64,000 nucleotides of DNA from contig NZ_JAGQCJ010000016.1 in assembly GCF_024346135.1 (NCBI RefSeq), positions 1 to 64,000 of the forward strand, given 5' to 3'. Within the stretch, counting starts at the first letter, position 1, and each line of letters opens with the position of its first letter. A program made the translations under genes and the position numbers. This DNA comes from Cyanobium sp. CH-040. Lineage in GTDB: Bacteria; Cyanobacteriota; Cyanobacteriia; PCC-6307; Cyanobiaceae. The notes below the pieces were generated by a model. That model saw only the letters and a list, made by a program, of their open reading frames with translations, had not been told where the DNA came from and did no database searches. Shown one piece after another: positions 1 to 64,000 of this stretch.

Positions 1-2
1 AC

Positions 3-127
3 CGCGAACGGCGCCATTCAACGATCGGTTACCTCAGCCCAATCGACTACGAGCAGCAGTTCGTCGCTGCCCGTACACTCACCCTTGTGAACCCCTGAGG
101 CCTGTCCACGAAATCGGGGGAACCCCA
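3..127 (+). mobile_element. 3' end of an IS3-family insertion sequence (transposase C-terminus plus probable right end)
   Basis: Read from base 3, the sequence encodes about 31 residues ending at the TGA at 96-98. They include RRHSTIGYLSPIDYEQ, the usual C-terminal motif of IS3-family OrfB (DDE) transposases (RRHSxLGYxSPxxYE). The rest of the element lies outside the window. Thirty bases after the stop, a stretch around 104-127 ending in CCCCA could be the right terminal inverted repeat, since IS3 elements end in CA; the left end is needed to confirm it. The element borders the toxin-antitoxin island and may have helped assemble it. Confidence 0.65.
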
Positions 128-216
128 GAACGCCAGTAGCGCCTCGCGGGTTACCAGAGGTATCGGCGTGGTGGTCATGGGCTTCATCATCGCGATGCTT
201 CCAAGAACAGTCCACG

Positions 217-750
217 GTGCCCTTGCGGTGCCGGCTTCACCCGCCTGCGGCGGTGAGCTGGGCCCTGCCGGTGCCCCTGCGCGTCCACGGCCGCTACAGC
301 CGCGCTGAGATCGAAGCGGCGTTCGGCATCCTGACGGGCGACGCCCCCTGGATCCACCGCGAGGGCGTGCTCTGGCACGAACCCAGCCAGACCGACCTGC
401 TGTTCGTGACCCTCAACAAGAGCGAAGCCCTCTTCTCCCCCACCACCCGCTACCGCGACCTGGCCCTGGGCCCCACGCTGTTCCACTGGGAGAGCCAGAG
501 CACCACCACCGCCGCCTCCCCCACCGGGCAGCGCTACATCCACCACAAGGCGCGGGGTTCACGGGTGCTGCTGTTTGTGCGCGAGCACCGGCGTGAGGGG
601 GGCCGCGCCGGTGGTGTCACCGAGCCGTTTCGCTGTCTGGGGTTTGCGCGGTACGTGAGCCACGAGGGGGAGCGGCCGATGGCGATTCGCTGGCGGCTGG
701 AGCGGGCGATACCGGCGGGGTGGATGCAGGGGATGGGGTTGGCGGTTTGA
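217..750 (+). pseudogene. DUF3427 C-terminal helicase fragment, copy 1 (177-codon open frame)
   Basis: From about residue 17 this frame matches the DUF3427 domain that normally closes large DEAD/DEAH helicases: RVHGRYSRAEIEAAFG, EGVLWHEPSQTDLLFVTLNK, LFHWESQSTTTAASPTGQRY, VLLFVREHRREG, YVSHEGERPM and WRLERAIPAGW are all in order. No helicase motif lies upstream, because an IS3-type element ends about 90 bases before. This is therefore an intact-looking tail cut off from its enzyme, not a complete gene. Whether it is expressed is unknown. It is the longest of five related remnants in the first 4.4 kb, and a hicBA module starts 37 bases after its stop. Confidence 0.75.
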
Positions 751-787
751 GACCCGCCAGACTGGTGGCAAAACCATCCCGGCCACC

Positions 788-1006
788 ATGACGACCGCCA
801 CCCCCCAGCGCCTTACGGCGATCCTCTACCGGGAAGACGAGGTCTACGTGGCGGAGTGCCCGGAGGTCGGCACCGCGAGCCAAGGCGACACTATCGAGGA
901 AGCCCTGGCCAACCTGCGCGAAGCCACCGAGCTCTACCTGGAGGAATGTCCGCGACCTGCGCTGGAGCCCCGGCTGCTGACCACCTTCGAGGTCAACGTT
1001 GCCTAA
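788..1006 (+). CDS. hicB: HicB-family antitoxin 1
   Basis: This 72-residue protein has the HicB pattern: a short beta-strand opening (LTAILYREDEVYVAECPEVG) followed by TASQGDTIEEALANLREATELYLEE, the standard partial RNase-H-like fold. HicB proteins bind and neutralise the HicA mRNA interferase and usually repress their own operon. The toxin gene follows with an 8-base overlap, so the two are translationally coupled, in the antitoxin-first order. No DNA-binding C-terminal domain is visible, so autoregulation may be weak or need the complex. The gene directly follows DUF3427 fragment 1. Confidence 0.85.
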   Translation: MTTATPQRLTAILYREDEVYVAECPEVGTASQGDTIEEALANLREATELYLEECPRPALEPRLLTTFEVNVA

Positions 1007-1244
1007 GTTGCCTCGGTTGCCGGCATCTGCCGTCATCGCCGCCTTGCAGCGCCTCGGTTTCGAAATCGTGCGCCAGAAAGGCTCCCATGTGGTGCTGCGA
1101 AGACAGTCCCCCAATCCTGAAAGTGGCGACGCCAATGTGACCTGCGTGGTGCCTCTCCATCGCCGTGATCTGGCAGTGGGGACGCTGGGAAGCGTGCTTC
1201 GTCAGGCAGGGGTCGACGCGGAGACGTTCATCGAAGTCCTCTGA
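999..1244 (+). CDS. hicA: HicA-family toxin 1 (mRNA interferase)
   Basis: An 81-residue HicA/YcfA-type protein with a double-stranded-RNA-binding-like fold. The motif RQKGSHVVLRR contains the catalytic histidine (His30), and VPLHRRDLAVGTLGSVLRQAG is the typical second half. HicA toxins cleave mRNA independently of ribosomes when HicB is lost. Translation probably begins at the TTG at 999, inside the end of hicB, because the family motif KLPRLPASAVIAAL starts immediately there. The gene looks intact, so the module could be functional. Confidence 0.85.
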   Translation: MPKLPRLPASAVIAALQRLGFEIVRQKGSHVVLRRQSPNPESGDANVTCVVPLHRRDLAVGTLGSVLRQAGVDAETFIEVL

Positions 1245-1256
1245 CGATTTTCATCG

Positions 1257-1486
1257 CGGAACCTGATCCTGCGCGTCCACGGCCGCTACAGCCGCGCCGA
1301 GATCGAGGCCGCCTTTGGCATCCTGCGCGACGACGCCCCCTGGATCCACCTCGAAGGCGTCCTCTGGCACGACCCCAGCCAGAACGACCTGCTGTTCTTG
1401 ACCCTCAACAAGAGCGAAGCCCTCTTCTCCCCCACCGGCCAGCGCACCATCCACCATGAGGCGCGGGGTTTGAGGGTGCTGCGCAC
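1257..1486 (+). pseudogene. DUF3427 helicase-tail fragment, copy 2
   Basis: The sequence reads LILRVHGRYSRAEIEAAFG, then EGVLWHDPSQNDLLFLTLNK, then ALFSPTGQRTIHHEARGLRVL, which is the start and middle of the same DUF3427 domain as copy 1. Compared with copy 1 it lacks 81 bases (27 codons) between two copies of the 10-mer CTCCCCCACC, so it arose by deletion between short direct repeats. Many third-position differences show that it is an older paralogue and not a recent duplication. Similarity stops just before the Uma2 gene on the other strand. No coding function is proposed. Confidence 0.75.
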
Positions 1487-1524
1487 CGCCGCCTGCGAGT
1501 CGAGACAGGCCCTTTGCCCATGGT

Positions 1525-2106
1525 TCACGCGGCCCACAGCTCCGCCAGATCCAGCCGCAGGGCCAGCAGCTCCGGCTCACCGTCCAGCACCGCCAACCCC
1601 TCCAGCCGCTGCGGTTCACCGCTGGGACGCCACACCTCCACGCAACGGGTTTCGGGCAGCAGCAGCCAGCCCAGGAGCGCCCCATTCGCCTGATAGGCCT
1701 CCATCTTGCGGCGCAGGTCCAGCAGCGGGTCGGATGGGCTGGCCAGCTCCACCACCAGATCGGGGCAGAGGGGCGGAAAACCCTGGCGCTCGGCCGGGGT
1801 CAGGGCCTGCCAGCGCTCCAGCCGCACCGCACTGCCATCCGGGCTCAACACGGAGCCATCGGGGAGCTGGAAACCCGTGGAGCTGTCGAACACGCACCAG
1901 CCCGGCTGGCTGCGGGCCCACAGACCCAGCTGCACAGCCAGCTGGTTGTTGCGCCGTCCGGTTTCGCCGCCAGCAGGAGTGATCTCGATCAACCTGCCGT
2001 CCGCCGCCAGCTCCAGCACAGCATCCGGATTCGCGGCACAGAGATCAGCGAACTGGGCCGGGGTGAGCCGCAACGCTTCGCTGAGTTGGCGAGGCAGGGT
2101 GAGCAT
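1525..2106 (-). CDS. Uma2 family nuclease (DUF820)
   Basis: A 193-residue Uma2/DUF820 protein, a PD-(D/E)XK nuclease family greatly expanded in cyanobacteria. The likely catalytic residues are Asp90 in LSPDGSAV, Glu120 in CPDLVVELASPSD and Lys134 in LRRKMEAYQANGA, followed by the usual WLLLPETRCVEVWR strands. Biological roles of Uma2 proteins are poorly known; they are often scattered near mobile or toxin-antitoxin loci, as here. It starts at the ATG at 2106 and is a single gene, convergent with DUF3427 fragment 2. Confidence 0.85.
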   Translation of the reverse strand: MLTLPRQLSEALRLTPAQFADLCAANPDAVLELAADGRLIEITPAGGETGRRNNQLAVQLGLWARSQPGWCVFDSSTGFQLPDGSVLSPDGSAVRLERWQALTPAERQGFPPLCPDLVVELASPSDPLLDLRRKMEAYQANGALLGWLLLPETRCVEVWRPSGEPQRLEGLAVLDGEPELLALRLDLAELWAA

Positions 2107-2167
2107 GGCCCTGCGAAGGCACGGACACTGATCCTGATCCTAGGCAGGGTTCAGGTGGTCGCCTTCC

Positions 2168-2548
2168 TCAACCATCGCCAAGCAACTGCTTCACCAGAGC
2201 AACCAGCTCCTTCTTCGTGAAACTCTCCAGGGGAGGCAGGGGCGGTGTGACGCCATGGTGCTCCAGAAGCTTGGCCAGAGAAGCCTTCTGCAGCTTCGAG
2301 TAGCCCTTGATCCCGTGTTCCCTGCAAAGCCGCTTCAGGCTCGCCACAGACTGCTTCAGGAAACAGCCCTTCCCCAGCAGGGCTTTCGTGGCCTGAGATC
2401 CTGCTGACTCAGGATCCTGCAGGGACTGCAGGGCAGTTCCCGTCCGCAGAAGATGCGCGCCCACCCGCCGGTACACCCTGGCATCGGTGCCCGCAAGGTC
2501 CCGGTTGGTCTGCTCCAGAAGATCGGCAATCGACGGGCCCGCGCTCAT
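2168..2548 (-). CDS. Hypothetical protein with Rho-N/SAP-like helical motif
   Basis: A 126-residue protein not assigned to a named family. The stretch SLKRLCREHGIKGYSKLQKASLAKLLEHHG resembles the Rho N-terminal/SAP helix-extended-helix (LxxLCxxxGIKGYSKxxKxxLxxLL), a nucleic-acid-binding motif, and a second partial copy (FTKKELVALVKQLLG) ends the protein. Its ATG overlaps the stop of the upstream coiled-coil gene (ATGA), so the two are cotranslated and probably work together. The pair sits between DUF3427 fragments 2 and 3 in the toxin-antitoxin island. A nucleic-acid-linked role is inference. Confidence 0.6.
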   Translation of the reverse strand: MSAGPSIADLLEQTNRDLAGTDARVYRRVGAHLLRTGTALQSLQDPESAGSQATKALLGKGCFLKQSVASLKRLCREHGIKGYSKLQKASLAKLLEHHGVTPPLPPLESFTKKELVALVKQLLGDG

Positions 2549-3003
2549 GGCCGCTCGCCGAGTTGATTGGAGGGATTCCGCACCGCATCTGCTTCTGAAG
2601 CCAACGCCGCGGCCCTGGCCTTCACCGTGCGCCAGCGCCTGGCCTGCTCGATCAAGCGGCGGAACATCTCCACGAGCCAGAAGCCGCTCTGGCGCTCGCT
2701 CTCGTCAATGAGCCCCACCATCGCATCGCCCGTTTCCTCCAGTTCGCGGATCACCGTGCCGAGCTTGGCGTTCAGGGCATGAAGCCGCGCCTTGGCCCGC
2801 GCCTCGTCGGCCAGATCCGCCTCCAGCTCCACCAGTTCCCGCTGAAGCTCCGCGATCACCACACCCCGCCGGTCGCTCTGGGCCTTGAGGATCCCTCGTG
2901 AGCGGTTGGCCGAGACGAGGGCTGCGCGGCATTCCTGGTACGTCGTCTCAAGAGCCTCCGCATCGGGCGTCACCGGAAACTCTGTGGCCGAGCGAAGCGG
3001 CAT
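2545..3003 (-). CDS. Hypothetical coiled-coil protein, first gene of a two-gene cassette
   Basis: A protein of about 152 residues with no family recognised. Most of it is charged heptad-like helix (for example VIAELQRELVELEADLADEARAKARLHALNAKLG split over two segments), ending in a helical region with FWLVEMFRRLIEQARRWR. No signal peptide or membrane span is visible. I chose the ATG at 3003 (MPLRSATEF), which has a GGA about ten bases upstream; an upstream in-frame start at 3072 would add 23 residues. It overlaps the Rho-N/SAP-like gene by four bases. Confidence 0.55.
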   Translation of the reverse strand: MPLRSATEFPVTPDAEALETTYQECRAALVSANRSRGILKAQSDRRGVVIAELQRELVELEADLADEARAKARLHALNAKLGTVIRELEETGDAMVGLIDESERQSGFWLVEMFRRLIEQARRWRTVKARAAALASEADAVRNPSNQLGERP

Positions 3004-3144
3004 CGGGATTCGTCCAGCTGGCGTCAGGTTGCCCAATCCTGCCGGGTCTTGCCGTGCCTCTTCACGCAGCACAAACCCTGGGCGTCACCCTTCCTCGATC
3101 TGGCCTTGAGCGATTGGCCGACAGGACCAAGCCCTGCCCTGGGG

Positions 3145-3364
3145 CCGTCGCTGTTCCACCGGGAGAGCCAGAGCACCACCACCGCCGCCTCCCCCACCGA
3201 CCAGCGCACCATGCATCACGAGGGTCAGACGGGCGCGCGGGGGGTGTCATCCAGCCGTTCCGGTGACTTTGTTGCGCGCGGTAGGAGCGACCCATCCCGG
3301 CGGGGTGGCTGCCAGGCTGATGCCACGCATAGCAGCGGCGTTGGCGGTTGGAGGGCGGCCAGAC
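3145..3364 (+). pseudogene. DUF3427 helicase-tail fragment, copy 3 (degraded)
   Basis: The first part encodes LGPSLFHRESQSTTTAASPTDQRTMHHEG, matching the middle of copy 1. After internal deletions and frame changes the sequence resumes with a close relative of the copy-1 end (ERPIPAGW-like, then GTTGGCGGTT and CCAGACTGG). The last similarity lies about 25 bases before the second hicB. It is clearly non-functional as a protein gene and serves only as evidence of the island's history. Confidence 0.65.
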
Positions 3365-3388
3365 TGGAGCTCACGATGGGCCGGCTTC

Positions 3389-3586
3389 ATGACCTACCGC
3401 ATCCGCCTGCTGGAAACCGAAGAGGGCTGGTCTGTGAGCTGCCTCGACCTGCCCGGTTGTCATTCGCAGGGCAACAGCCGCGAGGAAGCTCTCAGCAACA
3501 TTCGTGAGGCCATCACTCTCTGGCTTGAGGTCGAGGCTGAGGAGGCCGGCGTGAAGAGCGTGGAAACGCTCGAGCTGGCTGTGTAA
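3389..3586 (+). CDS. hicB: HicB-family antitoxin 2
   Basis: A 65-residue HicB-type antitoxin: MTYRIRLLETEEGWSVSC, then DLPGCHSQGNSREEALSNIREAI, the classic GC(x)SQG(x)(T/S)xEEAxxNIxEAI signature. It is only distantly similar to HicB 1 and belongs to another subfamily, so the two modules were acquired separately. The ATG at 3389 is chosen because the family begins exactly there; the longer open frame upstream is DUF3427 debris. Its stop codon touches the start of the toxin gene. Confidence 0.87.
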   Translation: MTYRIRLLETEEGWSVSCLDLPGCHSQGNSREEALSNIREAITLWLEVEAEEAGVKSVETLELAV

Positions 3587-3798
3587 TGCCCAGACTTCCG
3601 GGGATCAGCCAGACGGAGGCGGTGCGGGTGTTCCAGAAACTTGGCTATCGGGTGGTGAGGGAATCCGGGCATCTGATCATGAGCAATGGCGAGCGGCGCC
3701 TGGTCATTCCCCGTCATGATCCGATCAACGCCATCACCATGGGTGCCATTGCCCGGGATGCCGGTCTCACGCCTCAGCAGTTCCGGGAGTTGCTCTGA
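3586..3798 (+). CDS. hicA: HicA-family toxin 2 (mRNA interferase)
   Basis: A 70-residue HicA/YcfA toxin with RVVRESGHLIMSNGERRLVIPRHDPIN. His29 is the expected catalytic residue, and IPRHDPINAITMGAIARDAGLTPQQFRELL is the family's usual C-terminal half. It overlaps hicB by one base (TAATG). It should act as a ribosome-independent mRNA endonuclease held in check by HicB 2. The sequence looks intact. Confidence 0.88.
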   Translation: MPRLPGISQTEAVRVFQKLGYRVVRESGHLIMSNGERRLVIPRHDPINAITMGAIARDAGLTPQQFRELL

Positions 3799-3813
3799 AA
3801 CAGGAGGATGAAC

Positions 3814-3876
3814 TGCTGGCGGTTGGAGAGGCCGATCCCGGCCGGGTGGATGCAGGGGATGGGGTTGGCGGTTTAG
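3814..3876 (+). pseudogene. DUF3427 helicase-tail fragment, copy 4 (last 20 codons)
   Basis: These 63 bases encode CWRLERPIPAGWMQGMGLAV and a TAG stop, the exact C-terminal end of the DUF3427 protein seen in copy 1 (WRLERAIPAGWMQGMGLAV). The fragment follows hicA 2 by about 15 bases and abuts the truncated nucleotidyltransferase gene. It marks a junction where the two have been joined. Confidence 0.75.
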
Positions 3877-3882
3877 CGTCGG

Positions 3883-4089
3883 ATGGCACCCCACAGCGCA
3901 CGTCAGGCCTTGCCCGGCAGTGATGTTGATCTGCTCGTGGACCTTCCCGCCGGCGCCAGCCTCTTCGACCGGGCCGATCTGAAATCCGCTCTGGAGGATC
4001 TGCTGCTCACCCGGGTGGATCTGATCCGCCGTCGCAACCTCAAGCCGGAACTGAAAGCCAAGGTGGCAGCCGAAGCCATCCCCCTGTGA
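3883..4089 (+). pseudogene. 5'-truncated MntA-type nucleotidyltransferase (antitoxin of a HepT/MntA pair)
   Basis: The readable part, ARQALPGSDVDLLVDLPAGASLFD... then LEDLLLTRVDLIRRRNLKPELKAKVAAEAIPL, is the second half of a minimal nucleotidyltransferase (family GSxARGxAxxxSDxDLLVEF...KVDLV...LKPxLxxxI). The metal-binding SDVDLL motif remains, but the preceding helix and GSF motif are lost where the gene joins DUF3427 fragment 4. About 30-40 residues are missing, so the enzyme should be inactive. In intact pairs this protein AMPylates and neutralises HepT. Confidence 0.75.
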
Positions 4090-4317
4090 CGGACGCGCGT
4101 GATCGCCAGGCTCTGATCGATGTCCTGTCAGTTTTCGATCGAGCTCTGGGCTACCCGATCGACAGCGAAGAGACCTTCCTGGCCAAAGATTACCTCCAGG
4201 ATGCGCAATGTCCTGATTCATGCCTACGACCAGGTTGATCTTGAAGAGGTCTGGATGGCCTATCAGCGCTTTCCGGAGATCCGTCGCCATAGCGATGCGA
4301 TCCTGAACCTGAGCTGA
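4086..4317 (+). pseudogene. Internally deleted HepT-like (DUF86) toxin gene
   Basis: Starting at a GTG that overlaps the previous stop (GTGA), frame one encodes TDARDRQALIDVLSVFDRA and ETFLAKDYLQDA, a HepT N-terminus. From 4201 a different frame encodes RNVLIHAYDQVDLEEVW, the HepT catalytic RX4HXY motif and C-terminus. About 40 middle codons are absent, and the joint at 4200-4208 leaves the halves out of frame, so frame one stops at 4236-4238. The toxin is therefore dead, in keeping with its truncated antitoxin partner. Confidence 0.75.
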
Positions 4318-4327
4318 GGCAGCCAGC

Positions 4328-4354
4328 CACCGCGAGGGCGTCCTCTGGCACGAG
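4328..4354 (+). pseudogene. DUF3427 helicase-tail fragment, copy 5 (27 bases)
   Basis: These bases encode HREGVLWHE, identical in protein to part of copy 1 (residues around WIHREGVLWHEPSQ) and differing at only one base. On its own it is short, but its position directly after the HepT remnant and the presence of four other copies nearby make chance unlikely. It immediately precedes the foreign-looking gene that follows. Confidence 0.5.
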
Positions 4355-4372
4355 TACCTTCACAAGCTGAAT

Positions 4373-5266
4373 GTGGACGAGAACGGGATCGAGGTTCACC
4401 GGATGCTCGGGGAGGTATGCGCTGCCGACGGATCGCCGCTCCAGCCTGTGGGCGGTGTGGCGGGTGTGCTGCGATGCCCCACCTGTGGACACCGAACGGA
4501 CGAACCCGGCGACGGACGACTTGGCGACGGGTTCGACGTCAACCACCGGCAGTGGGGCCTGCGCGGTGATCTGCATGCCTGGCAGGCCATGCGTGAGCTC
4601 GTCGGGGCGACGCCCACGCCGAACGATCGCGAGGCGATCCGTGCGGCCTACGTCGACGCCCTGCGTCGCGTGGCCGATGTCGACATCGATCAGACCGACC
4701 AGCGGGTCGTGCACCGGCCACACCTGGACCATGGCGGGATGTCCGGCGGATCGGTCGATGTCGAATGGTGGCGGTCCAGGGGCATTCCACTGCTCGTCGA
4801 GCGGGCGCTGCAGCGGCGCCCCACGCCCTCATCGCCATCCGCACCACGCCCCGGCGGCCGGGTGATCGACGCCGTCGTATGGACGATCCTGCTGGCGATT
4901 CCTGCAGCGTTGGTCGGTGGCGGAGGGTTCCTGCTGGTTCAGCGGGCGGTCGGTACGCGCGTTGAGGCCAGGGTGCTTGAGTGCGACACATCGGGAGCGA
5001 TCATCCGTGGAGCCTCGACGTACCGCACCGAGTGCATCGCCCAGTGGGAGATCGGCGGTCGGCTCGTCACCGGTGGGTTCACCGGCGGCAACGGGGCGTC
5101 CGACGTCGGCCGCACCGTCGACGCAACGGTGCGCGGCGACACCGCCTACAGCCGCTCGTTCGTTCTCCCCGTCGTGCTGATCGCCATGGGACTGCCGTTC
5201 CTGGCGCTTCCCGTGCTCACGATCCTCAGGACGAACAGCTGTAGTGCGACAGGCCACCGGCGTTGA
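4373..5266 (+). CDS. Membrane protein of foreign appearance, 3' end replaced
   Basis: A 297-codon frame from a GTG start, not assigned to a family. The first 150 residues are soluble and include [14 protein letters not shown], a possible zinc knuckle. Two hydrophobic spans follow, near residues 165-190 ([19 protein letters not shown]) and 262-286 ([20 protein letters not shown]), around an extracytoplasmic beta-rich domain, a layout like DUF3592 proteins. Codon use (GTCG/CGTC-rich) and style recall actinobacterial genes. The last 11 or so codons are simply selO read backwards, so the original C-terminus is lost. The true start is uncertain, because the upstream joint is also rearranged. Confidence 0.5.
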
Positions 5267-6923
5267 AGAATTCCCCGGGCTTGAGGCGGTCGTAGGTGGC
5301 CGCCAGCTCGGGGGGCAGCGGGTCGTAGGGATGGCTGAACACCTCCTGGAGTGCCCTTACCAGGCTGAAATCACCTGCCGCAGCCTTCTCATAAGCCGGA
5401 GCAACCAGCCACTCGCGCCAGGTGATCGCCGGGTTCACCCGTTTCATCGCGGCGGATGTCGCGCTGAGGTCGCCGCCTTCCGTGAGGCGATCGCGCCAGC
5501 GCTGCAGCCAGGCCATCCAGCGCGCGTCGAGCTGCTCCGAGCTGGGCTGGTAGAAGCTCTCCTTCAGGGGTGAGAGCTGCTCGGGAATATCGGACAGCCT
5601 GCGGAACAGGATCGTGGTGTCCACCTTGGAGAGCACCATCAGCTGCAGCAGCTCGTTCACCAGGTCGGCGTCGTAACTCGCCAGGCCGAGCTTGCTGGCC
5701 CACATCGCCTCGATCGCCTCGCCCATCACGCCTGCGAAGCCGTCGCGGATCGCATCCAGCCGCTCCAGGGCCTCGGCATCACCCTTGAGCAGTGGCCGCA
5801 GGGCACTCCAGAACATCGTGTAATTGGCCTCGGCCGCCGCCGGCTGGTTGAAGAAGCAGAAGTGCTCGCCGCCGCCGGTCCAGGGCTGGAAGCGGGGATC
5901 GAACAGTTCGCAGAAGCCGAAGGGGCCGTAGTCGAGCGTGTAGCCGCCGGCGGCGCAGTTGTCGCTGTTGAAGTTGCCCTGGCAGTAGCCCACGCGGATC
6001 CAGTGGGCCACCAGGGCGGTGAGCCGCCCGCGGAACAGTCGCGCCAGCTCCACCAGCTGATCGCTGAACTCCAGGCCCGGATCGATCTCCGAGCGGTAGT
6101 TGCGCTCGATCAGGTGCACCACGATCATCCGCAGCTCGTCCAGTGCACCCGGATGCGCCTGGCTGCGGGCGCGGCGGGCGAACAGCTCCAGCTGGCCCAC
6201 CCGCAGAAACGACGGTGCCACGCGGGTGGTGATCGCCGCCGGGTTGTCCACCAGGATGTCGGGCTCGAACGAGCGCGAGTTCGGCGCATACCAGGGCCGG
6301 CGCACCGTTTCCGCTCGCGACATGTACAGCGTCAGCGACCGTGAGGTGGGCACCCCCAGGGCGTGCATGAACTCCTGCGCCAGGAACTCCCGCACGCTGG
6401 AGCGCAGCACGGCACGGCCGTCGGCGCCGCGGCAGTAGGGCGTGGGGCCACCGCCCTTCAGTTGCATCTCCCAGCGCCGGCCGTTGAACACGCCTTCGAA
6501 CACCGAAATCGCCCGGCCATCGCCGTAGCCGTTGCCGGTGCCGAACGGGCACTGCTGGGTGTATTCGGTGCCGTAGATCGAGAGGGCGTAGCCGGTGGCC
6601 CAGCCCACCGGTCGCATCGGCTCCCGCGCCACGCTGATGTCGCCGGAGAACAGCCGCGTGAACCGTTCGTCGTGGGCGAGCGCATCGCTCAGCCCCAGCT
6701 CCCGGAACAGGGTGCTGCTGTGCGCCACGTACTCCGGCGCCGGCAGCGGCGTGGGCGTCACCGGCACGTAGTGACCGGAGAACACCTGGCGGGGCCGGTG
6801 ATCCTGGCCATCGCCGCTGGCCTGAGGATCCGCCCGCAGGGAATCCATCAGTGAGTAGTCGGCCCGTTGGGCGAACTCCGCGAAGGTTGCGGTCAGGGCT
6901 GCGGTCGGCAGGGTGGTCGTCAC
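5226..6923 (-). CDS. selO: Protein adenylyltransferase SelO (YdiU family)
   Basis: A protein of about 565 residues of the SelO pseudokinase family, which transfers AMP from ATP to Ser/Thr/Tyr of proteins, in bacteria linked to redox stress. Visible signatures are [76 protein letters not shown] (shown in parts) and the metal site [20 protein letters not shown]. It ends YSCSS, where the Cys matches the selenocysteine of the animal enzyme. I chose the GTG at 6923 ([10 protein letters not shown]), preceded by GAGAGA; longer in-frame starts would run into the divergent gene at 7073. Confidence 0.9.
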
Positions 6924-7072
6924 GGGTCTCTCGGGTGTGGCGCAGCCTGGGCCAGGCCCTGACGCCGGGCGCACCATCCTGGCGAGTCCGTCGCCATCGC
7001 TGGCGGGCCGGTTGAGGATGGAGCCGTGCTCGTCATCAGCGGGCATGTCACGCCGCTTCGGGAGCCCGGGCA

Positions 7073-7723
7073 ATGATTCCGCGCTGGATGGGAGGTCTGG
7101 CCCGCACGGCATGCCGGTTGCTGGCTGCCGCCCTGGCCCTCGGCGCGCTGCCGGTGCAGGCCGCCCCCAACGGCACCTGGCTGTCGCAGCCGCAGATCTG
7201 GTACTACGGCACCCGCCAGTCGCTGAACGGGGTGATGGCCCAGATCCGTGCCAGCAACTACCGGGTGGTGTTCCTCGACGTGCGCAAGGTGTCGGACGCG
7301 ATGCAGCGGGAGGCGGCGGAGGCGGCCCGCCGCCACGGCCTCCTGCCCGTGGTGTGGGTGCAGTCCCCCCAGTACCGGGCCCTGCGCATCCCGGATCTGG
7401 TGCACGAAGCCCGCCACGGCGACGCCATCCAGGTGGACGATCACTTCTTCGCCAACTACACCCTGGCGGACTTCTACTGGTTGCGGCAGGTGTACACCAA
7501 GCCCATCTTCTGCAGCATCCAGCCCTTCCAGGCCGGCCTGGTTCCGAGCACCGGCTGCAATCAGCTCGACGTGCAGTGCTACACCGCCCAGCAGTTTCCT
7601 CAGTGCCTCAAGCTGGCCGACCGCCTCGGCGCCGTGGTGAGTCTCTCCACCCAGAACACCCTGGGCCACCGCAGCCAGCTGGGCGCACGACCCTTCAACA
7701 CCTTCCTCTGGCAGGGGCCCTGA
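7073..7723 (+). CDS. Secreted protein of unknown function
   Basis: A 216-residue protein with a clear signal peptide (hydrophobic core [18 protein letters not shown], cleavage after QA near residue 30). The mature part has alternating strands and helices ([35 protein letters not shown], shown only in outline; then [21 protein letters not shown]), suggesting a partial TIM-barrel-like glycoside-hydrolase fold. Four cysteines (around FCSIQ, STGCNQ, VQCY and FPQCLK) may form disulfides. I do not recognise a named family. It is divergent from selO, leaving about 150 bases between them. Confidence 0.7.
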
Positions 7724-7877
7724 CCCGCCGGCCGGGACGCCCGGTTCTGAACAGATCTTTAAGCCTCAGTCCGCCTGCCATGGTTGTGCACAAACTGCCG
7801 AATGGCAGGCCCTGGTACCCGCCTGCCCAGCCCATCTCCCGCACTCCTCTCCCGCACTCGTGTTCGGAACGCATCCG

Positions 7878-8972
7878 ATGAAGCGCACCGTCAGAAATCT
7901 GGTCGCCAACGCCCTCGCCGTTGGCGCCCTGCTGGTGGCGCAAACCGCCGAGGCCTGCACCGGCATCCGCCTGATCGCCAGCAACGGCGATGTCGTCTTC
8001 GCGCGCACTCTGGAGTTCGCGCTCGACCTCGAATCCGAGGTGATCATGGTGCCGCGGGGCTACGCGCGCACCGGCACGGCGCCCGGCGGCAGGGCGGGCA
8101 TGCGCTGGACTTCCCGCTATGCATCGCTCGGCGCCAACGGCGTGGGCCTGCCCTTCATCTTCGATGGACTGAACGAGAAGGGTCTGGCGGTGGGCACCTT
8201 CTATTTCCCCACCACCGCCGGCTATCAGGCCTTCAGCCCCGCCGATGCCCGCCGCACCCTCGCCCCCTGGGAACTCGGCTCCTGGCTGCTGGAGAGCTTT
8301 GCCAGCGTGGAGGAGGTGCGGCGCAACATCGCCAATGTGGTGGTGGCGGACGTGGTCTACCCGGCCTGGGGATTCACACCCCCAGTTCATTACATCGTCA
8401 ATGACGCCAGCGGCAAGAGCATCGTGATCGAATACATCGGCGGCAAGCTGAACGTGCATGACAACCCCCTTGGGATCATGGCGAACTCGCCGTCGTTCGA
8501 CTGGCACATGACGAACCTGCGCAACTACGTGAACTTCACGCTCACCAACCCCGCGCCGGTCACCATCGGCGGCGTGAAGCTGCAGCCCTTCGGCATGGGG
8601 GCCGGGATGCTGGGCCTGCCGGGTGATTTCACCCCCCCCTCGCGCTTCGTGCGGGCGGCGGCCTTCGCCACCTCCGTGGATCCCGGCAAAACGGGCGACG
8701 ACGCCGTGCTCGCCGCCTTCCACGTGCTCAACAACTTCGACATCCCCAAGGGCGCAGCCCGCGAAGGCCACAAGGATGAGCGCGGCAACGTGGTGGCCGA
8801 CTACACCACCTGGACCAGCGCCAACGACCTGGCCCGCCGGCGCTTTCTCTTCCGCACCTACGACAACAGCCAGATCCGTTCGGTGGAGCTGATGAAGCTG
8901 GATCTCAATGCCAAAGGCATCACCAGCTTCTCGATGCAGGGTAAGGAGCAGATCCGGGCGCTCAATCCCTGA
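7878..8972 (+). CDS. Exported linear amide C-N hydrolase (choloylglycine hydrolase / penicillin V acylase family)
   Basis: A 364-residue Ntn-hydrolase. The signal peptide ends AEA and the next residue, Cys27 (AEACTGIRLIASNGDVVFARTLEF), is the catalytic N-terminal nucleophile exposed by cleavage. Downstream family motifs include GLNEKGLAVGTFYF, NPLGIMANSPSFDWHMTNLRNY and LPGDFTPPSRFVRAAAF. Members hydrolyse bile-salt amides, penicillin V or N-acyl homoserine lactones; the natural substrate here is unknown, and in a picocyanobacterium signal quenching is one possibility. The ATG at 7878 (MKRTVRN) gives a normal signal peptide. Confidence 0.88.
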   Translation: MKRTVRNLVANALAVGALLVAQTAEACTGIRLIASNGDVVFARTLEFALDLESEVIMVPRGYARTGTAPGGRAGMRWTSRYASLGANGVGLPFIFDGLNEKGLAVGTFYFPTTAGYQAFSPADARRTLAPWELGSWLLESFASVEEVRRNIANVVVADVVYPAWGFTPPVHYIVNDASGKSIVIEYIGGKLNVHDNPLGIMANSPSFDWHMTNLRNYVNFTLTNPAPVTIGGVKLQPFGMGAGMLGLPGDFTPPSRFVRAAAFATSVDPGKTGDDAVLAAFHVLNNFDIPKGAAREGHKDERGNVVADYTTWTSANDLARRRFLFRTYDNSQIRSVELMKLDLNAKGITSFSMQGKEQIRALNP

Positions 8973-9025
8973 GCGCCCGCCGGCCACCTGGGACCCATAG
9001 GCTCGTGGCGTCTGAACGCGCAGCC

Positions 9026-9241
9026 ATGACCACGCCCCGCTACGTCTACGAACCCCACGAGCGGTTCGGCGAGGGGCTCACCACCCGCCGCCCCTGGAAC
9101 ACCCAGGCTCTCGCCGGCGTGGAGCGGCTCAACGGCCGGGTGGCCATGGTCGGCTTCGCCGCCGCCCTGATCGGCGAGTGTCTCACCGGCCACGGCCCCG
9201 CCGGCCAGGTGCTGGCCCTGCTGCGCTGGTATCTGGGCTGA
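9026..9241 (+). CDS. hli: High-light-inducible protein (Hli/Scp, CAB-like)
   Basis: A 71-residue one-helix Hli protein. The transmembrane segment carries the chlorophyll-binding motif ERLNGRVAMVGFAAALIGE (consensus ExxNGRxAMxGF), preceded by a soluble N-terminus with FGEGLTTRRPWN. Hli proteins protect photosystem II assembly and dissipate energy in high light and other stress. The ATG at 9026 is preferred. The alpha/beta hydrolase starts seven bases after its stop, so the two may be cotranscribed. Confidence 0.88.
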   Translation: MTTPRYVYEPHERFGEGLTTRRPWNTQALAGVERLNGRVAMVGFAAALIGECLTGHGPAGQVLALLRWYLG

Positions 9242-9248
9242 GCGCGGG

Positions 9249-9881
9249 ATGCAGCTGCTGGACGGACCGGCGGATGCGGCCGCCACCCTGCTGCTGGCCC
9301 ATGGCGCCGGTGCTCCCATGGACAGCCCGTTCATGGCTGCGATCGCCACCGGCCTGGCCGCACGCGGCTGGCGGGTGGCGCGCTTCGAGTTCCCCTACAT
9401 GCAGCGCCTGCGGGCCACTGGCCGCCGCCAGGCCCCCGACCGTCTGCCGCGCCTGCTGGAGGCCTTCCGCGCCGAGGCGGCCGACCTCGCGGCCGCCGGC
9501 CCGCTGGTGATCGGCGGCAAGTCGATGGGGGGCCGGGTGGCCAGCCTGCTGGTGGATGAGCTGGCCGCCGCCGCCGGCGTGCGCGGCTGCATCTGCCTGG
9601 GCTATCCCTTCCATCCACCGGGCAGGCCTGATCAGCTGCGCACCAGCCATCTGGAGCAGCTGTGCACCCCCACCCTGATCCTCCAGGGCGAGCGCGACAG
9701 CTTCGGGCGGCGCGGCGAGGTGGAGGCCTTCAGTCTCTCCCCGGCGGTGGAGCTGGCCTGGATCCCTGCGGGCGACCACAGCTTCAAGCCCACCCGCGCC
9801 TCCGGCCTCAGCGAGGCCGGCAACTGGGCCACGGCTGTGGAGCTGGCCCACCGCTTTCTCCAGCGGCTCACGGTGCACTGA
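9249..9881 (+). CDS. Alpha/beta hydrolase (KANL3/Tex30-type, dienelactone-hydrolase-like)
   Basis: A 210-residue alpha/beta hydrolase. The likely catalytic triad is Ser92 in GGKSMGG (nucleophile elbow), Asp150 in LQGERDSFG and His177 in AGDHSFKP, in the expected order; LLLAHGAGAPMDS forms the oxyanion-hole strand. Length and motifs match the small KANL3/Tex30 group, whose bacterial members lack a defined substrate. It follows the hli gene closely. Confidence 0.82.
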   Translation: MQLLDGPADAAATLLLAHGAGAPMDSPFMAAIATGLAARGWRVARFEFPYMQRLRATGRRQAPDRLPRLLEAFRAEAADLAAAGPLVIGGKSMGGRVASLLVDELAAAAGVRGCICLGYPFHPPGRPDQLRTSHLEQLCTPTLILQGERDSFGRRGEVEAFSLSPAVELAWIPAGDHSFKPTRASGLSEAGNWATAVELAHRFLQRLTVH

Positions 9882-9929
9882 TCCTTCCTGCCGCCATCGC
9901 GCCTAGGGTCGGGCCACCGCAGCCGGCCC

Positions 9930-10139
9930 ATGAACCAGACCCTTCGAGGCGTCACCTACGTGAGCGTGTGGGTGCTGCTCTGGGGCACCGCAGCCTCCCT
10001 GGCAGATGTCGTGCTGCTGGAGCGCGGCACCTACGCCGCCGGCACGGCCGGCCAGGCCATCACCTTCGCCTCCTACGGCATCGCCGCGGTGGTGCTGGCG
10101 GTACGGCTCTCGGGCCGGTTTCTCAGGCCAGGGAGCTGA
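9930..10139 (+). CDS. Small two-helix membrane protein, unknown
   Basis: A 69-residue protein with two predicted transmembrane helices (GVTYVSVWVLLWGTAASLAD and AITFASYGIAAVVLAVRL) joined by a short loop. No family was recognised. It starts 48 bases after the hydrolase and precedes the cyanate operon promoter. Coding is supported by codon bias and a plausible membrane topology only. Confidence 0.55.
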   Translation: MNQTLRGVTYVSVWVLLWGTAASLADVVLLERGTYAAGTAGQAITFASYGIAAVVLAVRLSGRFLRPGS

Positions 10140-10217
10140 CACGCAGCCTGGCCCCACCCAGGCATCGTCCGGCTGTCTCTCCCCGGCGATCGCGACAGCG
10201 GTGATCGCTTCACTCCG

Positions 10218-10259
10218 GTAGCAATTACGACCGGATCTCCATCGCCTGCGCCTTACGTT
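10218..10259 (+). promoter_or_regulatory. NtcA-activated class II promoter of the cyanate operon
   Basis: GTAGCAATTACGAC at 10218-10231 fits the NtcA site GTAN8TAC with one mismatch (GAC for TAC). Exactly 22 bases later, TACGTT at 10254-10259 fits the TAN3T -10 box. This is the canonical NtcA class II arrangement, with the activator replacing the -35 box. Transcription would start near 10266, just upstream of the transporter gene, and be induced under nitrogen limitation. Confidence 0.72.
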
Positions 10260-10282
10260 GCCGCTCAGCTGACAACGATCCG

Positions 10283-11914
10283 GTGGCACATGCGTCTTCC
10301 CTGGTCTCAGATTGTTTGCCGGATTCTTCCCTCCTGAGTCCAGCTCTGGGATCCCAGTTCAGCCACCATCTTGCCGGGTGTTCCTGTTCCGATTGCCTGC
10401 AGCCGGTAAGCAGCCATGACGCGTTCCTGGCGGACATGCCCCAGGAACCGGAGGAGTTGATGGACGATCTGCGGCGCATGGGACTGGTCGATCCCGCCGC
10501 CTATCCGGTGGCGGACGCCGTCTGCGCCGCCGAGTTGCGGCAGGCCCTGTTTTTCCGCAACGCCTCCCGTGGCAACCCGCAGGTGGAGGCTCTCCTGCGT
10601 GATCTGGCCGAGGAAGCGGGTGGCCTTGATCAGGCCTTTGCAGCGGCGTTCGGGCCCCAGGCCGGCAGGTTCTTCAGCAAGGTGAGCCGCTCCACACCGC
10701 TTGGACGGCGCACGTTTCTCAAGGGTCTCGCCGCCGGCGCCGCCCTGGTCACCCTCACCAACTGCGGCGTCAAGCGCGAACAGGCCGGCGGCAGCGGCCC
10801 GGTGGAGGTTGGCGATCTCGAGAAGAAGACCCTGAAGGTCGGCTTCATCCCCATCACCTGCGCCACGCCGATCATCATGGCCAAACCCATGGGCTTCTAC
10901 GAGCGCTATGGGATGGACGTGGAAGTTGTGAAAATGCCCAGCTGGGGAGCCGTGCGCGATTCAGCCATCGCCGGCGAGCTTGATGCCTATCACATGCTCG
11001 CCCCCATGCCGATTGCCATGACTCTCGGCCTGGGCACGGCGCCCTTCAGTGTGAAGCTGGCCAGCATTGAAAACATCAACGGCCAGGCCATCACGGTGGC
11101 CAAGCGTCATGCCGGCAAGGTGAAGGAAGCCAAGGACTTCAAGGGTTTCGTGATCGGCGTGCCGTTCCCGTTCTCAATGCACAACCTGCTGCTTCGTTAT
11201 TACCTGGCCCATGGCGGGATCAACCCCGACACCGATGTGCAGATCAGGCCTGTTCCTCCTCCGGACAGCATCGCCCAGCTGGTGGCGGGTGATCTCGATG
11301 CCATGCTGATGCCCGATCCATTCAACCAGCGGGCCGTGTATGAGGACGCCGGTTTCATCCACCTGCTCACCAAGGATCTCTGGAATGGGCACCCCTGCTG
11401 TGCCTTTGCCACCGGCGAGCCCTGGATTCAGGAGCATCCCAACACCTTCCGGGCCCTCAACAAGGCCATCATCGATGCCACCAATTACGCCCACAAGCAG
11501 GACAACCGTGTGGAGATCGCCAAGGCCATCTCTGGTCGCGCGTTTCTGAATCAACCTCCTGAGGTCGTGGAGGCTGTTCTCACCGGGAAGTTCGAGAACG
11601 GCCTCGGTGAGACGTTCAACGTTCCCGATCGGATCGACTTCAATCCCTATCCATGGCAGAGCTTTGCCAACTGGATCCAGTCCCAGCTGGTGCGCTGGGA
11701 TCTCGGCAAGGCGGCGAGCATGATCCAGGCGGGGGACTTCGACGCGAACAGCGCCTCCATCTTCCTCACCAGCGAGGCTCAGGAACTGGAGCGCTCGATG
11801 GGCCTGAACCCACCGGCGGAGCAGTTTCGAGTCGAAAAGCTTGCCTTTGACACCTTCGACCCGAAGCAGCCGATGCAGTACATCGACGAGCAGAAGAAGC
11901 GTGATGGCTTCTGA
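10283..11914 (+). CDS. cynA: Cyanate ABC transporter substrate-binding protein (NrtA/CmpA family) with N-terminal extension
   Basis: A 543-codon frame. From about residue 175 it is a normal NrtA/CmpA-type solute-binding protein (LKVGFIPITCATPIIMAKPMGFYERYGMDVEVVKMPSW, shown in outline). A twin-arginine signal, GRRTFLKGLAAGAALVTLTNC, with a loose lipobox Cys161, lies unusually deep, after about 140 residues that contain CSCSDC at 33-38 and a helical EPEELMDDLRRMGL region. The GTG at 10283 lies 17 bases after the predicted transcription start; an internal ATG at 10436 would still leave 88 residues before the Tat motif. The downstream cyanase gene points to cyanate as substrate. Confidence 0.85.
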   Translation: MAHASSLVSDCLPDSSLLSPALGSQFSHHLAGCSCSDCLQPVSSHDAFLADMPQEPEELMDDLRRMGLVDPAAYPVADAVCAAELRQALFFRNASRGNPQVEALLRDLAEEAGGLDQAFAAAFGPQAGRFFSKVSRSTPLGRRTFLKGLAAGAALVTLTNCGVKREQAGGSGPVEVGDLEKKTLKVGFIPITCATPIIMAKPMGFYERYGMDVEVVKMPSWGAVRDSAIAGELDAYHMLAPMPIAMTLGLGTAPFSVKLASIENINGQAITVAKRHAGKVKEAKDFKGFVIGVPFPFSMHNLLLRYYLAHGGINPDTDVQIRPVPPPDSIAQLVAGDLDAMLMPDPFNQRAVYEDAGFIHLLTKDLWNGHPCCAFATGEPWIQEHPNTFRALNKAIIDATNYAHKQDNRVEIAKAISGRAFLNQPPEVVEAVLTGKFENGLGETFNVPDRIDFNPYPWQSFANWIQSQLVRWDLGKAASMIQAGDFDANSASIFLTSEAQELERSMGLNPPAEQFRVEKLAFDTFDPKQPMQYIDEQKKRDGF

Positions 11915-11999
11915 TCATCTGCGTTCCTGTCACTGTCTGTCGCAGTGCCTGTGGTGAGCGCACGGGTCTCGTTCCTTCATCCCGATCTGTTTTCGCGTT

Positions 12000-12785
12000 A
12001 TGCCTGAAAATCGGCTTTCAGGGCCGCTAGCTGTCGCCGTCTCATGCCTCAGCATTCTGTTGGCCCTTCTCATCTGGCAGATCCTGGCAACGCAAGGCGT
12101 GCTCGGCAAGAATTTCCCCGGGTCAGTCAAGACGCTGGAGGAACTGGTGTGGTGGCTCTCGGATCCGTTCTTCAACAATGGCCCCAACGATCTGGGGATC
12201 GGCACCAATCTTCTGATCAGCCTCAGACGTGTGTTGATCGGTTACGGCCTCGCCGTGGTGGTGGCTGTTCCACTGGGTCTGGTGATGGGGATTTCCCGCA
12301 TCGCCGACGCATCCCTGAATCCCTTCGTGCAGTTGCTCAAGCCCGTCTCCCCACTCGCCTGGTTGCCGATCGGCTTGTTTATCTTTCGCGACTCGGAGCT
12401 GACAGGTGTCTTCGTGATCTTCATTTCCAGTATCTGGCCCACCTTGATCAACACGGCATTCGGCGTCTCCTCGATCAATCCTGATTTCCTGAGGGTGTCA
12501 CGCTCACTCGGGGCGTCCCAGCTGCGCACGATCCACAAGGTTGTTCTGCCAGCGGTGATGCCGAACATCCTGGCTGGCATGCGGATATCCATGGGCACGG
12601 CGTGGCTTGTGATCGTAGCGGCGGAAATGCTGCTTGGAAGCGGCATCGGCTATTTCATCTGGAATGAGTGGAATAATCTTTCTCTGCCCAACATCTTTGT
12701 GGCGATCATCGTGATCGGCTTTGCCGGTCTGCTGCTTGACCAGGTTTTCGGCTGGCTCCAGAAGCGGTTTGATTATCAGCTCTGA
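12000..12785 (+). CDS. cynB: Cyanate ABC transporter permease (NrtB/CmpB family)
   Basis: A 261-residue inner-membrane permease with about six transmembrane helices and the EAA loop LRVSRSLGASQLRTIHKVVLPA, which contacts the ATPase. It is similar throughout to NrtB/CmpB of nitrate and bicarbonate transporters. It lies 85 bases after cynA and 45 before the ATPase gene, in the same direction. Assignment to cyanate rests on operon context with cynS. Confidence 0.88.
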   Translation: MPENRLSGPLAVAVSCLSILLALLIWQILATQGVLGKNFPGSVKTLEELVWWLSDPFFNNGPNDLGIGTNLLISLRRVLIGYGLAVVVAVPLGLVMGISRIADASLNPFVQLLKPVSPLAWLPIGLFIFRDSELTGVFVIFISSIWPTLINTAFGVSSINPDFLRVSRSLGASQLRTIHKVVLPAVMPNILAGMRISMGTAWLVIVAAEMLLGSGIGYFIWNEWNNLSLPNIFVAIIVIGFAGLLLDQVFGWLQKRFDYQL

Positions 12786-12830
12786 TCTGACCTTCCTGGT
12801 TCTGATTGATTCTTTGAGAGCCCCTTGTCG

Positions 12831-13712
12831 ATGCCACCTGCCATGATCTCTTCGCCCGCCACTGCGGCAGCCGTCCGCACGTTTCCAGATGCCCAGGTTG
12901 TGGTGGAAGCTGTCAGCAAGGTCTTTCAATCGGAAAGGAGTCTGCTCTCCCGTCTCCGCTCCCGGCCAGGAGACCGGTACGTCGCTCTGGAGGGTGTCGA
13001 TCTGGCGATCGAAAAGAATACATTCGTCTCCATCATCGGCCCTTCCGGTTGCGGCAAGTCCACCCTGCTGAATCTGATCGCCGGCCTGGACCGCCCCAGC
13101 TCAGGCCAGATCCTCGTCGATGGTGAGCGCATCAAGGGCCCCGGACCGGACCGAGGCATCATCTTCCAGAACTATGCCCTGATGCCGTGGCTCACGGCCC
13201 TCGCCAACGTTGAATACGCCGTCGAGACGGCCTGTCCGAAACTCAGCCATGGCCAGGCCAGGGAGCGGGCCCGGCAGTATCTCTCCATGGTTGGGCTCGA
13301 GCGGTCCATGCACCGCTACCCCAAGCAGATGTCCGGCGGCATGAAGCAACGGGTTGCCATCGCCAGGGCCCTCTCCATCAACCCCACCATCCTGCTGATG
13401 GATGAGCCCTTCGGTGCTCTCGACGCGCTCACCAGGGCCTACCTCCAGGAGGAGGTGCTGCGCATCTGGGAGAACAACCGCATCACGGTCGTGCTGATCA
13501 CGCACAGCATCGAGGAGGCACTGCTGTTGTCGGACAAGATCGTGCTGATGTCCCGTGGGCCGGCCGCCCGGATCGCCGATGTCATCGATCTCCCCCCTCT
13601 GCGACCCCGCCAGCGCAGCGTGATCGATCAGCACCCCGATTTCCTGGCGATCAAGATCCGCCTCGAGGAGCATCTGCTCAACGAGACCCGAGCGGTGGAG
13701 GAGCGCACCTGA
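12831..13712 (+). CDS. cynD: Cyanate ABC transporter ATP-binding protein (NrtD/CmpD family)
   Basis: A 293-residue ABC ATPase with Walker [11 protein letters not shown]-loop at FQNYALMPWL, signature MSGGMKQRVAIARAL, Walker B ILLMDEPFGALD and switch histidine in LITHSIEEALLL. Its N-terminus is somewhat long (about 25 residues before VVVEAVSKVF). The ATG at 12831 is preferred over the TTG six bases earlier. It energises the CynAB importer. Confidence 0.9.
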   Translation: MPPAMISSPATAAAVRTFPDAQVVVEAVSKVFQSERSLLSRLRSRPGDRYVALEGVDLAIEKNTFVSIIGPSGCGKSTLLNLIAGLDRPSSGQILVDGERIKGPGPDRGIIFQNYALMPWLTALANVEYAVETACPKLSHGQARERARQYLSMVGLERSMHRYPKQMSGGMKQRVAIARALSINPTILLMDEPFGALDALTRAYLQEEVLRIWENNRITVVLITHSIEEALLLSDKIVLMSRGPAARIADVIDLPPLRPRQRSVIDQHPDFLAIKIRLEEHLLNETRAVEERT

Positions 13713-13794
13713 GGCCAGCCACAGCCACCCTGCCCCAGCGGCCTGAGCCGTCTCCGCCACTCCTGCGGTTCCCCTATTCCTCTCGTTCTCCGTC

Positions 13795-14238
13795 ATGACT
13801 CTCTCTTCCCTCTCCACCACCCTGCTCAATGCCAAGCGCAGCAAGGGCATCAGCTTTTCTGAGCTCGAAACCCTCCTGGGCCGCGATGAAGTCTGGATTG
13901 CCAGCCTGTTCTATGGCCAGTCCACGGCCTCTGGTGAGGAAGCCGACAAGCTCATCGAGGTGCTCGCTCTGGATCCTGCCCTCAAGCCCGAGCTGATGAC
14001 TCCCCCCGTGAAAGGCTGTCTGGATCCCGTGATTCCCACCGATCCCCTCATCTATCGCTTCTACGAGATCATGCAGGTCTACGGTCTGCCGCTCAAGGAT
14101 GTGATTCAGGAGAAGTTCGGCGACGGCATCATGAGCGCCATCGACTTCACCCTGGAGGTGGACAAAGTGGAGAATCCCGCCGGTGATCGCGTGAAGGTCA
14201 CGATGTGCGGCAAGTTCCTCCCCTACAAGAAGTGGTGA
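13795..14238 (+). CDS. cynS: Cyanase (cyanate hydratase)
   Basis: A 147-residue cyanase, which converts cyanate and bicarbonate to ammonia and two CO2. The three catalytic residues are all present with the E. coli spacing: Arg88 and Glu91 ([12 protein letters not shown]) and Ser114 (DGIMSAIDF). The N-terminal helical domain and the C-terminal end LPYKKW also match, and length is normal. As last gene of the operon, it supplies nitrogen from imported or internally formed cyanate. Only 34 bases separate it from convergent recQ, and no clear terminator hairpin is seen there. Confidence 0.96.
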
Positions 14239-14272
14239 TCACGACCGCTTGATGATCACGACCACCCGCTGA

Positions 14273-16156
<1,884 letters not shown>

Positions 16157-16209
16157 GCGGCGACGGGCCGGCGGGGATCTCCCACAATGACCCCGTCCGG
16201 CGCTCCGCG

Positions 16210-17094
16210 ATGTCCGCTTCCTCGCCCCGCACCGCCACCGCCTGGGGCTTCCTCGCCCCGGCCCTGCTGCTGATCGGCCTCTCGGTGCTGATCCCGGCGG
16301 CGATGGCGCTGGTGATGAGCTTCAGCCAGGCCGGGCTCGACGTGAGCGAACCGCTGCGCTTCGTGGGCCTGGCCAACGTCCGCCGCCTGCTGGCCGATCC
16401 GATGTTCGCCCGGGTGAGCGTCACCACCTTTCTCTATCTGGTGGGGGTGGTGCCGCCGATCGTGCTCGGCGCCCTCGCCCTGGCGGTGCTGGTGAACCGC
16501 TCGCTGCCCGGCATCCACTGGTTCCGCGGTGCCTTCTACACGCCGGTGCTGGTGTCGATCGTGGTGGCGGCCATCGCCTTCCGCTGGCTCTACGCCGAGA
16601 ACGGCCTGATCAATGGCTGGCTGGCGGCCCTGCTGGGCGACCGCTTCAGCCCCATCGGCTTCCTCACCTCGCCGCTGCTGGCCCTGCCCTCGGTGATGCT
16701 CGTGACCCTCTGGAAAGGCCTGGGCTACTACATGGTGATCTTCCTGGCCGGTCTGCAGGGGATCTCCCCCGAGCTCTACGAGGCCGCCGCCCTGGACGGC
16801 AGCGAGGGCTGGCGTAAGCACCTCGACATCACCCTGCCGCTGCTGCGGCCCTATCTCACCCTGGTGGGGGTGATCTCCGCCATCGCCGCCACCAAGGTGT
16901 TCGAGGAGGTGTTCCTGATGACCCAGGGCGGGCCCGCCGACGCCACCCGCACGATCGTCTACTACGTGTACGACCAGGCCTTCACCGAACTGGAGATCAG
17001 CTACGCCTGCACCGTGGGCCTGGCCCTGTTCATGGCCGTGCTGCTGCTCAGCCTGGTGCGCTACGCCTTCGCCGGTGACCGCGGCCTCACCTGA
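16210..17094 (+). CDS. Sugar-type ABC transporter permease (MalF/UgpA family), orphan
   Basis: A 294-residue permease with six transmembrane helices and the EAA loop YEAAALDGSEGWRKHLDITLPLLRPYL, typical of MalF/UgpA-type carbohydrate importers. No partner permease, ATPase or binding protein lies in the window, so the other subunits must be encoded elsewhere. In related cyanobacteria such permeases serve compatible solutes (glucosylglycerol) or oligosaccharides; the substrate cannot be told from sequence alone. Confidence 0.85.
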   Translation: MSASSPRTATAWGFLAPALLLIGLSVLIPAAMALVMSFSQAGLDVSEPLRFVGLANVRRLLADPMFARVSVTTFLYLVGVVPPIVLGALALAVLVNRSLPGIHWFRGAFYTPVLVSIVVAAIAFRWLYAENGLINGWLAALLGDRFSPIGFLTSPLLALPSVMLVTLWKGLGYYMVIFLAGLQGISPELYEAAALDGSEGWRKHLDITLPLLRPYLTLVGVISAIAATKVFEEVFLMTQGGPADATRTIVYYVYDQAFTELEISYACTVGLALFMAVLLLSLVRYAFAGDRGLT

Positions 17095-17141
17095 GCTCCG
17101 CGGGCCCCGGGCCGGCGGCTGCCTGCCACTAGCCTCGGGCC

Positions 17142-18458
17142 ATGGTCCAGCCCGCCGCCAGCGCCGCTTCCCCCACCACCCTGCCGCCGATCGGGGTGGT
17201 GGGGGGCGGCCAGCTGGCCTGGATGCTGGCGGCGGCGGCCCGGGAGCTCAGGCTGCCCCTGCTGGTGCAGACCCCCGAGCCCGACGATCCGGCCACACGC
17301 CTGGCCAGCGCCGTGATCCGCGCCGGCGTGCGCGACGCCGAGGGCACCCGGCGCCTGGCCGAACGCTGCAGCGCCATCACCTTCGAGAACGAGTGGGTCG
17401 ATCTGGAGGCCCTGGCGCCGCTGGCGCAGCGGGGGGTCACCTTCCGGCCCAGCCTCAGCGCCCTGGAGCCGCTGGTGTCCAAGCGCGGTCAGCGCCAGCT
17501 GTTGCAACGCCTCAACCTCCCCACTCCCCCCTGGCTGCCCCTGAGCGAGCTGCTGGTGCCCGAGCACCAGCAGCACCCGCACCGCCGGCGGGACGACGAG
17601 CCGGCGGACCACGGCGCAGCTGGGGAGGCAGCCGTGGGCCCTGATTCAGCTCAGCCGGCCAACCCCGACGAACCGCTGGTGCTGCACCCGGGCTGGCAGT
17701 TCCCGCTGATGGCCAAGGCCGCCTGCGGCGGTTACGACGGCAAGGGCACGGCCCTGCTGCGTGACCGCACCGATCTCGACAGCCTGCTGGCCCGGGTGGA
17801 CCCGCAGCAGTGGATCGTGGAGACCGTGGTGGCGTTCGAGCAGGAGCTCTCCCAGCTCGCCTGCCGCGACCGTGATGGCCGGGTGCTCTGCTATCCCCTG
17901 GTGCAGACCCACCAGCACCGCCGGGTGTGCGACTGGGTGCTGGCCCCGGCCCACGTGCCCAACGCGGTGCAGGCCTTCGCCCGCAACATCGCCGCCTCCC
18001 TGCTCACCGCCCTCGACTACGTGGGGGTGCTCTCGATCGAGTTCTTCTACGGACCCGCCGGGCTGCAGGTGAACGAGATCGCCCCCCGCACCCACAATTC
18101 CGGCCACGTGACGATCGAGGCGGCCCGCACCAGCCAGTTCGCCCAGCAGGCGCGCATCGTGGCCGGCCTGCCCATGGGACCGGTCGATCTCAGGGTGCCC
18201 GGGGCGCTGATGGTGAATCTGCTGGGCTTCGAGCACGGCACGGCCGGCGGCGATGACGCCTACCGGATGGAGCGCCGCGCCCTCGCCGCCCTGCCCGGCG
18301 CCAGCGTGCACTGGTACGGCAAGCGGGAGTCCAGCCCCGGCCGCAAGCTCGGCCACGTGACCCTGCTGCTGGACGGGCCGGGGCCCGAGGCGGTGCAGGC
18401 CCAGGCCCGGCAGCGGCTGGAGGCGGTGCGCTCCCTCTGGCCCCTGCCGCCGCCTTAG
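17142..18458 (+). CDS. purK: 5-(carboxyamino)imidazole ribonucleotide synthase PurK
   Basis: A 438-residue ATP-grasp enzyme that carboxylates AIR to N5-CAIR in purine synthesis. Motifs include GVVGGGQLAWMLAAAAREL at the N-terminus, ITFENEWVDLEAL, CGGYDGKGTALL in the ATP-grasp domain and NEIAPRTHNSGHVTIEA in the active site. It is about 50 residues longer than usual because of an insertion between LSELLVPEHQ and PGWQFPLMAKA rich in His, Arg, Asp and Ala, probably a surface loop. A probable 6S RNA gene follows directly. Confidence 0.95.
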   Translation: MVQPAASAASPTTLPPIGVVGGGQLAWMLAAAARELRLPLLVQTPEPDDPATRLASAVIRAGVRDAEGTRRLAERCSAITFENEWVDLEALAPLAQRGVTFRPSLSALEPLVSKRGQRQLLQRLNLPTPPWLPLSELLVPEHQQHPHRRRDDEPADHGAAGEAAVGPDSAQPANPDEPLVLHPGWQFPLMAKAACGGYDGKGTALLRDRTDLDSLLARVDPQQWIVETVVAFEQELSQLACRDRDGRVLCYPLVQTHQHRRVCDWVLAPAHVPNAVQAFARNIAASLLTALDYVGVLSIEFFYGPAGLQVNEIAPRTHNSGHVTIEAARTSQFAQQARIVAGLPMGPVDLRVPGALMVNLLGFEHGTAGGDDAYRMERRALAALPGASVHWYGKRESSPGRKLGHVTLLLDGPGPEAVQAQARQRLEAVRSLWPLPPP

Positions 18459-18471
18459 GATTCAGCCGGAC

Positions 18472-18650
18472 TGCCGTGTTGGTGACTGCCTTCTACAGTT
18501 TTCTGATCTGACTCCTTCTTCGACGTGGGGGTCTTCAGCGGAAAGCAACGTAGGCCGGCCTCGCTGCCGGAAACGGCGCCCCGACCCTGACCCCCTTCTG
18601 GTTCCACCAGGTCGAACACTGGGGCAGAACGGCACGGCGGTCCACCCCTT
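18472..18650 (+). ncRNA. ssaA: Probable 6S RNA (SsaA) downstream of purK
   Basis: The gap between purK and the next gene can fold into the 6S architecture. The closing stem pairs CCGTG (18474-18478) with CACGG (18633-18637) and CTGCC (18486-18490) with GGCAG (18623-18627). A large central bubble follows, whose 3' side contains a small hairpin (CTGGT 18598 / ACCAG 18606). The inner stem pairs GGGGGTC (18527-18533) with GACCCCC (18589-18595), capped by CCGGC/GCCGG (18555-18570). A purK-adjacent 6S RNA is known in cyanobacteria. 6S RNA mimics an open promoter and sequesters RNA polymerase. The ends are approximate. Confidence 0.6.
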
Positions 18651-18676
18651 TCCCCGCCTGCCGCGGCCGACTCCTG

Positions 18677-19159
18677 GTGCCCTCAGACCTTCCTTCCGAC
18701 CCGGCCCTCCAGCCGCAGCTGCTCCCCGATCCCCTGCGCCAGGCCCTCGACGCGCTGCTCGTCAAGGCTCCCGCCCACCTGGTCCCCCGGGCCCGAGGGC
18801 TCTACTTCAACAAGTACCCGCTCGAGGGCCTGCCCGAGGAGCTCGACGGGTCCCCCTCACAGCGCTTCCGCACCTTCGTGCTGCGCGACACCACCTGTCT
18901 GCCGGCGGAGGGGGAGGAGGCCATCACCCGCCTGAACGAGCTGGCGGTGGTGCACTGGCAGGCTCCCCAGACCAATGCGGAGGACTACGCCGCCTACGTG
19001 CGCCAGCGCTGGCAGCTGCCGGCGGAGCGCCTGCAGGTGAGCCTGGAGCTGGTCGAGGAGCCCTGGTTCCGGGACGGCGGCGCCTATGCCCGCCTCATCG
19101 TGCTGCCCCCGCCAGCCGGTCCAGCTCCAGCTGCAGCCGCTCCCGGCTCCACTCCGTGA
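18677..19159 (+). CDS. Conserved-looking hypothetical protein
   Basis: A 160-residue soluble protein from a GTG start; no family recognised. It has a well-ordered core (LVPRARGLYFNKYPLEGLPEEL, FRTFVLRDTTCLPAEGEEAITRLNELAVVHW in outline, RLQVSLELVEEPWFRDGGAYARLIVLP) and an Ala/Pro-rich tail. The tail overlaps the convergent DUF2103 gene by 65 bases, so its last 20 residues may be dispensable. The start could also lie further downstream. Confidence 0.55.
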   Translation: MPSDLPSDPALQPQLLPDPLRQALDALLVKAPAHLVPRARGLYFNKYPLEGLPEELDGSPSQRFRTFVLRDTTCLPAEGEEAITRLNELAVVHWQAPQTNAEDYAAYVRQRWQLPAERLQVSLELVEEPWFRDGGAYARLIVLPPPAGPAPAAAAPGSTP

Positions 19160-19379
19160 CCACGAACACCTCCTGGGCGCTGCCGCCCCGGCGGGCCACC
19201 AGCTTGTGGCCGCCGGTGATCGGGGTGGACACGCGCAGCTTCAGGCCGGCGGTCCGCCCGCGCACCCGGCTGATCACGGCGGGTGTGACGGTGCTCACCC
19301 CAGGCTGGGCCGCCAGCCGCTGCAGCAGCGGAATCAGCCCCTCCAGGTAGGTGCTGTGGGTCACCACCACCCGCCCCAT
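19095..19379 (-). CDS. DUF2103 family protein
   Basis: A 94-residue protein matching DUF2103, a small family of predicted metal-binding proteins: [42 protein letters not shown] and GGHKLVARRGGSAQEVFVVT. Function is unknown. Its ATG overlaps the clpS stop (TGATG), so translation is coupled to ClpS, and its 3' end overlaps the convergent gene. Confidence 0.7.
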   Translation of the reverse strand: MGRVVVTHSTYLEGLIPLLQRLAAQPGVSTVTPAVISRVRGRTAGLKLRVSTPITGGHKLVARRGGSAQEVFVVTEWSRERLQLELDRLAGAAR

Positions 19380-19738
19380 CAGGCCGGCTCCAGGGGGGCC
19401 ATGGTGAGGCCTTCGGCTCCCAGCTGCTGGTGGTACAGCTCCGCCTGCTCCTGGGGGCCGCACCACACCACCGCCGAGCCTTCGCCGTCGATGCGGTGGG
19501 CCAGCTCCCAGGCCCGCTCCGGCCCCATGCCGGGGATGAAGCGCACCAGACACTCCACCACGTGCTGGAAGGTGTTCACGTCGTCGTCGAGCACCACCAC
19601 CTTGAAGTTTGGATAGGTCTGAACGCTGCGCTGCCGCTCCCGCACGGCGGTGGGTGCTGCGCTGGCTGCGGCGCTGGTGCTGGCCGTGGCCCTGCTGGTG
19701 GCGCTGCTGGTGGCGGTGAGACTGATGGGCCGTTGCAT
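19379..19738 (-). CDS. clpS: ATP-dependent Clp protease adaptor ClpS
   Basis: A protein of about 119 residues with the ClpS core: [20 protein letters not shown] (N-degron-binding DDxxNT), [36 protein letters not shown] (in outline). ClpS delivers N-end-rule substrates to ClpAP/ClpC. An Ala/Ser/Thr-rich leader of about 40 residues precedes the core, the flexible extension needed for substrate hand-over. The ATG at 19738 is favoured over one 19 codons earlier. The next gene on the other side is petN, divergent. Confidence 0.92.
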
Positions 19739-19803
19739 CGAGAGCGCCCGTCCGTGATGGATTGAGCCTAGGTACAGTGCTGCCGTCGCCACCACCTGCC
19801 TCC

Positions 19804-19905
19804 ATGCTGATCACCCTGGGCTGGGCCTCTCTCGCCGCTCTGTTCAGCTTCTCGATCGCCATGGTGGTGTGGGGCCGCCACGGCGACGGCAGCGTCAACT
19901 TCTGA
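19804..19905 (+). CDS. petN: Cytochrome b6f complex subunit PetN (subunit VIII)
   Basis: A 33-residue membrane peptide, [20 protein letters not shown] followed by [13 protein letters not shown], nearly identical to known cyanobacterial PetN. It is one transmembrane helix at the rim of the cytochrome b6f complex, needed for complex stability and so for electron flow between the photosystems. It is short enough to be overlooked. It is divergent from clpS, as in other picocyanobacteria; a TACAGT hexamer at 19773-19778 could be its -10 box. Confidence 0.95.
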
Positions 19906-19927
19906 TCACCGCCGGGCAACCCCTCCT

Positions 19928-20197
19928 GTGACCGAGCTCCCCATCGGCGGTGAGTTGCTCACCGCATCTGGGCTGCTGGCGGCCACCGCTGCCGTGCTCC
20001 TGATGTTCGTGAGCGTGGGGGTGGTCTATCTCTCCGCGGTGGAGTGGCGCGACCGGCGCCGCCGCAAGGCCGCCGAGAAGGCCGGCTCCGGCTCCAGCCG
20101 CTCCGGCAGCGGCGCCTCCCGTCGCTCCGCCTCTCGCTCCTCCGCCTCCCGCTCCTCCGAGCCCCGCTCCCCCACCGCCTTCGGCCGCCGCCCGTGA
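19928..20197 (+). CDS. Small membrane protein with Ser/Arg-rich tail
   Basis: An 89-residue protein from a GTG start with one transmembrane helix (LLAATAAVLLMFVSVGVVYLSAV), then a basic stretch (EWRDRRRRKAAEKAG) and a low-complexity Ser/Arg tail. Function unknown. It sits 22 bases after petN, and its stop overlaps the GTG of cofH (GTGA), so it is probably cotranscribed with both. Confidence 0.6.
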   Translation: MTELPIGGELLTASGLLAATAAVLLMFVSVGVVYLSAVEWRDRRRRKAAEKAGSGSSRSGSGASRRSASRSSASRSSEPRSPTAFGRRP

Positions 20198-21447
20198 TCG
20201 CCCCTGCGGTGGCAGCGGCGCTGGCCCCCTGGGCCATGCGCCAGGCCGAGAGCCTGCTGGTGCCCCCACCGGATCCCGCGGCGGCTGAGCCCTTCAGCCA
20301 CTGGCCTGCCGCCGATCTCCTCGACGCCGTCAGCGCCGCCCCGCTGGCCTCGCGTCCGTACCTGCACCGCGCAGGCCTTGTGCTGGAACTGCTGCGCCGT
20401 CCCTGGCTGGGAGAGGCCGGGGAGGTGCTGCGCCGCCGCGCCGACGCCCTGCGCCGCCGGCTGATGGGGGACACGGTGACCTACGTGGTCAACCGCAACC
20501 TGAACGTCTCCAACCACTGCGTTCAGCACTGCTCGTTCTGCGCCTTCCGCCGCGATCCCGGTGAGCCCGGGGCCTACTGGCTGGAACTGGAGGAGCTGCA
20601 GGCCCGGGCCGCTGAGGCCGTGCGCGCCGGCGCCACCGAGCTCTGCCTGCAGGGCGGGCTCAATCCCGCCGCCCGGCTCAACGGCAGCCAGCTCGCCTTC
20701 GCCGAGCGCCTGCTGCAGGTCCTGCGCGAGGCGGCACCGGGTGTCCATCTGCATGCCTTCTCCCCCCAGGAACTGGTGTTCTTCGCCGAGTGCGACGGCA
20801 TCAGCCTCGATGCCGTGCTCGAGCGCCTGCGCGCCGCCGGTCTCGGCTCGGTGCCCGGCACCGCCGCCGAGGTGCTCTCCGAGCGCGTGCGGCGGCTGCT
20901 CTGTCCCGAGAAACTCACGGCCCGCGACTGGGTGGCGGCCGTGCTGCAGATTCACCGCCACGGTCTGCCCTCCACCAGCACCCTGATGGCCGGGCACATC
21001 GAGCGCTCCGCCGACCTGGCGGCCCATCTGCTCACCCTGGTGGCCCTGCAGGGCGCGGCCCGCGAGCGTCTGCTGCCCGGCTTCAGCGAATTCGTGCTGC
21101 TGCCGTTCGTGGGCCAGGCGGCTCCGGCACCGCTGCGCTCGCGCGTGGGCCGCGACCAGCCCGATCTCCAGGCCATGCTCCGTCTCACCGCCCAGGCCCG
21201 GCTGGTGCTGCGGGAGTGGATCCCCGCCCACCAGCCCAGCTGGGTGAAGCTCACCCTGGCCGGCGCCGCCGAAGCCCTGCGCTGGGGGTGCAACGACCTG
21301 GGCGGCACCCTGATGGAGGAGCACATCACCACCATGGCGGGCGCCCGCGGTGGCACGGCCCAGACGCCCGCCACCCTGGCCGCCGCCGCCCACGGCGTGG
21401 GACGCCCGGTGCGTCAGCGCACCACTCTCTACGCCCTGCTGCCATGA
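20194..21447 (+). CDS. cofH: FO synthase subunit 2 (CofH, radical SAM)
   Basis: A 417-residue radical SAM enzyme with the cluster motif CVQHCSFC (CxxxCxxC), YVVNRNLNVSNHC upstream and ELCLQGGLNP after it, as in CofH/FbiC. With CofG it makes 7,8-didemethyl-8-hydroxy-5-deazariboflavin (FO), the antenna chromophore of some DNA photolyases and the precursor of F420. No cofG is in the window. The GTG at 20194 overlaps the previous stop, and its own stop overlaps the next ATG (ATGA). Confidence 0.9.
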   Translation: MIAPAVAAALAPWAMRQAESLLVPPPDPAAAEPFSHWPAADLLDAVSAAPLASRPYLHRAGLVLELLRRPWLGEAGEVLRRRADALRRRLMGDTVTYVVNRNLNVSNHCVQHCSFCAFRRDPGEPGAYWLELEELQARAAEAVRAGATELCLQGGLNPAARLNGSQLAFAERLLQVLREAAPGVHLHAFSPQELVFFAECDGISLDAVLERLRAAGLGSVPGTAAEVLSERVRRLLCPEKLTARDWVAAVLQIHRHGLPSTSTLMAGHIERSADLAAHLLTLVALQGAARERLLPGFSEFVLLPFVGQAAPAPLRSRVGRDQPDLQAMLRLTAQARLVLREWIPAHQPSWVKLTLAGAAEALRWGCNDLGGTLMEEHITTMAGARGGTAQTPATLAAAAHGVGRPVRQRTTLYALLP

Positions 21448-22964
21448 CCTGGCCCCCCTCTCTCCGCTGGCCCCCTTCCCTCCGCTGGCCTTCCGCCCTC
21501 CGTTGGCCGCAGCCCGTGCGTCCGCCGGCCCAGCTGCTGCGGCGGCTGCCGCCCCTGCGCGTCACGGCCCTGGCGACGGCCCTGCTGCTGGCCGCCCCCG
21601 CCCTGCTGCTGCTGAGCATGCCCCGCCCGCGCGCCGAAGGGCTCGGCCGCCTGCTGCCCCATGCCGGTCTGCTGCAGAGTTTCCCAGGGGCCCCCGAACG
21701 GGAGCCGCCGCCCCTCTGGCGGCAGCGGCTCGAGGGCGACACCGCCCGGCTGCTCTGGCGCCAGCAGCGCCAGATCTGGTGGCAGTTCTGGAGTGACGAC
21801 CGGGCCGGCGGCCCCTACCTGGTGATGCCCCTGCCGCGTCCGATCCGCGTCGGTGCGCTGCCCGATCCCCCCCACAGCCTGCGGGTGGACGGGCTGCTGG
21901 TGGTGGCCTCCGGTCCCCTTGCCCGCCAGTCCCTCCAGGAGCAGCTGGTGCAGGCCAGCCGCCGCCAGGAAGGGCTGCAGCAACGCTGCCTGGAGATGCT
22001 CGAACGGGAGCCTGCTGCCTACTGGAGCCCGCAGGGTCTGGAGGCCATGGCCGGCCCGCTGGCCCCGCTGCTGAGCCCTTTGCAGGAGGGCTGTCTGGCG
22101 CTGGAGCTGGTTCCGGGTGAGCTGCTGCTCAGGGGCGAGGCCGGCAGCCCGCGGGCGGCCTCGCTGCCGGACGGGCCTGAGCTGCCGGCCAGCGAACTCC
22201 CCGCCCCCCTGGGCGAGGGCCTGCTGCTGCGTCTGAGCGGCCGCTCCCTCGACCTGCTGCTCCTCGGTCTGCTGGAGCGCCAGGAGGTGCGTGAGGCGGT
22301 GGCCTCGGTGTACGGCCTCGGCACCGCCGAGCTGGCCCTGGTGAAGGACAGTCCCTTCGAACTGCGCCTGCGTCCCCAGCCCATCGGCCCGTTCCAGGCC
22401 GGCCTGGAGCTGGTGCTGCCCGCGAAGGGTGACTCGGCTGCCTGGACGGCGATCCTCGCCGGCCTCTCGGAGCGCCTCAGCGCCAGAGGCCTCCAGCCGG
22501 ACGCCCCTCAGGAATCTGGCGGCCCCCCTGCCGGCCCCAAGGCCGGCCCCAAGGCCGCACCCCAGTCCGCCACCTGGCGCGACGACCAGGGGCGGGTGGT
22601 GGGCGGCTGGCGCTGGCTGGCTGAAGCAGGCACGCCCCCACGACTGCTGCTCTTCCTCGGCCCCGAGCCCACCGTCACCGACACCCCTGCGGTGGCTCCC
22701 GGGGGCTCCCAGCAACAGCCGCTGCTGCTGCTGCAGGCCCGCCCGCAGGCCCTGGCGGCCCTCAACCTGCTTCCTGGCCAGCTGCCCCTGTCACTGCTTC
22801 AGGCCCGCCAGCTGCGCCTGCTCGCCGACCCTGCCGCAGCTCCTGCGGATGCCCAGCCGGCACCGGGGCGGGGCGGTGGGATCAATCGGCTGCAGGGGCG
22901 TCTGCAGCTGGGGGAGCCCCAGCCGATTCGGCCGCAGGAGGATCAGCCGCCGCCGGCGGAGTGA
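21444..22964 (+). CDS. Membrane-anchored protein of unknown function with N-terminal SLRWP repeats
   Basis: A 506-residue protein. It begins with a repeat (PPSLRWPPSLRWPSALRWP), then one transmembrane segment (LATALLLAAPALLLLSM), then a long Leu-rich, probably extracytoplasmic domain with PYLVMPLPRPIRVG, SLRVDGLLVVASGPLARQSL and a Pro/Ala/Lys linker near residue 360. I could not place it in a family, though the layout recalls proteins known only from picocyanobacteria. It overlaps cofH by four bases. Its last 83 bases overlap the convergent psb29/thf1. Confidence 0.65.
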   Translation: MTWPPSLRWPPSLRWPSALRWPQPVRPPAQLLRRLPPLRVTALATALLLAAPALLLLSMPRPRAEGLGRLLPHAGLLQSFPGAPEREPPPLWRQRLEGDTARLLWRQQRQIWWQFWSDDRAGGPYLVMPLPRPIRVGALPDPPHSLRVDGLLVVASGPLARQSLQEQLVQASRRQEGLQQRCLEMLEREPAAYWSPQGLEAMAGPLAPLLSPLQEGCLALELVPGELLLRGEAGSPRAASLPDGPELPASELPAPLGEGLLLRLSGRSLDLLLLGLLERQEVREAVASVYGLGTAELALVKDSPFELRLRPQPIGPFQAGLELVLPAKGDSAAWTAILAGLSERLSARGLQPDAPQESGGPPAGPKAGPKAAPQSATWRDDQGRVVGGWRWLAEAGTPPRLLLFLGPEPTVTDTPAVAPGGSQQQPLLLLQARPQALAALNLLPGQLPLSLLQARQLRLLADPAAAPADAQPAPGRGGGINRLQGRLQLGEPQPIRPQEDQPPPAE

Positions 22965-23628
22965 CCGCCGCGCCCTGGCGCTCCCGCTTGCGCCGCTCCG
23001 CCGCCACGGTCTCCTCCATCAGCTCCACGGCCTGGGCCAGCTTCTCCAGGTTGCTGGCATAGAGGCTGAGGTCCTTGTCCACCCGGTCGCGCAGCAGACC
23101 CATCGCCTCGCCGAGCTCATGGGCGAACTGGCGCATGGCGGCGGGGTCCATGGCGTCCGCGCCGCGGGCCTTCTCCAGCAGGCTCAGCAGGCCCACGGCC
23201 ACCAGCCGCGAGTAGTGGAAGTCGGGACGGCGGACATTCGCCAGGGCGCTGGACACCGGTTCGGGGGCGCCGCTGCCCTGGTCGGCGATCCACTGCTTCA
23301 CCTCCTCCACGCTGTGCTCGCCCATGGCGGCCATGGCGGTATCCCGCTGGCTGCGCAGGTCGGCGGCGTCGAAGCCCGAGGCGCTGCAGAGAGCCTCCAG
23401 CAGGGGTTCGCGCTGCTCCGCCGGCCGGTAGCCGCGCGAGAAGGCGTCGAACACCTGGATCAGGCCGCAGGCGAACAGGGCATCGCTCTGGAAGCCCCGC
23501 TGGCGGCTGAGCAGATGCAGCTCCACCAGCAGTTCGTCCACCATCCGCCGGTGGATCGGCGCGATCACATGGGGGAAGGCGCGGTGGAAGGCGCGCTTGC
23601 TGTCGGAGACGGTGAGGGCTGCGCTCAC
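22882..23628 (-). CDS. psb29: Photosystem II biogenesis protein Psb29 / Thylakoid formation 1
   Basis: A 248-residue Psb29/Thf1 protein: TVSDSKRAFHRAFPHVIAPIHRR, DELLVELHLLSRQRGFQ, FACGLIQVFDAFSRGY and FHYSRLVAVGLLSLLE are family signatures. It is a mostly helical protein that binds the FtsH2/FtsH3 protease and promotes photosystem II repair under light stress. A variable Ala/Pro tail at the end overlaps the convergent gene. clpP starts 74 bases away, divergently; ftsH is nearby. Confidence 0.93.
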   Translation of the reverse strand: MSAALTVSDSKRAFHRAFPHVIAPIHRRMVDELLVELHLLSRQRGFQSDALFACGLIQVFDAFSRGYRPAEQREPLLEALCSASGFDAADLRSQRDTAMAAMGEHSVEEVKQWIADQGSGAPEPVSSALANVRRPDFHYSRLVAVGLLSLLEKARGADAMDPAAMRQFAHELGEAMGLLRDRVDKDLSLYASNLEKLAQAVELMEETVAAERRKRERQGAAVTPPAAADPPAAESAGAPPAADAPAAD

Positions 23629-23702
23629 GCTGCTGGACGGTGGATCCTGCGACCCTAGCCGCCTGGGCTCAGTAGGATCGGCCTTGCGATCTGCATTGGC
23701 CT

Positions 23703-24299
23703 GTGACGACGATTCCCATCGTGATCGAGGAGTCGGGCCGGGGGGAGCGGGCGTTCGACATCTACTCCCGGCTCCTGCGCGAGCGCATCGTCTTCCTCGG
23801 CGAGCAGGTGACGGCCGAGTCGGCCAACCGCATCGTGGCCCAGCTGCTGTTCCTCGAGGCGGAAGACCCCGAGAAGGACATCTACCTCTACATCAACTCA
23901 CCCGGGGGTTCCGTCTATGACGGGCTCGGGATCTTCGACACCATGCAGCACATCAAGCCTGATGTGCACACCGTCTGCGTGGGCTTGGCCGCCTCCATGG
24001 GCGCCTTCCTGCTCTGCGCCGGCGCCAGGGGCAAGCGCAGCAGCCTCACCCACTCGCGGATCATGATCCACCAGCCCCTCGGCGGGGCCCGCGGCCAGGC
24101 CAGCGACATCCGCATCCAGGCCGACGAGATCCTCTACCTCAAGAAGAAGCTCAACCAGGAACTTGCCGACCGCACCGGCCAGCCCCTCAGCCGCATCGAG
24201 GAGGACACCGACCGCGACTTCTTCATGTCTCCGAGCGAAGCCGTGGACTACGGCCTGATCGACAAGGTGATCGAAAAGCGCACGGTCCGTCCCGTCTGA
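23703..24299 (+). CDS. clpP: ATP-dependent Clp protease proteolytic subunit ClpP
   Basis: A 198-residue ClpP with catalytic Ser98 ([11 protein letters not shown]), His123 ([10 protein letters not shown]) and the acidic residue expected in the [11 protein letters not shown] region. [17 protein letters not shown] is the substrate-binding loop. It forms the two-ring barrel driven by ClpX or ClpC. It starts at a GTG and ends before a strong terminator hairpin. Confidence 0.96.
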
Positions 24300-24351
24300 G
24301 CGCCGCCGAACTGGCTGATTGCCGTCCAACAGCCCCACTTGCTCCAAGCAG

Positions 24352-24376
24352 AAAGCCCGCCGCAAGGCGGGCTTTC
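24352..24376 (+). terminator. Rho-independent-like terminator after clpP
   Basis: A perfect 10-base stem, AAAGCCCGCC with GGCGGGCTTT around a GCAA tetraloop. It lies 53 bases after the clpP stop, between convergent clpP and ftsH. The A and T runs at both arms suit both directions. Confidence 0.8.
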
Positions 24377-24413
24377 CTTTGGCCTGGAGAGGCCTGGGTA
24401 CCGAGCCCTGCCC

Positions 24414-26378
<1,965 letters not shown>

Positions 26379-26385
26379 AGCTGAG

Positions 26386-26404
26386 ACACTTTCTAACTAA
26401 GTGT
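26386..26404 (-). promoter_or_regulatory. Inverted repeat in the ftsH upstream region
   Basis: ACACTT and AAGTGT are separated by seven bases, just upstream of the ftsH start at 26378. The element spans the place where the ftsH -10 region should be, so it could be an operator. It is short and only a candidate. Confidence 0.35.
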
Positions 26405-26416
26405 AACGGCGCTGTT

Positions 26417-26722
26417 CTAGCCCGCGGCCGCCCACGTCTCCAGCAGATCCACCTGGCCGTAACCGCCGGCCGCCACCGCGGCACCGTCCTGACTGTCCTG
26501 GTCGAGGGTGAGCTGGTTCACAGGGATCGATTCCAGCAGTTCCGGGCCGCCCAGACCGTGGGTCCACACCTCCAGTTCGGTTTCGGCGGGGCACTCGAAG
26601 CTCAGCAGTTCGAAGGGAAACACGACCCGTTCCAGGAAGAACGCCTCGGGCCCCACGCAGCGGGCGATCACCATGCGATCGGTGCCGTTGCGGTAACCGC
26701 AGGTCAGCAGCTCCAAGACCAC
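26417..26722 (-). CDS. DUF1830 family protein
   Basis: A 101-residue protein matching the cyanobacterial DUF1830 family: LTCGYRNGTDRMVIARCV, then FFLERVVFPFELLSFECPAETELEVWTH (in outline). Function unknown. It probably starts at the GTG at 26722. It follows ftsH after a 38-base promoter gap, but ftsH lies downstream of that gap and is read in the same direction away from it. Confidence 0.78.
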   Translation of the reverse strand: MVLELLTCGYRNGTDRMVIARCVGPEAFFLERVVFPFELLSFECPAETELEVWTHGLGGPELLESIPVNQLTLDQDSQDGAAVAAGGYGQVDLLETWAAAG

Positions 26723-26838
26723 ACCGGAAGAACGTCAGCACCACTAAGCCATCAGTGCAGCCGTGCATATGGTCGCGATGGCCACTGTTTGGCCGACCGG
26801 GGTCCGGACTTCAGCCTTTCTTCGGATTTTCGGCCGGC

Positions 26839-28068
26839 CTAGAGGCTGCGCAGGGCCACGATCGGATCCAGGCGCGCCGCCCGCCGTGCCGGCACCACGC
26901 CGAAGAACAGGCCGATCGATCCGGACAGGCCCACCGTGAGCAGCACCATCGACGGCCCGATGGTGGCCGGCAGCGGTGTCACCAGCGCCACCAGGCTCAC
27001 GGTGCCCAGCCCCACCAGGGTGCCGATGGCGCCGCCCAGGCTCGCCAGCACCAGCGACTCCACCAGGAACTGCAGCAGCACGTCGCCGCTGCGGGCGCCG
27101 AGGGCCTTGCGCAGGCCGATCTCGGCGGTGCGCTCGCTCACCGACACCAGCATGATGTTCATGATGCCGATGCCGCCCACCAGCAGCGACACGCCGCCGA
27201 TGGCCGCCAGCATCAGCGTGAGTCCGCCGGTGATCGTGCTCACGATGGTCAGGGCGTCCTGCTGGGAGCGCACCGCGAAGTCGTCCTCGCGGATGATGCG
27301 ATGCCGCTGGCGCAGCAGATTGGTGATCTGGAAGGCGGCGGCGTTGATGCTCTCCGCGTCGCGCGCCTCCACACTGATGAAGTTCAGGCTCACCCCGTAG
27401 GTGGGGTCGCGGCCCGACAGCCTGTTCACCATCGTGGTGAGGGGCACGTAGGCGCTCTCGTCCTGGTTCTGGCCGAACACGGCCCCCTTGGCCTCCAGCA
27501 CCCCGATCACCGCGAAGGGCTGGTTGCGGATCCGCAGCGTCTGTCCCAGGGCCTCCCTGCCGGGAAACATCTTCTCCGCCAGGTCGGGGCCGATCACGGT
27601 GACGGCCCGCACGCCCTCGAGGTCGCTGGCGGAGAAGAAGCGGCCCTGGGCCACCTCGAACTGCCGGATCGGCAGGAACTCGGGCGTCACGCCGTTGATC
27701 GAGGCGCTGCTGCTCAGCCCGCCGGCCTGCACCACCTCACTGAGGGTGATCTGGGGTGCCACCCGGCTCACGCTCGGCACCTGCTCGCCGATCGCCTGGG
27801 CGTCCTCCAGCACCAGCGTGCGGGGGAAGTCGATGCCCTGGCGGCGGGTGTCGTTGTTGCCGGGCACCACGAACAGCACGTTGGCACCCAGGTTGCTGAG
27901 CTGGCCCTCGGCCAGGTTCTGGGCGCCGCGGCCCACCCCCACCAGGGTGATCACCGAGGCGTTGCCGATCACGATCCCCAGCATCGTCAGCAGGCTGCGC
28001 AGCCGGTTTGCGCGCAGCGTGGCGAAGGCCATGCCGACGGTTTCTGGCAGGGGCAACCGCGAGGCCAT
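26839..28068 (-). CDS. MacB/DevC-like ABC transporter permease
   Basis: A 409-residue MacB-type permease with an N-terminal transmembrane helix (RSLLTMLGIVIGNASVITLVGVG), a large periplasmic MacB core domain, and three C-terminal helices with GGIGIMNIMLVSVSERTAEIGLRKALGA, the hallmark of this exporter class. Such permeases work with an ATPase and often a membrane-fusion protein, neither of which is adjacent. It lies 18 bases downstream of pyk on the same strand. Confidence 0.88.
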   Translation of the reverse strand: MASRLPLPETVGMAFATLRANRLRSLLTMLGIVIGNASVITLVGVGRGAQNLAEGQLSNLGANVLFVVPGNNDTRRQGIDFPRTLVLEDAQAIGEQVPSVSRVAPQITLSEVVQAGGLSSSASINGVTPEFLPIRQFEVAQGRFFSASDLEGVRAVTVIGPDLAEKMFPGREALGQTLRIRNQPFAVIGVLEAKGAVFGQNQDESAYVPLTTMVNRLSGRDPTYGVSLNFISVEARDAESINAAAFQITNLLRQRHRIIREDDFAVRSQQDALTIVSTITGGLTLMLAAIGGVSLLVGGIGIMNIMLVSVSERTAEIGLRKALGARSGDVLLQFLVESLVLASLGGAIGTLVGLGTVSLVALVTPLPATIGPSMVLLTVGLSGSIGLFFGVVPARRAARLDPIVALRSL

Positions 28069-28085
28069 AACGGATCAGGCGCTGC

Positions 28086-29870
28086 CTACACGATGCCGTC
28101 CCGCTCCTCCGGGGTGTGGCTGCGGGCCACGCGGTGCACCTCGCCACGCTGCAGATCGAGGGTCACGATCTCGCCCTGCTCCAGCGCGCTGAGGGCGTTG
28201 GCCACGCCCACGATCGCCGGGATGCCGACGCTGCGGGCCATCAGGGCGGCGTGGCTGTCGTCTCCGCCCACCTCGGCGATCACGGCCTTCGCCTTGCGGA
28301 TGGCCTCCACATACACCGAGCTGGTTTCGCGCACCACCAGGATCTCGCCGGTCTGGATCTGGGCGGCCGCTTCGGGGGCCTCCACCAGCCGCACCCGGCC
28401 GCTCACCGAGCCGCTGCCGATCGCCAGCCCCCTGGGCAGGGCGGCCGACACCAGGCCCACCTTGATGAAGTCGGTGGCCCCGCTCACCCCGGCCAGGGTG
28501 CCGGCGGTCTGCACCACCAGGTCGCCGTCCTCCAGGTAGCCCAGCTCCCGGGCCATGCCCATGGCCAGGCTGAAGGTGCCGGTGGAAGAGTTCTGGTCCT
28601 GCACCAGCAGCGGGTTCACACCCCAGCTGAGCTGCAGCTGGCGCGCCACCCGGGGCTCGCTGGTGATCGCCAGGATCGGCGTGCTGGGCCGGAACTTGCT
28701 CACGTTGCGGGCCGTGGCCCCGCTCTGGGTGAGGGGCAGGATCGCCGCGGCGTTGAGATTGCGGGCGATCGTGCTCACCGCCTGGCAGATGGCGTTGGGG
28801 ATCGTGCTGGCCATGCGGCTGTCGATCACCCGCTGGGGGTAGTCGCGCTCGATGCGGCGGGCGATGGTGGCCATGGTGGCCACGGCCTCCACGGGGAAGT
28901 CGCCCACGGCGCTCTCATTGGAGAGCATCACCGCGTCGGTGCCGTCGAGGATGGCGTTGGCCACGTCGCTCACCTCGGCGCGGGTGGGGCGGGGGCAGCT
29001 CACCATCGAGTCGAGCATCTGGGTGGCGGTGATCACCGGGATGCCGAGGCTGTTGGCCTTGCGGATCAGTTCCTTCTGCAGCAGCGGCACCTCCTCGGCC
29101 GGCATCTCCACCCCCAGGTCGCCGCGCGCCACCATCACCCCGTCGCAGAGCAGCAGGATGTCGTCGATCTGGTCGATGGCCTCGAATTTCTCGATCTTGG
29201 CCACCACCGGCGTGCGGTGACCCTGGCTGGCGATCAGCTCCTTGATCTCGCGCAGGTCGGAGGGGTTGCGCACGAAGCTGAGGGCCACCCAGTCCACCCC
29301 CTGCTCCAGGCCGAAGGCCAGGTCGATGCGGTCCTTGTCGGTGAGGGCCCGGATCGACAGCTGCACGTCGGGGAAGTTCACCCCCTTGTTGTTGGAGAGC
29401 ACCCCGCCCACGCTCACCCGGCAGTGCAGGGTGCGGCCCGGGATGTCCACTTCCTCCACCACCATCTCCACCCGGCCGTCGTCCAGCAGGATGCGGCTGC
29501 CGGCAGGCACCTCCTCGGCGAGGGTGGCGTAGGTGACGGTGGCGATGGTGTGGTCACAGGCCACCTCCCGGGAGGTGAGCTGGAAGCTGTCGCCGCAGGC
29601 CAGCGTGATGGGTCCGCCGGCGAAGCGGCCCAGACGGATCTTGGGACCCTGGAGATCCTGCAGGATGCCCACCTGCACCCCGAGCTCCTCGGAGACCTCG
29701 CGGATGGTGGCGATGCGCGCCGCGTGCTCGCTGTGGTCGCCGTGGGAGAAGTTGAGCCGGAAGGTGCTGGCACCGGCGGCGATCAGCTCCCGCAGCCGTT
29801 CCGGCGATTCGGTGGCGGGGCCGATCGTGGCCACGATCTTGGTGCGACGCATGAGATCGTGGTGATGCAT
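28086..29870 (-). CDS. pyk: Pyruvate kinase with C-terminal PEP-utilising domain
   Basis: A 594-residue pyruvate kinase, longer than the usual 470. The catalytic part has RRTKIVATIGPATES, FRLNFSHGDHSEH, VAKIEKFEAIDQIDDI and MVARGDLGVEMP. After the allosteric C domain comes an extra 110-residue PEP-utiliser mobile domain with GGDDSHAALMARSVGIPAIVG, whose His matches the phosphohistidine site. This form is common in cyanobacteria and Bacilli. It starts at the ATG at 29870 or six codons later at 29852. It makes ATP and pyruvate in lower glycolysis. Confidence 0.93.
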   Translation of the reverse strand: MHHHDLMRRTKIVATIGPATESPERLRELIAAGASTFRLNFSHGDHSEHAARIATIREVSEELGVQVGILQDLQGPKIRLGRFAGGPITLACGDSFQLTSREVACDHTIATVTYATLAEEVPAGSRILLDDGRVEMVVEEVDIPGRTLHCRVSVGGVLSNNKGVNFPDVQLSIRALTDKDRIDLAFGLEQGVDWVALSFVRNPSDLREIKELIASQGHRTPVVAKIEKFEAIDQIDDILLLCDGVMVARGDLGVEMPAEEVPLLQKELIRKANSLGIPVITATQMLDSMVSCPRPTRAEVSDVANAILDGTDAVMLSNESAVGDFPVEAVATMATIARRIERDYPQRVIDSRMASTIPNAICQAVSTIARNLNAAAILPLTQSGATARNVSKFRPSTPILAITSEPRVARQLQLSWGVNPLLVQDQNSSTGTFSLAMGMARELGYLEDGDLVVQTAGTLAGVSGATDFIKVGLVSAALPRGLAIGSGSVSGRVRLVEAPEAAAQIQTGEILVVRETSSVYVEAIRKAKAVIAEVGGDDSHAALMARSVGIPAIVGVANALSALEQGEIVTLDLQRGEVHRVARSHTPEERDGIV

Positions 29871-29927
29871 CGGCGCGCCATTGACCCGGCCGAAACTACC
29901 ATCGGCCCCTTGCCGGACTGCTCCTGC

Positions 29928-30257
29928 GTGGATCTGCTCACCTACCAGCGCCGGTCCCGCGCCACCGCCCGCTATCCGGATGCCGGCAGCAACCCCATCT
30001 ACCCCACCCTGGGCCTCTGCGGCGAGGCGGGCGAGGTGGCCGACAAGGTGAAGAAGGTGATCCGCGACCGCGGCGGTGAGTTCTCCCCCGAGGTGAAGCA
30101 CGCCCTGGAACTGGAGCTCGGCGACGTGCTCTGGTACGTGGCCCAGCTGGCCACCGAACTGGGCCTCGAGCTCGACCAGGTGGCCCGCGCCAACCTCGAC
30201 AAGCTGGCCAGCCGGGCCGCCCGCGACGTGATCGGCGGCGAAGGAGACCACCGTTGA
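29928..30257 (+). CDS. MazG-like nucleotide pyrophosphohydrolase
   Basis: A protein of 109 residues with the MazG motif: PTLGLCGEAGEVADKVKKVIRD (EExxE-type metal site) and ELELGDVLWYVAQLATELGL (ExxD). Such enzymes hydrolyse NTPs or dNTPs to NMP and pyrophosphate. The GTG at 29928 (MDLLTYQRRS) is the likely start, because it matches the family and keeps the gene clear of pyk; an ATG at 29865 would make the two overlap head to head. The next gene overlaps its stop by four bases. Confidence 0.82.
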   Translation: MDLLTYQRRSRATARYPDAGSNPIYPTLGLCGEAGEVADKVKKVIRDRGGEFSPEVKHALELELGDVLWYVAQLATELGLELDQVARANLDKLASRAARDVIGGEGDHR

Positions 30258-30760
30258 GCCGCCTTCCGCGCCGCCGCTTCCGGTTCCGCCCTCTGCCGGC
30301 GCTGCTGGCCCTGGCCCTGCTGCTGCCTGCCCTGCTGCTCGCGCCCGTGCCGGCCTGGGCGGCCGACCTGAGCGTCAGCGAGGTGACCCTGGAGCCCTGC
30401 CCTGCCGCCGACGTGGCGGCCCAGCCCGATCGCTCCCGCGCCAGCGGCGCCCGCTGCTACGCCCTGCGCGGGATGGTGGAGAACCCAGGTCGGCGCACCG
30501 TGTTCGACACCGATGTCTACGCCCGCATCCTCGATGCCAGCGGCGAGCCGGTGCTGCAGAACCGCAGCCGGGTGGGCACGATCGGTGATGTGGAGCCGGG
30601 GCGCTCGGGTTTCGCCCTGCGTCTGGCGGTGCCGGCCGGCACCCCCGGCCCGCTCAGTTTCCACAGCGTGCGGGCCAGGGGATTCAACGCCCCGGTGCGC
30701 ACCCGGGCCGGCGAGGGTGAGGACCTGCTGCCCCTGGAGCAGGCCCTGGCGGCTCAGTAG
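30254..30760 (+). CDS. Exported protein of unknown function
   Basis: A 168-residue protein from a TTG start, with a long basic n-region and a strong hydrophobic core (LLALALLLPALLLAPVPAWA), cleaved after AWA near residue 36. The mature part is beta-rich (LSVSEVTLEPCPA, YALRGMVENPGRRTVFDTDVYARIL, GRSGFALRLAVPAGTPG), like a fibronectin/FxLYD-type domain used in protein-protein contacts. Two cysteines could form a disulfide. No family name is certain. Confidence 0.65.
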   Translation: MSRLPRRRFRFRPLPALLALALLLPALLLAPVPAWAADLSVSEVTLEPCPAADVAAQPDRSRASGARCYALRGMVENPGRRTVFDTDVYARILDASGEPVLQNRSRVGTIGDVEPGRSGFALRLAVPAGTPGPLSFHSVRARGFNAPVRTRAGEGEDLLPLEQALAAQ

Positions 30761-31041
30761 AGCCCGGCCATCACGCTCATGCTGATGCTGCCGAGGATCT
30801 GCTGGCCGAAGCTGAGGGCCAGGAACGCCAGGATCGCCGACAGGTCGAGACCGCCGATCGGTGGGATCAGGCCCCGGAACACGTTCAGGTAGGGGTCGGT
30901 GATCGAGCTCACCGTGCTCAGCACCGGGTTGCTCCAGTCGAGGTTGGGAAACCAGGTGAGCAGCACCCGCACCAGCAGGATCAGCGAATAGATCTGCAGC
31001 GTGTTGCTGAACACGAGCAGCAGCTGGGAGAGAACTTCCAT
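30754..31041 (-). CDS. YggT family (Ycf19-like) membrane protein
   Basis: A 95-residue YggT/Ycf19 protein with two transmembrane segments ([18 protein letters not shown] and [17 protein letters not shown]) and the family motif [18 protein letters not shown]. Cyanobacterial and plastid members affect thylakoid or nucleoid organisation, but the molecular role is unsettled. It lies 44 bases downstream of scpB on the same strand. Confidence 0.88.
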
Positions 31042-31085
31042 GGGGTGAGCGAGCGGGGGACGGGGGAACGGACCGTGGCGCGACT

Positions 31086-31655
31086 CTATGCAGCCCGGGC
31101 CGGCGGCACCTGCAGGGCCGGTTCGCCCGACTCCTCGCCGCCGATCGCGAAGGTGCGGTGGAACTTCTCGCTCAGGCTCAGCCAGTAGGAGCGGCCCTCG
31201 CTCTGGCGCCGGCGTTCGATGAAGTCCTGGGCCAGCAGTTCCTTGATGTGCTCGTAGGCGCCGGATCCCCGCAGGTCCACCAGTTCCGACTGCAGGATGC
31301 GTTTGCGCAGGGCGATCGTGGCCAGGGTGCGCAGGGTGGCGGTGGAGAGATCCACCGGCAGAAGGTTCTGCACCAGTCCGGCCAGACCGTCGCGCAGCTG
31401 CAGGCTGTAGCGATTGCCCTCCTGGCGCACCTCCAGGGCGGTGTCGCGATGGGCGTAGTCCGCCATCAGGGTGATCAGGCCCAGTTCCGCCTCGTCGCGG
31501 TCCACGCCCGCCAGCTCGGCCAGCTCCGCCAGGCTCAGCGGCCGTCCCTTGAGGTAGAGGATCGCCTCCAGCCGGGCCGGCAGCGAGAGAGCGCACACCG
31601 CCGCAGGGCTGCCGGCGTCCGTGGCGCCGGCCCTGGGATCGCTGTCGCTGCTCAT
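31086..31655 (-). CDS. scpB: Segregation and condensation protein ScpB
   Basis: A 189-residue ScpB, the winged-helix kleisin-associated subunit of the SMC-ScpAB condensin. Motifs: [57 protein letters not shown] (in outline) and [19 protein letters not shown]. The ATG at 31655 (MSSDSDPR) is chosen. ScpA is not in the window. Confidence 0.9.
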
Positions 31656-31724
31656 CGGGATGGGCCACAGCCACGGGTGCACGCTACGCAGGCCGGCCGC
31701 GACGCTGCAACCCGCAGGGGCCGC

Positions 31725-33344
31725 TCAGCCCAGGAACAACCGGTAGGCGGGGTTGTCGCTCTCGTCCCAGTGCTGGTAGGCGAGGCCCTCCAGGAACGCC
31801 TGCCACTGCCCCCGCTCGCCGGGCGGCACCTGCACCCCCACCACGATCCGGCCCACGTCGGCGCCGTGGTTCCGGTAGTGGAAGATGCTGATGTTCCAGC
31901 TGGCCTGCAGGGCATTCACGAAGGCCATCAGGGCTCCGGGCTTCTCGGGAAACTCGAAGCGGTAGAGCAGCTCCTCGCCCTGCGCCAGCGCCGGCCCGGC
32001 GCTGGCCGGCAGGCGCCCGCCCACCATGTGGCGCAGGTGCAGCTTGGCCAGCTCATTGCCGCTGAGATCGAGACAGGGGAAGCCGGCGACCTCCAGGGCG
32101 CGCATCAGCGCTTCGGTGTCGCTGCGGTCGCGGATCTGCACTCCCACGAAGATGTGCGCGAGCCTGGGGTCCGCCAGCCGGTAGCTGAACTCGGTGAGGC
32201 TGCGCTGGCCCAGCACGGCACAGAAGCGCCGCAGGCTGCCGGGCTGCTCGGGAATCTCCACCGCCAGCATCGCCTCGCGCTCCTCGCCCAGCTCGGCCCG
32301 CTCGGCCACGAAGCGCAGGCGGTCGAAGTTCATGTTGGCGCCGCAGGCCACCGCCACCAGGCAGCGCCCGCGCAGCTGTCGCTCGGCCACGTCGGTCTTC
32401 ATGCCAGCCACGGCCAGGGCGCCGGCGGGCTCCAGGATCGAGCGGGTGTCCTCGAACACGTCCTTGATCGCGGCGCAGATCTCGTCGGTGCTCACGGTCA
32501 CCATCCGGTCCACGTGGCGGCGGGCCAGGGCGAAGGTGTGCTCGCCCACCTGGCGCACGGCCACGCCGTCGGCGAACAGCCCCACCTGCTCCAGCCGCAC
32601 CCGCTCGCCGCAGGCCAGGGAGCGCGCCATGGCATCGGCGTCCACCGGCTCCACCCCCACGATCTGCACCTGGGGCCAGAGCGCCTTCACGTAGGCGGCG
32701 ATGCCGGCGATCAGGCCGCCGCCGCCCACGGCCACGTAGATCGCGTCCGGCGGGGTGGAGCACTGGCGGAGGATCTCCAGGGCGATGGTCCCCTGGCCGG
32801 CGATCACGTCCGGGTCGTCGAAGGGGTGGATGAAGGTGAGCCCGCGCTCGGCCGCGACGCGGGTGGCCTCGGCGCAGGCGGCGTCGTAGTTGTCGCCGTG
32901 CAGCAGCACCTCGGCGCCCCGGGCGGCCACTGCCTTCACCTTCATCTCCGGCGTGGTGACCGGCATCACGATCACCGCCCGGCAGCCCAGGCGCTGGGCC
33001 CCCAGGGCCACGCCCTGGGCGTGGTTGCCGGCGCTGGCGGCGATCACGCCGCGCTCCAGCTCCGCCGGGCTGAGGCCGGCCATCTTGTTGTAGGCGCCGC
33101 GCAGCTTGAAGCTGAACACCGGCTGCAGGTCCTCGCGCTTGAGCAGCACCCGGTTGCCCAGCCGCGCCGAGAGGTTCGGCGCCGCGTCGAGGGGCGACTC
33201 GATCGCCACGTCGTAGACCCGGGCCCGCAGGATCCGCTGCAGATAGCCCTCGGTGGACGGGTCGGCGGGGGCGTCTGCAGCGGCGCTGGTGGCGGTGTCG
33301 GTGGCAGCGGCCGTGGCAGCGGCCGTGGCGAGGGTCTCACTCAT
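31725..33344 (-). CDS. ilvA: Threonine ammonia-lyase (biosynthetic threonine deaminase) IlvA
   Basis: A 539-residue PLP enzyme that turns threonine into 2-oxobutanoate, the first step of isoleucine synthesis. PLP Lys80 lies in [13 protein letters not shown], the phosphate-binding loop is in [14 protein letters not shown], and two C-terminal ACT-like regulatory domains respond to isoleucine and valine. The first 30 residues are low-complexity Ala/Thr (from repeated GGCAGCGGCCGT-like DNA). It is divergent from dxs, with 72 bases between the starts. Confidence 0.95.
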
Positions 33345-33416
33345 GAGCCCAGTGTCGCAATCGGCACCGGCCCTCTGGAAGCAACCCCTAGATTGCACGT
33401 CACTAGACAGGTCGTG

Positions 33417-35339
33417 ATGCATCTCAGCGAGCTGAGCCATCCCAACCAACTGCACGGCCTCAGCGTCAGCGAGCTCGAAGCGATCGCCCGCCAGATCCGC
33501 GACCGCCATCTGGAGGTGGTGAGCACCAGCGGTGGCCACCTGGGTCCGGGTCTGGGGGTGGTGGAACTCACCCTCGCCCTCTACCAGACCCTCGATCTGG
33601 ACCACGACAAGGTGGTGTGGGACGTGGGCCACCAGGCCTATCCCCACAAGCTGGTCACCGGCCGCTACCACGACTTCCACACCCTGCGCCAGCAGGGCGG
33701 CGTGGCCGGCTACCTCAAGCGCAGCGAGAGCCGCTTCGACCACTTCGGCGCCGGCCACGCCAGCACCTCGATCTCCGCGGCCCTGGGCATGGCCCTGGCC
33801 CGCGACCGCCGCTGCGAGGACTTCAAGTGCGTGGCGGTGATCGGCGACGGCGCCCTCACCGGCGGCATGGCCCTCGAGGCGATCAACCATGCCGGCCACC
33901 TGCCCCACACCCGGCTGCTGGTGGTGCTGAACGACAACGACATGTCGATCAGCCCGCCGGTGGGCGCCCTCTCCACCCACCTCAACCGCATGCGGCACAG
34001 CAAGCCGCTGCAGTTCCTGCAGGACAACGCCGAGGAGGCGATCAAGCACCTGCCCTTCCTGCACGGTGAGCTGCCGCCGGAGCTCAAGAACCTCAAGGAG
34101 AGCCTCAAGCGTCTGTCGGTGCCCAAGCTCGGCGCCGTCTTCGAAGAGCTGGGCTTCACCTACATGGGCCCGGTGGACGGCCACGACATCGCCGCCATGG
34201 TGAAGCTGTTCCAGCAGGCCCATGCCCACGACGGGCCGGTGCTGGTGCACGTGGCCACCACCAAGGGCAAGGGCTACCCCTACGCCGAGGCCGACCAGGT
34301 GGGCTACCACGCCCAGAGCGCCTTCGATCTCTCCACCGGCAAGGCCTTCCCCTCCAGCAAGCCCAAGCCGCCCGGCTACAGCAAGGTGTTCGGCCAGACG
34401 CTGGTGAAGATCTGCGAGCAGGACCCCACCGTGGTGGGCATCACCGCCGCCATGGCCACCGGCACGGGTCTCGATCTGCTCGAGAAGGCCCTGCCCGGTC
34501 AGTACTTCGATGTGGGCATCGCCGAGCAGCACGCCGTGACCATGGCGGCCGGCATGGCCTGCGAGGGCCTGAAACCGGTGGTGGCGATCTACAGCACCTT
34601 CCTGCAGCGGGCCTACGACCAGCTGATCCACGACGTGGGCATCCAGAAGCTGCCGGTCACCTTCGTGATGGACCGGGCGGGAATCGTCGGTGCCGACGGT
34701 CCCACCCATCAGGGGCAGTACGACATCAGCTACCTGCGGGCCGTACCCAACTTCACGGTGATGGCCCCCAAGGACGAGGCCGAGCTGCAGCGCATGCTGT
34801 TGACGGCCATCCAGCACGACGGTCCCTGCGCTCTGCGGATTCCCAGGGGCGAGGGGGAGGGCGTGCCGCTGGCCGAGGAGGGCTTCGAGCCGCTGCAGAT
34901 CGGCCGTGGCGAACTGCTCACCGACGGCGACGACCTGCTGATCGTGGCCTACGGCGCCATGGTTCATCCGGCCCTGGCCACCGCCGGTCTGCTGCAGGAA
35001 CAGGGTCTGCGGGCGGCGGTGATCAACGCCCGCTTCCTGCGGCCGCTCGATGAGGCCCTGATCCTGCCCATGGCCCGCCGCATCGGCCGGGTGGTGACGA
35101 TGGAAGAGGGCTCCCTGCCCGGCGGTTTCGGTGCCGCGGTGGTGGAGAGCCTCAACGATCACGGCGTGCTGGTGCCCGTGCTGCGCATCGGCATCCCCGA
35201 CGTGCTGGTCGACCACGCCAGCCCGGCCCAGAGCAAGCAGGCCCTCGGTCTCACGCCGGCCCAGATGGCCGAGCGGATCGCCAGCCACTTCGGCGCGGTG
35301 CTGCGTTCACCCGCCGCGGCGCAGACGGTCGGCGTCTGA
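33417..35339 (+). CDS. dxs: 1-deoxy-D-xylulose-5-phosphate synthase
   Basis: A 640-residue thiamine-diphosphate enzyme that condenses pyruvate and glyceraldehyde-3-phosphate, the entry step of the MEP isoprenoid pathway feeding carotenoids, phytol and quinones. The ThDP-binding motif is [18 protein letters not shown] with NDNDMSIS; the transketolase-type site includes [17 protein letters not shown], and [15 protein letters not shown] is typical. The start is the ATG at 33417 (MHLSEL), with a GTG one codon earlier. Confidence 0.96.
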
Positions 35340-35370
35340 GCCTGGGCCCTGGGCGGCGCCACAGCAAAAT

Positions 35371-35400
35371 CCACCGGATGGTCGCCATCCGGTGGGTTTC
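35371..35400 (+). terminator. Terminator hairpin between dxs and psaK
   Basis: CCACCGGATGG (35371-35381) pairs perfectly with CCATCCGGTGG (35385-35395) around a 3-base loop, followed by GTTTCCC. An AAAAT run before the stem gives a T run on the other strand, so it may serve both dxs and psaK, which converge here. Confidence 0.75.
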
Positions 35401-35496
35401 CCCTGCTTGTGGCTCCCGACCCGTTGCGTTTCGAGGGCTGGGTTTCAGGGCTGCAGCAGGGGGGCGCTGGGCACCATCCCCTGCTGCCCAGCGGCT

Positions 35497-35766
35497 TCAG
35501 ACCACGCCGCGGGAGGCCAGGCCCAGGATCGCGCCGATGCCCAGGATGTGACCCAGGCTGAGGGTGCCGAGCATGGCGCCGTGGCTGAGCCCGCCGAACA
35601 GGGCGGAGTTGGGCAGCTGCAGGCCCACGTTGGGCTGCTTGATGGTGGCCTTGCCGATGGCGATGGCGATCACGTTGCAGACGATCATCACCAGGGCCAC
35701 CTTCGGCGACCAGGTGATGGTGGCGGGAGCCATGGCCAGGGGCTGGACCAGAAGCGGAGCGAACAT
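35497..35766 (-). CDS. psaK: Photosystem I reaction centre subunit PsaK
   Basis: An 89-residue PsaK (subunit X) with two transmembrane helices (VALVMIVCNVIAIAIG and LGHILGIGAILGLASRGVV), joined by the conserved loop TIKQPNVGLQLPNSALFGG. It binds chlorophyll at the edge of photosystem I and takes part in state transitions and antenna docking. The ATG at 35766 (MFAPLLV) is chosen. Confidence 0.94.
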   Translation of the reverse strand: MFAPLLVQPLAMAPATITWSPKVALVMIVCNVIAIAIGKATIKQPNVGLQLPNSALFGGLSHGAMLGTLSLGHILGIGAILGLASRGVV

Positions 35767-35833
35767 GGAGCACAAGCCGACGCCCCATCTTCCGGGGTGC
35801 GGCGGCCAGGAGCCCGAGCGGCGTAAGAGTTGT

Positions 35834-36190
35834 TCACCGGTCGTCCGGAGTGGCCCCGGCGCCAGCCCCGCCGCTCAGGGCCCGGCTGAAGCCCACCGCC
35901 ACCAGCAGGTTGGCCAGGGTGAGGAAGGCCTCCGCGCCGCCGTGCAGGGCGTCCACGTCCGCCAGCTGCCTGCCGGTGGTCTGCAGGGCCACCACCGAGG
36001 CGGCGATGGTGACCGCCACGAACACCAGCGTGAACTGAAACCCTCGCCGGGCGAGGACGGGAAAGCCCTCGATGCGCCCCGCCAGCCGGAGGAAGGCGAG
36101 ATAGGGCAGCAGCGACAGCACGAAGAACGGCGTGGGGTCGATCTGCCCCAGCCGTTCCAGCAGCGCCAGGCCGGCACCGCCGTCAGCCAC
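35834..36190 (-). CDS. DUF3593 family membrane protein
   Basis: A 118-residue protein of the cyanobacteria/plant DUF3593 family: LGQIDPTPFFVLSLLPYLAFLRL, then two further hydrophobic segments (FTLVFVAVTIAASVVAL and LTLANLLVAVGFSRAL). Function unknown. It is coupled to the DUF2499 gene by an overlap, starting at the GTG at 36190; the two families regularly occur side by side and may form a membrane pair. Confidence 0.75.
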   Translation of the reverse strand: MADGGAGLALLERLGQIDPTPFFVLSLLPYLAFLRLAGRIEGFPVLARRGFQFTLVFVAVTIAASVVALQTTGRQLADVDALHGGAEAFLTLANLLVAVGFSRALSGGAGAGATPDDR

Positions 36191-36512
36191 CGGAACCCTC
36201 CTGCGCCTGCGGGAGTTCCGCCCGCTGCCGGCGCAGGATGTGCCAGGCCGCCAGAGCCAGGGCGCCATTGCCCGCGGTGGTGAGCGCCGCCTGCAGCACC
36301 ACCAGCCCCCGCAGCTCGGCGGGGTTGTCGAACAGATGCCAGGTGCAGGCGCACATGGCGCTCACCAGGGCCGGCAGCATCGCCAGCGCCAGCCAGCGCC
36401 AGGCCCCCTCCTGCCGCACCCCGGCCAGGCGCTGCACGGCCACCATCGCCGCCACCCACTCCAGCACCGAGGTGATGTGGATCCACCAGGTGGGCAGCGA
36501 GAGGGCGTGCAT
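36183..36512 (-). CDS. DUF2499 family membrane protein
   Basis: A 109-residue protein of the DUF2499 family: MHALSLPTWWIHITSVLEW, LPALVSAMCACTWHLFDN and LVVLQAALTTAGNGALALAAW are family motifs, with three or four transmembrane helices. Function is unknown; plastid homologues exist. The ATG at 36512 is chosen. The DUF3593 gene overlaps its end. It is divergent from the ABC exporter operon at 36557. Confidence 0.78.
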   Translation of the reverse strand: MHALSLPTWWIHITSVLEWVAAMVAVQRLAGVRQEGAWRWLALAMLPALVSAMCACTWHLFDNPAELRGLVVLQAALTTAGNGALALAAWHILRRQRAELPQAQEGSGG

Positions 36513-36556
36513 CGAAGCCGCTGTCAGGCGCACAACTCTATGGATAGGGTGCGGCG

Positions 36557-37552
36557 ATGGCGACCGTGATGGCCCGGGGGCTGCGCAAGACCTTCCGCGT
36601 GGCCGACAAGCAGCCCGGCCTGGCGGGCACCCTGCGCCACCTGGTGCACCGCCGCTGGCGGTCCGTGCAGGCGGTGCGGGAGGTGAGCTTCTCGATCGAG
36701 GCCGGAGAGGTGGTGGGATTCCTCGGTCCCAACGGTGCCGGCAAGACCACCACCCTCAAGCTGCTCAGCGGCCTGATCCATCCCAGCGGCGGCGAGCTGG
36801 CGGTGGCCGGCCACCGGCCCTTCCGGCGCGAGCGGGCCTTCCTCGAGTCGATCACGCTGGTGATGGGCCAGAAGCAGCAGCTGATCTGGGATCTGCCGCC
36901 CCTCGACTCGCTGCGGGTGAATGCCGCGGTGTACGGCATTCCCGAACGGGAGGCGCGCCGGCGCATCGCCGAACTGGCGGAGATGCTTGAACTCGGCGAG
37001 GAGCTCACCCGGCCGGTGCGCAAGCTCTCGCTGGGACAGCGCATGAAGGCCGAGCTGATGGCGGCGCTGCTGCACCGCCCACAGATGCTCTTCCTCGACG
37101 AGCCCACCCTGGGGCTCGACATCAACGCCCAGGCCCGGGTGCGCCAGTTCCTGGCGGACTACAACCGCCGCACCGGCGCCACCGTGCTGCTCACCAGCCA
37201 CTACATGGCCGACATCACTGCCCTCTGTCCGCGGGTGCTGCTGATCCATGAGGGGCGGCTGTTCCACGACGGCGCCCTGGCGGAGCTCAGCGAGCGGCTC
37301 GCCCCCTGGCGCCAGGTGCGCCTGGAGCTGGCCCGCCCCCTCTCCGCCGCCCAGCTGGCGCCCTACGGCGAGATCGAGGCACTGGAGGGCTGTGAGGTGC
37401 GCCTGGCGATCCCCCGCGAGCGTCTCACCGCCACGATCACCCGCCTGCTGGCCCAGCTGCCGGTGCTGGATCTGGAGGTGAGCGATCCGCCCATCGAGGA
37501 GCTGATCGGGCGCCTGTTCCGCCAGGGGTCCCTGGAGCCGGCGCCGCGATGA
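36557..37552 (+). CDS. ABC-2 type exporter ATP-binding protein
   Basis: A 331-residue ABC ATPase of the drug/polysaccharide exporter class, with an N-terminal extension (RVADKQPGLAGTLRHLVHRRW), Walker A GPNGAGKTT, signature LSLGQRMKAELMAAL and Walker B MLFLDEPTLGLD. It drives the two membrane proteins encoded next, with overlaps of four and one bases, so the three are one transcription unit. The exported substrate is not known. Confidence 0.88.
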   Translation: MATVMARGLRKTFRVADKQPGLAGTLRHLVHRRWRSVQAVREVSFSIEAGEVVGFLGPNGAGKTTTLKLLSGLIHPSGGELAVAGHRPFRRERAFLESITLVMGQKQQLIWDLPPLDSLRVNAAVYGIPEREARRRIAELAEMLELGEELTRPVRKLSLGQRMKAELMAALLHRPQMLFLDEPTLGLDINAQARVRQFLADYNRRTGATVLLTSHYMADITALCPRVLLIHEGRLFHDGALAELSERLAPWRQVRLELARPLSAAQLAPYGEIEALEGCEVRLAIPRERLTATITRLLAQLPVLDLEVSDPPIEELIGRLFRQGSLEPAPR

Positions 37553-38403
37553 GCTTCCTTCCCCCCCTGCGGGTGGCGCGCACGCTCTGGACGGTGCAGT
37601 TCGCCTACATGGCGGAGTACCGGGCCGAGATCGCCCTCTGGGCACTCTCGGGGGTGCTCCCCTTCATCATGTTCGGCCTCTGGAGTGCCGCCGCTGCGGA
37701 CGGTTCCGCCGCCGCGCATGGGTCCGTCGCCGGCGGTGGCGGACCGCTGCTGGGCCTGAGCGCCGCCGAGTTCGCCCGCTATTTCGTGTGCGCCTTCGTC
37801 GCCCGCCAGTTCAGCGTCGTGTGGGTGGTGTGGCAGTTCGAGGAGGATGCCCTGGAGGGGCGCCTCTCCCCCTACCTGCTGCAACCCCTCCACCCCCTCT
37901 GGCGCTACGTGGCGGCCCATCTGGCGGAGCAGGCCACCCGTCTGCCCTTCGCGCTGGTGATCGCCTCGGGTTTCTTCCTGCTCCAGCCCCAGGCCTTCGC
38001 CTGGCCCGCTCCCGGCCGGCTGCTGCTGGGGGTGCTGAGCGTCGGACTCGCCTTCGCCATCCATTTCCTGCTTCAGAGCCTGATCGCCACGCTCTGCTTC
38101 TGGAGCGAGCGGGCCAGCGCCCTCGAGCGCCTCTTCTACGTGCCCTACGTGTTCCTCTCGGGCCTGGTGGCGCCGCTGCAGGCGTTCCCGCCGGAGCTGC
38201 AGCGCCTCAGCCTGCACACCCCCTTCCCCTACCTGATCGGCTTCCCGGCCCAGGTGCTGGCCGGCATGCCGATGGGCGGCGAGGCGCCGTTCTCCCTGGC
38301 GGGCGGGCTCGCGGCGATGGTGCTTTGGCTGCTGCTGCTGGTGCCGGCGCTGCTGCTGCTCTGGCGCGCCGGGGTGCGGCGCTACTCGGCGATGGGGGCC
38401 TGA
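37549..38403 (+). CDS. ABC-2 type permease, subunit 1
   Basis: A 284-residue protein with six hydrophobic segments, starting with WTVQFAYMAEYRAEIALWALSG and including FYVPYVFLSGLVAPLQAFP and HTPFPYLIGFPAQVLAG, the signature of DUF990-type ABC-2 permeases. It pairs with the next protein to form the membrane channel. It overlaps the ATPase gene by four bases. Confidence 0.83.
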   Translation: MSFLPPLRVARTLWTVQFAYMAEYRAEIALWALSGVLPFIMFGLWSAAAADGSAAAHGSVAGGGGPLLGLSAAEFARYFVCAFVARQFSVVWVVWQFEEDALEGRLSPYLLQPLHPLWRYVAAHLAEQATRLPFALVIASGFFLLQPQAFAWPAPGRLLLGVLSVGLAFAIHFLLQSLIATLCFWSERASALERLFYVPYVFLSGLVAPLQAFPPELQRLSLHTPFPYLIGFPAQVLAGMPMGGEAPFSLAGGLAAMVLWLLLLVPALLLLWRAGVRRYSAMGA

Positions 38404-39212
38404 TGGCGATGCCCGTCGCGCCCGTGCTGCGCTACCTGCGCACCCTGCGGCGGTTCTGGGGCACCGCTCTGGCCACCCAGCTGGAATACCAGCTCAACGC
38501 CCTGATCGAGCTGCTGGCGATGGCGGGCAACCTGGCCGGCAGCCTGCTGCTGCTCTGGCTCTTCCACCGCCAGGGGGTGGCACTGGGGGGCTGGAGCTGG
38601 AACGCCGTGCTGGTGGTGCTGGGCGCCTACACCTTTCTCGATGGCCTCACCAGCACCCTGCTGCGACCCAACCTCAGCCGGATCGTGAACCACGTGCAGG
38701 AGGGCACGCTGGATTTCGTGCTGCTCAAGCCGATCGACAGTCAGTTCTGGCTGTCGCTGCGCACGATCAGCCCCGCCGGCCTGCCGGAGATGGGGCTGGG
38801 AGTGGTGCTGATGCTCTGGGCCGCCCGGCGGGAGCTGGGGGCCCTGCCGCCGGCGCCACTGCTGGCGGCGGCGGTGCTGCTGCTGGCCGCCGCCGTGATC
38901 CTCTACGCCCTGTGGTTCGTGCTGGCGGCCACCTCGATCTGGTTCGTGAAGACCTGGAATGCCACCGAGGTGCTGCGGGCGGCGCTGACGGCCGGACGCT
39001 ATCCGGTGAGTGCCTACCCCGCCGGCCTGCGGCTGTTGTTCACCCTGGTGCTGCCGGTGGCCTTCCTCACCACCGTGCCCGCTGAGGCCCTGCTCGGGCG
39101 GCTCACGCCACTGACCGCCCTCACCAGCCTGCTGCTGGCCTGTGGGGCCCTGGTGATCAGCCGCGCCTTCTGGGCCTTCGCCCTGCGCTTCTACACGTCC
39201 GCCTCCAGCTGA
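38403..39212 (+). CDS. ABC-2 type permease, subunit 2 (DUF990-like)
   Basis: A 269-residue, six-helix membrane protein: FWGTALATQLEYQLNALIELL, VNHVQEGTLDFVLLKPIDSQF and FVKTWNATEVLRAALTAGRYPVSAYP are typical of the second DUF990-type permease. It completes the exporter. It starts one base after the previous stop codon begins (TGATG), and its 3' end overlaps convergent thpR by 22 bases. Confidence 0.83.
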   Translation: MAMPVAPVLRYLRTLRRFWGTALATQLEYQLNALIELLAMAGNLAGSLLLLWLFHRQGVALGGWSWNAVLVVLGAYTFLDGLTSTLLRPNLSRIVNHVQEGTLDFVLLKPIDSQFWLSLRTISPAGLPEMGLGVVLMLWAARRELGALPPAPLLAAAVLLLAAAVILYALWFVLAATSIWFVKTWNATEVLRAALTAGRYPVSAYPAGLRLLFTLVLPVAFLTTVPAEALLGRLTPLTALTSLLLACGALVISRAFWAFALRFYTSASS

Positions 39213-39784
39213 CCGTCCGGTGCCGCCAGGGAGCGCCGCGCCGCCAGCTCGAACAGCGGCGCCCCCGGGCTGCCCCGCTGCCGGTTCCAGGTGTAGAGGC
39301 CGAGCTCGCTGAGCACCGCAGCGCGGGCCGGCACAGCGGCGCTGGCCATCCAGCCTTCCATCGCCAGGCGCAGATCCGCAGCCCGACGCCGGCTGCTGCG
39401 GGCCAGGGTCACATGCGGCAGGGGGTCACGGCGCTCCGGTGCCAGGCCGGCCGCCCGGCGGGCCCGCGGGCCCCAGCGGCCGATCAGCCGCGCCGCCTGC
39501 TCGTGCCCCCGGGCCAGGGTGAGCCCATAGGCCGAGGGGGCCCAGCGCGGCCCGAAGGCTCTCCAGGCTCCGGCGGCGGCCTGCAGCGCCTCCCCCTTCA
39601 GGTTGCTCAGGGCCTGCCAGGCGGCTTCGGCCTGCTCGGGATCACAGCTGCCCAGGTAGGCCAGGGTGAGGTGCAGATCCCGAGCCTGAAAGGGGTGCAC
39701 GCCCGCCGGCAGCGGCCGGGTGAGCCGGTGCCAGCCGGCCTGCGGCGGCACCACCAGGGCGATGAACCAGTTGGGGGCTGTCAT
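39191..39784 (-). CDS. thpR: RNA 2',3'-cyclic phosphodiesterase (2H family, ThpR/LigT)
   Basis: A 197-residue 2H phosphoesterase with the two expected HxT motifs, His38-Leu-Thr40 (RDLHLTLAYLG) and His124-Val-Thr126 (LPHVTLARSS). Members hydrolyse 2',3'-cyclic phosphates in RNA or ligate tRNA halves in vitro. It is convergent with the exporter operon, and is followed on the other strand by a zinc-ribbon gene. Confidence 0.85.
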   Translation of the reverse strand: MTAPNWFIALVVPPQAGWHRLTRPLPAGVHPFQARDLHLTLAYLGSCDPEQAEAAWQALSNLKGEALQAAAGAWRAFGPRWAPSAYGLTLARGHEQAARLIGRWGPRARRAAGLAPERRDPLPHVTLARSSRRRAADLRLAMEGWMASAAVPARAAVLSELGLYTWNRQRGSPGAPLFELAARRSLAAPDGQLEADV

Positions 39785-39846
39785 GGCGAGGGGCCGCCCT
39801 GCTGCACCGACACGCTGGAATGGTGACCAGCCGAGCGCCTGCTGCC

Positions 39847-40146
39847 ATGGCCTGTCCCCACTGTGGCAGCTGGTCTGTGAAGGCCGACCGCAGCCTGGCG
39901 GGGCGGCTGGTGTGCGGCCGCTGCGGCCGTCCCCTGGGCCCCGGCGCCGCCCGCCGCAGCCGCTCCGCGGGCGGATCCGGCCGACCGGGCCGCGGGCGGC
40001 GCCGGGTGCGCTGGCTGTGGCTGGGTGCTCTGCTGGCCGTGTCGGCGCTGCTGGCCCGGCTGGCGGAACCGCCCGCCGCCCCTCCCCGAGGGCCGTCTCC
40101 AGCGCCGCAGTGGCTGTCCGGGGCAGGATCCCAGCCCTGGCGCTGA
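39847..40146 (+). CDS. Zinc-ribbon membrane protein, unknown
   Basis: A 99-residue protein with a rubredoxin-like knuckle, CPHCGSWSVKADRS...LVCGRCGRPLG (two CxxC pairs), a basic linker and one transmembrane helix (WLWLGALLAVSALLARLA). No function known. The ATG at 39847 (MACPHCG) is chosen over one nine codons earlier. Confidence 0.65.
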   Translation: MACPHCGSWSVKADRSLAGRLVCGRCGRPLGPGAARRSRSAGGSGRPGRGRRRVRWLWLGALLAVSALLARLAEPPAAPPRGPSPAPQWLSGAGSQPWR

Positions 40147-40200
40147 GATCCCTTCACCCTCGCCTGCTCCTCCCCCGCAAACTCCACCGCCCCCGCCAGC

Positions 40201-40674
40201 ATGTCCGGATCGCCGCCGCCACCTGCCCCCCGCTGGCCACTGCTGGCGCTTGCCCTGGCGCTGCTGCTGCTGGCCCCCGGCCCTGCCGGGGCTTCCCTGC
40301 TGCACCTGGAGGGTCCCCGGCCCGACGGCCTCGGTGTCCCGGACGGACGGCTGCCCCCCTGTGCCTCTTCCGCCCACTGCGCCCGGGCCGACTGGCCCCT
40401 GGCGGATCCGGCGGCCGCCCTGGCCGGTCTGGCGGTCACCCTCGCCCGGACGCCCGGCATCTCGGTGCTGGAGCAGCGGGCTGACTACCTGCACGCCACG
40501 GCCACCAGCCGGATCTTCGGCTTCGTGGACGACCTGGAGCTGCTGGCCGATCCGGCCCGTGGTCTGCTGCAGGCCCGCTCGGAGTCGCGGCTGGGGGATT
40601 CCGACCTGGGCGTGAACGCCCGCCGGCTGGCCAGGCTGCAGGCTCAGCTGCCCTCCGATCGAACCGGCGCCTGA
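40201..40674 (+). CDS. DUF1499 family exported protein
   Basis: A 157-residue protein with a signal peptide (LLALALALLLLAPGPAGA), then the DUF1499 core: RLPPCASSAHCARADWPL, TPGISVLEQRADYLHATATSRIFGFVDDLELL (in outline) and GLLQARSESRLGDSDLGVNARRL. The family is widespread in cyanobacteria, algae and proteobacteria, with no known function. It lies five bases upstream of csaB. Confidence 0.82.
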   Translation: MSGSPPPPAPRWPLLALALALLLLAPGPAGASLLHLEGPRPDGLGVPDGRLPPCASSAHCARADWPLADPAAALAGLAVTLARTPGISVLEQRADYLHATATSRIFGFVDDLELLADPARGLLQARSESRLGDSDLGVNARRLARLQAQLPSDRTGA

Positions 40675-40679
40675 CCGTC

Positions 40680-41786
40680 ATGGCACCTGCCAGCCCTCCC
40701 TGCCGCCCCCTGCTGGTGGGCTACTACGGCGAGCACAACCTCGGCGACGACGCCCTGCTGACGGTGCTGCTCACCCAGCTGCCCGGCCCCTGCACCCCCA
40801 CCGTCACGGCCCGCGACCAGGAGGAGGTGCAGCGCCGCTTCGGTGTCGCCACGGTGGACCGGCGCCGGCTGCAGGCCGTGCTGGCGGCCCTGAGCCGCTG
40901 TGACGCGCTGGTGTTCGGCGGCGGCAGCCTTCTGCAGGACTCCACCAGCTTCGCCAGCCTCCTCTACTACGCAGCGCTGATCGGCGCCGCCCGCCTGCGG
41001 CACCGCCCGGTGCTGCTCTGGGCCCAGGGCCTGGGCCCCCTGCGGCGGCGCCGCAGCCGCCTGCTGGTGAGAGCGCTGCTGCGGCTGGCCAGCGGCTGCA
41101 GCTGGCGGGATGGCCAGTCCGCGGCGCTGGCGCGTCAGCTCGGCTGGCGGCCCGGAGCGCTCCAGCTGGCCGGCGCCTTCGCCAATGGCGGGATGGAGGC
41201 CGGTGTGGGCAGCGATCCGGTGTGGAGCCTGGAGGCACCGGGCTGGCACGGGCGGGGCGGTCCACTGGTGCTCTGCTTCAGGCCCACCCGCCAGCTGCAG
41301 GGCCCGGCCTGGCGTCCCTGGCTGCAGGCGCTGGAGCAGCTGGCGCCGGACCGGGAGATCCTCTGGCTGCCCTTCCACCGCCACCAGGACCGCGGCCTGC
41401 TCCAGCACCTGCTCGCAGAGGGACTGCTGGGCGAGGCCCTGGCCGCCCGCAGCCGGGAACTGGCGCCGCAACGGCCCGAGGACGTGCTGGCGGTGTGCGC
41501 GGGCAGCGGGCTGGTGCTGGCCATGCGCCTGCACGGTCTGATCCTGGCGGCGGTGAGCGGAGCGCCCGTCGCCGCCCTCAGCTACGACCCCAAGGTGGCC
41601 GCCGCCGCCCGCGCCCTCGGCTGCCCCCTGGCGGAACTGGATGCCCCGCCGCCGCCGGCCGTGCTGCTGAGCCAGTGGCAGGCCTGCCTCGATCAGCCGC
41701 CGGCCGCGCAGCGCCTGGCCGAGCTGCGCGACGCCGCTGCGGTGCACCGCCAGCTGCTGGCCGCCACCTTCACCCCCGCTTCCTGA
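40680..41786 (+). CDS. csaB: Polysaccharide pyruvyl transferase CsaB
   Basis: A 368-residue pyruvyltransferase: VGYYGEHNLGDDALLTVLL at the N-terminus, DALVFGGGSLLQD, and AMRLHGLILAAVSGAPVAALSYDPKV near the end. CsaB adds pyruvate ketal to cell-wall polysaccharide, making anchoring sites for SLH-domain proteins; in cyanobacteria this would link the outer membrane or S-layer to peptidoglycan. It follows DUF1499 closely. Confidence 0.9.
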   Translation: MAPASPPCRPLLVGYYGEHNLGDDALLTVLLTQLPGPCTPTVTARDQEEVQRRFGVATVDRRRLQAVLAALSRCDALVFGGGSLLQDSTSFASLLYYAALIGAARLRHRPVLLWAQGLGPLRRRRSRLLVRALLRLASGCSWRDGQSAALARQLGWRPGALQLAGAFANGGMEAGVGSDPVWSLEAPGWHGRGGPLVLCFRPTRQLQGPAWRPWLQALEQLAPDREILWLPFHRHQDRGLLQHLLAEGLLGEALAARSRELAPQRPEDVLAVCAGSGLVLAMRLHGLILAAVSGAPVAALSYDPKVAAAARALGCPLAELDAPPPPAVLLSQWQACLDQPPAAQRLAELRDAAAVHRQLLAATFTPAS

Positions 41787-41791
41787 TTGCC

Positions 41792-42817
41792 ATGCGCGCC
41801 GTCGGTTACCGGCACCCCGCCGCCCTCGAGGAGCCTGGCTATCTCGAGGACCTGGAGCTGCCCGATCCCCAGCCCGGCCCCCACGATCTGCTGGTGGCGG
41901 TGGAGGCGGTGGGTGTGAATCCGGTGGATCTCAAGGTGCGGGCCCGTGAGCTGCCCCCGCCGGGCCAGTGGCGCCAGCTGGGCTGGGACGCCACCGGCAC
42001 GGTGGTGGCCTGCGGCGCCGGGGTGGAAGGATTCAGCCCGGGCGAGCGGGTCTGGTACGCCGGTGCGCTGCAGCGGCCGGGCTGCCATGCCCAGCTGCAC
42101 GCCGTCGATCACCGCCTGGCCTCCCGGGCGCCGGCCAGCCTCTCCCCAGCCCAGGCGGCGGCGATGCCGCTCACGGCGATCACGGCCTGGGAGCTGCTGT
42201 TCGAGCGACTGGCCATTCCCCAGCACCCGAGCGCCTGCCGGGGGGAGGTGCTGCTGGTGAGCGGTGCCGCCGGCGGCGTGGGTTCGCTGCTGCTGCAGCT
42301 GGCCCGCCGGCTCACGGGCCTCACCCTGGTGGGCACGGCCTCACGGCCTGAAAGCCGAGCCTGGGCACTGAGCTGCGGTGCCCACCACGTGCTCGATCAC
42401 CGCCAGCAGCTCCGGCCCCAGCTCGAGGCCCTGGGGATCGCCGCCGTGCAGCACGTGGCCAGCCTCACCCACACCGGCGAGCACTACGCGGCCCTGGTGG
42501 ATCTGCTCGCTCCCCAGGGCCGCTTCGCCCTGATCGACGATCCCGATCCGGCCGACCTCAACGTGCTGGCCCTCAAGCGCAAGAGCCTCTCGCTGCACTG
42601 GGAACTGATGTTCACCCGCTCCCTCTACGAGACAGCCGACATGGCCCGGCAGGGTGCCCTGCTGGCCCAGGTGGCCGAGCTTGTGGAGCAGGGCGTGCTG
42701 ACCAGCACGCTGACCGTGCAAGGGGGACCGATCTGCTCAGCCCGGCTCATCGAGGCCCACAGGCGGCAGGCCACGGGGCGCTGCGTCGGCAAGCAGGTGC
42801 TGGTTGGCTGGTCATGA
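41792..42817 (+). CDS. Zinc-type alcohol dehydrogenase-like / quinone oxidoreductase
   Basis: A 341-residue MDR-family NAD(P)H-dependent reductase lacking the zinc ligands: VNPVDLKVRARELP, GWDATGTVVACGAGVEGFSPGERVWYAG (in outline), nucleotide-binding SGAAGGVGSLLLQLARRL, and LALKRKSLSLHWELMFTRS, a signature of the ZADH-type quinone oxidoreductase subgroup. It probably reduces quinones or other activated alkenes. The ATG lies six bases after the csaB stop. Confidence 0.83.
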   Translation: MRAVGYRHPAALEEPGYLEDLELPDPQPGPHDLLVAVEAVGVNPVDLKVRARELPPPGQWRQLGWDATGTVVACGAGVEGFSPGERVWYAGALQRPGCHAQLHAVDHRLASRAPASLSPAQAAAMPLTAITAWELLFERLAIPQHPSACRGEVLLVSGAAGGVGSLLLQLARRLTGLTLVGTASRPESRAWALSCGAHHVLDHRQQLRPQLEALGIAAVQHVASLTHTGEHYAALVDLLAPQGRFALIDDPDPADLNVLALKRKSLSLHWELMFTRSLYETADMARQGALLAQVAELVEQGVLTSTLTVQGGPICSARLIEAHRRQATGRCVGKQVLVGWS

Positions 42818-43405
42818 GGCCTGCAGACGCACCAGCTCCGCCAGCACCTCGCCGCTGTGGCCCGTGGGTCGCACGGCCACCCAGCGGGCGCGCAGCATCC
42901 CCTCGGGATCGATCAGGAAGGTGTGACGCTGGGAGAACGGTGCGATCCAGGAGCCGTAGCGCCTGCTCACCTGGCCGCCGGGATCACTGAGCAGCGGGAA
43001 GGCCAGCCCCTCCTCGCTGCAGAAGGAGGCGTGGGAATCGGGGTCGTCGGCGCTGACGCCCACCACCTCGGCACCGGAGCGATGGAAGGCCTCCAGATCC
43101 TTCTGGAAGCCGCGGGCCTCCAGGGTGCACCCCCCGGTGAAGTCGCGGGGATAGAAATACAGCACCAGCCAGCGGCCGGCGAAATCCTCCAGTGCCAGCT
43201 CCGTCGCCACCGCGGCAGCGGCCTGGCCGCCCCGGGCTGCGGGGGCGGCCGGAGCCACGCCGGCAAGTCGGAAGTCCGGAGCGGGACCATCGAGCGTCGG
43301 CAGTTCACCGCCGAGCGCGTCGGCTCGCCCCGGACGCAGCAGGGATGCCGTGGCGGTGGCCAGGGCAGCTGTGAGGGCGCTGCGCAGAAAACGGCGGCGC
43401 TGCAT
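42812..43405 (-). CDS. Tat-exported peroxiredoxin (PrxQ/BCP type)
   Basis: A 197-residue peroxiredoxin. It begins MQRRRFLRSALTAALATATA, a twin-arginine signal, so it acts in the thylakoid lumen or periplasm. The peroxidatic Cys lies in RDFTGGCTLEARGFQ; the usual resolving Cys five residues on is missing, and a Cys in HASFCSEEG is the other candidate. The core (VGVSADDPDSHASFC, FLIDPEGMLRARW) is of BCP/PrxQ type. The ATG at 43405 is chosen. Confidence 0.87.
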   Translation of the reverse strand: MQRRRFLRSALTAALATATASLLRPGRADALGGELPTLDGPAPDFRLAGVAPAAPAARGGQAAAAVATELALEDFAGRWLVLYFYPRDFTGGCTLEARGFQKDLEAFHRSGAEVVGVSADDPDSHASFCSEEGLAFPLLSDPGGQVSRRYGSWIAPFSQRHTFLIDPEGMLRARWVAVRPTGHSGEVLAELVRLQAS

Positions 43406-43436
43406 CGGAACCGGACACGGGTCCGGCTGTGATAGC

Positions 43437-43673
43437 TCAGAGGCGGCCCAGGTTGATGCCCAGCTCACGGGCATAGGCGCCCAGGCCCTTCTTCTGGATG
43501 GTCTTGAGGGCGCGGGTGGAGACGCGCAGCTTCACGAAGCGGTTGCCCTCGGCCCACCACAGCCGCCGCTCCTGCAGGTTCACCTGCTGCAGCTTCTTGG
43601 TGCGCACGTGGGAGTGCGACACGGCCATGCCGTTGTTGGCGCGCTTGCCGGTGAGCTGGCAGACCCGGGACAT
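43437..43673 (-). CDS. rpmB: 50S ribosomal protein L28
   Basis: A 78-residue L28: [40 protein letters not shown] and [19 protein letters not shown], full length for cyanobacteria. It is a structural protein of the large ribosomal subunit. It lies 104 bases downstream of htpG, same strand. The ATG at 43673 is chosen. Confidence 0.96.
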
Positions 43674-43777
43674 GACCTTCAACCTGATGATGACGACGCT
43701 GCGGCGGTGGAAGCACCGGCGCAGGGGGCGATCCTACCAACCGGCCACTGCCGCCAACCCTCGGCTCAGGAGTTCCC

Positions 43778-45748
43778 TCAGAGCCCCCGCTCCATCAGCC
43801 GGCCCATCAGCCCGGCGCTGCGCTGCTGGAAGCCGGCCAGCTGGTTGGGCTCCAGGCCGCCGACGGCCAGCCGTGCCAGGTCGTAGACGTGGCGGGCCAG
43901 GTCATCCGATAGCTGCTGGCTGGGTGAGCCTGCGGCGCCGGCCCCGGGGGTGGTGATGACGGCACCGGCCGAGAGCTTCAGCAGTCCTGCCACCAGGGGA
44001 TGGCGGCGGTTCACCAGCAGCACGTGATGGTCGGGCAGACCCGGCAGCCGCTGCTCCATCAGGGCGCCCATGTCGTTGATGCGGCGCATCTGCTCCGGCA
44101 GCAGGATCAGCGCGGCCGGCGCCTCGTCACCCTTGAGGGCCTGCACCTGGATCGTCACCTTGTCGTTCGCCAGGGCGGCCTTGAACAGGTCCCGCAGCTT
44201 CTCGGAGCTGTCCTTGCCCTCGGCATCGGCCAGTTCGCTCTCCTGCTCCCGGAGGGAGTCGTCGAGCTCGGCGTCCACCCGCTGGAACTTGAGCTCCTCG
44301 TGGCGGTACTCCAGCCAGGGGATGAACTGGGTGTCGATGAAGGTGTCGGCCAGCAGCACTTCGGCACCCTGACTCTTCCACAACGCCAGGGCACCCGCCT
44401 GACCGGCTTCGTCGGTGCAGTAGAGGATGCGCTTGTCGTTGTCGGCACTGAGCCGGGAGCGGTAACCGGCCAGGGTCGTGAAGGCCCTGCCGTCGGCGCC
44501 GGGGATCGGGTCCATGGCCTGGGTCTGATCCGGTGACGCGTCGGTGGCGGCCGGCTGCTCCTGCGCTGGCGCTGGCTGCTCCTGCGCTGGCGCAGTGGTC
44601 CCGAACAGCACCAGGTCGGCCACCTGCTCGGCGAACTTCTCGTCCTCCATCGCTCCGATCTTGATGAACGGCGCCAGGGATTCCCAGATCTCGGCATAGC
44701 GCTTCGGCTCGTCGCGGTGCAGCTGCTTGAGCCGGTCGGCCACCTTCTTGGCCACGAAACCGCCGATCGAGCGCACCCGCCGGTCGGTCTGCAGCGCCGA
44801 GCGGCTCACGTTCAGGGGGATGTCGGGCGAATCGATCACGCCCCGCAGGGGCAGCAGGTAGCGCGGCACCACCTCCTTGATGGAGTCGCTCACGAACACG
44901 TTGTTGCAGTAGAGCCTGATCTCACCCTTCTCCCAGTCGGCCCGGCCCGTAGATTTGGGGAAATACAGAATCCCCTGCAGGTTGTAGGGATAGTCGGTGC
45001 TCAGGTGTACCCAGAGCAGCGGATCGCCCTGGAAGGGATAGAGATAGCGGTAGAGCTCGATATAGTCGTTCTCGCTCAGCTCCCGCGGGCTGGCGCGCCA
45101 GGGGGCTTCCCGCTTGTTCACGGTTTCGCCTTCCAGCTGCACCGCCACCGGCAGGAAGTCGCAGTAGGTGGTCACCAATGTGCGGATGCGGGACGGCTCG
45201 AGGTACTCGAGCTCCTCCTCCATCAGGTGCAGGATCACATCGGTGCCGGGCTCGCTTCGCTCGCTGCCCTCGAGGCTGAAGCTGGGCGAACCGTCGCAGC
45301 TCCAGCGCACCGCCTCGCTGCCCTCGCGGGCCGAGAGGGTGACCAGCTCCACCTGGGATGCCACCATGAAACTGGAGTAGAATCCCAGGCCGAAGTGGCC
45401 GATGATGGCGTCGCTTTCGCTCTTGTATTTCTCCAGGAAGTCCTCAGCGCTGGAGAAGGCCACCTGGTTGATGTAGCGCTTCACCTCATCGGCGCTCATG
45501 CCGATGCCGTTGTCGGAGATGGTGAGGGTCTTCTTCTCCCGGTCGATGCGGATCTGGATGGATCCTTCCGGGCCCTCGCTGCAGTCGCCCGCCATGGCCG
45601 CCATGCGGCGCTTGCTGATGGCATCCACCCCGTTGCTCACCAGCTCCCGCAGGAACACCTCATGGCCGCTGTAGACGGCCTTCTTGATGATCGGGAAGAT
45701 GTTCTCGGTGTGGATCTGAATCTGGCCCTTCTCTTCCAGCACCGCCAT
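43778..45748 (-). CDS. htpG: Molecular chaperone HtpG (Hsp90)
   Basis: A 656-residue Hsp90 with the N-terminal ATP-binding domain (FLRELVSNGVDAISKRRM; DNGIGMSADEVKRYINQVA; GHFGLGFYSSFMVA), middle domain (RLYCNNVFVSDSIKEVVPRYLLPLRGVIDSPDIPLNVSR in outline) and a variable C-terminal domain. A Pro/Ala/Gln linker (APAQEQP twice) near residue 390 is a short tandem repeat. In cyanobacteria HtpG protects photosynthetic proteins in heat and light stress. The start is the ATG at 45748. Confidence 0.95.
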   Translation of the reverse strand: MAVLEEKGQIQIHTENIFPIIKKAVYSGHEVFLRELVSNGVDAISKRRMAAMAGDCSEGPEGSIQIRIDREKKTLTISDNGIGMSADEVKRYINQVAFSSAEDFLEKYKSESDAIIGHFGLGFYSSFMVASQVELVTLSAREGSEAVRWSCDGSPSFSLEGSERSEPGTDVILHLMEEELEYLEPSRIRTLVTTYCDFLPVAVQLEGETVNKREAPWRASPRELSENDYIELYRYLYPFQGDPLLWVHLSTDYPYNLQGILYFPKSTGRADWEKGEIRLYCNNVFVSDSIKEVVPRYLLPLRGVIDSPDIPLNVSRSALQTDRRVRSIGGFVAKKVADRLKQLHRDEPKRYAEIWESLAPFIKIGAMEDEKFAEQVADLVLFGTTAPAQEQPAPAQEQPAATDASPDQTQAMDPIPGADGRAFTTLAGYRSRLSADNDKRILYCTDEAGQAGALALWKSQGAEVLLADTFIDTQFIPWLEYRHEELKFQRVDAELDDSLREQESELADAEGKDSSEKLRDLFKAALANDKVTIQVQALKGDEAPAALILLPEQMRRINDMGALMEQRLPGLPDHHVLLVNRRHPLVAGLLKLSAGAVITTPGAGAAGSPSQQLSDDLARHVYDLARLAVGGLEPNQLAGFQQRSAGLMGRLMERGL

Positions 45749-45854
45749 GGCGTCAACGAAAACGATCGTGAGCGCACCGTAGGGGTGCCCACCCTCAGGA
45801 CTCAATCGCTGGCAGGGAGGGGTGACCGAACCGCCGGGCGGTCCGCGGCTCGCC

Positions 45855-46079
45855 TCAGCCGCCCCGCTGCAGTTCCGGCTTCTCCTCGGGGAGGATGGCG
45901 CCCTCCACCGGGCACACCTGCAGGCAGATGCCGCAGTCGATGCAGGTGTCGAAATCGATCCAGTAGAAGGCCGTGCCCTTGCTGTTGGCACCCTCGCCGG
46001 GGTGGATGCAGGCCACCGGGCAGGCATCCACGCAGTCGGCCACGCCCTCGCAGACGTTGGTGACGATCGTGTGGGCCAT
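45855..46079 (-). CDS. Bacterial-type 2-cluster (7Fe/8Fe) ferredoxin
   Basis: A 74-residue ferredoxin with eight cysteines: C10, C16, C20, C24 (VTNVCEGVADCVDACPVACI) and C46, C49, C52, C56 (CIDCGICLQVCPVEGAI). The first group lacks the CxxC needed for a standard 4Fe cluster, so a 3Fe-4S plus 4Fe-4S arrangement is likely, as in Azotobacter-type ferredoxin I. Its redox partner is unknown. It is a single gene upstream of htpG on the same strand. Confidence 0.85.
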   Translation of the reverse strand: MAHTIVTNVCEGVADCVDACPVACIHPGEGANSKGTAFYWIDFDTCIDCGICLQVCPVEGAILPEEKPELQRGG

Positions 46080-46104
46080 GGTCGTGCCGGGAGCGGGTCC
46101 GATC

Positions 46105-47283
46105 CTAGGCAGCGATCCAGGTGGCCCTGCAGCAGCCCCGTTCGGCGGCCGCCCGCTCGGCCTCGCTCCGGCTGGCTACGGGGTGGCCGAGCAGTTCGGC
46201 ACACTGCCCCTGGGCATGCAGCGTTTCCAGGGCATCGAGGGCCCCCGCCAGCGCCGCCTGGCCGCCGTAGCTCACCAGCACCGGCGCCGTGGCCTGCGCC
46301 GATTCAGGCGGCAGACCCACCAGCTCCCGCACGGCCTCCACGTCGAAGCCGAAGCCGACCCCCGCGGCCTCGGCCGGGTCGGCGCCGAAGCGCCCCACAA
46401 GCGCGTCATAGCGGCCGCCGCTGGCGATTTCCACCGGCCCGTGTTCCCCCTGGCACACCAGCTTCAGCACCAGCCCGTCGTAGAGGGCGAAATGGGGCTG
46501 GAACGTGGGATCGAGGCGCAGCGCCACCTGGCGCCGCGCCGCCGCCGGCGCCACCGCCTCCAGGGTGGCGGCCAGCTCGCCCAGCAGCGGCACCGGTCCC
46601 AGCCACTGCTCGAGGCCGTAGAGCACCTGGGGCGGTTCGCCGCGCAGGCGCATCACGGCACTCAGGCGCTGCCGCTGGGGATCGGAGAGGGGCAGCCGGT
46701 CAAGGGCCAGGGGGTCGAAGCCGGTGAGCGCGGCCCGGGCCGCCTGCCGCTGCTCCTCCGGCACCTGGGCCAGCAGGGCCGTGAGCAGGCCGTGGTGCCC
46801 CACCAGCAGCCGGGGGCGGTGCTGGGGACCCAGGCCGAGCCGGGCGGCGGCAGCCAGGAGCAGCCGCATCAGTTCCACATCCGCCGCCGCCGACGGCTCA
46901 CCGAGCAGTTCCACGCCGCTCTGCAGCTGCTCGAGGATGCGCTGGTGGCCGCTGTCGCCGGTGCTGCTGCGGTAGGTGGTGCCCTCGGACCACAGGCGCA
47001 GGGGCCGGGGGCGGGCCGCCAGCCGCGTGCAGGCCGCCCGGGCGATCGAGGCGGTGAGTTCCGGGCGCAGCCCCAGCGGATCGTCGGCCGCCAGGCGCAC
47101 CACTTCCCGGCCATCGATGGCGCCGCCGGCCTGGAGCGTGTCCAGACGCTCGAAGCTGGGCGGGGCTACGGCCTGATAGCCCCAGAGGCGGTACACCTCG
47201 GCGAGAGTGGCGCAGATCGCCCGGTTCTGTTCCACCTCAAGGGGATTGAGGTCCCGGGCGCCGGCGGCGGGTTGCAGGGCCAT
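46105..47283 (-). CDS. hisZ: ATP phosphoribosyltransferase regulatory subunit HisZ
   Basis: A 392-residue HisS-like protein lacking the tRNA-binding domain: ARDLNPLEVEQNRAICATLAEVYRLWGYQAV (in outline), LRPELTASIARA, RLWSEGTTYRSS and a C-terminal GRYDALVGRFGADPAEAAGVGFGFDVEAV (in outline). It partners the short HisG in the first step of histidine synthesis. The catalytic hisG must be elsewhere. It starts 34 bases downstream of the monophosphatase gene. Confidence 0.9.
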   Translation of the reverse strand: MALQPAAGARDLNPLEVEQNRAICATLAEVYRLWGYQAVAPPSFERLDTLQAGGAIDGREVVRLAADDPLGLRPELTASIARAACTRLAARPRPLRLWSEGTTYRSSTGDSGHQRILEQLQSGVELLGEPSAAADVELMRLLLAAAARLGLGPQHRPRLLVGHHGLLTALLAQVPEEQRQAARAALTGFDPLALDRLPLSDPQRQRLSAVMRLRGEPPQVLYGLEQWLGPVPLLGELAATLEAVAPAAARRQVALRLDPTFQPHFALYDGLVLKLVCQGEHGPVEIASGGRYDALVGRFGADPAEAAGVGFGFDVEAVRELVGLPPESAQATAPVLVSYGGQAALAGALDALETLHAQGQCAELLGHPVASRSEAERAAAERGCCRATWIAA

Positions 47284-47316
47284 GGCAGCGGACCGGACGG
47301 GTGCGACGGGGGGATC

Positions 47317-48312
47317 CTATGGAGCAGGCACCACAGCGCCTTCGCCCGCCGCGCCATCCAGTTCCGGGGCACCGAAGCTGGCGCCGCTCAGGGGGCTGCA
47401 GGCCCGCAGTCCGGCCACCAGCTGGGGGTGCAGCCGCGCACCGCAGGCCACCACCCGCCCCTCCCTGAGCTGCAGGGCGCCGCCGTCGTAGGCGGTGGCC
47501 ACACCACCCGCCTGCTCCACCAGCACCACGCCGGCCGCCAGGTCCCAGGGGGCCAGCCCCCGCTCCCAGTAGCCGTCCAGCCGGCCGCTGGCCACGAAGG
47601 CCAGATCCACGGCTGCCGCGCCGCCCCGCCGCACGCCGTGGCTGCGGTGGGTGAAGTAGGCGAACTCGGAGTAGTTGTTGTCCAGGCGGGTGTGGCGGTC
47701 GTAGGCGAAGCCGGTCACCAGCAGGGCATCGGCCAGGCGCTCGCAGCCGCTCACCTGGATGCGGCGACCGTTGCACCAGGCGCCGAGGCCTGGCGCGGCC
47801 CAGTGCAGTTCGTCGAAGCTGGGCACCGCCAGTGCGCCCAGCAGGGGCACGCCGCGCCAGCAGAGGCCCACGGAGGTTCCGAAGAAGGGATAGCCGTGGG
47901 CGTAGTTGGTGGTGCCATCGAGGGGATCGACGCACCACTCCAGCTCGCCGGCGCGGGGCCTGCGCCCGCTCTCCTCGGAGAGCACGCCGATTTCGGGCGT
48001 CTCGGCCTCCAGCAGCGCCAGCACCGCCTTCTCCGCGGCCAGGTCGGCTTCGGTCACCAGATCGCCGCAGCGGCCTTTCTCGCGGATCTGCTCGAGGCGG
48101 CCGAAGTGCGCCCTGAGCTGCACCCCGCCGGCTTCCGCCGCCCGCCGGGCCACATCCACCAGCCGCTCGATCGCGCCCATGGCCAGGCCCGACTCGAGCA
48201 GGGCCCGGTCCGAGCCCCGCTCGACGTCGCAGGCTGCGACGGGGCTGAGGGCCGTTTCAGAGGTCGAGGTATCAGAGGTCGCGGTCACAGAGTTCACGAT
48301 CTCAGAGGTCAT
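47317..48312 (-). CDS. Inositol monophosphatase-family phosphatase
   Basis: A 331-residue enzyme with the metal-dependent phosphatase motifs GDLVTEADLAAE, CVDPLDGTTNYAHGYPFFG (metal-binding DPLDGT), and WDLAAGVVLVEQAGGVAT. Substrates in cyanobacteria may be histidinol phosphate or inositol phosphate; the adjoining hisZ makes the former attractive but unproven. The ATG at 48312 is preceded by GGAG at good spacing; it adds a 44-residue leader made by a 15-base tandem repeat. The ATG at 48180 (MGAIERL) would give the usual family length but has a poor ribosome site. Confidence 0.85.
   Translation of the reverse strand: MTSEIVNSVTATSDTSTSETALSPVAACDVERGSDRALLESGLAMGAIERLVDVARRAAEAGGVQLRAHFGRLEQIREKGRCGDLVTEADLAAEKAVLALLEAETPEIGVLSEESGRRPRAGELEWCVDPLDGTTNYAHGYPFFGTSVGLCWRGVPLLGALAVPSFDELHWAAPGLGAWCNGRRIQVSGCERLADALLVTGFAYDRHTRLDNNYSEFAYFTHRSHGVRRGGAAAVDLAFVASGRLDGYWERGLAPWDLAAGVVLVEQAGGVATAYDGGALQLREGRVVACGARLHPQLVAGLRACSPLSGASFGAPELDGAAGEGAVVPAP
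48257..48310 (-). repeat. 15-base tandem repeat at the start of the monophosphatase gene
   Basis: Units with TCAGAGGTC begin at 48257, 48272 and 48302, with a degenerate one at 48287, giving a strict 15-base period over four units. On the coding strand it yields a Thr/Ser/Glu-rich leader with TSEIV, TSDTS and TSETA. It could be coding or a promoter-proximal element. Confidence 0.7.
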
Positions 48313-48331
48313 CGTCTCCACGCTGTCACCA

Positions 48332-48697
48332 TCACTCGTCGTCGAGGGGGAGGCCGGGACGGATGCGGCCCCGGCCGAAGTGTCTGCCGAACTGGAGTTC
48401 GTACACCTCGTCCTCATCCTGCGTCTCCACCTCCAGGGGGCCGGTCGCCCGGGCCACGCACAGCAGCCCGTAGCCACGGGCCCGCAACTCGCGCGAGAGG
48501 CCGAGGGCCTCGCGCTGATCGATCGTGCCGCTCAGCACCCGCACCGCGCAGGTGGTGCAGCAGCCGTTGCGACAGCTGAAGGGCAGGGGGTCACCCTGCT
48601 GCTCGAAGCTGCGCAGGATGTACTCGCCCTCGGGCACCTCATGCCGGATCACGCGACCGCTCTGGCGCCAGTGGACGGTGATCGGGAAGCTGCGCAT
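48332..48697 (-). CDS. [2Fe-2S] plant-type ferredoxin-like protein
   Basis: A 121-residue protein with the [2Fe-2S] cluster motif Cys42, Cys47, Cys50 (FSCRNGCCTTCAVRV) and Cys80 (GLLCVARA), the spacing of plant-type ferredoxins (Cx4Cx2Cx29C). A 20-residue tail rich in Arg and Gly follows. It would carry electrons from photosystem I or in stress pathways, as a divergent paralogue of PetF. It ends 20 bases before the monophosphatase start. Confidence 0.88.
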   Translation of the reverse strand: MRSFPITVHWRQSGRVIRHEVPEGEYILRSFEQQGDPLPFSCRNGCCTTCAVRVLSGTIDQREALGLSRELRARGYGLLCVARATGPLEVETQDEDEVYELQFGRHFGRGRIRPGLPLDDE

Positions 48698-48761
48698 GGG
48701 GCTGGGGAGGCTGGGGAGGGTGAGCTGCTACATTGCCACTTCGTTGCCCCATTTTGCCCCT

Positions 48762-48848
48762 GGAGAGGTGGCCGAGTGGTCGAAGGCGCAGCACTGGAAA
48801 TGCTGTATAGGGGCAACTCTATCGAGGGTTCGAATCCCTCCCTCTCCG
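48762..48848 (+). tRNA. trnS-GGA: tRNA-Ser (anticodon GGA)
   Basis: An 87-base class II tRNA. The acceptor GGAGAGG pairs with CCTCTCC at 48841-48847, the anticodon loop CTGGAAA carries GGA, the long variable arm is present, and the T loop is GGTTCGAATCC. CCA is not encoded. It reads serine codons UCC and UCU. A terminator follows. Confidence 0.97.
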
Positions 48849-48860
48849 CTCAACATCAGC

Positions 48861-48890
48861 CAGCCGGCCCCCGGGCCGGCTGTTTTGTTG
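48861..48890 (+). terminator. Terminator after tRNA-Ser
   Basis: CAGCCGGCC pairs with GGCCGGCTG (nine base pairs) around a four-base loop and is followed by TTTTGTTG, a standard intrinsic-type terminator 12 bases after the tRNA. It separates the tRNA from convergent pstB. Confidence 0.8.
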
Positions 48891-48941
48891 TCTGCGATTG
48901 TCCGACGCCCGGCGTTGCCCGGGTGCGCAATCAGCCGACCA

Positions 48942-49754
48942 TCAGCCGAAACGACCCGTCACGTAATCCTGGGTGGCCTGCTGGCTGGGCGCGTTGAAGA
49001 TGCGCTCGGTCTCGGCGAATTCCACCAGATAGCCCACCTTGCCGGTGCCACCCTCCACGGCCTCGGCGTTGTAGAAGGCGGTCATGTCCGCCACCCGCAC
49101 CGCCTGCTGCATGTTGTGGGTCACGATGATGATGGTGTAGCTGCGCTTCAGCTCATGCATCGTTTCCTCGATCTTCAGGGTGGAGATCGGGTCCAGCGCT
49201 GAGCAGGGCTCATCCATCAGGATCACCTCCGGTTCGGTGGCGATGGCCCGGGCGATGCACAGGCGCTGCTGCTGGCCGCCGGAGAGCGCCAGGCCGCTCT
49301 CCTTGAGCTTGTCCTTGCACTCGTCCCAGACGGCCGCCTTGCGCAGGGAGCGTTCCACCAGCTCATCCATGTCGCCCTTGTAGCCATTGATGCGGGCGCC
49401 GAAGGCGATGTTCTCGTAGATGGTCTTGGGGAACGGGTTGGGCTTCTGGAACACCATGCCGATGCGGCGGCGCACCTCCACCGGATCCACGTTGGGGGCA
49501 TAGATGTCGGTGCCGTCGAACACCACCCGGCCGCGCAGGCTGCAGCCAGGGATGAGATCGTTCATCCGGTTGAGGCCGCGCAGCACGGTTGATTTGCCGC
49601 ATCCGGAAGGGCCGATGAAGGCCGTCACCTGGCCCTTGGGAATGTCCATGAAGACGTTCTTCACAGCTTCGAACTTGCCGTAGGAGATCGTCACGTCCTG
49701 AAGGGACATGCAGACGTCTTGGGCCGGCATCGGGGCAGGGTTGGTGAGGGTCAT
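48942..49754 (-). CDS. pstB: Phosphate ABC transporter ATP-binding protein PstB
   Basis: A 270-residue ATPase with Walker [24 protein letters not shown] (PstB-specific), [18 protein letters not shown], signature [14 protein letters not shown] and Walker [16 protein letters not shown]. It drives high-affinity phosphate uptake with PstA and PstC. Last gene of the pstC-pstA-pstB unit; no pstS, phoU or sphSR is adjacent. Confidence 0.96.
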
Positions 49755-49813
49755 GGTGGGTGCAGGCGCTGAGCGCTGGATGGAGAACGCTTGGGAGCTT
49801 TGGGGGAGTGGGC

Positions 49814-50725
49814 TCAGGTGCGGGAGAAGCTGCTGATCCAGCGGGCCAGAAGGTTGGCGGCGAGAATCATCATCACGAGCACGAACGATGCCGCCCAGGC
49901 CAGTTCGTTCTGGGCTTCGTAGGGCATGATCGCGAAGTTGAAGATCAACACCGACATGGTGGCGATCGGGTTGAACACTCCTTCGGGCCAGAAGGGAGAG
50001 AACAGCGCCGTGAAGATCAGGGGCGCCGTCTCCCCTGCCGCCCGTGCGATCGCCAGCACCACGCCGGTGGCGATCGGCGTGAAGGCGGCCGGCAGGGTGA
50101 TCCGCATCACCGTGACGAACTTGGAGGCGCCCACGCCGTAGGCACCCCAGCGCAGTTCCTGGGGCACCAGCTTGAGACCTTCATCGGTGGTCTTGATCAC
50201 GGTGGGCAGCATCAGCACCGCCAGGGCGATGCCGCCGGCGGCGGCGCTGTAGCTCTGGCCGAAGAACACCCTGGTGGAGACGATCACCCCATACACGAAG
50301 ACACCGCTGATGATCGAGGGCACGCCGGCGAGGATGTCGTTGCCGACGGAGATGAACTGGGAGAACCAGCCGCGGTTGGAATACTCGGTGAGATACACCC
50401 CACCGCCGACACCGATGGGAATGGAGATGGCCGAGGCCACGAGGGTGACGATGATCGTTCCCAGCACGGCGTTGCCGATGCCGCCTCCCTCCAGACCCGG
50501 GGGCGGCGGCAGCTGGGTGAACAGGCTCAGGCTCATCAGCCGTCCGCCCTGCACCAGCACATAGAGGATCACCAGGAACAGCGGCAGCACCGCGATGGCC
50601 GCGAACAGGGCGGCGATGCTGGTGAGCAGCCTGTTGAGGCGGTTGCGCTTGAGGGTGGGATCGAAGGTGAGCGGGCGACGGTCGAAGAGAGCGCTGCCGG
50701 GCTGGAACGGGGTGGTGGTGGTCAT
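49814..50725 (-). CDS. pstA: Phosphate ABC transporter permease PstA
   Basis: A 303-residue permease with six transmembrane helices, the motif [20 protein letters not shown], and the EAA-type loop [25 protein letters not shown]. It lies nine bases downstream of pstC and 59 upstream of pstB. It forms the phosphate channel with PstC. Confidence 0.95.
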
Positions 50726-50734
50726 CGGTAGGGC

Positions 50735-51703
50735 TCAGTAGCGCAGGCTGAGGCGGCGCACGATCCACTTGGCGAAGATGTTCACCACGAGGGTGAGCAC
50801 CATCAGGATCAGTGCTGCATACATCAGGGCCGACACCTGGATGCCGTCCGCTTCCCCGAACTGGTTGGCGAGCATCGAGGCGATCGTGTTGCCCGGTGCC
50901 AGCAGGGAGGTGCTGAAGTTGTTGGAGTTGCCGATGATCATGGTCACGGCCATCGTTTCACCCATGGCCCTGCCCAGGGCCAGCATCACGCCACCGGTGA
51001 TGGCGGACACGGCGGCCGGGAGGATGACGCTGAAGATGGCTCCCCAGCGGGTGGTGCCCACCCCGTAGGCCCCCTGGCGAAGCTCCTCCGGCACCTGGTT
51101 GAGGGCGTCGCGGGAGATGGCCGTGATGATCGGCAGGATCATCACCACCAGGATCAGGATCGCCGGGGCCATGCCCGGGCCTTTGGGGATGGTGTTGAAC
51201 AGGGGCGTCCAGCCCAGCAAGCTGTGCAGGAGATCGAGGGCCGGGCGGATGGTGGGCTCCATCACGAAGATGGCCCAAAGGCCCAGCACCACCGAGGGGA
51301 TCGCCGCCAGCAGCTCCACCATCAGACCGGTGGCATCGCGCACCAGCTTGGGCAGCACGTCCTCGGTGATCAGGATCGCCGTGCCCACGCCCAGGGGCAC
51401 GGCGATCAGCAGCGACAGGAGCGAGGTGACCAGGGTGCCGTAGATGGCCACGAAAGCGCCATAGCTTTCGTTCACCGGATCCCAGGCCGAGGTGGTGATG
51501 AACGACAGGCCGAAGGTCGCGATCGCTTCGCGGGCGCCGGTGAACACCACCAGGAAGATGCCCAGCAGCACAACCGCCACAACCGAGGCCAGGGCCAGGG
51601 AGAGCTGGCGGAAGCCGGTGTCCACCAGCTTTTCGCTGGGCGGCCGGCGGCGGAGCGTGAACGCGTCGGCGTTCAGCTGGGGGGGAGATGAATCCGTCGT
51701 CAT
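50735..51703 (-). CDS. pstC: Phosphate ABC transporter permease PstC
   Basis: A 322-residue permease with six transmembrane helices, TSAWDPVNESYGAFVAIYGTLVTSL (in outline), the PstC loop PEELRQGAYGVGTTRWGAIFSVILPAA and ALGRAMGETMAVTMIIGN. The ATG at 51703 (MTTDSSPP) is chosen. It is the first gene of the unit, about 120 bases downstream of a Pho-box-like element. Confidence 0.95.
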   Translation of the reverse strand: MTTDSSPPQLNADAFTLRRRPPSEKLVDTGFRQLSLALASVVAVVLLGIFLVVFTGAREAIATFGLSFITTSAWDPVNESYGAFVAIYGTLVTSLLSLLIAVPLGVGTAILITEDVLPKLVRDATGLMVELLAAIPSVVLGLWAIFVMEPTIRPALDLLHSLLGWTPLFNTIPKGPGMAPAILILVVMILPIITAISRDALNQVPEELRQGAYGVGTTRWGAIFSVILPAAVSAITGGVMLALGRAMGETMAVTMIIGNSNNFSTSLLAPGNTIASMLANQFGEADGIQVSALMYAALILMVLTLVVNIFAKWIVRRLSLRY

Positions 51704-51794
51704 GCGGTGAAGAGCGTGCTGCGGCATGAGCTGCCTGCCCTGTGGCCGGCCCGCTGACTCCCGGTCCCGGCAGTGCCGAAAGGGCGTCTGTCGA

Positions 51795-51838
51795 AATTTA
51801 CGGAGCCGGCTGCGATGACTGTTTAAGTGGTGATTAAC
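51795..51838 (-). promoter_or_regulatory. Pho-box-like SphR site and -10 box upstream of pstC
   Basis: On the minus strand GTTAATCA, a 3-base spacer and CTTAAACA (51838 to 51820) form two 8-base units in an 11-base period, each matching the cyanobacterial Pho box PyTTAAPyPyA/T at seven of eight places. TAAATT follows 19 bases downstream (51800-51795) as a plausible -10 box. This suggests induction by phosphate shortage through SphS/SphR. Confidence 0.55.
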
Positions 51839-51910
51839 GTCCGGAGGTCCGGTGCCTCCGGCAAGCCGGTACCTTGGGGGTGCCAGGCGGTTCTTGACTC
51901 CACGCTGTCC

Positions 51911-54241
51911 ATGGGGCGCATCGTCGGCATCGACCTGGGAACCACCAATTCCGTCGTCGCGGTGCTGGAGGGCGGCCGGCCGGTGGTGATCGCCAGCGCC
52001 GAGGGCAGCCGCACCACCCCCTCGGTGGTGGGCTTCAGCCGCGACCAGGAGCTGCTCGTGGGCCAGCTGGCCCGCCGCCAGCTGGTGCTCAACCCCCGCA
52101 ACACCTTCGCCAATCTGAAGCGCTTCGTGGGGCGCCAGTGGGAGGAGCTCGACGAGGGCAGCCTCAGCGTGCCCTACACGGTGCGGGCGAACGACCAGGG
52201 CAACGTGCGCGTCGTCTGCCCCGCCACCGAGCGTGAGTACGCCCCCGAGGAGCTGGTGGCCAGCATCCTGCGCAAGCTCTGCGACGACGCCGCCACCTAC
52301 CTGGGCGAGCCGGTGGAGGCGGCCGTGATCACGGTGCCCGCCTACTTCGACGACGCCCAGCGCCAGGCCACCCGCGATGCCGGCCGGCTGGCCGGGATCA
52401 GCGTGGAGCGCATCCTGAACGAGCCCACCGCCGCGGCGCTGGCCTACGGCTTCGACCGCAGCGCCGCCAAGCGGGTGCTGGTGTTCGACCTCGGGGGCGG
52501 CACCTTCGACGTGTCGATCCTTCGCATCGCCCAGGGGGTGTTCGACGTCAAGGCCACCAGCGGCGACACCCAGCTGGGCGGCAACGACTGGGACCGGCGC
52601 ATCGTCGACTGGCTGGCCGAGGGGTTCCTGAAGCAGCACCAGATCGACCTGCGCCGCGACCGGCAGGCCCTGCAGCGGCTCACCGAGGCGGCCGAGAAGG
52701 CCAAGATCGAGCTCAGCGGGGTGCAGAGCACGCCCATCTCCCTCCCCTTCATCGCCACCGGGGGCGAGGGTCCGCTGCACATCGAAACCACCCTGGAGCG
52801 CTCGGTGTTCGAGGGGCTCTGTCCCGATCTGCTCGACCGTCTGCTGCGCCCCGTCCAGCGCGCCCTGCGCGATGCCGGCCTGGCGGCCGACGACATCGAC
52901 GACGTGGTGCTGGTGGGCGGCGCCACGCGCATGCCGATGGTGCAGGAGATGGTGCGCACCCTGGTGCCCCGCGAGCCCTGCCAGTCGGTGAACCCCGATG
53001 AGGTGGTGGCGATCGGCGCCGCCGTGCAGGCCGGCATCCTCACCGGCGAACTGCGCGACCTCATGCTCAACGACGTCACCCCCCTGTCGCTGGGGCTGGA
53101 GACGATCGGCGGCGTGATGAAGGTGCTGATCCCGCGCAACACGCCGATTCCGGTGCGCAGGAGCGACGTGTTCAGCACCTCGGAGGCCAACCAGAACTCG
53201 GTGGAGATCCATGTGCTGCAGGGTGAGCGGCAGATGGCCAGCGACAACAAGAGCCTGGGGCGCTTCCGGCTGTCCGGCATTCCCCCCGCGCCCCGGGGCG
53301 TGCCCCAGGTGCAGGTGTCCTTCGACATCGACGCCAACGGGCTGCTGCAGGTGTCGGCGATGGACCGCACCACCGGCCGCCAGCAGAGCGTGAGCATCCA
53401 GGGCGGTTCCAACCTCGGCGAGGAGGAGATCGCCCGGCTGATCGAGGAGGCCGAGCTGAAGGCCGCCGAGGACCGGCGCAAGCGCGCCGCCATCGACCGC
53501 CGCAACAAGGCGCTCACGCTGGTGGCCCAGGCCGAGCGGCGCCTGCGGGACGCGGCCCTGGAACTCGGCCCCTATGGCGCCGAGCGCCAGCAGCGCGCCG
53601 TGGAGATGGCCGTGCGCGACGTGCAGGACCTGCTGACCCTGGAGGAGCGGGGCGAGAGCGATCCGATGGAGCTGGACATGGCCGCCGGCCAGCTGCAGGA
53701 GGCCCTGTTCGGACTCAACCGCCGCCTGCTCAGCGAGCGCCGCGCCGAGCAGGGGCCGCTGCAGGGCCTCAAGAACACCCTTGGCAGCCTCAAGGACGAG
53801 CTGTTCTCCGACGACGACGACTGGGACGACTGGAACCGTCCCAGCCGCGATCCCTGGGCCGCGCCCCAGGCCCGCTCCGCCGAGCGCTTCAGCGACGACC
53901 GCTACCGCGAGGAGCGCTTCACGGAGGACCGCTACCGGGAGGACCGCTACCGGGACGACCGATACAGGGAAGACCGCTACCGGGAGCCGCCTTATCGGGT
54001 GGAGATGGATGGCGAGGAGCGGCTGGACCGGGAGCCCCGGGAACCCGGCGGCTACGGCCGCGGCTCCCTCGCTGAGGATGGGTCGGCCGGCTTCGATCCG
54101 ATCCGCCGTCAGACCACGCACCGCGAGCGGTCGTTCGACGACCAGCGCTTCGCTGAGCAGCCCTTCAGTGACGATCCCAGCCGGCGCCAGCGGTCGCGCG
54201 TGCCGGCCGACGATCCCTGGGACGACCGCGATCTGCCGTGA
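51911..54241 (+). CDS. dnaK3: Hsp70 chaperone DnaK3
   Basis: A 776-residue Hsp70: ATPase domain (GIDLGTTNSVVAVLEGG, VLVFDLGGGTFDVSIL, VVLVGGATRMPMVQEMV), substrate-binding domain (NDVTPLSLGLETIGGVM), then a lid and an extra charged tail of about 120 residues with DRYRE repeats and no EEVD. Long C-terminal tails and a neighbouring dnaJ3 are features of cyanobacterial DnaK3, an essential form associated with thylakoid membranes. The downstream dnaJ3 overlaps it by four bases. Confidence 0.88.
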   Translation: MGRIVGIDLGTTNSVVAVLEGGRPVVIASAEGSRTTPSVVGFSRDQELLVGQLARRQLVLNPRNTFANLKRFVGRQWEELDEGSLSVPYTVRANDQGNVRVVCPATEREYAPEELVASILRKLCDDAATYLGEPVEAAVITVPAYFDDAQRQATRDAGRLAGISVERILNEPTAAALAYGFDRSAAKRVLVFDLGGGTFDVSILRIAQGVFDVKATSGDTQLGGNDWDRRIVDWLAEGFLKQHQIDLRRDRQALQRLTEAAEKAKIELSGVQSTPISLPFIATGGEGPLHIETTLERSVFEGLCPDLLDRLLRPVQRALRDAGLAADDIDDVVLVGGATRMPMVQEMVRTLVPREPCQSVNPDEVVAIGAAVQAGILTGELRDLMLNDVTPLSLGLETIGGVMKVLIPRNTPIPVRRSDVFSTSEANQNSVEIHVLQGERQMASDNKSLGRFRLSGIPPAPRGVPQVQVSFDIDANGLLQVSAMDRTTGRQQSVSIQGGSNLGEEEIARLIEEAELKAAEDRRKRAAIDRRNKALTLVAQAERRLRDAALELGPYGAERQQRAVEMAVRDVQDLLTLEERGESDPMELDMAAGQLQEALFGLNRRLLSERRAEQGPLQGLKNTLGSLKDELFSDDDDWDDWNRPSRDPWAAPQARSAERFSDDRYREERFTEDRYREDRYRDDRYREDRYREPPYRVEMDGEERLDREPREPGGYGRGSLAEDGSAGFDPIRRQTTHRERSFDDQRFAEQPFSDDPSRRQRSRVPADDPWDDRDLP
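53894..53988 (+). repeat. DRYRE-encoding 15-base repeat in the dnaK3 tail
   Basis: About six imperfect 15-base units related to GACCGCTACCGGGAG encode DDRYREERFTE, then DRYRE and DRYRD pentapeptides. The region lies in the charged tail of DnaK3. Unit number is likely to vary among strains. Confidence 0.75.
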
Positions 54242-55230
54242 GCGCCCGCTCCGTCGCCGCCGACGAGGCGGCCATCGACCCCTGGGCGGTGCTGGGCCTC
54301 GATCCGGGCGCTGACGCCGATGCCCTCAAGCGCGCCTTCCGCAGGCAGGCCCGGCGCTGGCATCCCGATCTCAACGGCAACGACCCCGTCGCCGAGGAGC
54401 GCTTCAAGCAGGTGAACGAGGCCTATGCCCTGCTCTCCGATCCCCGGCGCCGCCGGGACTGGGAGCGGGGTGAGTCCGGGGCCGGGCCGGAGGCTGCGCA
54501 GACCGGCCGGGATCCCTTCGCCAGCGGCTTTCCCAGCTTCGAGACCTACCTGGAGGAACTCTTCGGTGGCCGCCGCCGACCCGCGGCCGGCAGCTCTGAT
54601 GGCCCCTCCGTGGACCAGGACTCCAGGGCACGGGACCACGGCGACGAGGAGTACGCCGCCGGGTCCGCCGCCGCCCCGGTCACGGCCGCCCCGCCGTCCC
54701 CTCCGCCGGTGGTGGCAGCCTCCGACAGCGAGACCGCCGTCGACCTCACCCCCGAGCAGGCTCTCCAGGGAGAGCGGGTGGAGCTGGAACTCACCGACGG
54801 CACCGTCGTGGAGGTGTGGACCCCGCCCATTGCCGGTGACGGCTGGCGGCTGCGCCTGGCCGGCGTCACACCCGGCGGCGGCGACCACTTCCTGCAGCTG
54901 CGGGTGCGCACCGCCGAGGGCCTGCGGATCGATGGCCTGCGGGTGCACTACCTGCTCCCCGTCAGCCCCGCCGAAGCGGTGCTGGGTTGTCAGGTGGTGG
55001 TGCCCACCCTCAGAGGAGCCGTGAAGCTCACCGTGCCGCCGGGGTCCTCCAGCGGGCGCCTGCTGCGCCTGCGCGGCCGCGGACTGGAATGGGGTGGCCA
55101 GCGCGGGGATCAGCTCGTGGAGATCCGCATCGTCGTGCCCGAGCAGGCCGGCGACGCCGAGACCGCCCTCTACCGCCGCCTGCAGGAGCTGGCCGACGAA
55201 GCCGCCGAGGACGACGCGGTCGGGCTGTGA
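54238..55230 (+). CDS. dnaJ3: DnaJ-type co-chaperone DnaJ3
   Basis: A 330-residue J protein. The J domain (DPWAVLGLDPGADADALKRAFRRQARRWHPDLNG in outline) carries His42-Pro-Asp44; the zinc-finger domain is absent. After an Ala/Pro/Ser linker comes a C-terminal peptide-binding domain with VDLTPEQALQGERVELELTDG and GAVKLTVPPGSSSGRLLRLRGRGL. It stimulates the DnaK3 ATPase, with which it shares a four-base overlap (GTGA). Confidence 0.9.
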   Translation: MSARSVAADEAAIDPWAVLGLDPGADADALKRAFRRQARRWHPDLNGNDPVAEERFKQVNEAYALLSDPRRRRDWERGESGAGPEAAQTGRDPFASGFPSFETYLEELFGGRRRPAAGSSDGPSVDQDSRARDHGDEEYAAGSAAAPVTAAPPSPPPVVAASDSETAVDLTPEQALQGERVELELTDGTVVEVWTPPIAGDGWRLRLAGVTPGGGDHFLQLRVRTAEGLRIDGLRVHYLLPVSPAEAVLGCQVVVPTLRGAVKLTVPPGSSSGRLLRLRGRGLEWGGQRGDQLVEIRIVVPEQAGDAETALYRRLQELADEAAEDDAVGL

Positions 55231-55284
55231 GCTCCCGCCCCCCGGTGACACACTGAGGCCACACCCGCGCTGTCCTGTCCGTCC

Positions 55285-55728
55285 ATGTCGGTGCATGTGC
55301 TCCTCTTCGATGCCGGCTCCGAGCAGGAGGGCATCCATTCCCTCGAGCTCAACGGCCGCACCGTGGTGCTGCTGTTCGAGAACCGCGATGACGCCGAGCG
55401 CTATGCCGGCCTGCTCGAGGCCCAGGACTTCCCCGTGCCCACCGTCGAGGCCCTGGACCGCACGGAGATGGAGCAGTTCTGCAGCCAGTCCGGCTACGAG
55501 GCGCGGTTCGTGCCCGCCGGCTTCGTGCCCCAGAGCCCCGAGGAGCGCCTGCTGATCGCTCCGCCCGAGCGCAACATGGACGTGAGCCACTGGCAGGAGG
55601 AGGAGCAGGAGGTCCATGCCGGTGTGGACGGCCGGGGCCAGGCCGGGCCGGAGCAGCCCGCCGAGCCCATCAGCTCCGGCGATCCCGAGCTGGAAGCCTT
55701 CCGCCGCCAGCTGGAGGGACTGCTCTGA
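55285..55728 (+). CDS. DUF3110 domain protein
   Basis: A 147-residue protein with the cyanobacteria/plant DUF3110 domain: VHVLLFDAGSEQEGIHSLEL, RTVVLLFENRDDAERYAGLLEAQDFPVPTVE (in outline) and YEARFVPAGFVP. The acidic tail (about 50 residues) is variable. Function unknown. It lies between dnaJ3 and murQ, overlapping the murQ ATG by one base. Confidence 0.82.
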   Translation: MSVHVLLFDAGSEQEGIHSLELNGRTVVLLFENRDDAERYAGLLEAQDFPVPTVEALDRTEMEQFCSQSGYEARFVPAGFVPQSPEERLLIAPPERNMDVSHWQEEEQEVHAGVDGRGQAGPEQPAEPISSGDPELEAFRRQLEGLL

Positions 55729-56681
55729 TGAGCGCCGCCAGCTTCGCCGACGTCCCTGCCCAGGACCGCGGCCATCTGCTCACCGAGCAGGCCAATCCCC
55801 TCAGCAGCGCTCTGGATCAGCTGCCCACCGACCAGCTGGTGGATCTCTTCTGCCGCAACGATCTCGAGCCGCAGCGGGCGGTGGCCGCCGCCGCGCCGGC
55901 GCTCACGGCGGCGGTGGACGCCATCGCCGAGCGGCTCCGCGGCGGCGGCCGGCTCTTCTATCTGGGTGCCGGCACCTCCGGCCGGCTGGGGGTGCTCGAT
56001 GCCGCCGAGTGCCCGCCCACCTTCTGCACGCCGCCCGAGCTGGTGCAGGGCGTGCTGGCCGGCGGGGCACCGGCCCTGCTGCGCAGTTCCGAGGGCCTGG
56101 AAGACCTGGCGGCGGCCGGGCGGACGGATCTCGACGAGCGCGGCTTCGGCCCGGCCGACTGCCTGGTGGGCATCGCCGCCGGCGGCACCACCCCCTACGT
56201 GCTCGGGGCGCTGCACCATGCCCGGGCCATCGGCGCCCTGGCGATCGCCATGGCCTGTGTGCCCGCCGATCAGGCCGCCATGCCCTGCGACATCGACATC
56301 CGCCTGCTCACAGGGCCCGAGCTTCTCACCGGCTCCACCCGTCTCAAGGCCGGCACCGCCACCAAGATGGCGCTGAACATCCTCTCCACCGGCGTGATGG
56401 TGCGCCTGGGCAAGGTGCACGGCAACCGCATGGTGGATGTGGCCGTCACCAACAGCAAGCTGGAGGACCGGGCGCTGCGCATTCTGCGCGACCTGGCGGG
56501 GCTGGAGCGTGGCCGTGCCGCCGTGCTGCTGGAGCAGGCCGAGGGCTCGGTGAAACGTGCCCTGCTGATGGCGGCCACCGGGCTCGACTGCAGCAGCGCA
56601 CGCCAGCGGCTGCGGGAACAGGGGGAGGACCTCCGCCGGGCGCTGGAGGCCTGCGGCGCCAGCCTCGGCGGTGCGTCCTGA
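55728..56681 (+). CDS. murQ: N-acetylmuramic acid 6-phosphate etherase MurQ
   Basis: A 317-residue SIS-domain lyase that splits MurNAc-6-phosphate to GlcNAc-6-phosphate and lactate in peptidoglycan recycling. Motifs: LTEQANPLSSALDQL, RLFYLGAGTSGRLGVLDAAECPPTF (in outline), ALRSSEGLEDLA-like loop, CLVGIAAGGTTPYVLGAL and STRLKAGTATKMALNILSTGVMVRLGKV (in outline). Length is normal. Confidence 0.95.
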   Translation: MSAASFADVPAQDRGHLLTEQANPLSSALDQLPTDQLVDLFCRNDLEPQRAVAAAAPALTAAVDAIAERLRGGGRLFYLGAGTSGRLGVLDAAECPPTFCTPPELVQGVLAGGAPALLRSSEGLEDLAAAGRTDLDERGFGPADCLVGIAAGGTTPYVLGALHHARAIGALAIAMACVPADQAAMPCDIDIRLLTGPELLTGSTRLKAGTATKMALNILSTGVMVRLGKVHGNRMVDVAVTNSKLEDRALRILRDLAGLERGRAAVLLEQAEGSVKRALLMAATGLDCSSARQRLREQGEDLRRALEACGASLGGAS

Positions 56682-56693
56682 TCCGGATCCGCT

Positions 56694-57641
56694 TCAGTCG
56701 TGCTCGGCCAGCGCCCCCCAGTAGGGGGCGGTGAACAGGTCCACCCGCCGCCGGGTCTCAAGCGGCACCTGGTCCTTCGGCGTCATCAGCGCGTGGCGCA
56801 GGGCGCGGTGCGAACCGCTGGCCGGCCGCTGGGCAGCGATCCGCTCGGCGGCCACGCGGATGATCTGCTGGGCCAGGTCGGCATTGGCCCTCAGGTTGTC
56901 GATCACCATCTCCACGCTCACCGCGGCATGGTCCTGGTGCCAGCAGTCGTAGTCGGTGACCATCGCCAGGGTGGCGTAGGCGATCTCCGCCTCCCGGGCC
57001 AGGCGCGCCTCGGTGTGGTTGGTCATGCCGATCACGCCGCAGCCCCAGCTGCGGTAGAGCTCCGATTCGGCACGGGTGGAGAAGGCCGGACCCTCCATGC
57101 ACAGGTAGGTGCCGCCCCGGTGCAGCTGCCGGCCTGCCGGCATCAGGCTTTCGCCCACGTCGGCCAGCAGGCGGCTGAGGGTGGGGCAGAAGGGGTCGGC
57201 GGCGGTCACATGGGCCACCACCCCGTTGCCGAAGAACGACAGCGGCCGCTGGTGGGTGCGGTCGATGAACTGATCCGGCACGAGCATGTCCAGCGGGCGC
57301 ACCTGCTCCTGCAGCGAGCCGACCGCGGACACCGACAGGATCCAGCGCACCCCCAGGGAGCGCAGCGCCCAGAGGTTGGCGCGGTAGGGCACCTCGCTGG
57401 GGGTGTAGCTGTGGTGCCGGCCATGGCGGGCCAGGAACACCACCTCCAGCTCGCCGATGCGCCCCAGGCGCAGGGCATCGGAGGGTTGACCGTAGGGCGT
57501 GTCCACCACCACCTCGCGCCCATCCTCCAGGCCCTCCATTGCGTACAGACCACTGCCGCCCAGCACGCCGAGACGGGCCTCGTGAAGCGGAATGCCTGGC
57601 GAGGGGCCGGTGGAGGTGGCGGTGGAAGGAGTGCTGCTCAT
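56694..57641 (-). CDS. mtnP: S-methyl-5'-thioadenosine phosphorylase MtnP
   Basis: A 315-residue purine-nucleoside-phosphorylase-like enzyme: LGVLGGSGLYAMEGL, FLARHGRHHSYTPSEVPYRANLWAL (in outline), TYLCMEGPAFSTRAESELYR (substrate site) and GMTNHTEARLAREAEI. It phosphorolyses methylthioadenosine to adenine and methylthioribose-1-phosphate, beginning methionine salvage. It is convergent with murQ with only 12 bases between. The ATG at 57641 is chosen. Confidence 0.93.
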   Translation of the reverse strand: MSSTPSTATSTGPSPGIPLHEARLGVLGGSGLYAMEGLEDGREVVVDTPYGQPSDALRLGRIGELEVVFLARHGRHHSYTPSEVPYRANLWALRSLGVRWILSVSAVGSLQEQVRPLDMLVPDQFIDRTHQRPLSFFGNGVVAHVTAADPFCPTLSRLLADVGESLMPAGRQLHRGGTYLCMEGPAFSTRAESELYRSWGCGVIGMTNHTEARLAREAEIAYATLAMVTDYDCWHQDHAAVSVEMVIDNLRANADLAQQIIRVAAERIAAQRPASGSHRALRHALMTPKDQVPLETRRRVDLFTAPYWGALAEHD

Positions 57642-57727
57642 GAACGGTTGAGGGCTGCCGGCGGGGGACGATCGACCCTCCATTCTCAGCACGGCCCCAT
57701 ACAGTCGGCGTTTGCCCCCGAGCCCCC

Positions 57728-58168
57728 ATGACCCGTGCCGTGATGGACACCGACGCCGGTGTGATCGAACTGGAACTGTTCGATGCCGACGCGCCCAACA
57801 CCGTGGCCAATTTCACCAAGCTGGCCCGTGACGGGTTCTACGACGGGCTCGCGTTCCATCGCGTCATCCCCGGATTCATGGCCCAGGGCGGCTGCCCGAA
57901 CTCGCGCGAGGGCTCGAAGGGCATGCCCGGCACCGGCGGCCCCGGCTACGTGATCGACTGCGAGATCAACGGCCGCAAGCACCAGGCCGGCACCCTGGCC
58001 ATGGCCCATGCCGGCCGCAACACCGGCGGCTCGCAGTTCTACATCTGCCATGAGGCCCAGCCCCACCTGGACGGCGTGCACACCGTCTTCGGCCAGACCG
58101 GGAACATGGATGTGGTGCTGGCCCTCAAGAACGGCAGCCGGATCAACAAGGTGACGATCCAGGACTGA
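57728..58168 (+). CDS. Cyclophilin-type peptidyl-prolyl isomerase
   Basis: A 146-residue cyclophilin: [15 protein letters not shown] (active-site Arg and Phe), [19 protein letters not shown] and [11 protein letters not shown]. No signal peptide, so cytoplasmic; it catalyses cis-trans isomerisation of X-Pro bonds. Divergent from mtnP, convergent with ribBA. Confidence 0.94.
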
Positions 58169-58176
58169 GCCTTCGA

Positions 58177-58200
58177 CCTGAGGCTCAGCCTGAGGCTCAG
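58177..58200. repeat. Tandem 12-base palindromic repeat between ppi and ribBA
   Basis: CCTGAGGCTCAG occurs twice in direct contact (58177-58188, 58189-58200). Each unit contains the palindrome CTGAG-G-CTCAG. It straddles the ribBA stop codon and may help end both transcripts, though no T run follows. Confidence 0.6.
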
Positions 58201-59852
58201 CGCCAGATCACCAGCACGCCCGCGTCCAGGCGCGGTCCCTCGCCCCTGGGCTGCAGCAGTTCCCCCAGGGGCCGCTGCTGGGCCTCCAGGGAGGCGCTGG
58301 GGTGGTTGATCCGCTGGGGCTCCGGGCTCAGCAGCAGACCCACCCGGCTGGTGCCGTCGCTGCCGGCCAGCAGCTCCAGGGCCCGGCGCAGGTTCTGCGG
58401 TTCCAGGGAGGCCCGCTCGCCACTGCTGAGCAGCAGTGCCAGCTGGGGCTGGTTCAGCAGCGCCAGCAGCCGCGGGTCCTCCTCCGGCTCCAGCTTCAGG
58501 CCCTGCTCCAGCGCCCAGGCTTCCAGCCGCTCCCGCACCTCCGCTGCACTGCCGACCTCGGGATGGCCATGCCAGGCGAGCACGGCGGTGGGTCCGGCGA
58601 TCGGGCAGGTGGGGCCTTCCCCCATCAGGTGGCCCAGCTTGCTGCGCTTGGCGGCCAGGTAGGCGGCGTTGTGATCACCGGGGTCCATCACCAGCGGTAC
58701 CCGGTCCACCACCTGCAGGCCGTAGCCGCCGAGGCCGGCGATCTTGCGCGGGTTGTTGGTGATCAGCCGCAGCCGGTGCACCCCCAGGTCGCTGAGGATC
58801 TGGGCCCCCACGCCGTAGTTGCGCAGATCGGCGGGGAAGCCCAGGCGCTCGTTGGCCTCCACCGTGTCCAGGCCCGTGTCCTGCAGCGAGTACGCGCGCA
58901 GCTTGTTGATCAGGCCGATGCCGCGCCCTTCCTGGCGCAGATACACCACCACCCCTTCGCCGGCGGTCTCGATCATGCGCAGGGCCGCCTCCAGCTGGGG
59001 CCGGCAGTCGCAGCGGAGGGAGCCGAAGGCGTCGCCGGTGAGGCACTCGCTGTGCACCCGCACCAGCACCGGCCCGGTGGCCCGCTCCGGATGGCCCTTG
59101 ACGATCGCCACATGCTCGCCGCCGTCGAGTTCGTTGCGGAAGCCGATCGCCCGGAACATGCCGAAGGCACTGGGCAGCGCCGCTTCCGCCTGGCGGCGTA
59201 CGAACCGCTCCGTGTCCAGGCGGTAGCGGATCAGGTCGGCGATGGAGATCAGGCGCAGGCCATGGCGCCGGGCGTAGTCGGCCAGCTGGGGCAGGCGCGC
59301 CATCGAGCCGTCCGGGTTCTGGATCTCGCAGATCACCCCGGCCGGGTAGAGGCCCGCCAGGCGGGCCAGATCGACGGCCGCCTCGGTGTGGCCGGCCCGC
59401 TTGAGCACGCCGCCCTGGCGGGCGCGCAGCGGGAAGATGTGGCCCGGCCGGCGCAGGTCCCCCGGACGGGTCTGGGGATGGATCGCCACCTGGATGGTGC
59501 GGGCCCGATCCTCCGCCGAGATCCCCGTGCTCACCCCGTTCTCCGGCCCCGCGTCCACGCTCACGGTGAAGGCGGTCTGGTTCTCGTCGGTGTTGTGATC
59601 CACCATCAGGGGCAGATCGAGCGCGTCCAGCCGCTCTCCCTCCATTGCCAGGCAGATCAGGCCCCGGGCCTCGGTGGCCATGAAGTTGATCTGCTCGGGG
59701 GTGGCGAACTGGGCGGCGCAGATCAGGTCGCCCTCGTTCTCCCGGTTCTCGTCATCCACCACCACCACGGCGTCGCCGTTGCGGATCGCCGCCAGGGCGT
59801 CAGCGATGGCATCGAAGCGGATGGCGGAGGTGCTGCCGGTCGCAGGACTCAT
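58197..59852 (-). CDS. ribBA: Bifunctional DHBP synthase / GTP cyclohydrolase II RibBA
   Basis: A 551-residue fusion. The RibB half has [25 protein letters not shown]-type loop ([11 protein letters not shown]) and [20 protein letters not shown]; the RibA half has [10 protein letters not shown]-like zinc site ([20 protein letters not shown]) and [18 protein letters not shown]. It makes both precursors of riboflavin. An extra 130-residue C-terminal region after [13 protein letters not shown] has no recognised domain. The ATG at 59852 is chosen. No FMN riboswitch is visible upstream. Confidence 0.95.
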
Positions 59853-59937
59853 GGGCGGCGCCAGGGGCGGCTGATGGGGCGTCCTGGGGACCCCATTGCC
59901 GCTTACGGGCAGCGGGGGCCATGGCGCAATCATCCTT

Positions 59938-59944
59938 TATAAAT
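59938..59944 (+). promoter_or_regulatory. Possible -10 box for argC
   Basis: TATAAAT, 32 bases upstream of the argC start, stands out in this GC-rich window and fits a -10 hexamer (TATAAA). No -35 match is clear at 17 bases upstream. Confidence 0.4.
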
Positions 59945-59976
59945 CCCGGGTTGTTCCCGCGCAGGGCTCACCCGCC

Positions 59977-61056
59977 ATGGCCAGCCCACTTCCAGCCCTC
60001 CACCGGGTGGCCGTGATCGGTGCCAGTGGTTATGGGGGTCTGCAGACGCTGCGGCTGCTGCAGGACCATCCCGCCCTGACGGTGACCTTCCTCGGCGGGG
60101 AGCGCAGCAGCGGCCGGCACTGGAGCGAGATCAATCCCTTCCTGCCCCTGCCGGGCGATCCCCTGGTGCAGAGCCCGGATCCCGACGCGATCGCCGCCGC
60201 CGCCGATTTCGCCGTGCTCAGCCTGCCCAATGGATTGGCGGCCCAGCTGGTGCCGCCGCTGCTGGAGCGGGGCCTGCGCGTGGTCGACCTCTCGGCCGAC
60301 TACCGCTACCGCTCCCTGGCCCGCTGGCAGGAGGTGTATGTGGCGGAGGCGCGCCAGGTGCCCCGCCAGGACGCCGACCTCTGCGCCGAGGCGGTGTACG
60401 GCCTGCCGGAGTGGCATGGTGACGCCATCCGCACGGCCCGGCTGGTGGCCGCCCCCGGCTGCTTTCCCACCGCCTCCCTGCTGGGGCTCCTGCCCCTGCT
60501 GAAGCAGGGCCTGATCGAGACGCGGGGGATCGTGATCGACGCCAAGACCGGCACCAGCGGCGGCGGCCGGGCGGCGAAGGAGCATCTGCTGCTGTCCGAG
60601 GCGGGCGAGGCGGTGGCGCCCTACGGCGTGGTGGGCCACCGCCACACCAGCGAGATCGAGCAGATCGCCGGCCAGGTGGCCGGGCGCGAGATCCAGCTCC
60701 AGTTCACCCCCCACCTGATGCCCATGGTCCGGGGCCTGCTGGCCACGGTGTACTGCCGGCTGCGCGATCCCGGTCTCACCGCCGAGGACTGCAGCACGGT
60801 GCTGCGCTCCGCCTACCGGGACGCCCCCGCGGTCACGGTGCTGCCGGTGGGCACCTATCCCTCCACCAAGTGGGTGCGGCAGACCTGCCGGGCCCTGCTG
60901 TCGCTTCAGGCCGATCCCCGCACCGGCCAGCTGATCGTGATGGGGGCCATCGACAACCTGGTGAAGGGCCAGGCCGGCCAGGGGGTGCAGTGCCTCAACC
61001 TGATGGCCGGCCTGGAGGAGAGCGCCGGCCTGCCGCTGCTTCCCTTCTACCCCTGA
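59977..61056 (+). CDS. argC: N-acetyl-gamma-glutamyl-phosphate reductase ArgC
   Basis: A 359-residue NADPH-dependent reductase in arginine synthesis. The nucleotide-binding loop is AVIGASGYGGLQTLRLL; the catalytic Cys lies in LVAAPGCFPTASLLGL, and IVIDAKTGTSGGGRAAK plus GHRHTSEIEQI follow. The ATG at 59977 (MASPLPALHRV) is chosen. It ends one base before the convergent purN stop. Confidence 0.95.
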   Translation: MASPLPALHRVAVIGASGYGGLQTLRLLQDHPALTVTFLGGERSSGRHWSEINPFLPLPGDPLVQSPDPDAIAAAADFAVLSLPNGLAAQLVPPLLERGLRVVDLSADYRYRSLARWQEVYVAEARQVPRQDADLCAEAVYGLPEWHGDAIRTARLVAAPGCFPTASLLGLLPLLKQGLIETRGIVIDAKTGTSGGGRAAKEHLLLSEAGEAVAPYGVVGHRHTSEIEQIAGQVAGREIQLQFTPHLMPMVRGLLATVYCRLRDPGLTAEDCSTVLRSAYRDAPAVTVLPVGTYPSTKWVRQTCRALLSLQADPRTGQLIVMGAIDNLVKGQAGQGVQCLNLMAGLEESAGLPLLPFYP

Positions 61057-61057
61057 T

Positions 61058-61732
61058 CTATCCCTGGGCCGGCAGCCCCAGCCGCTCGGCCGCCAGCTGC
61101 ACCGCCAGCGGCAGGATGCGGTGTTCCTGCCGCTGGATCCGGGCGCTCAGGCTGGCATGGTCGTCGCCCTCCAGCACCGGCACGGCCGCCTGCACCAGGA
61201 TCCGGCCGGCATCCACCTGCTCGTTGACCAGGTGGGCGGTGCAGCCGGCCAGCCGCACCCCCGCCGCCAGGGCCTGCCCCACCGCATCCATGCCACGGAA
61301 GCTGGGCAGTAGCGAGGGGTGGATGTTCACCAGCCGCTCCGGAAAGGCCTCCACCAGCCTCCGGGTGACGATCCGCATCCACCCCGCCATCACCACCAGG
61401 TCCACCTGCGCTTCCTGGAAGGCCTCGACCAGGGCCGCGTCGAGGGCGTCGCGGCTGGGCTGCAGCCGGTGGTCGATCAGCCGGCAGGGCACCCCCAGGC
61501 GCGATGCCCGCTCCCGGGCTGCGCAGCCGGGGTTGTTCACCACCAGCAGCACCACGTCGGCCGCAGGCCGGTCTGCCCGGCAGGCCTGGGTGAGGGCCTC
61601 GAAATTGCTGCCCTCCCCCGAGGCCATCACCGCCAGCCGCAGCCGTCGCCCTGCCGACGGCGGCGCCTCAGGCGGTTGCAACGGCCACTGGAAGCCGTCC
61701 AGCTGCTGGCTAGGGTCAGCAAAAGCGGGCAT
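61058..61732 (-). CDS. purN: Phosphoribosylglycinamide formyltransferase PurN
   Basis: A protein of about 224 residues that transfers a formyl group from 10-formyl-THF to GAR in purine synthesis. Motifs: LAVMASGEGSNFEALTQA, VVMAGWMRIV, LVNIHPSLLPSFRG (catalytic Asn/His) and the Asp in HLVNEQVDAGRILVQ. Start uncertain: ATG at 61732 or 61741; the family core begins about 32 residues in. The start lies head to head with the next gene, with no space between. Confidence 0.93.
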   Translation of the reverse strand: MPAFADPSQQLDGFQWPLQPPEAPPSAGRRLRLAVMASGEGSNFEALTQACRADRPAADVVLLVVNNPGCAARERASRLGVPCRLIDHRLQPSRDALDAALVEAFQEAQVDLVVMAGWMRIVTRRLVEAFPERLVNIHPSLLPSFRGMDAVGQALAAGVRLAGCTAHLVNEQVDAGRILVQAAVPVLEGDDHASLSARIQRQEHRILPLAVQLAAERLGLPAQG

Positions 61733-61739
61733 CCCGTCC

Positions 61740-62084
61740 ATGTCCCATCTGTCCATCCTGCCCACGGTGCTGCGCGACGCCGACGTGCTCGCCCGCAGCC
61801 TCGAGGCCATCGGTCTGCAGCCCCGCTGGGGCGGCCATCTCGAGGGCTTCGCCGGCGAACGCCAGGCGGTTGATCTGCAGGTGCGGCTGGACGAGGGCCA
61901 GAGCCTGGGCTGGCGCCGCGATGCCGAGGGCACCCTGGCCCTGGTGGGGGATCTGCAGCGCATCAGCCGCAGCACCCGGCTGCAGCAGCTGCTCTCCACC
62001 ATCACCCGCCGCTACGCCGCCGAGCTGGCGCTCGCTGAGGCCGCCCGCCTCCAGGGCAGCGCCCGGATCCGCGTCAGTCCCTGA
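61740..62084 (+). CDS. Ycf35-like protein (DUF1257 family)
   Basis: A 114-residue protein: MSHLSILPTVLRDADVLARSL, GGHLEGFAGERQAVDLQVR and GWRRDAEGTLALVGDLQRI match the Ycf35/DUF1257 family found in cyanobacteria and red-algal plastids. Function unknown. Its ATG overlaps the longest possible purN start on the other strand. It is followed by the M61 peptidase gene after 12 bases. Confidence 0.82.
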   Translation: MSHLSILPTVLRDADVLARSLEAIGLQPRWGGHLEGFAGERQAVDLQVRLDEGQSLGWRRDAEGTLALVGDLQRISRSTRLQQLLSTITRRYAAELALAEAARLQGSARIRVSP

Positions 62085-62096
62085 TCGGCGGCCGCG

Positions 62097-63914
62097 GTGA
62101 TTCCAGACACCGGCGCCCTGCTCTCCGGCCCCGGCTCGGCCAGCCCGCCCGCTGCGGTAAGCCAGGCCAGCTCCCTGCGGCCGGGCCATGGACCCATGGT
62201 GCTCCTCGACCTGCGCGCCTGCCACAGCCACCTGGTGGCTGTGACCCTGGAGGTGCAGCCCCAGGATCAGGAGCTCCGGCTGGCGCTGCCGGGCTGGACG
62301 CCCGGGTCGTACCTCATCCGCGACTACGTGCGCCAGCTCGAGGGGCTGGAGGTGCTCCAGGACCAGGACCACCTGCACCCCCGCCGCACCGGCACCGCCA
62401 GCTGGTCGGTGAGCCTGCCCCGGCTGAGCCCGGTGCGGATCCGCTACCGCGTGCTGGCCACCGAGCTCACGGTGCGCACCTGCCACCTCACCCCAGAGCA
62501 CGGCTTCCTGGCCCTGGCCGCAGTGGTGCTCCAGGTGCAGGGCCAGCGCTGGCTGCCCCACCGCCTGCACCTGCAGCTTCCCCCGGACTGGCTGCCCTTC
62601 GTGCCGCTGCCCCCGTGCGCTGACGGCGGATGGCGTGCCCGTGACTTCGACCAGCTGGTCGACACGCCCGTCGAAGCCGGCCCGCAAAGCGGCCATGGCT
62701 TCGAAGTCGCCGCTGTGCCGCACCGCTGGGTGAGCTGGGGGACCACCCTGGCCGGGGGGGATCCGGCGGTCGACGACCCCGACTGGCTGAAGGACGTGCA
62801 GCGGCTGTGCCTGGCCTGCTGCCGGCTGATGGGGGTGGAGCGGCCGGCGGCGGACCACTACCTCTTCGTCCTCCATCTCACCGACAACGGCTACGGCGGT
62901 CTGGAGCACGACCACAGCACGGTGCTGCAGTACGGCCGGCGCCGGCTGGCGAAACCCGACGGCCGCCGCAAGCTGCTGCAGCTGGTGGCCCATGAATATC
63001 TGCACCAGTGGAACGTGCGCCGGTTGCGGCCCGCCGAGCTCACCCCCTACGACTACGACCGGCCGGTGGTGGTGCCGAGCCTCTGGTTCGCCGAGGGCGT
63101 CACCAGCTACGTCGATCAGCTCCTGCCCCATGCCGCCGGCCTCAGCACCCAGGAGGAGGTGCTCAGTGATCTCGGCGCCGACCTGAGCCGCTACCTGCTG
63201 ACGCCGGGCCGCCGCCTGCAGAGCCTGCGCCAGAGCAGCGAGGAGGCCTGGGTGAAGCTCTACAAGGCCGATGCCTATGCCGTCGACAACCAGATCAGCT
63301 ACTACCTCAAGGGTGCGGTGCTGGCCCTGGTGCTCGATCTGCACCTGCGCCGCCACGGCAGCGCCCTGCCGGCGGTGCTGCACGCCCTGTGGCACAGCCA
63401 TGGTGCCCGGGGCCGTGGCTACGGCGAGTCGGATCTGCTCCACGCCTTCGCCGCTTCGGCGCCCGACCTGGCCACCCTGCTGCCGGCCTGGCTCGATGGT
63501 CTCGAGGATCCGCCCCTCGACGCCTACCTGGCCGATGTGGGCCTGCGCCTCAGGGCGGAGTCAGCGGCGGAACCCTGGACGGGCTGGCAGCTGGAGACGA
63601 CGGCCCAGGGCTTGACGACACAGCGTGTCCTGCGGGACTCTCCTGCGGAGCGGGCCGGGCTGATGGTGGGAGACGAGCTGATCGCGCTGGCCGGCCAGCG
63701 GCTGCGCGCGGCTGACGACGTCTCCGCACTGCTCTCCAGCCATGCGCCCGGCACGCCGCTGCCGCTGGTGGCGGCCCGGGACGGAGGTCTGATCAGCGGC
63801 AGCCTCACACCGGAATCACCTCGGCCGAAGGGCTGGCGCCTGGAGCTGGATCCCGCCGCCGCCGCCGAGGCCGGTGAGCGCCGGCGCCAGTGGCTGGCCC
63901 TGGAGAGACCATGA
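62097..63914 (+). CDS. M61 family metallopeptidase with PDZ domain
   Basis: A 605-residue M61 (glycyl aminopeptidase-type) protein. After a beta-sandwich N-terminal domain (LALPGWTPGSYLIRDYVRQLEGL), the thermolysin-like zinc site is HEYLHQWN, with the third ligand Glu in LWFAEGVTSYVDQLL. A C-terminal PDZ domain (RVLRDSPAERAGLMVGDELIALAG) ends the protein. The substrate is unknown. It starts at a GTG; a start at 62196 would drop 33 low-complexity residues. Its stop overlaps the next ATG. Confidence 0.88.
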   Translation: MIPDTGALLSGPGSASPPAAVSQASSLRPGHGPMVLLDLRACHSHLVAVTLEVQPQDQELRLALPGWTPGSYLIRDYVRQLEGLEVLQDQDHLHPRRTGTASWSVSLPRLSPVRIRYRVLATELTVRTCHLTPEHGFLALAAVVLQVQGQRWLPHRLHLQLPPDWLPFVPLPPCADGGWRARDFDQLVDTPVEAGPQSGHGFEVAAVPHRWVSWGTTLAGGDPAVDDPDWLKDVQRLCLACCRLMGVERPAADHYLFVLHLTDNGYGGLEHDHSTVLQYGRRRLAKPDGRRKLLQLVAHEYLHQWNVRRLRPAELTPYDYDRPVVVPSLWFAEGVTSYVDQLLPHAAGLSTQEEVLSDLGADLSRYLLTPGRRLQSLRQSSEEAWVKLYKADAYAVDNQISYYLKGAVLALVLDLHLRRHGSALPAVLHALWHSHGARGRGYGESDLLHAFAASAPDLATLLPAWLDGLEDPPLDAYLADVGLRLRAESAAEPWTGWQLETTAQGLTTQRVLRDSPAERAGLMVGDELIALAGQRLRAADDVSALLSSHAPGTPLPLVAARDGGLISGSLTPESPRPKGWRLELDPAAAAEAGERRRQWLALERP

Positions 63915-64000
63915 GGCGTCCCTTCCAGCCCCTGGTTCTGGCGGTCGTCGCCCTGGCTGCGATCGGCCTGGGCAGCCTGGGCTGGCTGGCGCGTGAGGGC
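63911..64000 (+). CDS. Start of a membrane or exported protein, cut by the window end
   Basis: The first 30 codons encode MRRPFQPLVLAVVALAAIGL and GSLGWLAREG, a signal peptide or membrane anchor. The ATG overlaps the stop of the M61 gene (ATGA), so the two form one unit. The rest of the protein lies beyond the window, so no function is given. Confidence 0.7.
   Translation, partial: MRRPFQPLVLAVVALAAIGLGSLGWLAREG

Follow-up and report, generated by a model that had tools for sequence, protein, structure and literature searches.

Why do two dissimilar hicBA toxin-antitoxin (TA) modules of Cyanobium sp. CH-040 lie behind what looks like the same upstream border? The question comes from an earlier note on the stretch of DNA analysed here (64,000 nucleotides; "the window"), which placed both hicB genes shortly after one and the same DUF3427 gene end, saw the similarity continue past the helicase stop codon, and likened the arrangement to cassette replacement at a fixed border.

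The shared border and the array in the window

Base-by-base comparison bears out the common boundary: an ungapped alignment of positions 735–766 with 3337–3368 has 26 identities in 32 bases (elsewhere in the 64 kb, 735–766 is matched at no more than 20/32), and hicB starts shortly 3′ of both copies, at 788 and 3389. The repeat is family D20, 31 nt at 84%. The upstream part of the border belongs to the DUF3427 reading frame, whose end it forms (PF11907, 2.8e-18). In the second copy GGA (3350–3352) replaces the stop codon TGA of the first and about 21 nt are inserted ahead of the stop position, and the tail that ends there is thus a decayed relic. The match does extend past the stop, but the part 3′ of it, GCCAGACTGG, is hicBA leader and not helicase sequence. 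CCAGACTGG is a leader common to some hicBA cassettes, outside the border proper; it occurs within 60 nt of the tail end (one mismatch allowed) in 12 of 41 HicBA cargos versus 2 of 155 other cargos. The cargo itself differs, as proposed: in pairwise comparison the HicB proteins share 46% identity over 37 residues and the HicA proteins 27% over 81, which on this comparison is too dissimilar for recent duplicates.

The window holds five tail copies (F1–F5) of a predicted SauUSI-like type IV restriction gene, between which lie, in order, a hicBA module, the Uma2 cluster, another hicBA module and a candidate mntA-hepT pair, the cargo genes having their own start codons:

1–127 (unstranded): insertion sequence (IS) end, identical to L007 (contig C20) read from base 6703 down
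128–178, minus: first 17 codons of an IS-split MNT-type nucleotidyltransferase gene (translations compared with an intact relative)
232–750, plus: tail copy F1, roughly the final 168 codons, with an open frame and TGA at 748–750; PF11907 2.8e-18
735–766, plus: border copy 1, tail end and hicBA leader (26/32 against 3337–3368)
788–1006, plus: hicB antitoxin 1; DUF7387 above cut-off, HicB-like (HicB_lk) below cut-off
999–1244, plus: hicA toxin 1; HicA_toxin 1.1e-16
1268–1482, plus: tail copy F2, from codon −152 onward, internally deleted between CTCCCCCACC repeats and lacking its 3′ end
1525–2106, minus: Uma2-family putative endonuclease gene; Uma2 3.6e-35
2168–3072, minus: two small ORFs (2168–2548 and 2545–3072), no confident family
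3136–3352, plus: tail copy F3, decayed (internal deletion, insertion of about 21 nt, stop changed to GGA)
3337–3368, plus: border copy 2 (26/32 against 735–766)
3389–3586, plus: hicB antitoxin 2; HicB_lk_antitox 2.2e-10, above cut-off
3586–3798, plus: hicA toxin 2; HicA_toxin 4.2e-08
3815–3876, plus: tail copy F4, last 60 nt or so, stop TAG; 92% to F1 over 60 nt
3883–4317, plus: candidate mntA-hepT (type VII) pair, hepT partial; NTP_transf_2 9.1e-06
4327–4353, plus: tail relic F5, 27 nt; 96% to F1, E 3.4e-5
5226–7112, minus: SelO gene (PF02696 3.8e-62), in many relatives the neighbour on the array's far side

The extent of F1 (−168 to 0 codons) was set by tblastn with full-length relatives. 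Both HicA toxins adjoin a HicB-like antitoxin, making the modules HicBA by Pfam; NCBIfam returned no match for any of these four proteins. The candidate MntA scores below the NCBI cut-off (MntA_antitoxin 1.4e-06, 28.1 bits against 60), and the partial hepT piece (4120–4314) is above cut-off for HepT-like (1.3e-07). Close relatives of the two small ORFs at 2168–3072 are adjacent to each other in L066 and L069. The tail that follows the first hicBA family could be measured at four other loci; it starts at codon −152 or −153 in three of them and at −113 in the fourth. Tail copies beyond those in the earlier note lie at 1268–1482, 3815–3876 and 4327–4353, with one more on contig C20.

The array is probably interrupted by an IS. 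The same IS end forms window positions 1–127 and one end of C20, which explains why the contig breaks there; C20 carries a remnant of the restriction gene followed by a Doc module, which we counted as TA through Doc, the small ORF preceding it having no family match. A predicted continuation of the split MNT gene (FTRQLVECYAPEKV...) lies at the opposite end of C20, as judged from the translations MTTTPIPLVTREALLAF and TPFTRQLVECYAPEKVILFGSL... compared with the intact relative MTTSPAPLVTREALRAFTRQLVECYAPEKVILFGSL.

Toxin-antitoxin arrays across the picocyanobacterial family

Other genomes frequently contain the same border with different cargo behind it. The idea of cassette replacement at a fixed border holds as far as the recurrence of the border goes, but several TA cassettes coexist between tail copies in a tandem array, for which gain, loss and exchange of cassettes is a better fit than simple replacement. 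We examined 62 loci, drawn from 58 of the 74 genomes matching the tail (no more than eight candidates were scored per genome), and found 196 tail copies, each assembled from BLAST pieces chained by a rule of our own; at least two tails occur in 49 loci, and one locus has 11. A family-wide array of TA cassettes separated by tails is well supported. Its setting is picocyanobacteria of fresh and coastal waters, with TA pairs in segments of about 0.7 kb on the same strand as the restriction gene. Several copies are present on the one-contig genomes G030, G072 and G121 and on the complete chromosome G083, which makes an artefact of draft assembly unlikely. In 29 of the 62 loci SelO lies 3′ of the last tail, and in three it precedes the array or sits within it; it is absent from 19 with more than 3 kb of sequence and from 11 with less.

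The head gene is predicted to encode a SauUSI-like type IV (modification-dependent) restriction enzyme, with the same domain order (PLDc, helicase, SRA-fold DUF3427) as SauUSI-type enzymes. All three full-length relatives tested carry PLDc_2, ResIII, Helicase_C and DUF3427 in one chain, and both relatives given to PADLOC match mREase_IV (1.5e-268). There is also a match to PDB entry 7clg ("Putative helicase", 953 aa, 8.6e-73), which, judged by protein length, is probably SauUSI itself. Cyanobium sp. CH-040 retains only a 468-residue remnant with Helicase_C and DUF3427 (contig C20). Among 25 full-length head genes (321–2305 bases upstream covered) a tail was found upstream of none and downstream of 17; behind the other eight the sequence covered, only 500 bases for one of them, shows no tail. 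A second C-terminal match within the locus was found for 6 of 115 control genes, five of them at only 31–40% identity, versus at least two tails in 49/62 loci. Unlike the picocyanobacterial arrays, SauUSI-type relatives outside cyanobacteria showed no second tail behind the gene (0/28 loci; 0/20 among those with at least 3 kb downstream).

TA genes are present in 121 of 132 inter-tail segments versus 18 of 420 flanking tiles (upstream 3/121; downstream 15/299, with 82 of the 299 from the window), as judged with a reference set taken mostly from these same arrays and with one partner sufficing to count. Seventeen segments hold only a DUF433-DUF5615 pair, which we take to be toxin-antitoxin; excluding them leaves 104/132. 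The TA genes are intact in 108 of the 121 segments, and the cargo falls into 64 families (23 clusters and 41 singletons). Arrays L050, L072, L073 and L105 share one c3-c4 block, which lies behind a different first cassette in each. Cassette order is not significantly conserved (15 shared neighbour pairs versus a shuffled mean of 10.6, with 15 or more in 203 of 2000 shuffles). Polar insertion at the head was rejected: the previous cassette is the same in 1/11 cases and the next in 1/8 (not significant), and decay correlates weakly with rank in the array (rho −0.15, p 0.08).

Tail decay, mosaic origin and the precision of the border

The tails are ragged at one end and regular at the other. Downstream copies (134) have their starts anywhere from 18 to 1127 codons ahead of the stop, frequently at −126 to −204, and 138 of all 196 end within three codons of the restriction gene's stop. 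A single intact frame over the matched stretch is retained by 6 of 44 downstream tails of at least 100 codons versus 39 of 53 first copies. Unlike tail types coexist within single arrays. With the target-recognition domain of SauUSI assigned to the last 148 or so residues in the part of the paper covered (PMC7913695), the tail types and the common starts could suggest a silent library, from which SRA target-recognition copies recombine into the head and change the modified DNA that is cut, the TA genes being passengers. This we consider highly improbable and have rejected: the downstream copies are mostly broken, 31 of the 134 start no more than 61 codons before the stop and are too short for the domain, and the TA genes in 121/132 gaps are left without explanation.

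Tails and cargo are of mosaic origin. Of 97 downstream tails of at least 150 nt, 73 find their best match in another genome. Where cargo of two genomes reaches 85% identity (126 pairs), the preceding tails are below 75% in 49 pairs, partly as a result of internal deletions. The following tails also change type, so that a fixed unit of cargo plus following tail lacks support. The start of the next tail is tied to cargo family: it agrees within six codons in 63 of 374 pairs from one family, against a mean of 22 and a maximum of 39 over 2000 shuffles. Among the loci compared, we saw no two strains set apart by just one cassette.

Defence genes cluster in genomes. The locus might accordingly be an ordinary defence island, in which TA genes gather around the restriction gene and the tails are left over from repeated gene duplication, with no role in exchange; the mostly broken downstream tails and a cassette order that is not significantly conserved are in keeping with this. 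We regard it as very doubtful, given the tails that match other genomes better than their own, the single tails of the 20 non-cyanobacterial loci, the rarity of second matches among control genes and the regular alternation of module and tail.

The sharpness of the 3′ border raises two further possibilities. Over 133 copies having the end motif and stop (a selection rule that leaves aside 63 of the 196 copies), with one border for each of 30 of the 64 cargo families, similarity declines about 8 nt past the stop. The stop codon and the next bases tend to move with the cargo: TAG, often TAGCGT, is found in most members of three unrelated families and TGAG in most other cargo families. We classed 85 pairs, not independent of each other, whose cargo is 90% identical or more: in 15, all from five cargo families, the break falls no further than 30 nt from the stop; in nine it falls inside the tail, 30–105 nt upstream; 19 pairs are collinear; and 42 fit none of these three classes. 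A promoter in the tail was rejected: a simple −35/−10 scan of 132 borders scored 7.06 versus 7.25 for shuffled sequence.

Such borders could reflect site-specific joining, whereby a recombinase would add modules at the conserved gene end (TGGCGGTK-stop), the tail being akin to attI/attC. Integron integrase models exceed cut-off in 30 of 99 relatives, and integrase fragments adjoin the head gene in G121 and L094. We nevertheless judge this unlikely: none of 133 borders has GTTRRRY at it or up to 12 nt away; the RYYYAAC...GTTRRRY core pattern, the only part of attC searched, matched 0/133 tail ends and 0/132 cargo ends (shuffled, 0 and 1); nine of the 85 pairs break inside the tail, whose 5′ side is irregular; and Pfam found no recombinase among the inter-tail ORFs submitted, a small part of all cargo ORFs. 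Pfam identified no integrase among seven C20 proteins, and the over-cut-off IntI of Cyanobium sp. CH-040 lies on contig C23 and has an internal stop. Chromosomal integrons carry tandem gene-cassette arrays, toxin-antitoxin cassettes included, and the present arrays resemble them in their compact one- or two-gene cassettes behind a fixed head gene and in sharing cassettes among genomes in shuffled order; unlike integrons, they have a restriction enzyme at the head, separators that are degenerate copies of the head gene's 3′ end, and no attC core pattern at tail or cargo ends, and an integron was rejected on this pattern search. Possible, if still improbable, is a dedicated non-integron platform, in which the restriction gene's 3′ end would be the insertion site and TA cassettes would be inserted exactly at the stop by an activity perhaps encoded elsewhere; if so, restriction and addiction or abortive defence would be acquired and exchanged through one locus across the picocyanobacterial family.

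A proposed route of exchange

We favour, with a probability of about 0.62, the view that homologous recombination between tails shuffles a cassette array in which the head is kept, the cargo selected and the tails decay. A SauUSI-like type IV restriction gene stands, or once stood, at the head, followed by TA modules separated by 5′-truncated, usually broken copies of its 3′ end. These tails would provide common DNA homology, a handle for exchange between genomes: incoming tail-cargo-tail DNA, or an excised circle of cargo plus tail, may recombine with any resident tail, and modules would thereby be gained, lost or swapped. An intact head gene would be retained because recombination re-forms the head's own end, and selection for TA addiction or phage defence would retain the cargo while the tails decay. 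The array anatomy, cargo content, decay contrast and mosaic tail and cargo origin are observed; we infer that the recombination is of the RecA type, that the donors are circles or linear DNA, and the reason that modules persist. Counting against homologous recombination, the stop-codon breaks (15/85) are sharper than tails of 60–95% identity predict.

Another close parallel is the orphan rhs-CT/rhsI modules, where, in the part of the paper covered, a full-length gene is likewise followed by displaced fragments of itself tied to small partner genes, and a shared stretch of 522 bp is used for homologous recombination (PMC3967940). In Rhs the cargo is the variable tip and the shared part the conserved core (PMC3967940, same part), whereas here the shared part is the conserved 3′ end and the cargo consists of separate, unrelated TA operons; the fragments stop before the cargo and do not, as Rhs orphans do, end in toxin domains accompanied by immunity genes. 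Literature searches listed no description of TA cassettes between restriction-gene tails.

Related hosts are rich in TA pairs, in the portions of two papers covered (PMC5498466; PMC12413379), and in Synechococcus CB0101 the pairs lie in genomic islands (PMC5498466, same portion). The main texts of both contain neither "helicase" nor "restriction" on a term search, and repeated gene tails were not found in the portions covered. One of these portions reports, without explaining them, high TA numbers for strains from coastal and fresh waters (PMC12413379). The tail array links a modification-dependent restriction enzyme with TA modules at one locus, with a gene end that is apparently the handle common to the cassettes of an array. 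Whether homologous recombination alone builds integron-like arrays is now a directly testable question, and the tail array offers a concrete route by which picocyanobacteria may accumulate and trade TA systems.

Tail copies and borders in the window

Both borders described in the earlier note are real: bases 735–766 and 3337–3368 are identical at 26/32 positions, with the next best match to the border in the window reaching at most 20/32, and the upstream part of the border is the end of the DUF3427 reading frame. The similarity said to continue past the helicase stop is also present, but it represents a hicBA leader common to two hicBA families rather than helicase sequence, since CCAGACTGG follows the tail (a copy of the 3' end of a SauUSI-like type IV restriction gene, the head gene) in 12/41 HicBA cargos versus 2/155 other cargos. 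In addition to tail copies F1 (232–750) and F3 (3136–3352), three further copies emerged from a search for repeats and from comparison with the rest of this genome, and every window copy lies on the + strand.

Further tail copies in the window
1268–1482, + strand: F2, starts at codon −152 counted back from the restriction gene's stop; internal deletion between CTCCCCCACC repeats
3815–3876, + strand: F4, last ~60 nt of the gene, stop TAG
4327–4353, + strand: F5, tail relic of 27 nt

Just 5' of decayed tail ends there are 1 to 4.5 tandem copies of a 19-bp unit (variants GGCTGTTGTGTCGCACACC, GGCTGTTGCTTGGCATAGC, and GGCTGTTCCTCGCCATCCC; e.g. array loci L051, 10138–10222, and L048, 7023), with 44 matches near the tail-end motif versus 5 elsewhere in the fetched loci; a looser variant was spotted by eye at window ~3313–3335.

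The window opens with an insertion-sequence (IS) end, and the same end terminates contig C20 of this genome, which carries a 468-aa restriction-gene remnant with Helicase_C and DUF3427, directly followed by a small ORF without family and a Doc toxin gene (Fic, 2.8e-20; DOC_P1). An MNT-type gene is split by the IS, with its first 17 codons at window 128–178 and its continuation at the C20 end. The split gene and the common IS ends suggest that C20 and the window are contiguous, from which we infer that the array would run: restriction-gene remnant, Doc module, MNT gene with IS, F1, hicBA 1, F2, Uma2 plus two small ORFs, F3, hicBA 2, F4, mntA-hepT, F5, SelO. The two small ORFs (2168–3072) have no known family; in L066 and L069 their close relatives are adjacent to each other beyond the final tail. 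Between F5 and SelO, a 297-aa ORF (4373–5266) gave no family in a Pfam search; its end sequence recurs beside SelO in L055. On C20, a Schlafen-group-3 helicase gene (L007, 2860–4851; PF09848; PADLOC PDC-S41, 1e-277) closely precedes the truncated restriction gene on the opposite strand.

The head gene and its arrays across the family

The 25 full-length relatives of the head gene are ORFs of about 920–1200 aa. The domain order PLDc_2, ResIII, Helicase_C, DUF3427 was found in 3/3 of those tested, PADLOC mREase_IV was matched by 2/2 (1.5e-268 and 1.8e-269), and the one relative compared with PDB 7clg (953 aa) matched at 8.6e-73. SauUSI is described as combining a PLD nuclease with an SF2 ATPase, a coupler, and, at residues 806–953, a target-recognition domain of SRA fold (PMC7913695); its C-terminal domain is DUF3427 (PMC3874153), and DUF3427 is predicted to bind modified DNA (PMC7159879).

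The array is a recurring, well-supported arrangement. The border, which the earlier note had read as a fixed one at which cassettes are replaced, recurs across the family with varied cargo behind it: a sample of 400 family genomes contained the tail in 74, of which 57 have at least two matches (a row count in which one match may be a piece of one copy). The 62 loci analyzed (60 stretches from 57 relatives, the window, and C20, covering 58/74 genomes) hold 196 tail copies, up to 11 in one locus, with at least two tails in 49 loci and a single tail in 13. Hosts include Cyanobium, Synechococcus sp. WH 5701, Synechococcus sp. SynAce01, and Vulcanococcus limneticus. In a class-wide draw 13/388 genomes match the tail, and among these only G449, with a single copy, falls outside the family; no second tail was found in 28 loci outside cyanobacteria (one labelled only "bacterium"; 20 with at least 3 kb downstream).

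No tail lies upstream of the full-length gene in 25/25 loci (321–2305 bases examined per locus); downstream, within the bases available, tails are present in 17/25 and absent in 8/25. Start points of the 134 downstream copies range from 18 to 1127 codons ahead of the stop, and 138/196 of all copies end within 3 codons of the gene's stop. In a control for gene-end duplication, 115 other genes from the same loci, each 300 aa or longer, yielded any second C-terminal match in their own locus in 6 cases, 5 of these at 31–40% identity. The 11-copy array of L049 (turned so that tails read +) has a further restriction gene of this kind beside it on the opposite strand (15–1898), which may head a second array.

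Cargo and its borders

Toxin-antitoxin genes occur in 121 of the 132 tail-bounded segments (>150 bp; median 711 bp), with representatives of the cargo families checked by family search; flank tiles of 711 bp matched the same references in 3/121 cases upstream and 15/299 downstream.

Classes of cargo in bounded segments
MNT-HEPN only: 36
HicBA only: 30
DUF433-DUF5615 only: 17
VapBC/PIN only: 11
Other or mixed toxin-antitoxin classes: remainder of 121
No class: 10
Uma2 only: 1 (in the window)

In 108/121 segments the best toxin-antitoxin gene has stop-free coverage of at least 85%, and one intact frame is retained by 6/44 downstream tails versus 39/53 first copies (tails of at least 100 codons reaching the stop); the cargo is thus kept while the tails decay. 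Between tails in L090 (8210–8656) lies a second copy of the SelO C-terminal part, 80% identical to the other copy ~4 kb away, as though the same process had also captured the end of another gene.

Among copies chosen by the end motif TGGC(G/A)(G/T)(T/C)N plus stop (133/196), similarity drops ~8 nt past the first base of the stop when a single border is used per cargo family (30 families have such a copy). The identity of the stop codon and of the bases behind it tends to follow the cargo: TAG, often TAGCGT, precedes most members of one DUF433 family and of two MNT families, and TGAG most other cargo. Where the following tail begins is likewise tied to cargo family, at −152/−153 in 4/5 measurable hicBA 1 loci and −126/−127 in 5/6 of cargo cluster 8; 63/374 same-family pairs (16 families) start within 6 codons of each other (shuffled mean 22, maximum 39 in 2000).

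Mosaic tails and the route of exchange

Downstream tails of at least 150 nt match another genome's tail better than any own tail in 73/97 cases, a count favored in near ties by the much larger other-genome pool. Where cargo is at least 85% identical, the preceding tails fall below 75% in 49/126 cross-genome pairs; a set of 85 pairs whose cargo is at least 90% identical comprises 15 that break no more than 30 nt from the stop, 9 that break inside the tail, 19 that are collinear, and 42 outside these classes. Tails behind cargo also switch type. Four different first cassettes precede the c3-c4 block (L050, L072, L073, and L105); cassette order beyond it is not significantly conserved (15 versus 10.6 shuffled; 203/2000 shuffles at or above the observed value), and no insertion polarity was seen (1/11 versus 1/8; rank versus length, rho −0.15, p 0.08).

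Homologous tails flanking each cargo, mosaic tails, and breakpoints at the border and inside the tail all favor homologous recombination between tails as the likely route of exchange, as do the lack of an attC core pattern at 133 tail ends and 132 cargo ends and of a recombinase among the small fraction of inter-tail ORFs searched against Pfam. Homologous recombination does not explain the exact stop-codon border, where a site-specific process might act. Integron integrase models scored over cut-off in 30/99 relatives, and the tail is carried by 13/14 family genomes with such an integrase versus 5/47 without (cross-read by eye), an association that may merely reflect larger genomes tending to have both. 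Many genomes with arrays also contain integron integrase genes or fragments: the own gene (C23, 107667–108599) has an internal stop, and fragments adjoin the restriction gene in two relatives (G121:C1, 1860511–1860972; L094, 5537–5764).

As far as our literature searches go, the array is undescribed: among the papers retrieved, titles and abstract openings contained no description of such arrays, which is weak evidence with most subscription journals outside coverage; two papers mention DUF3427, and a term search of the main text of two papers on picocyanobacterial toxin-antitoxin systems gave 0 occurrences of "helicase" and "restriction". Among published systems, orphan rhs modules (PMC3967940) come closest in their logic. 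The finding of the array merits follow-up.
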